Source of the DNA: Candidatus Terrybacteria bacterium RIFCSPHIGHO2_01_FULL_48_17
GTDB taxonomy: Bacteria > Patescibacteriota > Minisyncoccia > Terrybacterales > 2-01-FULL-58-14
DNA length: 37,271 nucleotides
Direction of reading: 5' to 3'
NCBI GenBank assembly: GCA_001822835.1
Contig: MHSS01000001.1
Span: 1 to 37,271, forward strand
Position 1 is the stretch's first letter. Every line of letters begins with the position of its first letter. Below, in pieces: positions 1 to 37,271 of the stretch. A model generated the notes under the pieces. The model saw only the letters and a program-made list of their open reading frames with translations. It ran no database searches and was not told the DNA's origin. The translations under genes were made by a program, and so were the position numbers.

Positions 1-353
<353 letters not shown>

Positions 354-396
354 AACCACTTCGCGAGTCCAAAGACAAGCGTTAGTGGTTCTTATA

Positions 397-446
397 CCCT
401 GAACGCAGTGAAGGGTTACCTTATGGGAATCCTTCGTGCGCTCAGG
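397..446. repeat. Imperfect palindrome in the pre-16S leader (CCTGAACGCAGTGAAGG ... CCTTCGTGCGCTCAGG)
   Basis: The two arms are near reverse complements separated by about 15 nt. Resembles the element at 8982-9021. Confidence 0.6.
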
Positions 447-767
447 ATCTTCGCCCAGCCCTGGTGGCCGGGCTTTAATCGCCGTGAACCATGAAAAGTC
501 CAGACCAGCGCATTACGCTGGTGAGAATCGGGAGTGGGAAGAGGCAAGTTATTTTCTTGCCTTGGTTTTATCCGCTTGTGCTGCGCGCCGGAGCGCAACA
601 TTCAATGCGCGACGCGCGCAGTTTTCGGCTTCAAGAATAAATCTTGGGCCGTGTATGGCGCGAAGGTGATTTTTGTCTATGCCTCCGCGCATTACAAAAA
701 TCTCACATTCAGATGCTTTGGAAATCATTATTAATGAAACAATCCTTGTTTAATGGCTTCAATCCAT

Positions 768-977
768 TCACGAGCTTCTTTTTGCTTCCCCTCGTGCACA
801 AGATTCCTTTAGGGTTTTGCCCTGCCCGTTACGCACCCGGGAGTAAAAATGCGTTGCATCGTTCACGACGCCGCCAAGCAGTTTTAGAAAACATCGATCT
901 TGTAGATACCAGTAGTAATCGCCAAGAGACATTCGCCCGTCAAGATAATCTACGTCCTGTCTTGTCAAACCACACAT
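768..977 (-). CDS. Small hypothetical protein (69 aa)
   Basis: Strong Shine-Dalgarno: CACAAAAGGAGGAAATATG. Intact ORF MCGLTRQDVDYLDGRMSLGDYYWYLQDR... Confidence 0.55.
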   Translation of the reverse strand: MCGLTRQDVDYLDGRMSLGDYYWYLQDRCFLKLLGGVVNDATHFYSRVRNGQGKTLKESCARGEAKRSS

Positions 978-1027
978 ATTTCCTCCTTTTGTGTTTTTCC
1001 TCCCATTCCCGATCCTCGTACGCAGAC

Positions 1028-1101
1028 CTCCGCTGACGTTACGCTGACTTACGCAGAAAATTCAGCGTTAGTCCGCGTCCAGTCCGCGTTTGTCCGCGAT
1101 T
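1028..1101. repeat. 10-11 nt periodic, partly inverted repeat (CGCTGACGTTA/CGCTGACTTA... and AGTCCGCGTCC/AGTCCGCGTTT/GTCCGCG)
   Basis: Two arrays meet at AAAATT and are imperfect reverse complements: ACGCTGACTTACGCAG vs CAGCGTTAGTCCGCGT. Confidence 0.7.
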
Positions 1102-1165
1102 TCATGGGTTCACGTTTTATTGGTTGTCATGTTTATTTTTCAAAGGCCTCTTTCCGCAAAAGGCA

Positions 1166-1202
1166 GCCGGGAAAGCGTTCGGTCAAAAAGCGCTTTCCCG
1201 GC
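1166..1202. other. Strong intergenic hairpin (12-bp perfect stem GCCGGGAAAGCG/CGCTTTCCCGGC)
   Basis: Direct inverted repeat with a 13-nt loop and no T-tract on the + strand. Confidence 0.6.
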
Positions 1203-1347
1203 CGTCCCTACAAAAAATCCGGGTTGGTTCCTCAAGGCAACACATTACATACTTCGGCTTTCAGTGTAGCGCGGCACAAACGCTTGTCAAGGGGGAAAAA
1301 TTCTTGTAGCATCAAGGCAGATGCCTTAAAAACTCAAGGCGGAAGCA

Positions 1348-1914
1348 ATGGAATTTTGGGATGATATTTCCTTTGCTGAGTTTTTCGAACGTATCAATGC
1401 CTCTCCTCAACCCCTTTTAATCAGGTTCGGACAACGAGGCGAGCTTGCAAGCGACCTGTTTGATGCCGCGATAAACATGTATATCGCAAACCTTAACCTG
1501 CCCTTGCGCGCTGTGGCACTGGAGGCCGACGATGAGGAATACGTGGAACTTATGGAGTATTTCGATGTTCCATCGCTCCCCTATGCGTTTATATTATGGC
1601 GGGGAGAAGTTATCTATGAATTCAACGACTCCACCACCGATCCCAAAGAGTATCTTAAATACCTTTTCGATATCATTGCACACACCCCAACCCTGCTTGT
1701 CGGCCATCTATGTTTTGGCTTTGATTGTGTAGAAATTCATACAGATATGTCAGAAGCATTTATCTTGCTGATAAAAAACAACAACGAAACCGCCTCGCGG
1801 GAATTGCTGGTAAGCGTTCATCCGCCATTCTCGGAGGAAGAACGGCTGGTACTCTTAGGTTTTTTCAAAACAGATACGCAATTTTCCGCATTACATATTT
1901 GGCGCAAAAGTTGA
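1348..1914 (+). CDS. Thioredoxin-fold-like protein lacking a canonical CxxC (188 aa)
   Basis: N-terminal half has a thioredoxin-like pattern (PLLIRFG...VPSLPYAFILWRGEVIYEF) without the WCxxC. Followed by a terminator. Confidence 0.6.
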   Translation: MEFWDDISFAEFFERINASPQPLLIRFGQRGELASDLFDAAINMYIANLNLPLRAVALEADDEEYVELMEYFDVPSLPYAFILWRGEVIYEFNDSTTDPKEYLKYLFDIIAHTPTLLVGHLCFGFDCVEIHTDMSEAFILLIKNNNETASRELLVSVHPPFSEEERLVLLGFFKTDTQFSALHIWRKS

Positions 1915-1915
1915 G

Positions 1916-1944
1916 CACCCCGCACAAGCGGGGTGTATTATTTC
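1916..1944 (+). terminator. Rho-independent terminator
   Basis: CACCCCGC-ACAA-GCGGGGTG followed by TATTATTT. Confidence 0.75.
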
Positions 1945-1948
1945 TAAG

Positions 1949-2629
1949 CTATTTTACGATCGCAACGAGCTCAAAGAGCGACGAAATATCGTAATCGGGT
2001 ATTGGCGCTTTGGTGCTTTGGCTTTTGCGGTTAATCCATGCCGCCTTCATGCCAGCGGCCTTTGCCCCGGCCACATCTTTCTCTATCGTATCGCCCACGT
2101 ACAATGCATCGCATGGGGCAATATGCATAGCATCAAGCGCTACAAAAAAAATATCTGGATTGGGTTTGCGTACCGCAACATCGGCAGAAGAAACCACGAC
2201 TTCGAAATACTCCCGTATGCCAAAATGCGTAAGGATGAGCCGAAGGATCGAGCTGGGAAACGGATTATTGGAAACCAATCCCATCCGCATACCTCGCATA
2301 TGTAAACTGCGTAATGCTTCCTGGGTTTCCGAACACAACGATGCCCTTTTTAGTTCCTGCTCATGAAGCTCCTCAAGCAAGATACGTAGCTCCGTCCGAG
2401 ACAAATCATAAAGGGTACGGTTCAGCGCTTCTTCAAAGGTGGCCTCTTGTAGGGTGACGAGGGCTTTATGGCGGAGCAAAAGATATTGCGTATGTGCAGA
2501 AACAATCTCTTGATATCGGTCTGGGTGCTTTGCCGCAACAGCCAGGAATGATGCGCGGTAGCTATCCAAATCGCCACCCGCAAAGTCAACTAGTGTACCA
2601 CCAAGATCAAAAAGTACCGCTTTAAGCAT
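1949..2629 (-). CDS. HAD-superfamily hydrolase (phosphoglycolate phosphatase-like)
   Basis: MLKAVLFDLGGTLVDF (motif I DxGGT) and VGDTIEKDVAGAKAAGMKAAWI (motif IV). Start set at MLKAV. Confidence 0.88.
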   Translation of the reverse strand: MLKAVLFDLGGTLVDFAGGDLDSYRASFLAVAAKHPDRYQEIVSAHTQYLLLRHKALVTLQEATFEEALNRTLYDLSRTELRILLEELHEQELKRASLCSETQEALRSLHMRGMRMGLVSNNPFPSSILRLILTHFGIREYFEVVVSSADVAVRKPNPDIFFVALDAMHIAPCDALYVGDTIEKDVAGAKAAGMKAAWINRKSQSTKAPIPDYDISSLFELVAIVK

Positions 2630-3011
2630 TTCGTGGCCTTGCTTTTGTTTTTTTGCCCATAAGCACTTCGCGCTCGGCCATATATTCCACAAACTGCGTC
2701 GCCTTCAAAACTATTGCCCGGGAATGGTCGGAGTTTTCGCCCAAGGTAATGCCTCGCAGTAATGCGATATGCTTTTTTGTTCCCTCGTAATGCGTGTGGG
2801 CTAACGAGGAATCAAGCAACCACCTATTGGGCCGTTTGGCAGCAGCGAAAGCCGAATCGGATCGTTCAAGCTCATGCTGTGCCATGCGCATCGCATAGTC
2901 AGTGAAGCGCTGCACTTTCTTTTCAAGTTCCATGCGTAGGGCCGCTGCCAAGGAACGATATGTGAACTCAAGCGCGCCATAAAAGGTCTTTCGGTTATTT
3001 GCCTTTTCCAC
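2622..3011 (-). CDS. Hypothetical protein (129 aa)
   Basis: Intact ORF overlapping the HAD gene start by a few nt, same strand; SD-like GAAAGGAGTTGGGGAGTGG upstream. Confidence 0.6.
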   Translation of the reverse strand: MEKANNRKTFYGALEFTYRSLAAALRMELEKKVQRFTDYAMRMAQHELERSDSAFAAAKRPNRWLLDSSLAHTHYEGTKKHIALLRGITLGENSDHSRAIVLKATQFVEYMAEREVLMGKKTKARPRNA

Positions 3012-3092
3012 TCCCCAACTCCTTTCTAGTTATCGAGCTACTGCCTTCCTTATACTATATGTAGCCCTAAAAAGTAAACAGCGTAAATAAAA

Positions 3093-3115
3093 GCTCGCAC
3101 CATTATAGTGCGAGC
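3093..3115 (-). terminator. Terminator hairpin GCTCGCAC/GTGCGAGC with T-rich tail on the minus strand
   Basis: Minus-strand reading: GCTCGCACTATAATGGTGCGAGCTTTTATTTA. Confidence 0.75.
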
Positions 3116-3130
3116 CGAACTACGTTTTTG

Positions 3131-3619
3131 CTATTGCCGCGGTACCCTTAGTTTCTTGGCGGGTTGGAGGCGAAAAATCTGAATTTGAGTGGTACGTTGC
3201 GCATAGACCGCCCTCGCGTAACCTAACGCATCGTTTGCCCTTGTAAAATAGAGATGGCCGAAACCATAAAAAGGATCGCTGCCAAAATTGTCGCTTGTCA
3301 TAATATGATAATTCCATTGCGGATAAAAGCTTAACAGTCCAAGATCCAACAATTTGTCAAAAAACGCGTCCTGTACCTCACGGTATGTCCAGGGGCTATA
3401 CGTAAGGCCGCGAAAACCGTGTTCCTGGCTTACGAGTTTTGCAAACGCCTTCCAATCAACACGGCCATCTTTAACCGTTTGTTCTACAAATTCGCGGACA
3501 AAGCCGTCGCGATGCTCAGGCCTATACCATGTTCGCCCGCGTTCGTGGTTGTGCTCGAAAGCTCTTTGCCGCTGAAGTTCCTCGGATGGGGATGTGGCCA
3601 GCGCTTTAGACATGCTCAT
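3131..3619 (-). CDS. Hypothetical protein (162 aa; start may be 3613)
   Basis: Intact ORF with GAAAGGAATGAGCATG upstream and a terminator downstream. Confidence 0.6.
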   Translation of the reverse strand: MSMSKALATSPSEELQRQRAFEHNHERGRTWYRPEHRDGFVREFVEQTVKDGRVDWKAFAKLVSQEHGFRGLTYSPWTYREVQDAFFDKLLDLGLLSFYPQWNYHIMTSDNFGSDPFYGFGHLYFTRANDALGYARAVYAQRTTQIQIFRLQPAKKLRVPRQ

Positions 3620-3709
3620 TCCTTTCGTTTTTCAACTCAGCTACTTTTCTCTTATCATAAAGTACCATGCGTGTCAAGAAAAACAGCGGCATTGCTGCCG
3701 CCTATTTTA

Positions 3710-3973
3710 TTACAATCCTAACCAATGCAAAAACCTCCAGACCGGACTCTTTCGCTTTAGGTTATTCACGAAAAACATATCGATGGCACCAATCGTGGAA
3801 AAAAATGCGAGAAATCCTATAGACCCTACTGCCCACAAAGGATCTATGGGAAAGAACATGATCGTTAATATCCAACACAAGACCGCGATAAAGGCAAAAT
3901 AAAATGCCGACCACCAACTTGAAACCATTTTATCGAGCACTAGCTCGCCAAAAGGCCTATCGTTTAGTTGCAT
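3710..3973 (-). CDS. Small membrane protein, two predicted TM segments
   Basis: MQLNDRPFGELVLDKMVSSWWSAFYFAFIAVLCWILTIMFF... SD GAAGGAGAG before ATG. Confidence 0.6.
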   Translation of the reverse strand: MQLNDRPFGELVLDKMVSSWWSAFYFAFIAVLCWILTIMFFPIDPLWAVGSIGFLAFFSTIGAIDMFFVNNLKRKSPVWRFLHWLGL

Positions 3974-4044
3974 AATCTCTCCTTCTTCGTTTTTCAAAAC
4001 TTCCTCCTTATTTTTATCACACCAAAGAAATAAGTCAACTGAAA

Positions 4045-4069
4045 ACTATCGGGGTCGGACCCCGATAGT
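4045..4069 (-). terminator. Terminator hairpin ACTATCGGGGTC-G-GACCCCGATAGT
   Basis: Perfect inverted repeat; TTTT follows on the minus strand, downstream of mrdA. Confidence 0.7.
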
Positions 4070-4111
4070 AAAACCAAAACAAAAGCGGCATGAAGCGTAA
4101 GAGATAAGCCC

Positions 4112-4210
4112 GCGAGGGAACTTACGGAAAAATTCTTTCGGGTTGGCGGTGGGATCAATAATTCATCGCAGTCAATAGAGGCGGAGAATTTTTCCGGATG
4201 GTTCGCGAGC
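4112..4210 (-). repeat. 99-bp palindromic dispersed element, copy 1 (3' of mrdA)
   Basis: Aligns without gaps to 16004-16102 (11 mismatches by hand count). Inner arms GGAAAAATTCT...AGAATTTTTCC, outer arms GCGAG...TTCGCGAGC. Confidence 0.85.
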
Positions 4211-4243
4211 TCGTCCTCTTTTCTCGACGCGTGCCCCGAACGC

Positions 4244-6115
4244 TCACAACCGATTTTCGGCGTACCACGCCAGCACCTCTTTTGCCACTTCCGTCGCAAC
4301 TGTCCCCTGCCCTCCCTCCTCAATTAAAATCGCAAGCACTATTTGCGGGTCCTCATACGGCGCAAACGCCGTAACCCAGGCATGCAACTTTTCGCGGGGT
4401 GCTTGCGCTGTCCCTGTTTTTGCTGCAACCTTTACCGGCAAATCAGCCATTGAACGGTTCGTACCCTTGGGCGAAGCAACAGACATGCGCATCCCCAAGC
4501 GCACGGTATCAAAAGCATCCCCTGAAGCATCAATTCGATTAACCTCTTGCGGACCGAATTCCTCTACAACCCCACCAAAGGGATCTTGTACACGTTTAGC
4601 AATATGAGGTCTAAAAACAATTCCCCGGTTTGCTACTGCTGCCGTTGCTGCCGCCAATTGTAAAGGAGTCACCGCAAAGTCCCCCTGACCAATGGAAAGA
4701 TTATAGGTATCACCAATAAACCACTGCTCTTGTTTTGTTTCCTCTTTCCATTGGGGTGTGGGTACGCGGCCCGGAACTTCTCCTGGCAAATCCACTCTCA
4801 AAATCGAGCCAAACCCAAAACGCGAAAGCCACCGATCCAATCGCTCAACGCCTAACCCCCTAATATCGCCAAACCCACCGCCCACCGTATAAAAGTAAAC
4901 GTTGGACGATACGGCAATCGCATCAACCATATCTACCCATCCATGCGCTTTCCAATCAGGAAAAGTATAGGTAACCGATGGGTCATAAATACTAGGAACA
5001 GTGATTGAGCCAGAAACAAAAATGTTTCGGGCGGGAGAAATAACCTTTTCTGCCAACGCAGCTACGGCAACAAATGGCTTAATCGTGGATCCAGAAGGGT
5101 AAAGCCCGGCAACAGCGCGATTTAAAAATGGTCTTCGTGGGTCATCAATAAGCTTTTGAAACTCTTTATGCGAAATGCCACGATTCAGCAAATCGGCATT
5201 GACAGAAGGGATACTGACAAGCGAAAGGATCTCCCCGCTTTTTGGGTCAAGTGCCACAGCTGCCGCAGCGGGTGCCTGAACTATTTTGCGCTGGTTCTCC
5301 AGGGCGTTGTACAAAACGCGAGTAAGGTCGGCGTCGACACTCAACATAAGATCGTTACCAACCACTGATTCTTGGGCAATCTTCTCGCTCCGCACATGGC
5401 CTCGTGCATCAACCACGGCAATGCGCTGACCAATGCTTCCGCGTAATATATCCCCGTATGTCGCCTCCACCCCGCTTTGTCCAACGCGCAGCCCCGCAAC
5501 ATCAAGCGCTGCATCTTGCGGAGGAGCCCCAAGATATCCTACAATAGTTGAAAAAACATCTGGTTCAGTCACGCTTCGTACAAACGACTGTTCGATCCTG
5601 ACACCGGGCAAATCTTGCAGCGAAAGATCGACCGCAACTGGCGCATCGACACCCGAAGCAATTTCCAAAAGGTCGGCACGTGCCCCATGTTCACTTGCTG
5701 CGTTTTCAATATCACCAGGGCTTTTGCCAAGCGCACGCCCAAGTTCCTCAAAAATTGCAGCGCGCTCGCTAGAATTTTGCGGCAAAAAAAGCGGATCCAG
5801 ATACACCGTAATGCCCGGAGTGTTGGCAACAAGCGAGGCTCCATTTCTGTCAAAAATAACGCCGCGAATAGGAATGATGGGAAACGCCCGCTCTCGCGCC
5901 GCTTCGGCACGAGAGGAAAAAAAGTTTCCCCGCACAATAGAAAGAGAAAAAACCCGTACTACAAAAACTGCTAGCACGGCAAAAAAAAGCACCGAAAGCG
6001 CAATTAACCTTCCGGTTGCCGGAGGCCATTCAAGACGCTCTGCCGCATCGGTTACTGGTTGTGTATCAACCAAGACCTCTTCAACCTCTATATACGACTT
6101 ACGCGCGCGTGACAT
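4244..6115 (-). CDS. mrdA: Penicillin-binding protein 2 (peptidoglycan D,D-transpeptidase)
   Basis: YPSGSTIKPF (SxxK), SSNVYFY (SxN), AAKTGTAQ (KTG); placed in mreBCD cluster order. Confidence 0.92.
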   Translation of the reverse strand: MSRARKSYIEVEEVLVDTQPVTDAAERLEWPPATGRLIALSVLFFAVLAVFVVRVFSLSIVRGNFFSSRAEAARERAFPIIPIRGVIFDRNGASLVANTPGITVYLDPLFLPQNSSERAAIFEELGRALGKSPGDIENAASEHGARADLLEIASGVDAPVAVDLSLQDLPGVRIEQSFVRSVTEPDVFSTIVGYLGAPPQDAALDVAGLRVGQSGVEATYGDILRGSIGQRIAVVDARGHVRSEKIAQESVVGNDLMLSVDADLTRVLYNALENQRKIVQAPAAAAVALDPKSGEILSLVSIPSVNADLLNRGISHKEFQKLIDDPRRPFLNRAVAGLYPSGSTIKPFVAVAALAEKVISPARNIFVSGSITVPSIYDPSVTYTFPDWKAHGWVDMVDAIAVSSNVYFYTVGGGFGDIRGLGVERLDRWLSRFGFGSILRVDLPGEVPGRVPTPQWKEETKQEQWFIGDTYNLSIGQGDFAVTPLQLAAATAAVANRGIVFRPHIAKRVQDPFGGVVEEFGPQEVNRIDASGDAFDTVRLGMRMSVASPKGTNRSMADLPVKVAAKTGTAQAPREKLHAWVTAFAPYEDPQIVLAILIEEGGQGTVATEVAKEVLAWYAENRL

Positions 6116-6593
6116 ACCATTTGTTCAAAAAAGGAAAAACGAGGGTTGCTAACGAGAAAAGAGCGGCCGTGATAATAATAATCCCAGCTGAAATAATAAA
6201 ACTCAAAAAAGCTACAACAACGATCGGGATGACTAAATGCGCTCCGGAAAGATGGGAAAGAAACATCCATGCTGCTGTAACAAAAAATGAAACAAAAACA
6301 AACACAATACCGGCAACTGCCCGTGAAACAATTAAGACGGGATCGAGGATACGCAAGATCCGTTGCGCGCCTAAAATCCCGAAAGCAAACGCAATTGTGG
6401 TGGCTCCCACGAGTGACCCGGCGAAAAGATCGGCGATAACACCTGCAATAATAATAATCCAAAGGGAACGAACAGGTGCCAGCATAATCACTGCGGCTAT
6501 CGCAATAAAAATCCATTGAACGCCAAAAAACAAGGGTATGAGTGCGTCCGTCACAGAAGCAACGGCTAACAGAGCAAGCAAGAAGAATATCAT
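6099..6593 (-). CDS. mreD: Rod shape-determining protein MreD-like
   Basis: Hydrophobic protein of about 160 aa between mreC and mrdA; ...WIIIIAGVIADLFAGSLVGATTIAFAFGIL. Confidence 0.75.
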   Translation of the reverse strand: MIFFLLALLAVASVTDALIPLFFGVQWIFIAIAAVIMLAPVRSLWIIIIAGVIADLFAGSLVGATTIAFAFGILGAQRILRILDPVLIVSRAVAGIVFVFVSFFVTAAWMFLSHLSGAHLVIPIVVVAFLSFIISAGIIIITAALFSLATLVFPFLNKWYVTRA

Positions 6594-7315
6594 GGCGCGA
6601 AGGGAGAAACAAAGAGTATCGAGAATGTATCTTCAAGAGCAGGGGTTACGGAAATGCGCGCAAACGGATCTTTAGGACTCGTTTCCACTTCCGCCACATA
6701 CCCCAACAACAACCCTTGCGGAAGATTGTCTCCTCGACCAGCGGTACGAACTTCCGTCCCCGCTTCTGGAACATCTTCCCGGCTGATAAACTGAACAGTA
6801 AAAACTCCGCCCAAGGAAGGCACCGCGAGTCCCACCGCATCTTGCAGCGTTACGCTTACTCCTCCAAACACAGGACTTGTCACAAGTTCAACCTCTGCGG
6901 TATGGGGATATACCGCAGTAACACGTCCTACGAGACGCTCCCCGGCCGCAGTAACTGCAGCCCCTTCCCTTATACCCTCCCTTTCCCCACGATTAATGCG
7001 GATCCGTTCCGCCAAAAGCGCTGGATCATACCAAAGGATTTTTACAAGAATGCGAGACGGGGTTGGCGGCAAGAGAAGCTCGCGATCGTATGATAATGCC
7101 TTATTTTCTTCTTCAAGCGTCCTTATGCGCGCCTGCGCTTCTTGAAGATCGCCCTCAACTGATAATTGGGGTACGGTATTGTTGCGGAATGTAAGAAACG
7201 AAAGTGTTGCATCAAGAGCATTTTGTATAAATGCGATGCGGGAACTTATGTTAAAAAGCGCCGCCACCGCGACGACCACCACAATGAGCCTCAGTTTGTG
7301 CTTGGGTATCAACAT
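6590..7315 (-). CDS. mreC: Rod shape-determining protein MreC
   Basis: N-terminal TM, coiled coil, and GxxVxxAGERLVGRVTAVYPHTAEVELVTSPVFGGVSV. Start set at MLIPKHKL. Confidence 0.88.
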   Translation of the reverse strand: MLIPKHKLRLIVVVVAVAALFNISSRIAFIQNALDATLSFLTFRNNTVPQLSVEGDLQEAQARIRTLEEENKALSYDRELLLPPTPSRILVKILWYDPALLAERIRINRGEREGIREGAAVTAAGERLVGRVTAVYPHTAEVELVTSPVFGGVSVTLQDAVGLAVPSLGGVFTVQFISREDVPEAGTEVRTAGRGDNLPQGLLLGYVAEVETSPKDPFARISVTPALEDTFSILFVSPFAP

Positions 7316-7320
7316 AATTT

Positions 7321-7457
7321 CGAAATTCGAAGCACGAAATCCGAAATCCGAAACAAATTCCAATAACCAAATTCCAAATGTTTAAACACGTTTTAGATTT
7401 TGGACATTTGAATTTCTGATTTGTTTTGAATTTCGATATTCGAATTTCGGATTTCCG
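7321..7457. repeat. Heptanucleotide-periodic inverted array filling the mreB-mreC gap
   Basis: cgaaatt cgaagca cgaaatc cgaaatc cgaaaca aattcca ataacca aattcca ... gacattt gaatttc tgatttg ttttgaa tttcgat attcgaa tttcgga. Confidence 0.85.
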
Positions 7458-8513
7458 CTATGTGATGGTAATAGGAGCAGAGTCAGCCGAAACCAACACC
7501 TCTTCAAGCGTTTTAAGATCTTCGAGCACAAAACCGCACCCGCGCACTACAGCCGTCATAGGGTCGTCCGCAATGAGTGTTGGCATACGGGTTTCGTTGG
7601 AGATGAGCCGATCTATGCCCCTCAAAAGTGCACCCCCGCCCGTAAGCAAGATGCCATGTGACATAATATCTGCGACTAACTCGGGCGGCGTTTCTTCAAT
7701 CACCTCGCGAACCGCATGGACAATTGAGGCAAGCGATCGTGCCATTGCCTGGCGAAGTTGTGTATCGTTTACTACGATCTCACGCGGAAGGCCTGTCACG
7801 ATATCCCGACCCCGCATTGCAACTTCCAGGGCTTTGGCGTTTCCACGAGAAACCGCGGAACCGGCAGCCATCTTTATCTCCTCGGCAGTACGTTCCCCCA
7901 GCAATACCCGTAGTTCTTCTTGGGCAAAATGCCGGATGTCTTCGGTTAATCGATCTCCAGCGATTTTAATTGAGCGCACCGCAACAATTCCACCCAGGGA
8001 AATTACGGCAACTTCGGTTGTGCCGCCCCCGATATCAACAATCATGGATCCTTGTGCGTCCTGGACCGGAAGACGCGTCCCGATAGCCGCTGCCATTGGC
8101 TCCTCTATAAGAAAGGCCTCACGAGCCCCGGCATTGCGCGCTGCATCCTCAACTGCCCGCTTTTCAACTTCGGTAACGCCCGCCGGAACCCCCACAACCA
8201 CCCGTGGCGAACGCAAAGGACGTTTTCCTCCCATGGTCCCAAAAAAATGACGGAGCATTTGTTCCGTAATCTCAAAATCCGAAACCACGCCTTGGGTTAA
8301 TGGTTTTGTCGCAACAATATGGGCAGGGGTTCTACCAATCATGCGTTCTGCCTGTTTACCGATGGCAAGCACCTTGCCGGTTTTTTTGTTGACGGCAACA
8401 ATAGAGGGCTCGTTTACCACAATGCCCCGACCCTTCACATAAACAAGCGTATTGGCTGTGCCTAAATCAATGCCGATGTCGGTAGTGAGGAAACGAAGAA
8501 AAGTAGAAAACAT
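7458..8513 (-). CDS. mreB: Rod shape-determining protein MreB (actin-like)
   Basis: DIGIDLGTANTLVYVKGRGIVVNEPSIVAVN; IEEPMAAAIG; MIVDIGGGTTEVAVISLGGIV. Confidence 0.97.
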   Translation of the reverse strand: MFSTFLRFLTTDIGIDLGTANTLVYVKGRGIVVNEPSIVAVNKKTGKVLAIGKQAERMIGRTPAHIVATKPLTQGVVSDFEITEQMLRHFFGTMGGKRPLRSPRVVVGVPAGVTEVEKRAVEDAARNAGAREAFLIEEPMAAAIGTRLPVQDAQGSMIVDIGGGTTEVAVISLGGIVAVRSIKIAGDRLTEDIRHFAQEELRVLLGERTAEEIKMAAGSAVSRGNAKALEVAMRGRDIVTGLPREIVVNDTQLRQAMARSLASIVHAVREVIEETPPELVADIMSHGILLTGGGALLRGIDRLISNETRMPTLIADDPMTAVVRGCGFVLEDLKTLEEVLVSADSAPITIT

Positions 8514-8642
8514 AATTATAAAAATCCAAAGCTCAAAATCTAACTATCAAAACAAACCTAAATGTAATGGCATACCAACCATTGACGCATGCTATATACC
8601 GTGATACTTTTGAGCAAGAACACAAAGTTCTTCGGAGGGAAA

Positions 8643-8894
8643 GTGATAGCTTTATTAGTAACAATTATCGTCGGGGTACTGTTCCTTGTAATAACTTGGA
8701 CACCAATAGGGATAATCAGTTCACAAATAATGGTACGAGTGAGCGATGGCAATCCAGAGGACGAAAGGTCGCTGTGGTGGACGGGATGGTTCGGCGCCAT
8801 TTTAATCCTTGTTGCAATCATAATCGCTGCGCTAATTCTGCCTTTCGTAATCCCTTACTGTGTGTTCCGTCAAATCAGCAAAAACCTACCTTGA
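8643..8894 (+). CDS. Small two-TM membrane protein (GTG start)
   Basis: CGGAGGGAAAGTGATAGCT (SD + GTG); hydrophobic segments LLVTIIVGVLFLVI and AILILVAIIIAALILPFVI. Confidence 0.55.
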   Translation: MIALLVTIIVGVLFLVITWTPIGIISSQIMVRVSDGNPEDERSLWWTGWFGAILILVAIIIAALILPFVIPYCVFRQISKNLP

Positions 8895-8902
8895 TGTTGT
8901 GA

Positions 8903-8929
8903 GGTGGCCGCACGGCCGCCTTTTCTCTT
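8903..8929 (+). terminator. Terminator GGTGGCCG-CA-CGGCCGCC + TTTTCTCTT
   Basis: Direct inverted repeat with a T-rich tail. Confidence 0.75.
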
Positions 8930-8981
8930 AAGGGCGATCCGAATCTACGAATAACCTCCGAATGCTCCAAATGTTCATCCG

Positions 8982-9021
8982 AACCCTTCGACGCGCTCAG
9001 GGTGGTGAGCGAAGCCGAACC
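8982..9021. repeat. Palindromic repeat AACCCTTCGACGCGCTCAGGGTGGTGAGCGAAGCCGAACC
   Basis: Arms cttcgacgcgctca / tgagcgaagccgaa form an imperfect hairpin. Confidence 0.65.
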
Positions 9022-9053
9022 ATGACCCGAATAAACTGTATAACTTATTTCGT

Positions 9054-9081
9054 GCCGCCGCAGGCGGCTTCCTTTTTTTCC
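9054..9081 (+). terminator. Terminator GCCGCC-GCA-GGCGGC + TTCCTTTTTTTCC
   Basis: Direct inverted repeat with a T-tract. Confidence 0.7.
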
Positions 9082-9319
9082 TCTCACTCTCTCTCAGCAA
9101 AAACCTGGATATAAACCACAAAAAAGAGGGGGGTGCGCTGCGAAAAGCAACATAGCACGAGGAATGTGTTGAGAAAAGCTTCGCGGAGGCGTTGCGGGCA
9201 TGGTCCCCGTTTCAATAAATAAATGGCTGAATCGTATACGGGGGAGCAACGCCGAGCGAGAGTGCGCACGCCTCGCTGGGGCGTGCGACACGTCTTTTCG
9301 AAACGCATCCCGAGTGCTT

Positions 9320-10561
9320 TTATTTTTTCAATCGTTTTACCAACTCCTCAATCGTCATCAATTCCGCTTTGTCTTCGCTTCTTTTCTTCACTTCAACTTT
9401 CCCCTGCGCCACGGTCTTTGCGCTCACTACCACCCGCCACGGAATCCCCACCAAATCCGCCTCCATAAATTTTTCTCCGGCGGATTTTTCTCGGTCATCG
9501 TACAATACCTCAAGCCCTGCTTCTTGTAAAGCGGCATATATTTTTTGCGCTTCTTTTTTAACAACCTCGCCATCTCCTAATTGCACAATATGCACCAAAA
9601 AAGGCGCAACGGATTCCGGCCACATGATGCCGCGCTCATCATGAAATACTTCTACAATCGTTGCCATAAGCCGGCTTATCCCAATGCCGTACGATGCAAG
9701 GAAAATAGGAAGGTTTTCGCCTTGCGGCCCCATGACGTAACCGTTCATGTCTTTCGCGTACTTGTCGTAGAAACGAAAAATATTACCAACTTCGGAAGAA
9801 ATATGGCGCACGATCGTAGCGCTACATTGCGGACACTTTTTGATGCCTTTTTCTAAAAGTTCAGCATTTTTGGCAAAATCGCAATTCTTACACAATGCAA
9901 TTTCATCTTCCCCACCCTCGGCCACCACTTGAAACTCATGAGAAGGATTTTTTGTAAAAATACCTCCCGGAGCTTCCACGCGCACCGCTTTCAGGCCACA
10001 CCGCTTAAAAATGCGATCGTATGCCTGCGAAACTTCTTCGTAGTATTCCTCCAAATCCTCGCGGGTCGCATGAAAACTATAAAGATCCTTCATGAGAAAC
10101 TCCCGCCCGCGCATAAGACCTGATTTTGGCCGCGGCTCATCCCGGAATTTTGTTTGAAATTGGTATAGCTTGAGCGGAAGATCCCGAAACGACTGGATAT
10201 TTCTGCGCACAATATCAAAAACAACCTCCTCGTGTGTCATCGCAAGACCAATCGGATGGTCAGCTCGGTCTTTGAACTGAAACATCTCGGGGGGAAGGGT
10301 TTTCCATCGGCCGGTCTCTTCCCAAATTTTGGGCTGCTGCAACGATGGCATCGCAAGCTCAACAGCACCGGTTTTCTGCAATTCATCGCGCACAATTCCT
10401 TCGATATTGCGCACAACCCCTAGACCGGCAGGAAAAATAGAAAATACGCCGGCCATGAGCTTATCAGCAAAACCGGCCCTCAATAAAAGCTGTGCATTCG
10501 CAAATGTTTCGTCCTTGGGTGGCTCACGCCTGATAGGAAGAAAAAGGTGGGATTGTCGCAT
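9320..10561 (-). CDS. proS: Proline--tRNA ligase, short form without the INS editing domain
   Basis: AGFADKLMAGVFSIFPAGLGVVRNIEGIVRDE, FRDEPRPKSGLMRGREFLMKDLYSFH, YGIGISRLMATIVEVFHDERGIMWP. Only 413 aa. Confidence 0.95.
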   Translation of the reverse strand: MRQSHLFLPIRREPPKDETFANAQLLLRAGFADKLMAGVFSIFPAGLGVVRNIEGIVRDELQKTGAVELAMPSLQQPKIWEETGRWKTLPPEMFQFKDRADHPIGLAMTHEEVVFDIVRRNIQSFRDLPLKLYQFQTKFRDEPRPKSGLMRGREFLMKDLYSFHATREDLEEYYEEVSQAYDRIFKRCGLKAVRVEAPGGIFTKNPSHEFQVVAEGGEDEIALCKNCDFAKNAELLEKGIKKCPQCSATIVRHISSEVGNIFRFYDKYAKDMNGYVMGPQGENLPIFLASYGIGISRLMATIVEVFHDERGIMWPESVAPFLVHIVQLGDGEVVKKEAQKIYAALQEAGLEVLYDDREKSAGEKFMEADLVGIPWRVVVSAKTVAQGKVEVKKRSEDKAELMTIEELVKRLKK

Positions 10562-10564
10562 ATC

Positions 10565-11683
10565 TTAAAAAAATCGCGGCAGCACAAAATTCTGTACATC
10601 TTGATAAGCAATAAATCCGCCAAGCAAAAGCAAAACCGCAAGCCCCGTGCCATAGACCACCTCTAAAATCCGCTGTGGAATTTTTATACCGCTTGCATGC
10701 TCAAAAATAAGCTGTACTGCCCGACTTCCATCAAGTGCGGGAAATGGAATTGCGTTAATCAGTGCAAGCGATAGAGAAATTAATGCCGTTAATATGAGCA
10801 AGGTTATCGCCCCTGCCTGCACGGCATCAATAGAAAGTACTGCAATGCCTACGGGACCGGCAACATCACGAGGAATATCGCCGGAAATCGCTTCCTGAAA
10901 CGCCTGCACTAACGCTTGTGTGGCAAAAATTGACATGCGTGCCGTAAAAAAGGTTCCGTGCCAAAACGCTTCATACCATGGCACGGTGATATAGCGTTGC
11001 CCCGAAAACACAATCCCCAAAGCGCCTTCGTTCTCCGGCGGCTCGGAACGTGGAGTTGTAATTGCCTCAAAACGCTCACCGGTTTTTGCGCGCATAAGAG
11101 TAATGATAATTTCCTCGTCCAGATGCCCCAGAACAAATTCCTGCACCTGTCCAATATTTTTCGGTACCACAATTTCGTCACCCTGTTGAAGTCGTACAAT
11201 TTCATCCTCTGCTTCAATGCCTGCGGTTTGTGCGGGTGACGAAGGGACAACCTGGGAAATAGTAACATGTCCGAAGTCGCTTCCCACGATATCAAGAAGC
11301 GTCTGTGGCATACCAATAGCAAAAAGAACGCTAAAAATAACTGCCGCCAAGATCCAATTTCCAGAGATTCCCGCAACGACCACGACCAGTTTTTCCATAA
11401 GATCTTTTCCGGCGAAACTGTCGCGATGCTGCGATTCCCCGCCCTCTTCGCCAAATAGCTTCACATATGCCCCAAAAGGAATAAGATTGAATGCCCAGGG
11501 CGTTCCTCGAAAGATGCCCGTTTTTAAGCGCGGCCCAAAGCCAAAACCCACCTCCTCCACTCGTATTCTAAAAAGCCGGGCGGCGATAAAATGCCCGCCC
11601 TCATGAATCACGAGGAGTACAGAAAACATTACAAAAAATGCGAAAAGGCCCAAAAGGACAAACATAGATAGTTGATAAAACAA
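10565..11683 (-). CDS. rseP: Site-2 protease family, RseP-like metalloprotease with one PDZ
   Basis: VIHEGGHFIAARLF (HExxH), PDZ region QVVPSSPAQTAGIEAEDEIVRL, NAIPFPALDGSRAVQLIFE. Confidence 0.93.
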   Translation of the reverse strand: MFYQLSMFVLLGLFAFFVMFSVLLVIHEGGHFIAARLFRIRVEEVGFGFGPRLKTGIFRGTPWAFNLIPFGAYVKLFGEEGGESQHRDSFAGKDLMEKLVVVVAGISGNWILAAVIFSVLFAIGMPQTLLDIVGSDFGHVTISQVVPSSPAQTAGIEAEDEIVRLQQGDEIVVPKNIGQVQEFVLGHLDEEIIITLMRAKTGERFEAITTPRSEPPENEGALGIVFSGQRYITVPWYEAFWHGTFFTARMSIFATQALVQAFQEAISGDIPRDVAGPVGIAVLSIDAVQAGAITLLILTALISLSLALINAIPFPALDGSRAVQLIFEHASGIKIPQRILEVVYGTGLAVLLLLGGFIAYQDVQNFVLPRFF

Positions 11684-11688
11684 TGGGG

Positions 11689-12249
11689 TTACGAGGTGCC
11701 TAAAATTTCCTTTTGTTTCTGCTCGCCGGAAGCATCCATTTCTTTTTGTGCGTTTTGTACAATCCGGTCAAGCTCTTGCTTATGTTTAAAAAATAAATCT
11801 TCGGAAATGGTCTTTTGTTTAAAGGCATCCCGCAAAACGGAAGACGACTCATCGCGCGCGCGCCGCAAGACAATACGCGCCTCTTCAACGCGTTCCCCCA
11901 CTTCCCGTGCCAACAGTTTCCTTCGTTCTTCAGAGAGCGGCGGAAGCGTTATGCGAATATCTGTTCCCGCAACGACGGGCATAACGCCCAAATCCGCACC
12001 CTCAAGCGCTTTTGCGATGGCCTCTATGCTGGAACGATCCCACGGCGTAATAAGAATGTTGCGAGAATCTGGAGTTGCAATAGAAGCAAGTTGTTTTACC
12101 ACAAGCCTACTTCCCCCGTATTCCACAAAAACATTTTCGACTAAAGATGGCGAAGAACGATCTGTTCTGATGAGAGCCAAGCGCTCGCGCAAACGCTCTA
12201 TGGTACGCGAAGCTGCCTCTTTTAATTGAGCTATAAAATCATCTGGCAT
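11689..12249 (-). CDS. frr: Ribosome recycling factor
   Basis: LIRTDRSSPSLVENVFVEYGGSRLVVKQLASIATPDSRNILITPWDRSSIEAIAKAL, plus the C-terminal helix. Confidence 0.95.
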   Translation of the reverse strand: MPDDFIAQLKEAASRTIERLRERLALIRTDRSSPSLVENVFVEYGGSRLVVKQLASIATPDSRNILITPWDRSSIEAIAKALEGADLGVMPVVAGTDIRITLPPLSEERRKLLAREVGERVEEARIVLRRARDESSSVLRDAFKQKTISEDLFFKHKQELDRIVQNAQKEMDASGEQKQKEILGTS

Positions 12250-12258
12250 AGATTCCCC

Positions 12259-13389
12259 CTAAAACAGACGAAACGCGCCGCCGCTCTTTTTGGGTGGCGT
12301 GGCAAGAACCAAAATAAGCACCGAGGGATTGTCGCGGCTTACACGGACAAAACGCAAATCTTTTCCCTCTGCAAGACGTGTTACCTCCCACGTTTCCCCA
12401 AAATCTTTTGTCTTATAAAGTCCGTTGCGCGCGCTCACATAGGCCTCTAATGCATTGAGTGGGTTAAAAGAAACGGAAAGAATGGGTAATGACTTTGGAG
12501 GCACAACCAACGCCTCTACAATATTAAATATCCCCGCATTATCCGATACCAAAAGCCCTGCCTCCGTTGCCAACACCACATTGGCCACCGTGCCGGGCAA
12601 AATAGCAAGATCCAACATTGCCGTTCCGCCACGGAAACGAGAAAGGTTTGTGTCACCCAACTCCCCCCACGTTGTGCCGCCGTCCCCCGAAGAAAGAATC
12701 CCCTTGCCCAAAATCGTCATGAAAACAATATTGGGATCTTGAGGAGAAAAGACGATCCGATCAATTGTTCCTTGAAATGATCCGAGCGTAGTCCAGGTTG
12801 TGCCACGATCGCTGCTTACCACAGAAAAACCGTCGCTCATTCCCGCCAATACACGAGATCGTTGCGCAGGATCCACGCTTAGTGAGGATATCGAAACATC
12901 TGTTTGGGCCGTGCTAAATACTTCAAGGAAGGTTTTACCAAGATCGTCGGAACGAAAAATACGGCCGCGTCCATCAACCACGTTTGCCACATACAGTACG
13001 CTGGAACCTGTTTCGCGCGCAAAGGCCGTTGCACCGCTTACGGCTTCGTTATTTGCGTTGCGTAAAAAATCCCATGTGGCAGCGTTGTCTTCCGAAACAA
13101 AAATTGCAGCATTTGTTACCAACCACCACCGCGCAGCAACATCCGGATCTTCAAAAAGCGAAACCAAAGATGCCGAAGCTAACACCTCTTTGGCTTCAGG
13201 AGAAATAGATGCTGTAGTAAATGTTTTTCCTGAATCTTGAGAAATCTGTATTCGTTCCGATGACGTAGGACCTGCCTGCCCATCCCCAGTTTGGGTTTCT
13301 TTTCCAAAGGAAGATAAAAAGAGCGTCAATAAGCCCACGGCAATGGCGATAAACAACGCGATAAAGATGATGGTAACGGCAAGGCGCAT
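12259..13389 (-). CDS. Membrane-anchored BNR/sortilin-type beta-propeller protein
   Basis: N-terminal TM (MRLAVTIIFIALFIAIAVGLLTLFL) then repeated S/T-x-D-x-G-x-T-W motifs (SEDNAATWDF, RSDDLGKTFLEV, SSDRGTTWTT, SSGDGGTTWGE, KTKDFGETWEV). Confidence 0.82.
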   Translation of the reverse strand: MRLAVTIIFIALFIAIAVGLLTLFLSSFGKETQTGDGQAGPTSSERIQISQDSGKTFTTASISPEAKEVLASASLVSLFEDPDVAARWWLVTNAAIFVSEDNAATWDFLRNANNEAVSGATAFARETGSSVLYVANVVDGRGRIFRSDDLGKTFLEVFSTAQTDVSISSLSVDPAQRSRVLAGMSDGFSVVSSDRGTTWTTLGSFQGTIDRIVFSPQDPNIVFMTILGKGILSSGDGGTTWGELGDTNLSRFRGGTAMLDLAILPGTVANVVLATEAGLLVSDNAGIFNIVEALVVPPKSLPILSVSFNPLNALEAYVSARNGLYKTKDFGETWEVTRLAEGKDLRFVRVSRDNPSVLILVLATPPKKSGGAFRLF

Positions 13390-13407
13390 AATTTTTGTTT
13401 CGCAAAA

Positions 13408-13442
13408 GAAATTCGAAACGCTAAATCCTAAATTCAAAACTC
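13408..13442. repeat. Heptanucleotide-periodic patch (gaaattc gaaacgc taaatcc taaattc aaaactc)
   Basis: Five consecutive related 7-mers between holB and the beta-propeller gene. Confidence 0.75.
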
Positions 13443-13454
13443 CGCCCGCACCCT

Positions 13455-14330
13455 TTAGGAAACCAAAGATAAGATGGGATCGAAAGGTGCATAAGGGTCA
13501 ACGGCAAGCAGACGGGAAATAAGCCCAAATGTATGGGGTGGAAGCTCCGTAATATCGCGATGGGCCTCCTCAAGCCATAGAATGCGCGACTGTGCCAAAA
13601 GCGTCCGGTTTTTTGTAAAAACCGAAAAAGCTTTAAGCTTTTCAAACGAACTTTCTCCAATCACCTCCGTAAATAAACGAAGGATGGCAATGACATCCTT
13701 TCGCGCAACCGGATCCTTTAAAAGTCGTTTTGCGCGACCAGGACGGCCTCCTGAAAGCTTGCTTAACGCTTGCGCCTCGCCAGATGAAATCTTTAAAGAC
13801 GCTAGCCATTTAACCATATCTGTTTCTGGCACCAAAGAAAATCGAACCGTAAGACAACGCGAACGAACCGTTGCAAGCAACATCCATGGCATGGCAGTTA
13901 CCAAAACAATAACCATCCGAGGGCTTGGCTCTTCCAATGTTTTCAAAAAAGCATTTGTTGCCTCGCCCGTTAACCGGTCTGCCTCGTCAATAACCAATAC
14001 TTTACGCTCCCCCGCCTGGGGACTTAATTGAAGAAAATGCCGCGCAGCGCGCACCTGTTCAACACCAATGTTGCGCCGAAGCCCCTCGCCTTCAGGTACG
14101 ATAAATAGAAAATCGGGATGCACTCCCCTCCATTGAACACACGAAGAACATAAGCCGCATGCGTTTGACGTTTCACACAAAATCCGTTGTGCAAAAGCGT
14201 GGGCTATGGTTTTTTTTCCAATTTCTTCAGGACCCGAAAAAAGATATGCGTGTGCAAGACGATTCCCTTCTACCGTATACCATAAACGCTCCTGCACGTC
14301 TTTATTTCCTACAATTTCGCTCATGCTCAC
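13455..14330 (-). CDS. holB: DNA polymerase III delta' subunit (clamp-loader AAA+ ATPase)
   Basis: IVGNKDVQERLWYTVEGNRLAHAYLFSGPEEIGKKTIAHAFAQ, zinc module CGLCSSCVQWRGVHPD, VLVIDEADRLTGEATNAFLKTLEEPSP. Confidence 0.9.
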   Translation of the reverse strand: MSMSEIVGNKDVQERLWYTVEGNRLAHAYLFSGPEEIGKKTIAHAFAQRILCETSNACGLCSSCVQWRGVHPDFLFIVPEGEGLRRNIGVEQVRAARHFLQLSPQAGERKVLVIDEADRLTGEATNAFLKTLEEPSPRMVIVLVTAMPWMLLATVRSRCLTVRFSLVPETDMVKWLASLKISSGEAQALSKLSGGRPGRAKRLLKDPVARKDVIAILRLFTEVIGESSFEKLKAFSVFTKNRTLLAQSRILWLEEAHRDITELPPHTFGLISRLLAVDPYAPFDPILSLVS

Positions 14331-14476
14331 ATAGTACAGAACAATACGAACAATGACAATAACGGTATCTCACTGGAATGAAAGGGGCAGGTAAAGAAAA
14401 TACCGTCCCAAAGGGACGGAAGTATAGAGCATTATCTTTTCCTTGATCTTATAAGCCGGAAGGGCCCGGTCTGAGA

Positions 14477-14773
14477 TTAATCCTCTAAGAAATCCCAGAG
14501 CTTTTTATGTTCTGGCATAATCCATCGCATCATCGCGCGAAGATCCATGTTTGCAAATAGTTTCTTCCATTCTTCCGCGGCTTCATCAAGCGTATCACAT
14601 TCGACTTCAATAAAGTCGCCGTTTTGCACCATGCCCACAACGTTGAATTTACCATTGCCAAAATAGATTGCTGCATGAGCAAAGTTATATTTTTCTCTAC
14701 CGGCAAAATAGGCAAAACCGTCTCGAGGAGTAATATCGGCTAAGACCCTCTCTTGTTCTTTGGTAAGCGCCAC
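14477..14773 (-). CDS. Hypothetical protein (98 aa)
   Basis: Intact ORF of plausible composition; no convincing SD. Confidence 0.5.
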   Translation of the reverse strand: MALTKEQERVLADITPRDGFAYFAGREKYNFAHAAIYFGNGKFNVVGMVQNGDFIEVECDTLDEAAEEWKKLFANMDLRAMMRWIMPEHKKLWDFLED

Positions 14774-14851
14774 GGTTTTTTCGCCTCACTCTTTTAAGTT
14801 ACCTCTTTTAATAAAGCATCCTCTCTATCAAAAAACAAGCCGACAAAAACA

Positions 14852-14880
14852 TTGACAGTATTTAATTAAAAAGTTATAAT
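14852..14880 (+). promoter_or_regulatory. Perfect sigma70-type promoter TTGACA-N17-TATAAT
   Basis: TTGACA 14852-14857, TATAAT 14875-14880, 17-nt spacer; 44 nt upstream of the ORF at 14925. Confidence 0.88.
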
Positions 14881-14924
14881 ATAAATCGTAGTTCCTTGCC
14901 TTACTCACAAGAAAGGAGGAAGCG

Positions 14925-15452
14925 ATGGCAAAGATGCTGCGCAGGGATAGGGCGCGGCAATACTTTGCCGACGCCTTTCTCACAAACAAGATCCACCACT
15001 CAGGCTGGAGCCACAAAGCCAAGCGACCCGATCACCTGAACGCCTACTGGAAGCTGATACGGACGGCGACGGATTTTGGTATGCGGATTTTTCTGGCGCC
15101 AAACTTGGGCGAGACCACGGATGCCTTCGACAGACCCTTTACCATTGGCGGGCAATTCTGTCGGGATAATAAGATCAAACTTGTGTCGCGTAGCTTTTCC
15201 ACTCTTGCGCACGAGCTTGCTCACGCCGTAGACCATATCCTTGGCGGCACGAAAACTCGGGCGGAATGCGAACTGGTGGCCGCTGCCGCCGGCTACTTTC
15301 TCACATGCGAGGTGTTTGGCGTTATATCGCCAAGCTTCGACGTCCGCTACGCAAAGCGTCAGGGCGCCACCCCCCAGGATTGGCAGCGCATGGAGGAATA
15401 CGCGTGGTATGTCTTTGAGGAGATGCTCATACCGTTTGGTGGATCAAAATAG
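14925..15452 (+). CDS. Small putative zincin / ArdC C-terminal-like metallopeptidase domain protein
   Basis: LAHELAHAVDH (HExxHxxxH) followed by RAECELVAAAAGYFLTCEVFGV, resembling the ArdC-type AxEELVAELGAAFL motif; SD AAAGGAGGAAGCG ATG. Confidence 0.65.
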   Translation: MAKMLRRDRARQYFADAFLTNKIHHSGWSHKAKRPDHLNAYWKLIRTATDFGMRIFLAPNLGETTDAFDRPFTIGGQFCRDNKIKLVSRSFSTLAHELAHAVDHILGGTKTRAECELVAAAAGYFLTCEVFGVISPSFDVRYAKRQGATPQDWQRMEEYAWYVFEEMLIPFGGSK

Positions 15453-15484
15453 AGGCGCGGAGTTTCCGCGCCTCTTGTCTTTCT
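15452..15484 (+). terminator. Terminator GAGGCGCGG-AGTTT-CCGCGCCTC + TTGTCTTTCT
   Basis: Perfect 9-bp stem with a T-rich tail. Confidence 0.8.
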
Positions 15485-15579
15485 AAAGCAAAAACGCCCC
15501 GCATTCGCAGGGCAATCATATGGTACACCATATTTTTCTTCAAATTAGGATATAGGTTTCGCGCACTTCCACAAGAAAC

Positions 15580-15607
15580 GCCGCCCGGTGAGGGGCGGCT
15601 TTTTGTC
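15580..15607. terminator. Hairpin GCCGCCC-GGTGAG-GGGCGGC with TTTTTGTCTT (probably bidirectional)
   Basis: Inverted repeat between the ArdC-like gene and the frameshifted small ORF. Confidence 0.65.
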
Positions 15608-15779
15608 TTATTCGGGAACCTTCTCTATGCTTACGAGTTTAGCGTGTCCCCATACCACCTCAGCGTCTGCCTCCGCTTTCTTTCGGGCCTCATGCGGTAG
15701 CTTCAATGATAGTCACCCGTGGCCTTGGCGGAGTTCTTGAAACTGTAGTGGATTCATAGACAGCCTCAAACTTCGGCAT
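15608..15779 (-). pseudogene. Small ORF of about 56 aa split by one frameshift: MPKFEAVYESTTVSRTPPRPRVTI / SLKLPHEARKKAEADAEVVWGHAKLVSIEKVPE
   Basis: SD GGGAGGAAAG-ATG; frame 0 stops at TGA 15690-15692; the +1 frame reads ...EARKKAEADAEVVWGHAKLVSIEKVPE to TAA at 15608. Total span 172 nt = 3n+1. Confidence 0.6.
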
Positions 15780-15862
15780 CTTTCCTCCCTTTTCTTTTTC
15801 AATTCTTTCTATGGGCATCCTATCACCCCGCCCGCAAAAAAGCAATGCCTCCCGCTAAACAA

Positions 15863-15883
15863 AAACTCCGCCCTGCGGAGTTT
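15863..15883 (-). terminator. Terminator AAACTCCGC-AGG-GCGGAGTTT with TTTTTG tail on minus strand (downstream of recA)
   Basis: Perfect inverted repeat; minus strand reads ...GCGGAGTTTTTGTTT. Confidence 0.75.
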
Positions 15884-16003
15884 CCTTGCTTTTCCTCTCT
15901 CTTTTTTTCTTTGCTGCGGAGAAACTGTGGCCTAATAAAAAGCGCGCGGCAAAGCTGTGAACGGGTTACGAGGCCAGAGCGGCCATGGTCCGAATCTCTT
16001 CCT

Positions 16004-16102
16004 GCGAGCGAATCTCCGGAAAAATTCTCTCGGGCTGGCAGTGGGATCAATAATGTACCGCAGTCAATAGAGGCGGAGAATTTTTCCGGACGGTTCGCGA
16101 GC
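16004..16102 (-). repeat. 99-bp palindromic dispersed element, copy 2 (starts 3 nt after the recA stop)
   Basis: Ungapped match to 4112-4210; arms TCCGGAAAAATTCTC / GAGAATTTTTCCGGA (15 bp perfect). Confidence 0.88.
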
Positions 16103-16105
16103 AGA

Positions 16106-17128
16106 TTATCCCGTCGCTGCTTTTTTCACCGCCGCCTCAATCTCTTTTGCTACCTTGGGATTTTCCTCTAAAAACTTTCTGGCATTATCTATTCCCTGGC
16201 CAAGCCGCAGCTCTCCAAAAGAATAGGATGCTCCCGACCTTTGCACGGCCCCATACTTTACTCCGGCATTCAAGAGGTCCCCAAGCCAAGAGATTCCTTC
16301 ATTATACATAATGTCAAATTCGGCAATTTTGAAAGGAGCTGCCACTTTATTTTTCACCACCTTTGCCCGAACCCTATTTCCCACAATCTCTTCTCCTTTT
16401 TTAATTTGTGCGGTCCTGCGTACTTCAATGCGCACTGACGAATAAAATTTTAGCGCTTTCCCTCCGGGTGTGGTTTCAGGATTCCCGTACATTACCCCAA
16501 TTTGCATGCGTATCTGGTTAATAAAAATAACAATGCACTTTGAGCGGGCAATCGCCGCGGATAATTTCCGCAATGCCTGCGACATTAATCGCGCCTGAAG
16601 CCCTATATGCGAATCCCCCATTTCTCCTTCAATTTCCGCCCGCGGGGTCAGCGCCGCAACCGAATCCACGACTATCACATCCACGGCTTCGGAACGCACC
16701 AAGGACTCCACAATTTCAAGCGCTTGCTCTCCGGTATCGGGCTGCGAGATCAAAAGTTCTTTTGTGTTTACCCCTATGCGTTTTGCGTATTCGGGATCAA
16801 GTGCGTGTTCAGCATCCACAAAAGCCGCAAGCCCCTTTTTCCTTTGTGCCTGCGAAATCACATGAAGCGCCAAAGTTGTTTTGCCTGACGATTCCGGACC
16901 AAATACTTCAACGACCCTCCCGCGCGGAAGACCGCCCACACCCAATGCCAAATCCAACGACAAAGAGCCGGTGGGAATAACATCCACATCAACCTTACGT
17001 ACCTCACCAAGGGTCATCAGCGCTCCCTCGCCAAACCGTTCTTTGATCTCTTCTACGGTTTCGGCAAGTGCTGCCTTTTTAGAATCCGCCTCGCCGGTTT
17101 TTTCTTCCTGCTCCTTTGGCTTTGCCAT
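16106..17128 (-). CDS. recA: Recombinase RecA
   Basis: [26 protein letters not shown] (Walker A), [48 protein letters not shown]. Start set at [10 protein letters not shown]. Confidence 0.97.
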
Positions 17129-17192
17129 CTTTACTTCTCTAGCATACGGCTGGCGCAAGGTCAAACAAAAAACCCGTGGTTTTCCACGGGAC

Positions 17193-17342
17193 CTAAAACA
17201 ACTTCCGGTTTTGAATATCCCAAAAGACGATACCCAACGCAATCAATGAAAAACCAGCGGCACCGATAAACCCTAGCACCGTTCCGGTGGCCGCAAGCAA
17301 TGCCGCAGCGGCTACTGCTACGCAAAACAACAGCAATATCAC
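17193..17342 (-). CDS. Small two-TM membrane protein (GTG start)
   Basis: [65 protein letters not shown]. Confidence 0.5.
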
Positions 17343-17496
17343 CTCATATCTCCTTTCTCGCACACCCCCAAGGGCGCAATAAAACATTTTCATACTTTAT
17401 AAACAACCCAGGGACATGAATGTCGCTCATCCCTACAAACATCTCTTTCGTTTTCAAGATGCGCAAGCTCCAACCTAACACAAAGATAACACAAAC

Positions 17497-18270
17497 TCAA
17501 TACAATGAAGTTTCATCCTCATCCTCTTCTTCCGCCAGATTTCCCAAAAGCATCTTTTGCAGCCGCCTGCTGAAAATTGCGACAAACACCACAAAAAGGA
17601 TAAAACCGGTAAACATGGTAAGCGCAGCAACAATGCGCCCCAAAAATGTCTGGGGCACGAGATCCCCGTAACCTACCGTTGTCAAAGTTACCAACGCCCA
17701 CCACATACCTTGCGGTATATCGGTAAATTTCGTCCTCGGAACACCGCCTTCGGCAAGAAACACGAGCGTTCCGGAAATGACAACGACAGAAAACATGGCA
17801 AAAAATGCGATTTCGAGTGCACGCCACGGCACCACGCGCGCCACCCCTTGCCGCTGCGCCGTATACGGAATAAGTTTTAAAACTCGTACCACCCGCAACA
17901 GCCGCAACACTCGCACCACCCGCAGCACCAACAATGAATGTAGCGGCAAAAACGACGCAAAAAATAATGCAAGGTACGTCGGCAAGATTGCCATCAAATC
18001 AATAAGCCCGAAAAAACTCAAAATATACGCCGCCTTATCTTTTGCTAAATAAACGTAAATAAGATATTCAACCGTAAATATGGCAACAATGGCCAATTCG
18101 CTGATATGAAAAAGGTTAGTATAGCGTTCGTAAAGACCTTCAACTGATTCGGTCGCAATCAAAATAACCGATAAAACAATAATTACCGCCAATATGTCCT
18201 GCACCGCATGATAAATCCGCGAAGTCCTCTCCTGAAACGCGATTTGTAAATAATGATTTATTGTGCTCAT
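17497..18270 (-). CDS. Voltage-gated potassium channel-like protein
   Basis: S4-like LRVVRVLRLLRVVRVLKLI and selectivity filter TLTTVGYGDLVPQT. Confidence 0.92.
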   Translation of the reverse strand: MSTINHYLQIAFQERTSRIYHAVQDILAVIIVLSVILIATESVEGLYERYTNLFHISELAIVAIFTVEYLIYVYLAKDKAAYILSFFGLIDLMAILPTYLALFFASFLPLHSLLVLRVVRVLRLLRVVRVLKLIPYTAQRQGVARVVPWRALEIAFFAMFSVVVISGTLVFLAEGGVPRTKFTDIPQGMWWALVTLTTVGYGDLVPQTFLGRIVAALTMFTGFILFVVFVAIFSRRLQKMLLGNLAEEEDEDETSLY

Positions 18271-18287
18271 AAATAAGTATTTGGGAA

Positions 18288-18362
18288 TGGTCCCAGCGGG
18301 ATTCGAACCCGCGTACCGAGCTTGAAAAGCTCGTGTCCTAGACCGGGCTAGACGATGGGACC
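18288..18362 (-). tRNA. tRNA-Glu (anticodon UUC), CCA not encoded
   Basis: GGTCCCATCGTCTAGCCCGGTCTAGGACACGAGCTTTTCAAGCTCGGTACGCGGGTTCGAATCCCGCTGGGACCA: 7-bp acceptor stem, T-arm GCGGG-TTCGAAT-CCCGC, loop TTTTCAA. Confidence 0.95.
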
Positions 18363-18406
18363 AACACTATCATTACTTTACGCTGTTTTTCTTTTTCTAC
18401 CAATAC

Positions 18407-18435
18407 TTGACACAAAAATCAATATATGCTATAGA
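18407..18435 (+). promoter_or_regulatory. Near-consensus promoter TTGACA-N17-TATAGA with extended -10 (TGC)
   Basis: TTGACA 18407-18412, TGC-TATAGA 18427-18435. Confidence 0.82.
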
Positions 18436-18479
18436 TTATCTGAGTTGTTTGAAATAGAAAAATGAAAGGAGGGTTTCCG

Positions 18480-19295
18480 ATGTTCGCACGAAAATTTGCG
18501 TGGGCGCTTGGTGTCATCGCATTCTTTACGACATATCCGTTTGGTGTTATTCCCGCTATTTTCTCGGGTTATTTCCGAAAACGGCTTGTTTCAAGGATAA
18601 AAACGTTTGGATATATCATCCGCCGTGCCGATAAATCTCGCGGGAAACGGACGCCTTATTGCTCGGAAGAAAAAGAGGATCTGCTTGAGCAGCTCTGGAT
18701 TCTGGTATTTAACGGTTTTAAAGAAGTCGCCGCCGCATTTGTTGCTGGAATAGTTGTGGTACTTCTCGCTTTTTTTGTTTTCGCGGTAGTGCAACCCACA
18801 TTCAATCTCGGTGACACCACGAGTCCGCAACCTGTTCAGACGCTTCCGACACCAGAAACGACACTGCGGAGCACCGAACGGGAACAGTTCATGAAAGATT
18901 ATGGTCCGTGGCTCTCAACCGAAGATGCGCTTGCGCTACGAAAAACATTCGGGGTTCGCAACCTCGCGTTAGTGAACACTAACGGCGGCGTGGTCTATTC
19001 TGAAAACACTTTTGCGTTCCTTGGGGAAGAACCTTGGAAACCGATGCGACCGCCAGAAGTTGTATCACTCCGCATAGATGAGACCCGCGTAACATTTGCA
19101 ACGAATGCAGGACGCGAAATCACGCTTAATGTCTCGCAGCCGTTTGTATTCGAAGGAAGGGTAGAAATTGTGTATCTTATTGACGAACAAGGCGAGCTTT
19201 ACGGGGCAAAGCTCGACCAATTGATGCCGTATAGGGCCGCACAGTCACACGACCCCGCCATAGCCCCAAACCCAGATCTTAGCGTCGGAAGATAA
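18480..19295 (+). CDS. Uncharacterised membrane protein (operon gene 1)
   Basis: AAAGGAGGGTTTCCG-ATG; N-terminal hydrophobic segment, a second TM (EVAAAFVAGIVVVLLAFFVFAVV), then a soluble C-terminal domain. Confidence 0.75.
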   Translation: MFARKFAWALGVIAFFTTYPFGVIPAIFSGYFRKRLVSRIKTFGYIIRRADKSRGKRTPYCSEEKEDLLEQLWILVFNGFKEVAAAFVAGIVVVLLAFFVFAVVQPTFNLGDTTSPQPVQTLPTPETTLRSTEREQFMKDYGPWLSTEDALALRKTFGVRNLALVNTNGGVVYSENTFAFLGEEPWKPMRPPEVVSLRIDETRVTFATNAGREITLNVSQPFVFEGRVEIVYLIDEQGELYGAKLDQLMPYRAAQSHDPAIAPNPDLSVGR

Positions 19296-19312
19296 AAAGG
19301 AAAGGAGACCTA

Positions 19313-21112
19313 ATGGACGCATTCATCAGTGGGGCATTCATGGCCCTTGTCATCACCGCGATCTTCGGATTGGGTGACGTACTGCTGCGATTCCGCTATA
19401 CCACAACTGGTTTCGTCGTTACGTTTATCACAAGCGTGATCACATTCTTCACGTTGGTGCTCGTAAACTATCTAATCCTGTACTTTGTGCGGCCACCGAT
19501 AACCGGACCCATGCACGGGTACATCTGGACAGCGTTCCCGATGCTCGTTGCATTGATCATATTTGTCGTGAGCAACTCGCTGTTGGCGGGAAGCGAAGGA
19601 GGAATGGGCAACTTCAGCCTCTTCCCGATCGTCGTTACCCTAGGTCTTATCTCGCTTGGTTGCTTTTGGTGGAGAGAAACGCTGTTCGTACCATTCGGCG
19701 GTGGAGAAGCAAAGCAGCTTGCCGGTCTTGTCAAAGTCATTGAGATGGGACCGGAAGATTACCCGGATACCGATCCAAACCATATCGTCACGGTCTCGGA
19801 AGAGAACGCGACGTTTAAAGCAAACCAAGTTATCGCCAAAGAAACCGACGCCAAAGGCCGAAATCTGGGATCGATATATAATGTGGGCAAACCGGAGATT
19901 CAATCGATCAACGGGCACCTGTACTGGGTATCGGACCTTGAGTTCGGCGGCTGGCGGCTTTGGATGCAAGTTGACCAGGTGGCCCCCGGCTATATCCTCG
20001 TTGATGCAGAAGATCCGACCGTAGACCCACAACTTCGTCTCGGCTTCAAAATGAAATGTACGCCATCTGCATTCCTTGGAAGCAAACTGCAGCGCTTTCT
20101 CTATTCCCACGGTTATTCATCTTACAATGTAGACGGCATTACGATAGAGATCGACGACGAATTCAAGCCGTGGTACACCGCCTCGCTCAATAGGCCACTC
20201 GTTCACACGTCCGGAAACGTTCCTGTCGCCATGATCGTGGCAGATCCGGAAACCTGTGAGGTAACGCGGTATCCCCTAAACCAAATCCCTGAGTGGGTGG
20301 ATCGCGTCTACTCACAAGCAACCGTCACGAAGATAATGAACTGGTGGGGTGAATGGAACTCAGCGCCTTGGAAAATTCTGTGGGGCCACACGCCTGCAGG
20401 ACGTACCAAGGTTGCAATTGATCCAATTCCTGTCTATACGCGAAGCGGACATCCCCATTGGCAAGTTATTATGACTTCCCAGCAAGACGATTCCTCGATA
20501 GTAAGTATCGTGCTTTTTGACGGGCGATCGAACATCGCGCGCCTTTATCCGGTCCTTTCCGGAACGCCAGTTGAGGAAGCGGTGCTTAAGGCATTTCGCT
20601 CGACTAAGGAAACGGTCAAACACTTTGAACCCAAGCATCTTTCGATGCATAAAATTTATGGGGAGCCGACGTGGGTTGTAAGCTATGTGCCTCCAGTTGA
20701 TGCGCAGGATGGTGTTCCGGGTGAACCCTTTCAAGGCATTGGATTGCTTAATGCAAAGGATGTTGATGGTGCTAACGTAATATTTGCGCCAACGCTCAGA
20801 CGAGCGCTTGATCTTTATCGACAATTCCTTGCCCGCGGCAGCTTCAAAGACGAAGCAGAAGAGAATAGAACCACCCAAAGCATCGAGGGTACTATCGCTG
20901 CCATTACCCAACAGACCATCGATGGCAATACCGACTACCTCATTTTGCTCAAAGGCGATTCCGAACGCGTCTATAAGGCCTTGGCTGAAAAGAGCGTTGA
21001 GCTTGCATTTGCTAAGGCCGGAGATCGGGTCGTGATACAATTCTTCGACGTCGGCTTAAACCCTGTCGATATCGTCGGATTCAACGATCTTGATCTTCCA
21101 ATAGTACCTTAA
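19313..21112 (+). CDS. Uncharacterised large membrane protein with about 4 N-terminal TM segments and a soluble C-terminal region (599 aa)
   Basis: AAAGGAGACCTA-ATG; TM segments MALVITAIFGLGDVLL, FVVTFITSVITFFTLVLVNYLILYF, AFPMLVALIIFVVSNSLL, LFPIVVTLGLISLGCFWW. Confidence 0.8.
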   Translation: MDAFISGAFMALVITAIFGLGDVLLRFRYTTTGFVVTFITSVITFFTLVLVNYLILYFVRPPITGPMHGYIWTAFPMLVALIIFVVSNSLLAGSEGGMGNFSLFPIVVTLGLISLGCFWWRETLFVPFGGGEAKQLAGLVKVIEMGPEDYPDTDPNHIVTVSEENATFKANQVIAKETDAKGRNLGSIYNVGKPEIQSINGHLYWVSDLEFGGWRLWMQVDQVAPGYILVDAEDPTVDPQLRLGFKMKCTPSAFLGSKLQRFLYSHGYSSYNVDGITIEIDDEFKPWYTASLNRPLVHTSGNVPVAMIVADPETCEVTRYPLNQIPEWVDRVYSQATVTKIMNWWGEWNSAPWKILWGHTPAGRTKVAIDPIPVYTRSGHPHWQVIMTSQQDDSSIVSIVLFDGRSNIARLYPVLSGTPVEEAVLKAFRSTKETVKHFEPKHLSMHKIYGEPTWVVSYVPPVDAQDGVPGEPFQGIGLLNAKDVDGANVIFAPTLRRALDLYRQFLARGSFKDEAEENRTTQSIEGTIAAITQQTIDGNTDYLILLKGDSERVYKALAEKSVELAFAKAGDRVVIQFFDVGLNPVDIVGFNDLDLPIVP

Positions 21113-21119
21113 CCACAGC

Positions 21120-21160
21120 ACCACCCGCTTAACGCGGGTGGTTTCCTTTTATTTATATTT
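21120..21160 (+). terminator. Terminator ACCACCCGC-TTAAC-GCGGGTGGT + TTCCTTTTATTT
   Basis: Perfect 9-bp stem with a T-rich tail. Confidence 0.85.
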
Positions 21161-21193
21161 TGCACCAAAAAGAGTATGGTGTAAAAGGCGATT

Positions 21194-22276
21194 ATGAAAA
21201 TTCTTGGTATTGAAACAAGTTGTGATGATACCTGCGCCGCTATTATTAAGGCATCAGGAGGCATCAGGCGGCCGAAATTTAAAGTGTTGAGTAACGTCGT
21301 TTCCTCACAGGTAAAAGTGCACCAAAAATATGGGGGGGTTGTGCCGACGCTTGCGGCGCGGGAACATGCAAAGAATATAAAGCCGGTGGTTAAAAAAGCA
21401 TTTCAGGGTACGGGGTACAGGGTACAGGACATAGATTTAATTGCGGTGACAACGCATCCGGGGCTTTTGCCCGCATTGCTCGTTGGGGTTCATGCGGCAC
21501 GCACCATTGCGTGGTGGCTACATAAACCAATACTCGGCATAAACCATCTGGAAGCACATCTTGTTGCCAATCTGCTTGGCGACAAGAAGAAACAAAATAC
21601 CCCGAACCAGTCGCTTCGCTCCGGTACGGGGCAAGCAAGGAACAAGATACAAACACTTTTTCCGGCGGTTGGGTTGATCGTTTCCGGGGGGCATACGCAG
21701 TTGGTACTGATGCGCGATTTTGGAAAAATGAAAATTATTGGCGAAACGCGCGATGACGCAGCAGGCGAGGCGTTTGATAAAGTTGCGAAAATGCTCGGAT
21801 TACCGTTTCCAGGAGGGCCTCCTGTCGCGGCACTAGCTGCGAAGAAACAAGATACGAGAAGCAAGATACAAATTTCATTGCCGCGGCCGATGATTGATTC
21901 TAATGATTTTGATTTTAGTTTTTCGGGTCTTAAAACCGCAGTACTGTACCTTTTACGCGATAATCCCCAAATACCAAAAACCGATGTTGCCGCATCGTTC
22001 CAGCAAGCGGTTGTTGATGTGCTTACTGCCAAAACCATACGAGCGGCCAAAAAATATAAAGCGAAAACCGTGATGCTTGGAGGCGGCGTTGCTGCAAACC
22101 AAGAACTCCGCCGCCAACTTCGCAGCGCCCTTACAAAATTGGAACCTATACCCTATACCCTATACCCTATCCCCTCATTGGCATTGGACAACGCCGCCAT
22201 GATTGCAGCCACCGCCTATCTTCATTGGCTTAAAGGGGAACGCAACACATGGCAGCAAATAAAAGTTCGCATCTAA
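21194..22276 (+). CDS. tsaD: tRNA threonylcarbamoyladenosine biosynthesis protein TsaD
   Basis: KILGIETSCDDTCAAI, YGGVVPTLAAREH, NHLEAHL, VSGGHTQLV, DDAAGEAFDKVAKMLGLPFPGGP, DFDFSFSGLKTAV, GGGVAANQELR. Confidence 0.97.
   Translation: MKILGIETSCDDTCAAIIKASGGIRRPKFKVLSNVVSSQVKVHQKYGGVVPTLAAREHAKNIKPVVKKAFQGTGYRVQDIDLIAVTTHPGLLPALLVGVHAARTIAWWLHKPILGINHLEAHLVANLLGDKKKQNTPNQSLRSGTGQARNKIQTLFPAVGLIVSGGHTQLVLMRDFGKMKIIGETRDDAAGEAFDKVAKMLGLPFPGGPPVAALAAKKQDTRSKIQISLPRPMIDSNDFDFSFSGLKTAVLYLLRDNPQIPKTDVAASFQQAVVDVLTAKTIRAAKKYKAKTVMLGGGVAANQELRRQLRSALTKLEPIPYTLYPIPSLALDNAAMIAATAYLHWLKGERNTWQQIKVRI
21249..21268 (+). repeat. Perfect 10-bp tandem duplication AGGCATCAGG x2 inside tsaD
   Basis: AGGCATCAGG|AGGCATCAGG|CGG. 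Confidence 0.7.
21404..21429 (+). repeat. Heptamer patch CAGGGTA-CGGGGTA-CAGGGTA-CAGGA inside tsaD
   Basis: Seven-nt period, encodes QGTGYRVQD. Confidence 0.8.
21583..21656 (+). repeat. In-frame insertion in tsaD: heptamer units flanking a palindrome
   Basis: aagaaac aaaatac | CCCCGAACCAGTCGCTTCGCTCCGGTACGGGG | aaggaac aagatac aaacact; encodes KKKQNTPNQSLRSGTGQARNKIQT. Confidence 0.75.
21842..21876 (+). repeat. Heptamer patch aagaaac aagatac gagaagc aagatac aaatttc inside tsaD
   Basis: Five consecutive related 7-mers encoding KKQDTRSKIQI. Confidence 0.8.
22144..22174 (+). repeat. Heptamer patch acctata ccctata ccctata ccctatc inside tsaD
   Basis: Four 7-mers encoding EPIPYTLYPIPS. Confidence 0.85.
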
Positions 22277-22281
22277 AGCAA

Positions 22282-22308
22282 AAGGGGCCAAAAGACCCCT
22301 TGTTTTTT
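22282..22308. terminator. Terminator between convergent tsaD and the 22310 gene
   Basis: AAGGGGCC-AAAA-GACCCCTT-GTTTTTT. Confidence 0.8.
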
Positions 22309-22309
22309 A

Positions 22310-22516
22310 TCAGTAGTCAGAATCGCCCTCGGTAGCCGTACCAAGAAAAAACGCCATGGAAAGCAGTGAGGCGCCCATCATTCCTAATCCAATCAATGCT
22401 ATGACTATCGAAAGCTGGCCAACCCCTGGCACGAAAGCGGAAAACAAACCGCCGAAACCTATAATCATCCCAAGAACTATGCTTGCAAAAGAAAACCTCT
22501 CGACCATCTCTACCAT
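22310..22516 (-). CDS. Small two-TM membrane protein
   Basis: MVEMVERFSFASIVLGMIIGFGGLFSAFVPGVGQLSIVIALIGLGMMGASLLSMAFFLG; begins just after the clpP stop. Confidence 0.6.
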   Translation of the reverse strand: MVEMVERFSFASIVLGMIIGFGGLFSAFVPGVGQLSIVIALIGLGMMGASLLSMAFFLGTATEGDSDY

Positions 22517-22520
22517 CGCT

Positions 22521-23138
22521 TTATTCCCTGCCGCCAATGATCTCATCAATCAAACCGTATTCTTTTGCCTGCTGGGCGTCAAAAAAATGATCGCGGTCGC
22601 AGTCGATAGTAATTTGTTCTAGCGTCTGTCCGGTATGCTTTGCGAGAATCTGCTTCACAATCTGGTTGCGCCGCAAAATTTCCCGGGCAATGATTTCAAT
22701 ATCTTTCGCCTGTCCGCTTGCGCCGCCACGCGCCTGATGAATATGGATGGTGGCGTGGGGCAAAGCATAACGCTTCCCTTTGGCGCCGGCGGAAAGCAAA
22801 ACCGTACCCATTGATGCGGTTTCGCCAACCGCGATCGTCGACACATCGCAGTGTACGAGCTGCATCGTATCGTAAATCGCAAGTCCTGCAGATATTACGC
22901 CGCCGGGCGACTGGATATACATGTGGATATCCTTATCAGGATCTTCTTTATCGAGATAAAGAAGTTGTGCCACGATGATATTTGCGACAAAATCATCGAT
23001 GGGCGTTCCCAAAAATACGATCCGTTCTTTCAATAAAAGCGAAAAAATGTCCCATGCCCTATCTCCTCGCGGGGTTTGTTCAATAATATGGGGAATAGGA
23101 ACGGGAATTCCTTCATTTTTAGGATTCTGTCCGGTCAT
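22521..23138 (-). CDS. clpP: ATP-dependent Clp protease proteolytic subunit
   Basis: [82 protein letters not shown]. Confidence 0.97.
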
Positions 23139-23180
23139 TAGAAACCTCCTTTTGAGTTCACAAAGTGCCTTTATCTTGGC

Positions 23181-23210
23181 ATAATAGTATTAATTACTTA
23201 ATTCTGTCAA
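23181..23210 (-). promoter_or_regulatory. Promoter for clpP: TTGACA-N18-TATTAT (minus strand)
   Basis: Plus-strand TGTCAA at 23205-23210 and ATAATA at 23181-23186. Confidence 0.7.
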
Positions 23211-23217
23211 TTCAATC

Positions 23218-25302
23218 ATGGAACTCCCCAAGGCCTATAACCCAATGCAAACAGAGGAGAAAATATACCGGATTTGGGAAAAATCCGGGTTTTTCAACCC
23301 GGACAACCTTCCCGGAAAAAGACGAGAGAATTTCGTGGTCATGATGCCGCCCCCCAATATCACGGGTTCGCTGCATCTTGGACATGCGCTGGAAGCCGCG
23401 GCAACGGATTGTTTAATACGCATGAAACGTATGCAGGGATATCGTACGCTTTATTTCCCGGGAACTGACCATGCGGGCATTGCGACTCAAAATAAAGTGG
23501 AAAAGGAACTAAAAAAAGAAGGGCTTGGGCGACACGATCTTGGACGAGAAAAATTTCTTGAGCGCGTCTGGACGTGGCGTGAAAAGTATGGGGGCATTAT
23601 TTTGGAACAATTCAAAAAATTGGGAACGTCTGCCGATTGGTCGCGCCAGCGCTTTACCATGGATAAAGAGTATGTGAAAGCGGTTGAGGCAGCTTTCATG
23701 CATTACTACGACAAAGGGTGGATCTATAAAGGCGAGCGCGTTGTGCATTTTTGCACACGCTGCGCAACTTCGCTTTCGGATCTTGAATTGGAATATAAAG
23801 AAGAACAAGGGAAGCTTTGGTATATCAAATATCCAATCGGGGGTCAGAGGTCAGAAGTCGGCAATCAGTATATTGTCGTGGCTACGACAAGACCGGAAAC
23901 AATGCTAGGCGATACCGCAGTTGCGGTGCATCCCGATGATACTCGTTATAAAGCTCTAATTGGAAAAACCGTGGAATTGCCGCTGGCGGAACGCATCATT
24001 CCTATCATTGCAGATACCGCGGTTGAACAGGAATTTGGCACCGGAGCGGTGAAGGTGACACCAGCGCACGATTTTATAGATGCAAATATAGGAGAACGGC
24101 ACGAACTCTCGCGCATCAAAATAATCGGAGAAGATGGACGAATAACTCCTGAAGCTCCGAAAAAATATCACGGAATGAAAGTTAAAGAAGCGCGCGAAAC
24201 AGTTGTAGAAGATCTTACTGTTAAGGGATTTCTTGAAAAAACTGAGGATTATACCCATAACGTAGCAATCTGTTACCGTTGCGAAACGCCAATTGAACCC
24301 CTTCCCTCTCCCCAATGGTTTTTAAAGATGAAGGAGCTTACGCAAACGGCAAAAAGGGCATATCAATCGGGGCGCGTGCGCATCGCTCCAGAACGGTTCC
24401 GGCAAGTTGCAATCGAGTGGCTGGATAATGAACGCGATTGGTGTATTTCAAGGCAGCTATGGTGGGGACACCAAATACCAATTCCGGGGGAAAAGGACGT
24501 ACTGGATACGTGGTTTTCGTCCGCATTATGGCCGTTTGCAACTCTGGGGTGGCCGGAAAAAACCAAGGGCCTTGAAACCTATTACCCGACACAATGGATG
24601 ACGTGTGCACGAGAAATCCTCAACCTTTGGATCGAACGCATGGTGTTTTCTGGCCTTGAGTTTATGGGAAAGGAACCGTATGCCGAGATATGGATTCACC
24701 CGACCGTGCTTACAAAAGAAGGGAAACGGATGTCGAAATCACTTGGCACGGGCATTGATCCGCTTGAGCTTATCCGACAATACGGCGCAGACGCCATACG
24801 GTTTGGGCTTTTATGGCAAATTACGGGCTTACAGGACATAAAGTTTGATGAATCAGCCCTTATTGCCGGAAAAAAATTCCTCAATAAAATCTGGAATGCA
24901 GCCAGATTTGTATTGCACCATACTGAAAAAATATCTATTCCGGAAACTCCACCGATAAGCGAACATAAAGAAGATCAAAAAATCCTGGCGTCTTTAAACG
25001 TGCACATCAGCCGTGTAGAAAAAGAGATCGCTATACTTCGATTTGGTCAGGCACTTGAAATTTTCTATTCGTTCTTTTGGCATGAGTTTTGCGACGAATA
25101 TCTTGAACATGCTAAACAGCGCACAGATGTTGCTGCAAAAGAAACGCTTCTATGGGTGCTTACGACATCTCTTAAGATATTGCATCCATTTATCCCTTTT
25201 ATCACGGAAGAGTTGTGGGGAATATTACCGCACGGCAACAAACCATCTTTGCTTATGGTTGCCGAATGGCCTGCCAGTTCGAATTTAGAAATTAGAGATT
25301 AG
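23218..25302 (+). CDS. valS: Valine--tRNA ligase (compact, 694 aa)
   Basis: PPPNITGSLHLGHAL (HIGH), VVATTRPETMLGD (editing), WCISRQLWWGHQIP, DVLDTWFSSALWPF, EGKRMSKSLGTGIDPLELI (KMSKS). Confidence 0.95.
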   Translation: MELPKAYNPMQTEEKIYRIWEKSGFFNPDNLPGKRRENFVVMMPPPNITGSLHLGHALEAAATDCLIRMKRMQGYRTLYFPGTDHAGIATQNKVEKELKKEGLGRHDLGREKFLERVWTWREKYGGIILEQFKKLGTSADWSRQRFTMDKEYVKAVEAAFMHYYDKGWIYKGERVVHFCTRCATSLSDLELEYKEEQGKLWYIKYPIGGQRSEVGNQYIVVATTRPETMLGDTAVAVHPDDTRYKALIGKTVELPLAERIIPIIADTAVEQEFGTGAVKVTPAHDFIDANIGERHELSRIKIIGEDGRITPEAPKKYHGMKVKEARETVVEDLTVKGFLEKTEDYTHNVAICYRCETPIEPLPSPQWFLKMKELTQTAKRAYQSGRVRIAPERFRQVAIEWLDNERDWCISRQLWWGHQIPIPGEKDVLDTWFSSALWPFATLGWPEKTKGLETYYPTQWMTCAREILNLWIERMVFSGLEFMGKEPYAEIWIHPTVLTKEGKRMSKSLGTGIDPLELIRQYGADAIRFGLLWQITGLQDIKFDESALIAGKKFLNKIWNAARFVLHHTEKISIPETPPISEHKEDQKILASLNVHISRVEKEIAILRFGQALEIFYSFFWHEFCDEYLEHAKQRTDVAAKETLLWVLTTSLKILHPFIPFITEELWGILPHGNKPSLLMVAEWPASSNLEIRD
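23842..23869 (+). repeat. Heptamer patch ggtcaga ggtcaga agtcggc aatcagt inside valS
   Basis: Four related 7-mers encoding GGQRSEVGNQ. Confidence 0.75.
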
Positions 25303-25315
25303 AAATTAGAGATTC
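25281..25315 (+). repeat. Heptamer patch gaattta gaaatta gagatta gaaatta gagattc spanning the valS stop codon
   Basis: Five related 7-mers; the valS C-terminus NLEIRD* is encoded by the repeat. Confidence 0.88.
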
Positions 25316-25322
25316 CCACCAT

Positions 25323-26147
25323 ATGCTCATCTTTATTTCCATATTTTTAGGACTAATGCCATCTTTGGTATGGCTCATGATTTTTTTGCGGGAAGACGTG
25401 CGGCCTCATCCCAATCGTCTTGTGATACGCACATTCTTATGGGGGGCATTTATTACCGTACCTGTTCTCTTTTTGGGTATACTCGCACAATGCATATTTT
25501 TGGGCTGTGCGTTTTCCGGAGCGGAAAACGGTGTTTTCGGCCCTCTTTTATCCGGAATACCAGAGCCGCTGCCACGGATTCTTTTTATGTTTCTTGGAAT
25601 TGCCCTTGTGGAAGAACTAAGCAAATTTTTTGCAGCGCGAATGAGCGTATTGCGCGACCCTAGCTTCAATGAGCCGGTTGATGCGATGCTCTTTCTTGTT
25701 ATAGCGGCGTTGGGTTTTGCGGCAGTTGAGAATATCGCATTTGTATTAAACGCCCCCGTGCAGACAGCCGGCCTTTTGGGAGGAGTTATTCCAATTCTTG
25801 CCATGCGTTTCCTTTCAGCAACGCTTCTGCATTCGATTGCATCTGGCATTATTGGCTATACGATCGCCCGGGCGCTTTTTGATAACCAACTGCACAAAGG
25901 CGTTATTTTAATCGGAATTGCGATCGCAGCAACCGTACACGGCCTTTACAACGGGCTCCTCGAAAGCGGGGTACCAAATATTCTTTCGGACAAGAACCTT
26001 GGCGATTTTTTTGTTTCCTCCGGTGTTGTTATGGGACTACTTCTTGCAGGAGGGGTCGTGTTGTGGCTTATGTTTCAACACGTACGGGCGCTCTCTCGTA
26101 TCCACAGCTGGCGCAATAACCATGGAAAAGTAACGCTTTTGCGCTAG
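25323..26147 (+). CDS. PrsW-family intramembrane protease-like protein
   Basis: VEELSKFFAAR, EPVDAMLFLVIAALGFAAVENIAFV, LLHSIASGIIGYTIA, HGLYNG. Confidence 0.87.
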   Translation: MLIFISIFLGLMPSLVWLMIFLREDVRPHPNRLVIRTFLWGAFITVPVLFLGILAQCIFLGCAFSGAENGVFGPLLSGIPEPLPRILFMFLGIALVEELSKFFAARMSVLRDPSFNEPVDAMLFLVIAALGFAAVENIAFVLNAPVQTAGLLGGVIPILAMRFLSATLLHSIASGIIGYTIARALFDNQLHKGVILIGIAIAATVHGLYNGLLESGVPNILSDKNLGDFFVSSGVVMGLLLAGGVVLWLMFQHVRALSRIHSWRNNHGKVTLLR

Positions 26148-26175
26148 ACCCATGGTGGTCTTGTGTATCGAAATA

Positions 26176-26184
26176 TGCTATAGT
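26176..26184 (+). promoter_or_regulatory. Extended -10 element (TGC-TATAGT) upstream of hsp20
   Basis: AAATATGCTATAGTGTAAAT, 30 nt before the ATG; no clear -35. Confidence 0.5.
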
Positions 26185-26213
26185 GTAAATAATAACCTTA
26201 GTTTGAAAACGTT

Positions 26214-26723
26214 ATGGCAAACGACTCCAAACCAAAATCTTTTTTCGAGCGCCTCACCTCCAAAAAGGAAGACGCTAAAGAAGGCGCGAAACGTGTTGAT
26301 TTCACCGCCTCCCCCAAAGAAGAGGAGGTACATATGAAAAGCGGTGGGGACGGCGAAGAAACAAAGAAGGAATGGACAGAAGAGGGACAAGAGGGACAGC
26401 TTACGGTTGATGTATACCAAGATGACAGTAATATTTTTATACGCTCAACAGTTGCGGGAGTGCAGCCCGAGGATCTTGATATTACCATTACTAATGATAT
26501 GGTAACAGTGCGCGGAAAACGGACACTGCAAGAAACAATCAAACCGGAACAATATATCTACCAAGAATGTTACTGGGGTCCATTCTCGCGATCAATTATC
26601 TTACCCACAGATGTTTCCGCAGATAAAGCCGACGCATCACTCCACAATGGTATTCTCACGCTCCGCCTTCCTAAAGCAGAAAAGGAACAAACCAAAACTA
26701 TAAAGGTAAAATCGGTCCCCTAA
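26214..26723 (+). CDS. Hsp20/alpha-crystallin family small heat-shock protein
   Basis: TVDVYQDDSNIFIRSTVAGVQPEDLDITITNDMVTVRGKR... and C-terminal NGILTLRLPKAEKE. Confidence 0.92.
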   Translation: MANDSKPKSFFERLTSKKEDAKEGAKRVDFTASPKEEEVHMKSGGDGEETKKEWTEEGQEGQLTVDVYQDDSNIFIRSTVAGVQPEDLDITITNDMVTVRGKRTLQETIKPEQYIYQECYWGPFSRSIILPTDVSADKADASLHNGILTLRLPKAEKEQTKTIKVKSVP

Positions 26724-26725
26724 CC

Positions 26726-28387
26726 GTGCGCGTCAAACTCCCCATTGTACTTGCAATAGCCCCGATCGTTACGGGGCTGTTCTTGTTCGGTCTTCAAATC
26801 GCAAATGCCGGCCGTATTATCTATGGAACTCATATTGCTGGTGTAGCGGTGGGGGGTCTCACACCAGAACAGGCGCAAGAACTATTGAGGGGACGGGTAG
26901 ACCAATTTCTTGAAACGCCCCTCGTTATTACCGTAAATGGCATCGAGTATACCTCAACTCCCAAAACACTAGGGTTTGATATCGATATTTCCGGAACAGT
27001 TCAAAACACATTCCGCATTGGCAGGAATGAACCGATTTTTGTCGGGTTATGGGAGCAAGCGACAACGTTTTTTAAACAACCGCATGTGTTATTGATGGTA
27101 AAACAAAATGATACAATTTTTTCGCAAGAAACAAAACGGCTTTTTGTTGATCAAGAAAAGCCAGTTACCAACGCATATCCGCTCTGGAATGGCACGCGTC
27201 TTGTCGTTGCCCAAGAAGAAAAAGGGGCTGCGGTCAACAGAGAAATCTTAGTCAAACAAATCAAGGAACGTATAAGCGCGCTTGAAAACGAACGCGTGTT
27301 TGTGGATCTTGAAATTCAAGAGCCAACTATTTCAAAAGAGGAAACTAAGGAAGCGCTTACGGAAGCACAAAAATGGATAGCGACAACTCCTCTTTATATT
27401 CAGGCGGCGGAAGAAGAAATCGCCCTTTCACGCGATGATCTTATAGAATTGCTCCTCTTTGAACGCACCCAAGAAAACAATGTTGTTGCTTCACTTAAAC
27501 GCAGCCAAGCTGCGCTATGGTTAGAAGAACATCTGGGGAAAAGCGTAGGTCGAGAACCGCGCGATGCACGATTTGAGGTAGAGAAAAACCGTGTTGTATT
27601 ATTTGTTCCTTCGCTTACGGGAAGAATGCTAGATAGCCAAGCTTCCATCCAAATCCTGCTTGATGGCCTACGCCAAGGGGAAAAACGTGTAACGCTTACC
27701 GTTGTTGAAACAGATCCCAAAATACGCACCCAGGACGCAAATTCTTTTGGTATCGTTTCGCTGCTAGGCAAGGGCGAGAGTGACTTTGCCGGATCCCCTA
27801 AAAATCGTATTCATAATATTAAAACTGGTGCGGCACGTTTTAATGGAGTGCTCATTCCACCGCAGGAAGAGTTTTCGTTTAACGAAACGCTTGGCCCGGT
27901 AACGGAAGAGATGGGATATAAAGCAGAGCTCGTTATACTTCAAGATAAAACGGTTCCGGCGTTGGGCGGAGGGCTTTGCCAGGTGTCCACCACTGCTTTC
28001 CGTGCTGCAGCGTATTCCGGCCTTGAAGTCACCCAGCGTCGCAGCCATTCATATGTCGTGCGATATTACGGAACGCCCGGTTTTGATGCAACCATCTACC
28101 CTCCAAATCCCGACTTACGCTTCATTAATGACACGTCTGGCCATATTCTTATACAAACGAGGGTTGAAGGTACAAAACTCACTTTTGAATTTTATGGCAC
28201 CCCAGATGGTCGCACCGTTACGGTAGAAGGCCCCTATGTTTACGATAAAAAAGCAGACGGTTCTCTAAAAGCCACCCTCACGGTTAAAACGACGCTTGCG
28301 GACAATAAAACACGTGAGCAAACATTTCAATCTGTCTATAAATCGCCAACGCTCTATCCCGTAAACAAAAGAAACCCCCTGGAATGA
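26726..28387 (+). CDS. VanW-family / putative peptidoglycan-binding protein (GTG start)
   Basis: NIKTGAARFNGVLIPPQEEFSFNETLGPVTEEMGYK...GGGLCQVSTTAFRAAAYSGLEVTQRRSHSYVVRYYGTPGFDATIYPPNPDLRFINDT. Confidence 0.92.
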   Translation: MRVKLPIVLAIAPIVTGLFLFGLQIANAGRIIYGTHIAGVAVGGLTPEQAQELLRGRVDQFLETPLVITVNGIEYTSTPKTLGFDIDISGTVQNTFRIGRNEPIFVGLWEQATTFFKQPHVLLMVKQNDTIFSQETKRLFVDQEKPVTNAYPLWNGTRLVVAQEEKGAAVNREILVKQIKERISALENERVFVDLEIQEPTISKEETKEALTEAQKWIATTPLYIQAAEEEIALSRDDLIELLLFERTQENNVVASLKRSQAALWLEEHLGKSVGREPRDARFEVEKNRVVLFVPSLTGRMLDSQASIQILLDGLRQGEKRVTLTVVETDPKIRTQDANSFGIVSLLGKGESDFAGSPKNRIHNIKTGAARFNGVLIPPQEEFSFNETLGPVTEEMGYKAELVILQDKTVPALGGGLCQVSTTAFRAAAYSGLEVTQRRSHSYVVRYYGTPGFDATIYPPNPDLRFINDTSGHILIQTRVEGTKLTFEFYGTPDGRTVTVEGPYVYDKKADGSLKATLTVKTTLADNKTREQTFQSVYKSPTLYPVNKRNPLE

Positions 28388-29742
28388 ATTTGGCAATCTC
28401 AAAAAAAGAACTCGCGGGGATAATTGTCCTCATCGCCATCTCTTCTTTCTTGCATCTCTTCCGCCTTGGCGCTCCCGCACAACCGATTTTCGACGAAGTC
28501 CACTTCGCAACCTACGCATCTTACTATGCGTCGCGTCAAGGTTTCTGGGACATACACCCGCCGCTGGGGAAACTCATATATGGGGGGGTCGCAAAGATAA
28601 CCGGCGTCAAAGAACCCCAGTCATTTATCCATTTCGAACGCGACGACCAAAATCGACCTATCATTCATACGGCAAACGATGAACCTTGGAATAATTTTCC
28701 GTATATTTCACTTCGCGCCACAAGTGCCGTTGCGGGCATCTTACTAATTCCTCTCGTATTTCTTTTGGCCCGCCTCTTAGGACTTGGTTCCCTTCCTTCA
28801 TTTTTGGGGACATTGTTTATCACTTTCGACAACGGTATTTTGCTTCAAACACGCCTGATCTTACTTGACGGCTTCCTTCTTTTTTTCGGAATGCTGGGAT
28901 TTGTCTTGCTCTTATTAAAACATGTTCGTTTTTTTGAAAAACAAAAGCTCCTTATGACCGTCCTTTCAGCGCTTGCGCTGGGGAGCGCGGGAGCCGTTAA
29001 ATTAACCGGTTTTGGATTTGCGCTTGCGGTCTTTATCGCGTCCATGGCAAAAAACGAGAAGGTTAATATAGCGCCACTCAAGAAATGGCATTTTATCGGC
29101 CTTCTTCTCATTCCTCTATTTTTATCTTTTGCTATACAGCAAATACTCATCCCATTTGAGGAGGAACTAACGTATCTTGCGGTAATTTTAGGAACCGAAA
29201 ACCGAGGAATTGAATTTTTCGAATCAATAAAAACTCTTCCGTTTGGCAACGTGCTTGCGATATTTGCAGCATATACGGCCAACGTATTTTTGACGTTGAC
29301 GGCTGGACTATCCCGCATGTCACACGCAGCACAAAGCACTGTATTGGGATGGCCGTTGAGCATAAAACCGATCCCTTATTGGATCGGTTCTTCCGAAACC
29401 ATTTCTTTCATCGGCAACGCCGCGCTTTGGTTTTTGGGATTTCTCGCTTTAGTGTGGACCGTGTTTGGAAAAATGCTACGTAAGATAGTGTTGCCCCCTG
29501 CAATACATTTTTTACTTATTGCCTGGCTCGCAAATGTGATCCCCTATCTTCTGATAACACTTATCGGCCGCCCGACGTATCTATACCACTATCTTCCCGC
29601 TGTTATATTCTCATCGCTTCTTTTGGCAGCAATCCCTCAAAACAAGAACTTTGCCATCGTTATTATTGGTATAGTACTCATAAGCTTTATACTCATCTTG
29701 CCCCTTACGTATGGGATGAAGTTCTTAAACTTCGGTAATTAA
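28384..29742 (+). CDS. Dolichyl-phosphate-mannose--protein mannosyltransferase-like (GT39)
   Basis: PIFDEVHFATYASYYASRQGFWDIHPPLGKLIYGG and multiple TM segments; starts overlapping the VanW gene stop. Confidence 0.88.
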   Translation: MNLAISKKELAGIIVLIAISSFLHLFRLGAPAQPIFDEVHFATYASYYASRQGFWDIHPPLGKLIYGGVAKITGVKEPQSFIHFERDDQNRPIIHTANDEPWNNFPYISLRATSAVAGILLIPLVFLLARLLGLGSLPSFLGTLFITFDNGILLQTRLILLDGFLLFFGMLGFVLLLLKHVRFFEKQKLLMTVLSALALGSAGAVKLTGFGFALAVFIASMAKNEKVNIAPLKKWHFIGLLLIPLFLSFAIQQILIPFEEELTYLAVILGTENRGIEFFESIKTLPFGNVLAIFAAYTANVFLTLTAGLSRMSHAAQSTVLGWPLSIKPIPYWIGSSETISFIGNAALWFLGFLALVWTVFGKMLRKIVLPPAIHFLLIAWLANVIPYLLITLIGRPTYLYHYLPAVIFSSLLLAAIPQNKNFAIVIIGIVLISFILILPLTYGMKFLNFGN

Positions 29743-29820
29743 TTGAAATCTCAACCGAATTTGGCATCTTTTTAAATTTAGGGCCATTTTCAGTCATAGC
29801 CAAATGAGGATATCTTCTAC

Positions 29821-29907
29821 TGGTGCCCCCGGTAGGATTTGAACCTACACGGCCTTTCGGCCCTATGGTCCTAAGCCATAGGTGTCTGCCAATTCCACCA
29901 CGGGGGC
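29821..29907 (-). tRNA. tRNA-Leu (anticodon UAG), CCA encoded
   Basis: GCCCCCGTGGTGGAATTGGCAGACACCTATGGCTTAGGACCATAGGGCCGAAAGGCCGTGTAGGTTCAAATCCTACCGGGGGCACCA, with long variable arm. Confidence 0.95.
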
Positions 29908-29921
29908 GTGTTTTTTATAAA

Positions 29922-29945
29922 CGAGAGCGGGATAGCCCGCTCTCG
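29922..29945 (-). terminator. Terminator CGAGAGCGGG-ATAG-CCCGCTCTCG
   Basis: 10-bp perfect stem downstream of the 29978 gene on the minus strand. Confidence 0.75.
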
Positions 29946-29977
29946 ATAGAAATCCATACAAACGTTAAAGGGGAAAA

Positions 29978-30364
29978 TTAGCAAGTCAATAAACCGCCAC
30001 CGGTAATTCCTAAAAGCCCGGCAACAACAAGAATGATAACTCGAGCAAGCAAGGCGACAATCAAACCAACAATAGCAAATGTTAAAAGCTTTCGGGCACT
30101 CTCAACTTCTTTTGGATCACCGCCGCCTGTCATGAATTTGAGTGCGGCAACCAACAACATAATAAAGGAAATAATAATGACGATCGCAAAAATCCACAAT
30201 ACAACCACACAAACAATACGATTCCATAAACAAGCCAGAGCACCTTCACGTGCGGTTTCGCATACCGAGTGAGGAATTGGTCCTGGTTGGGCAAGCGCGG
30301 GTAAGGCAAACGCCGAAATAACCGCGAGGGTAACAATGAGCCCGATAAAACGATAGCGCGTCAT
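29978..30364 (-). CDS. T4SS-pilin/VirB2-TrbC-like two-TM protein with C-terminal Cys (pilin 1)
   Basis: Signal peptide (...ALPALAQ), two TMs around TGGGDPKEVESARKLLTFAIVG, ends GGGLLTC*. Confidence 0.75.
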   Translation of the reverse strand: MTRYRFIGLIVTLAVISAFALPALAQPGPIPHSVCETAREGALACLWNRIVCVVVLWIFAIVIIISFIMLLVAALKFMTGGGDPKEVESARKLLTFAIVGLIVALLARVIILVVAGLLGITGGGLLTC

Positions 30365-30430
30365 ATGTTTCAGAATATCATATATTATGATACTTCTAGC
30401 ATAGCATATTGCAACATTCTTGTCCACAAG

Positions 30431-30463
30431 AACAAACCAGCCCCGCAAGGGGGCTAGTTTGTT
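30431..30463 (-). terminator. Hairpin AACAAACcAGCCCC / GGGGCTaGTTTGTT downstream of pilin 2
   Basis: Long near-perfect inverted repeat. Confidence 0.65.
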
Positions 30464-30479
30464 GCTTATGTTGAAGTAA

Positions 30480-30908
30480 TTAGCAACCAAAAATGCTTGC
30501 TCCTTCAATACCCAAAAGTCCCGCCACCACAAAGAGTATCGCTCGCGCAAGAAGCGCTACGGCAATACCGATAATAGCATAGGTGAGCATTTGGCGAGCA
30601 CGGCCTACCTTTTCTTCATCCCCTCCGCCGGTCATAAACGTCAATGCAGCCACCAACAGCATAATGAAGGAAATGACGATGACGATTGCGAAGAACCAAA
30701 GGACACCGGTACACAAGAGATTCCAGAAGTCGCCCGGTCCTGTCACGTCTGTATCAGGAACAGTAGGGATAGGAGCGCCACTCGTGGTGCCTCCTGTAGT
30801 TCCTCCGGTGGTGCCACCAGTGCTAGTAAACTGCGCCAATGCAGCAACCGGAGTAATAAGCATGGAAAGAGTGAGAGCGGTTACAAGTGCTTTGTGCATA
30901 TACTTCAC
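30480..30908 (-). CDS. T4SS-pilin-like two-TM protein with GGTT-repeat N-terminus and C-terminal Cys (pilin 2)
   Basis: MKYMHKALVTALTLSMLITPVAALAQFTSTGGTTGGTTGGTTSG...; loop TGGGDEEKVGRARQ; ends SIFGC*; SD GAAAGGAGGTGAAGT. Confidence 0.8.
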   Translation of the reverse strand: MKYMHKALVTALTLSMLITPVAALAQFTSTGGTTGGTTGGTTSGAPIPTVPDTDVTGPGDFWNLLCTGVLWFFAIVIVISFIMLLVAALTFMTGGGDEEKVGRARQMLTYAIIGIAVALLARAILFVVAGLLGIEGASIFGC

Positions 30909-30918
30909 CTCCTTTCAG

Positions 30919-30943
30919 GTCTGGCTCAACTTGTGTGCCAGAC
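30919..30943 (-). promoter_or_regulatory. 5' UTR hairpin GTCTGGC...GCCAGAC next to the SD of pilin 2
   Basis: 7-bp perfect arms, 11-nt loop; duplicated at 31579-31603. Confidence 0.65.
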
Positions 30944-30957
30944 AGTTACGTGCGTAT

Positions 30958-30974
30958 TGTGACATAAGGTCACA
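30958..30974. promoter_or_regulatory. 17-bp palindrome TGTGAC-ATAAG-GTCACA upstream of pilin 2
   Basis: Perfect 6-bp arms; duplicated at 31618-31634. Confidence 0.6.
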
Positions 30975-31092
30975 GGTAATGCAAGCGGCTTATCCACAAC
31001 AATCAAAAGACCGTTTCATCATAACAGAATACAAGAATTCGACTGACTATTTCATGAATTTTCTACACGTCCGTGTTCTTGCGTGGCATAAA

Positions 31093-31122
31093 CAAAAGCA
31101 ACCCTAAAGAGGGCTGCTTTTG
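31093..31122 (-). terminator. Hairpin CAAAAGCAaCCCT / AGGGcTGCTTTTG downstream of pilin 3
   Basis: Near-perfect inverted repeat. Confidence 0.65.
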
Positions 31123-31139
31123 AAAAAATATACGGCTAA

Positions 31140-31568
31140 TTAACATCCAAAGAAACTGGTATCAGTGACTCCAAGCAATCCGGCGACTATAAACAATATC
31201 GCTCGCGCAAGAAGTGCTACGGCAATACCGATAATAGCGTAGGTAAGCAACCCTCGAGCACGTCCTACTTTCTCTTCGTCACCGCCTCCAGTAATAAACG
31301 TCAATGCAGCCACCAACAGCATAATGAAGGAAATGACGATAACGATTGCGAAGAACCAAAGGACACCGGTACACAAGAGGTTCCAGAAGTCGCCCGTGCT
31401 TGTAACTCCAGAATCGGGAATGGTGGGGATAGGAGCGCCACTCGTGGTGCCTCCTGTAGTTCCTCCGGTGGTGCCACCAGTGCTAGTAAACTGCGCCAAT
31501 GCAGCAACCGGAGTAATAAGCATGGAAAGAGTGAGAGCGGTTACAAGTGCTTTGTGCATATACTTCAC
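31140..31568 (-). CDS. T4SS-pilin-like two-TM protein, near-identical paralogue of pilin 2 (pilin 3)
   Basis: Same length and N-terminal half; ends SFFGC*. Confidence 0.8.
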   Translation of the reverse strand: MKYMHKALVTALTLSMLITPVAALAQFTSTGGTTGGTTGGTTSGAPIPTIPDSGVTSTGDFWNLLCTGVLWFFAIVIVISFIMLLVAALTFITGGGDEEKVGRARGLLTYAIIGIAVALLARAILFIVAGLLGVTDTSFFGC

Positions 31569-31578
31569 CTCCTTTCAG

Positions 31579-31603
31579 GTCTGGCTCAACTTGTGTGCCA
31601 GAC
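31579..31603 (-). promoter_or_regulatory. 5' UTR hairpin GTCTGGC...GCCAGAC next to the SD of pilin 3
   Basis: Second copy of 30919-30943. Confidence 0.65.
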
Positions 31604-31617
31604 AGTTACGTGCGTAT

Positions 31618-31634
31618 TGTGACATAAGGTCACA
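31618..31634. promoter_or_regulatory. 17-bp palindrome TGTGAC-ATAAG-GTCACA upstream of pilin 3
   Basis: Second copy of 30958-30974. Confidence 0.6.
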
Positions 31635-31709
31635 GGTAATGCAAGCGGCTTATCCACATAAACCAATGTCAGCCAAAATTTTTAGGCATCCACTGACCGC
31701 CTTTTTCTT

Positions 31710-32081
31710 TTAGCATCCAGTAAAACTGAGAGGTCGACCACCAATAAGCGCCACCATGCTAAGAGCTATCGCCTGGGCAATAATAACTATTCCCCATCCT
31801 ATTATCGAATAGAACAATGCGTCTTTTGCTTGACGTAATCGTTGTTCGTTACCCCCCGATACTAAAAAGAGAAGCGCTGCCATAAGCAATGCTAAAAGTG
31901 CTAAGGGGAATGCGAACCAAAATACAACGCGTGCAAACAAACAAATCAATCCCGGAAACGAACGAATGGGATCTAAGGGATTGGGTAACGTAAAATCCGC
32001 TTGAACAAACACCCATGGGATAAAAAGAAATAATATCCCCACCAGGGTAAAAAATAGTTTTTTGGAAAGGAATGTACGCAT
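31710..32081 (-). CDS. T4SS-pilin-like two-TM protein with C-terminal Cys (pilin 4)
   Basis: Signal peptide; LICLFARVVFW...FLVSGGNEQRLRQAKDALFYSIIGW...; ends SFTGC*. Confidence 0.75.
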   Translation of the reverse strand: MRTFLSKKLFFTLVGILFLFIPWVFVQADFTLPNPLDPIRSFPGLICLFARVVFWFAFPLALLALLMAALLFLVSGGNEQRLRQAKDALFYSIIGWGIVIIAQAIALSMVALIGGRPLSFTGC

Positions 32082-32093
32082 ATCGAGTAATAC

Positions 32094-32459
32094 TCAACAC
32101 GATGCAGGAAGCGCGCCGAGGTCAACCCCAAGTAAATCAGCGATGATGCGCGGGAGAAGAGAAACTATGAAAAGCGCTACCCAGCCCATAATGGCTGCAA
32201 TAAGAGCCATTCTGGCGCTGCTTATTTTATTTCTTTCTCCCCCTGAAGTCAGAAAAAGGAACGCGGAATACATAATCGCCACAAGCCCTATGGGAATTGA
32301 AAGATAAAACACCCAGTCAAGCAACGAGCACACAATCCCTAAAAGATCCCCTCCCGGGGCTATGGGATTTGTAAAGGTTATCATGGCATATCGCGATGCA
32401 ATGATTGCTGTTGTTGAAAGAAATATGGTTTTTATTTTTTTAAGAAAAATGAGCATCAT
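32094..32459 (-). CDS. T4SS-pilin-like two-TM protein with C-terminal Cys (pilin 5)
   Basis: GIVCSLLDWVFYLSIPIGLVAIMYSAFLFLTSGGERNKISSARMALIAAIMGW...; ends LPASC*. Confidence 0.75.
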   Translation of the reverse strand: MMLIFLKKIKTIFLSTTAIIASRYAMITFTNPIAPGGDLLGIVCSLLDWVFYLSIPIGLVAIMYSAFLFLTSGGERNKISSARMALIAAIMGWVALFIVSLLPRIIADLLGVDLGALPASC

Positions 32460-32495
32460 GTCGATGGGTCTAGAAAAAGGTATCGGAGGAATATA

Positions 32496-33062
32496 TCATT
32501 GTAAGTTGCACCGTAACTGACAAGCCCACTGGCATAGATTTCTATCCACACCGCCTGCGAAACACTCATCAAAACAACTCACATAACATGATGGTCGGGC
32601 AGCACATTGTGGCTCATACCAAGGCCACGGGAAGCCAGAGGGCTGCGTTGATCCGGCAAGCCACACGATGACGGTATTCACAATAGCCCACGCAAGAAGA
32701 ATGATAAGAAAACCAATCAGCGCCGTTTGAAGCATTCCCTTCGCCTTTGATTTAAGCCCGGCGTTGGGAGATGCACCCAGAATTCCTCCGGCAAACAGCA
32801 TCACAACCCCAGAAACAATGATTGCAAAAACCGTCAGTGGAAGCGCAACCTGCAAAACCAAAAAACTAAATATGTTCTGCCCCAAAATAAAAAGGTCGCA
32901 TGGGCGACAGGGAAGAGATTCGTCAATGGGTCTAGTCGTTGGATCGTCCGTCCCTGCCCCGCATGGCACAAGTCCTGCCTGTACGACAGGCAATGCATAA
33001 GCAAAAAAGCTGAGGCCAAAAAGACCGATCAATAGTATCAAAACCCAAATACGAGAATTCAT
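32496..33062 (-). CDS. Pilin-like two-TM protein with cysteine-rich C-terminal tail (protein 6)
   Basis: GLVPCG...LPCRPCDLFILGQNIFSFLV, second TM, then QCAARPSCYVSCFDECFAGGVDRNLCQWACQLRCNLQ. Confidence 0.75.
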   Translation of the reverse strand: MNSRIWVLILLIGLFGLSFFAYALPVVQAGLVPCGAGTDDPTTRPIDESLPCRPCDLFILGQNIFSFLVLQVALPLTVFAIIVSGVVMLFAGGILGASPNAGLKSKAKGMLQTALIGFLIILLAWAIVNTVIVWLAGSTQPSGFPWPWYEPQCAARPSCYVSCFDECFAGGVDRNLCQWACQLRCNLQ

Positions 33063-34435
33063 AATGTTGAACCTTTGGGGTTAAGTTGTCGCAACAATGT
33101 CGTCACGTTCTCCTCGGCGCGCTGCACTGCAGTTCCAGGAGAGGTGCCGTCCTTTACTGATTCTATCATATTTGTGAATATTTCCTCCACGGCAAAATAA
33201 TCCGGCTGGTACCAACTCACAGCCGTAAGAGCTTGACGGGCAAAAGGAGCAAAATCAGGGTTTGATACGTATTCTGAAATAAGCTCGCGATGTGCCGGAG
33301 GGCGGCCGGTGTTATCAAGATAAATGCGTGCCTTGTCAAAAAGCGCCAAACTCGCGACTAAAGACCACGCCGCTTTTTGCTTTTGTGACGATTTTAATAC
33401 CGCAAGGCCGAAATAATTAGGATACGTTACGGCAATCCCTTGATCCCGAAGCGCTTGTGGTTGAGGTACGGAAGCAACTGCAAAATTAAGTTGCGGAGCG
33501 CGTTCACGAATAAGCGAAACCGTATGGGAATAATTAAACATCATAGCAAGTTTCCCATCTACAAAAGCATCCACCGAATAAGGAACGAGAGGAGCACGAT
33601 CCCAAGAATAGGCGGTGGTTGTAGGATCGGCAAATTGGGCATAAAATCTTAGCGCATCTTCTCCAGGAGAAAAGGTATTGCCTTCACTCGTTACGTTCCG
33701 GGAAAATGTTGCCTTAGTGCGGTCATCTGAAACCATTTTTGTTCCCGTCTGCAGCATCAACATACTCATAATATCTGCTGCGCGATTTACATTGCGCGCT
33801 GTTCCCATCGCGGCCCCGGAAATACGAATGCTCCCGTCTGGATTCAATTCAGTAAGTTCCGCTGCATCATCAAGGAATTCTTTCCAGGTCTGCGGCGGTT
33901 GTGTTATTCCCTTGGTATTAAATAAATCCCGATTCCAATACAATCCCAGGGTATCCACATACAAAGGAAGAGCCCATACGTTCCACTGCCCCTCTTCGAT
34001 TGAAGTAAAATCATTTGCGACCACATCAACATATACGTTACGGTATTCTTCTTCTGTAATGCCCCAAAGTCCGGGCGGCATAGGACTTAACTTGTCTTTA
34101 AATTTCGCAAGCCATGTATTATGTAAATAAATAATATCAGGGCCCCGTCCGGCAGCAACGGCATTCAATACTTCTCGCTCAAATTCTTCAAAAGGAATCT
34201 CGCGATACATGACATCGCCCGCAAGCAAGCCACCGGGACCGGTATTTTCTGGGAGAAACCCCTCTAAGCTCCGGTTATCATCAAAAACGCCCCAAATTTC
34301 AAGGTCAGCACCTGCTTCCGGCTTATTGGTGATGGAAAAACAAGCTCCCGTGACAATACATCCCAATCCTCCAAGGACAATAAGCCCAAGAACGATTAAA
34401 ACAACAATTTTTTGGGGAGTGAACGATTGAAACAT
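33059..34435 (-). CDS. Membrane-anchored extracellular solute-binding protein (ABC-type family 1)
   Basis: N-terminal TM (KIVVLIVLGLIVLGGLGCIVTGAC); GRGPDIIYLHNTW, WNVWALPLYVDTLGLYWNRDLFNTKGITQPPQTWKEFLDDAAELT, DAFVDGKLAMMFNYSHT. Confidence 0.9.
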   Translation of the reverse strand: MFQSFTPQKIVVLIVLGLIVLGGLGCIVTGACFSITNKPEAGADLEIWGVFDDNRSLEGFLPENTGPGGLLAGDVMYREIPFEEFEREVLNAVAAGRGPDIIYLHNTWLAKFKDKLSPMPPGLWGITEEEYRNVYVDVVANDFTSIEEGQWNVWALPLYVDTLGLYWNRDLFNTKGITQPPQTWKEFLDDAAELTELNPDGSIRISGAAMGTARNVNRAADIMSMLMLQTGTKMVSDDRTKATFSRNVTSEGNTFSPGEDALRFYAQFADPTTTAYSWDRAPLVPYSVDAFVDGKLAMMFNYSHTVSLIRERAPQLNFAVASVPQPQALRDQGIAVTYPNYFGLAVLKSSQKQKAAWSLVASLALFDKARIYLDNTGRPPAHRELISEYVSNPDFAPFARQALTAVSWYQPDYFAVEEIFTNMIESVKDGTSPGTAVQRAEENVTTLLRQLNPKGSTL

Positions 34436-34447
34436 AGAAGAGTATAA

Positions 34448-34990
34448 TTATTTTAGCAGAAATAACAGGCCCCAATGGTATTTGCCTGCAGAGATCGATG
34501 CGTGTTTCGAAAAACCAAAGCCCTTCGCCGCCTCAATAATGCTTTCCTTGTTAATGCGTTGCTCCCGAGACGGACCGTAAGGGGTCGACGTATCTTCCCA
34601 ATCAACGACTACCAAACGCCCGTTGTCTTTAAGCACACGCCGTGCTTCTTTGAAAACATTTCCGTGGTTTTTAATTTGAAACAAAAGATTAACGCAAAAT
34701 ACGGTATCGCATACATGATCGCCGATATAAGAACCTAATTCTTTTTCAAGATCCCCTAAAATCACATGAACTTGAGGTAACCCCAGTCGTTTTGCGCGGG
34801 AAGAAACAACGGAAAGGGCTTCTTTTCTTATATCAACCGCATATACTGCTCCTTCGGTACCCACGGCGCGCGCTAACGGAACAGTAAGATAACCGTGTCC
34901 GCAGCCAAAATCAGCAACAAAAAATCCCTTTTGCGCGCCATCGCTATTTGTAATGATCTCGTGTGGCCTGAGAAACGATTCGTCGTCCAT
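34448..34990 (-). CDS. Class I SAM-dependent methyltransferase
   Basis: FFVADFGCGHGYLTVPLARAVGTEGAVYAVDIRKEAL; EARRVLKDNGRLVVVDW. Confidence 0.9.
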   Translation of the reverse strand: MDDESFLRPHEIITNSDGAQKGFFVADFGCGHGYLTVPLARAVGTEGAVYAVDIRKEALSVVSSRAKRLGLPQVHVILGDLEKELGSYIGDHVCDTVFCVNLLFQIKNHGNVFKEARRVLKDNGRLVVVDWEDTSTPYGPSREQRINKESIIEAAKGFGFSKHASISAGKYHWGLLFLLK

Positions 34991-35002
34991 ATGCTTTTAT
35001 AA

Positions 35003-37271
35003 TTAGAGCACGCGAACAGCAAGAATTGCGTCCCCGGAATCTAACCTCATAAGCCGCACCCCCTGCGCTCCCCGCGACAAGGACTTAATCTGACGCAATG
35101 CGATACGTAATACAAGGCCTCTACGCGAAACCGCAAATGCCTCTTCGGTCTCTTGCACCGCTACAGCAACTCCCACAACGCTACCAGTTTTTCCGCTCGT
35201 TGGCATGGCACGCAAACCAGTTCCCCCCCGCTTCTGCCGCTTGAACGCAGATGCCTCAACTAATTTTCCAAAACCATGTAACCCAACCAACAAAATGCGC
35301 GCTCCTTCTTGATTTGTGGGAATGGCCACCGCACCAATAACTCTATCATCCTTACGCAAACGGATACCCCGAATACCTCCTGCCTGTCGTCCCATGAAAC
35401 GCGCATCGCGTTCCGAAAAACGCAACGCTTGTCCCTGTTGCGTAAGCAAAAGAATATCGTCTTTGCCCCCGGTGCGAAGAGCGGCAACCAACGAATCGCC
35501 TCCAGCAAGAGATATCACTCCCATACCTTGCCTCCGCACCGACTGAAAGGCAGCTGTTTGCATGCGCTTCACTGCGCCGCGCGACGTAATCAATATCAAT
35601 GATCCCTCTTTTTCTTTTTCCGATACTGCAACAAGCGCCAGAACTTCCTCGTTTGCTGCAAGCGCAAGCACATTTACCAAAGCCCTTCCTCGGGACGTGC
35701 GCGATGCTTCAGGAACTTCGTATGCCCGAACCGTACATACCCTTCCTCGTTCTGTAAAAAATAAAATGCGATCGTGGGTATTGGCAACAATAAGATGCGC
35801 AAGCGCCTCGGATTCGTTCAGTTCAATTCCCGAAACCCCGCGACCTCCTCGTTGCTGTATACGAAACGAAGAAGGCGGCAATCGCTTAATGTAGCCGTCG
35901 GATGTCAGCGCAATAACCGCGGGGGCTTCTTGCACAAGATCTTGAAGTTTGATTTCAGAAATAGCTTCTTGCTTTACTTCGGTCTTGCGCTTATCGCCAA
36001 AACGTTCTAAAACTTCATGCAGTTCTTTTTTCAGTACTCGAATAAGCGATTTTGGATTTTTTAAAATATCCTCTAACTCCAAAATCAACGCGCGCTTTTC
36101 TTTTGCCTCTTGCAAAATTCGGTCCCGCTCAAGGCGCGCTAACGAGGCAAGAGGCATCGCAAGAATAGCTGATGCTTGTACGTCCGAAAACTTGAAGCGT
36201 ATACGCAATGCCTTGTGCGCCTCATCGCGGCTTGCGGAAGCACGAATCAATTTAATAATTGCATCGATATGCGCAAGCGCCTTGGTTAATCCGTCTAAAA
36301 TGTGGAGCCGTTCTTTCGCACGGGAAAGCTCAAATAAAGAACGTTTTGAAATAAGTTCTTTGCGAAAATCTAAAAACTCTTGCAGAAGTTCCTTGAGCGA
36401 ATAGAGCTTCGGGCGAATCCCGTGGTCAAGCGCAAGAAGATTTACATGATAGGTGCGTTGCAAATCCGTGTATTTAAAGAGCGCCGCAAGAACAACTTGC
36501 GCAGTTGCATCCTGACGCAAATCGATAACAACACGGATCCCCTCCTTATCTGACTCGTCGCGCACATCCCGTATACCTTCCACTTTTCGGTCACGGATAA
36601 GATCGACAATTTGTTCAAGAATGGCTGCCTTTCGCACTTCATATGGAATTTCGGTAATAACAATACGGGATGATTTTCTTTCGGAGGTTTCAATTTCGGC
36701 ACGTCCCTGCACAACCACTGGACCCTTGCCTTGTGTATAAACCGATATGAGATCTTTGGCATTATAGATAATTCCGCCGGTAGGAAAATCTGGGCCAGAA
36801 ATTATCGCAACAAGGTCATCGTGAGAAGCAGATGGTTTATCGATAAGCAAAAGACACCCGGAAATGATCTCGGAAAGATTGTGAGGCGGTATTGCGGTTG
36901 ACATGCCAACTGCAATACCAATCGCACCATTTGCCAAAAGATGCGGAAAGGAAGCGGGGAGAACTTGAGGTTCGGTGCGCGTACCATCGTAATTGGGAAC
37001 GAAAGCAACCGTTTCCTTATCAATATCTGCGAGCAAAAGTTCCGCTATCGGATGAAGACGCGCTTCTGTATAGCGCATTGCCGCAGCAGCATCGCCGTCA
37101 ATTGACCCGAAATTTCCTTGTCCGCGAATTAAAGGATAGCGCAGCGAGAACGGCTGCGCCATCCGAACCAAAGCATCATACACTGCCTGGTCGCCGTGCG
37201 GGTGAAATTTTCCAAGGACCTCCCCTACCACCCGTGCGGATTTCACGGCACGCGCCTGTGGCCCAAGACCC
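35003..37271 (-). CDS. gyrA: DNA gyrase subunit A (5' truncated by the window edge)
   Basis: [63 protein letters not shown]; GyrA box QQRGGRG; frame stays open to 37271. Confidence 0.96.

Follow-up and report, generated by a model that had tools for sequence, protein, structure and literature searches.

Genes and Cysteines of the Pilin Array

The window is the whole stretch of DNA that was analyzed, 37,271 nucleotides in length. Six pilin open reading frames (ORFs) are found in it in tandem, all on the minus strand, between positions 29978 and 33062. The genes and associated sites are as follows.

29978..30364, minus strand: pilin 1, 128 amino acids from the likely ATG; the ORF reaches to a TTG at 30550
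30260-30262, 30230-30232, 30209-30211 (TM1 edge), and 29981-29983 (last residue): codons of the outer cysteines of pilin 1
30439..30455, no strand: GC-rich hairpin between pilin 2 and pilin 1, a possible terminator
30480..30899, minus strand: pilin 2 from the likely ATG start; the GTG start of the ORF is at 30908
30711-30713 (TM1 edge) and 30483-30485 (last residue): cysteine codons of pilin 2
31140..31559, minus strand: pilin 3 from the likely ATG start; the GTG start of the ORF is at 31568
31371-31373 (TM1 edge) and 31143-31145 (last residue): cysteine codons of pilin 3
31710..32081, minus strand: pilin 4, with cysteine codons at 31941-31943 (TM1 edge) and 31713-31715 (last residue)
32094..32459, minus strand: pilin 5, with cysteine codons at 32328-32330 (TM1 edge) and 32097-32099 (last residue)
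32496..33062, minus strand: protein 6, the array-leading pilin, of a class-wide subfamily
33059..34435, minus strand: SBP_bac_1, an extracellular solute-binding protein; the end of its gene overlaps the first bases of protein 6

The start codons were judged from the sequence and the ribosome-binding site, without a program. Pilin 1 probably begins at the ATG at 30364, since the TTG at 30550 falls inside pilin 2. For the next two genes, pilins 2 and 3, the probable starts are the ATGs at 30899 and 31559, three codons past the GTGs, and a GGAGG lies about 8 nt before each of these ATGs. These two genes are a tandem duplicate (88% identity over 300 nt), and the 30 bases preceding their starts are identical. 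The identity of the array paralogues to pilin 1 is only 23–52%. Promoter-like hexamers are present at 30387-30426, 5' of pilin 1. Shuffled sequence yields such hairpin and promoter-like sites at least as often as the region near pilin 1 does.

It had been claimed that pilins 1–5 each end in a cysteine and carry another at the outer edge of TM1. The five endings (LLTC, IFGC, FFGC, FTGC, and PASC) are all present in the ORFs. The TM1-edge cysteines are likewise found, at C114 (pilin 1, in the numbering of the TTG ORF), C66, C66, C47, and C44. Pilin 1 has two additional outer cysteines, C97 and C107. Among the long non-pilin ORFs of the same set of loci, 3 of 312 end in a cysteine. The pilins are paralogues, so the five cysteine ends are not independent of each other, and pairing across genomes is the stronger test.

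Family Membership and Predicted Structure

The array proteins appear to be VirB2/TrbC-type pilins, as the earlier note had proposed. In a profile search of the genome, all six matched PF18895 (T4SS_pilin). Pilins 1–3 score above the cut-off of 26.6 bits (30.9, 28.3, and 26.8 bits), and pilins 4 and 5 and protein 6 score below it (25.5, 21.6, and 21.3 bits; E-values of 1e-5 to 2e-4). PF18895 was matched by 34/34 of an aligned pilin set. TrbC/VirB2 (PF04956) was matched by 13 of these 34 and by 12 of 21 relatives of protein 6, both at E ≤ 0.01 with a best value of 2.3e-9. No PF04956 match was among those listed for the window's own six proteins. Proteins 1, 2, and 6 weakly match the Mbov_0395 family of pilin-like conjugal transfer proteins from mycoplasma ICEs (NF045849; E-values of 0.0017 to 0.055), and these matches are far under the curated cut-off (at most 18 bits vs. 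40).

An AlphaFold2 model of trimmed pilin 3 has helices at 15–50 and 55–89 and a mean pLDDT of 77.7. Its tail is a loose stretch of ten residues modeled at low confidence (pLDDT of 59 for the last block). Foldseek searches of the PDB with the models of pilin 3 and protein 6 gave nothing significant. Helical hairpins usually give no significant Foldseek match. A sequence search of the PDB yielded no convincing relative. No relative came up when related loci were searched with only pilin 3, and the pilin alignment offered no conserved stretch for such a search.

The loop between the helices is predicted to lie inside and both cysteines outside, because of the signal peptide, the charged GG(D/N/E) loop, and what is known of the family. 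The signal peptide, the helix prediction, and the charged loop agree with the earlier proposal that both cysteines are on one side of a two-helix hairpin.

Conservation of the Pair within the Order

The order was sampled by four genomes from three genera, which contain 21 ordinary pilins. Twenty of these are readable, and the other is interrupted by masked bases. Both outer cysteines are present in 19 of the 20, and neither is present in the remaining one (locus L039, 3168-3557). An alignment of 17 paired pilins has an invariant tail cysteine and a nearly invariant TM1-edge cysteine at a mean column identity of 38%; these 17 were picked for having the pair, and the informative counts are the 19 paired and one without of 20.

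The expectation that the terminal cysteine would be conserved stands for the most part. The pair is kept jointly and was lost jointly once. The exact position is not strict; the cysteine is terminal in 14 of the 19 paired pilins and is followed by one or two residues in the other 5. A 921-residue fusion protein in genome G003 keeps the pair with about 780 residues beyond the equivalent tail cysteine. The conserved trait is a cysteine about 11–17 residues past TM2, not the last residue itself.

Cysteine Pairing across the Class

Array regions were taken from 45 further genomes of the class. They contributed to a set of 168 ordinary pilins with a single core, of which 147 come from outside the order. 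Most of these 147 have no outer cysteine. Among those that do, an even number of outer cysteines was found in 33 and an odd number in 7, with the whole mature N-terminal segment counted. An overdispersed null predicts about 28 odd counts, and 0 of 20,000 simulations were as low as 7. The segment was widened to this length after the first parity counts had been seen; the earlier count, with a fixed 30 N-terminal residues, was 27 even vs. 13 odd and pointed in the same direction. Some of the odd cases include a cysteine that belongs to the signal peptide or is encoded ahead of the start codon.

A lone tail cysteine was accompanied by an N-side cysteine in 8 of 8 proteins. Only 24% of the 147 pilins have an N-side cysteine. 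None of 20,000 shuffles matched the 8 of 8, a value that overstates the evidence and is not a true probability because the class sequences are related. Five of the class pilins carry two cysteines in the tail, and CNFFGASC and CSFVGFVC are examples of such local pairs. Other families have two N-side cysteines a few residues apart (for example, CPGSTC), and two cysteines before TM1 is the commonest layout in a phylum-wide sample. The TM1-edge/tail pair is mainly peculiar to this order, with two N-side or two tail cysteines in other lineages. Cysteine pairing recurs in several unrelated families of the class. Within the membrane core, cysteine is about 10 times rarer (7 in 9828 residues) than in background ORFs (0.65%).

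In exported proteins, a preference for even numbers of cysteines is accepted as a mark of disulfides (PMC7678975). The proposal of disulfides in these pilins is strengthened to this extent: disulfides are favored over chance because the outer cysteine counts are even across the class, and the pair is kept or lost together. The bond itself is a matter of interpretation.

The Array-Leading Protein

Protein 6 has ten cysteines, and the tail of seven described previously is as stated. It represents a distinct, conserved subfamily that adjoins the solute-binding protein gene. The signature of this subfamily, VPCG..C..C[DH]LF before TM1 and PWPW....C after TM2, is found across the class. The conserved cysteines of protein 6 are C34, C52, C55, and C153. 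In an alignment of 21 sequences, the equivalent C5, C23, C26, and C124 (alignment numbering) are invariant or nearly so. This alignment is the better record, since automatic trimming removes the first cysteine of some relatives.

The extra tail cysteines (C159, C163, C167, C177, C181, and C185) have a symmetric spacing, C-x3-C-x3-C-x9-C-x3-C-x3-C. The model of protein 6 contains a C-terminal helical hairpin with helices at 129–140 and 145–158 (alignment numbering). Given the spacing and the two modeled helices, three nested disulfides could possibly form across this hairpin. A VirB2 chain is a very weak match for the protein-6 profile (E-value of 0.8).

A member of the subfamily opens the array in most loci of the class. 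In 38 of the 39 class loci that have an SBP_bac_1 gene, a pilin ORF follows on the same strand within 300 bases downstream. A methyltransferase gene and gyrA are usually upstream of the solute-binding protein gene in class loci, as they are in the window. The suggestion that protein 6 is a tip or base subunit is a guess.

Secretion and Oxidation Genes in the Genome

The genome is 865 kb in 16 contigs and is about 99% complete. Kerfeldbacteria and Moranbacteria, both at 47% identity, are among the best matches of its gyrA. In the search for relatives, PF18895 matches were present in 55 of 55 genomes, its own included. Together, these two results place the organism in the Patescibacteria.

The earlier note had called for a search of the genome for secretion and oxidation genes, and both kinds were found. 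A locus beside dnaA encodes a P-loop_TraG ATPase, which is VirB4-like, and a weak TrbL/VirB6 match. Also encoded at this locus is a protein of 361 residues that combines a T4SS_pilin domain with a cysteine-rich tail. The VirB4/VirB6-like genes are on contig 4 and the array is on contig 1, so they are not adjacent. The genome also encodes a VKOR-thioredoxin fusion and two DsbA-like Thioredoxin_4 proteins. All four genomes of the order encode VKOR, and all four encode DsbA-like proteins.

VKOR was considered as a tracker of cysteine-bearing pilins in 49 genomes and was rejected. Such pilins occur in 15 of 23 genomes with VKOR and in 16 of 26 without it. Because there is no association across the class, VKOR alone is not the explanation.

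Possible Closure by Disulfides

The array would encode VirB2/TrbC-type major-pilin-like subunits of a chromosomal type IV secretion system. A signal peptide would export each subunit, which would then insert as a two-helix hairpin with the charged loop in the cytoplasm. This would leave the beginning of TM1 and the C-terminal tail on the outside. After export, the VKOR-thioredoxin fusion and the DsbA-like proteins may link the two outer cysteines of one subunit, at the tail and at the TM1 edge. The disulfide would shut the outer end of the hairpin, much like the peptide bond of TrbC and TrhA. The N-terminal extension would be left free on the surface, and the pilin or the pilus could be stabilized. 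Protein 6 would be a distinct, more heavily cross-linked pilin, first in the array, with a tail that perhaps forms a three-rung disulfide hairpin.

Judging from the sequences, it is fairly probable that these are T4SS pilins closed by intramolecular disulfides and functioning like the peptide-cyclized TrbC and TrhA. We infer the topology, the formation of the bond, bonding within the subunit, pilus assembly, and function. Bonds within the subunit are favored because other layouts put both cysteines in one segment. By its length, the tail should suffice to return the last residue to the TM1 edge. In the acyclic T-pilus, the modeled termini are about 34 Å apart (PMC9905601), so location on the same side is no guarantee of contact.

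The disulfides could instead form between neighboring subunits and so staple the filament together or connect different pilins of the array. Both cysteines are on the same side, and in this type of pilus the pilin ends are at the filament surface (TrhA, PMC13031515). The genes of several paralogues that share the pair are clustered, and one cysteine per neighbor would likewise keep two cysteines per protein. Such bonds are nevertheless considered unlikely. Close N-side or tail pairs such as CPGSTC and CNFFGASC are most simply local and intramolecular, and the lone tail cysteine is always partnered within the same protein, whereas bonds between subunits could draw on partners in other pilins.

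It is quite improbable that the terminal cysteine is a functionless accident of one lineage in an expanded paralogue family. The paralogues are as little as 23% and at most 52% identical to pilin 1, yet the cysteine columns are among the few that are invariant or nearly so. Both cysteines were lost jointly in one pilin, and pairing occurs in unrelated families of the class. An accident would fit the inheritance of residues among paralogues and the near restriction of the exact TM1-edge/tail pair to one order, represented by four sampled genomes.

A non-structural role for the cysteines, in metal binding, lipid carriage, or a redox site (the CxxC of protein 6), has even less probability: the TM1-edge CxxC and two conserved cysteines of the protein-6 relatives are a possible four-cysteine metal site, but most cysteine-bearing ordinary pilins have two outer cysteines that shift between segments yet stay paired, and the VKOR and DsbA-like proteins that act on the outer compartment favor oxidation there. 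No motif was found to support a lipid role for the terminal cysteine.

Comparison with Known Pili and Implications

Arrays of VirB2-like genes in Patescibacteria have already been published, and the cysteine pairing is the addition made here. Quinonero-Coronel et al. (2025, PMC12102498) described 441 arrays of 2–11 genes in 383 assemblies, with a mean identity of 25%. Disulfides are not mentioned in that paper, and its sole mention of cysteine concerns VirB1. In passages of two papers that cite the work (PMC12102498, PMC12857230), the host-dependent life of a cultured episymbiont is reported to require an array of the T4SS_pilin family. The array in the window resembles the published ones in its tandem, divergent PF18895 genes and in the VirB4 and VirB6 homologues near dnaA in the genome. 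It differs in being located away from virB4, beside genes for gyrA, a methyltransferase, and a solute-binding protein.

The secure comparisons for closure are the cyclic pilins TrbC (RP4) and TrhA (R27) (PMC12037004, PMC13031515). For TrhA pili, the covalent joining of the pilin ends is indispensable (PMC12037004). These are also two-helix pilins, and their outer N- and C-terminal ends are covalently closed, as would be the case here. In TrbC and TrhA, the C-terminus is trimmed and a peptide bond then closes the pilin, whereas the array pilins would use a side-chain disulfide with the N-terminal extension free. Trimming would be unneeded in the array pilins because the cysteine is at or near the encoded end.

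The VirB2 of Agrobacterium tumefaciens is acyclic in cryo-EM (PMC9905601, PMC12037004). The earlier note had cited it together with TrbC. The T-pilus is built from the same general type of pilin, and its structure paper (PMC9905601) does not mention cysteine or disulfides. In the literature, no description of disulfide closure was found for conjugation-type pilins, and no pilus structure from Patescibacteria was found. The single paper that came up on disulfides and pilins in connection with Patescibacteria concerns an archaeon.

A broader possibility, which is tentative and somewhat doubtful, is that at least three interchangeable disulfide layouts (TM1 edge to tail, two cysteines before TM1, and two after TM2) replace peptide cyclization in Patescibacteria, along with a dedicated, multiply cross-linked pilin that leads the array. 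The pilus of a single-membrane episymbiont would then depend on extracytoplasmic oxidation. A sequence signature is now available for the array-leading subunit. If disulfide closure is true, it would be a second chemical solution to closing the outer ends of the pilin fold, a step that is essential in TrhA, and the pili would be predicted to be redox-sensitive.

Genes flanking the pilin array

The order of genes leading to the pilin array is repeated in loci across the class.

Window 32496-37246: gyrA, methyltransferase, solute-binding protein, protein-6-type pilin (the array-leading type with four conserved cysteines), pilin array
Window 29821-29907 (-): tRNA-Leu (TAG)

The solute-binding protein may be a pilus partner instead of a component of a transporter. 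The tRNA-Leu gene lies immediately 3′ of the array.

Related loci

Further genes were located in the organism's own genome and in related genomes.

L119:349-1998 (-), own genome, contig 11: VKOR fused to thioredoxin, then a membrane protein
L038:9707-10792 (+), own genome, contig 4: T4SS_pilin-domain protein, 361 residues
L061:10014-10391, related genome G001: pilin with a masked run
L039:4227-6848 (-), array of a related genome: large pilin-domain protein
L040:5861-8626 (-), array of a second related genome: large pilin-domain protein

The membrane protein (244 residues) had no Pfam match at E 0.001; judged by eye, it looks like CcdA/DsbD. The 361-residue protein carries a cysteine-rich tail after its T4SS_pilin domain. 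It is encoded right after a VirB4-like gene, near dnaA, and has counterparts that resemble it in G001 and G002. In the interrupted G001 pilin, the frame differs past the masked run and the state of the tail cysteine is unreadable. The large proteins of L039 and L040 are 870-920 residues long and contain PKD repeats, and that of L039 has a PA14 domain at its C-terminus. These two proteins are possibly adhesin-bearing pilins.
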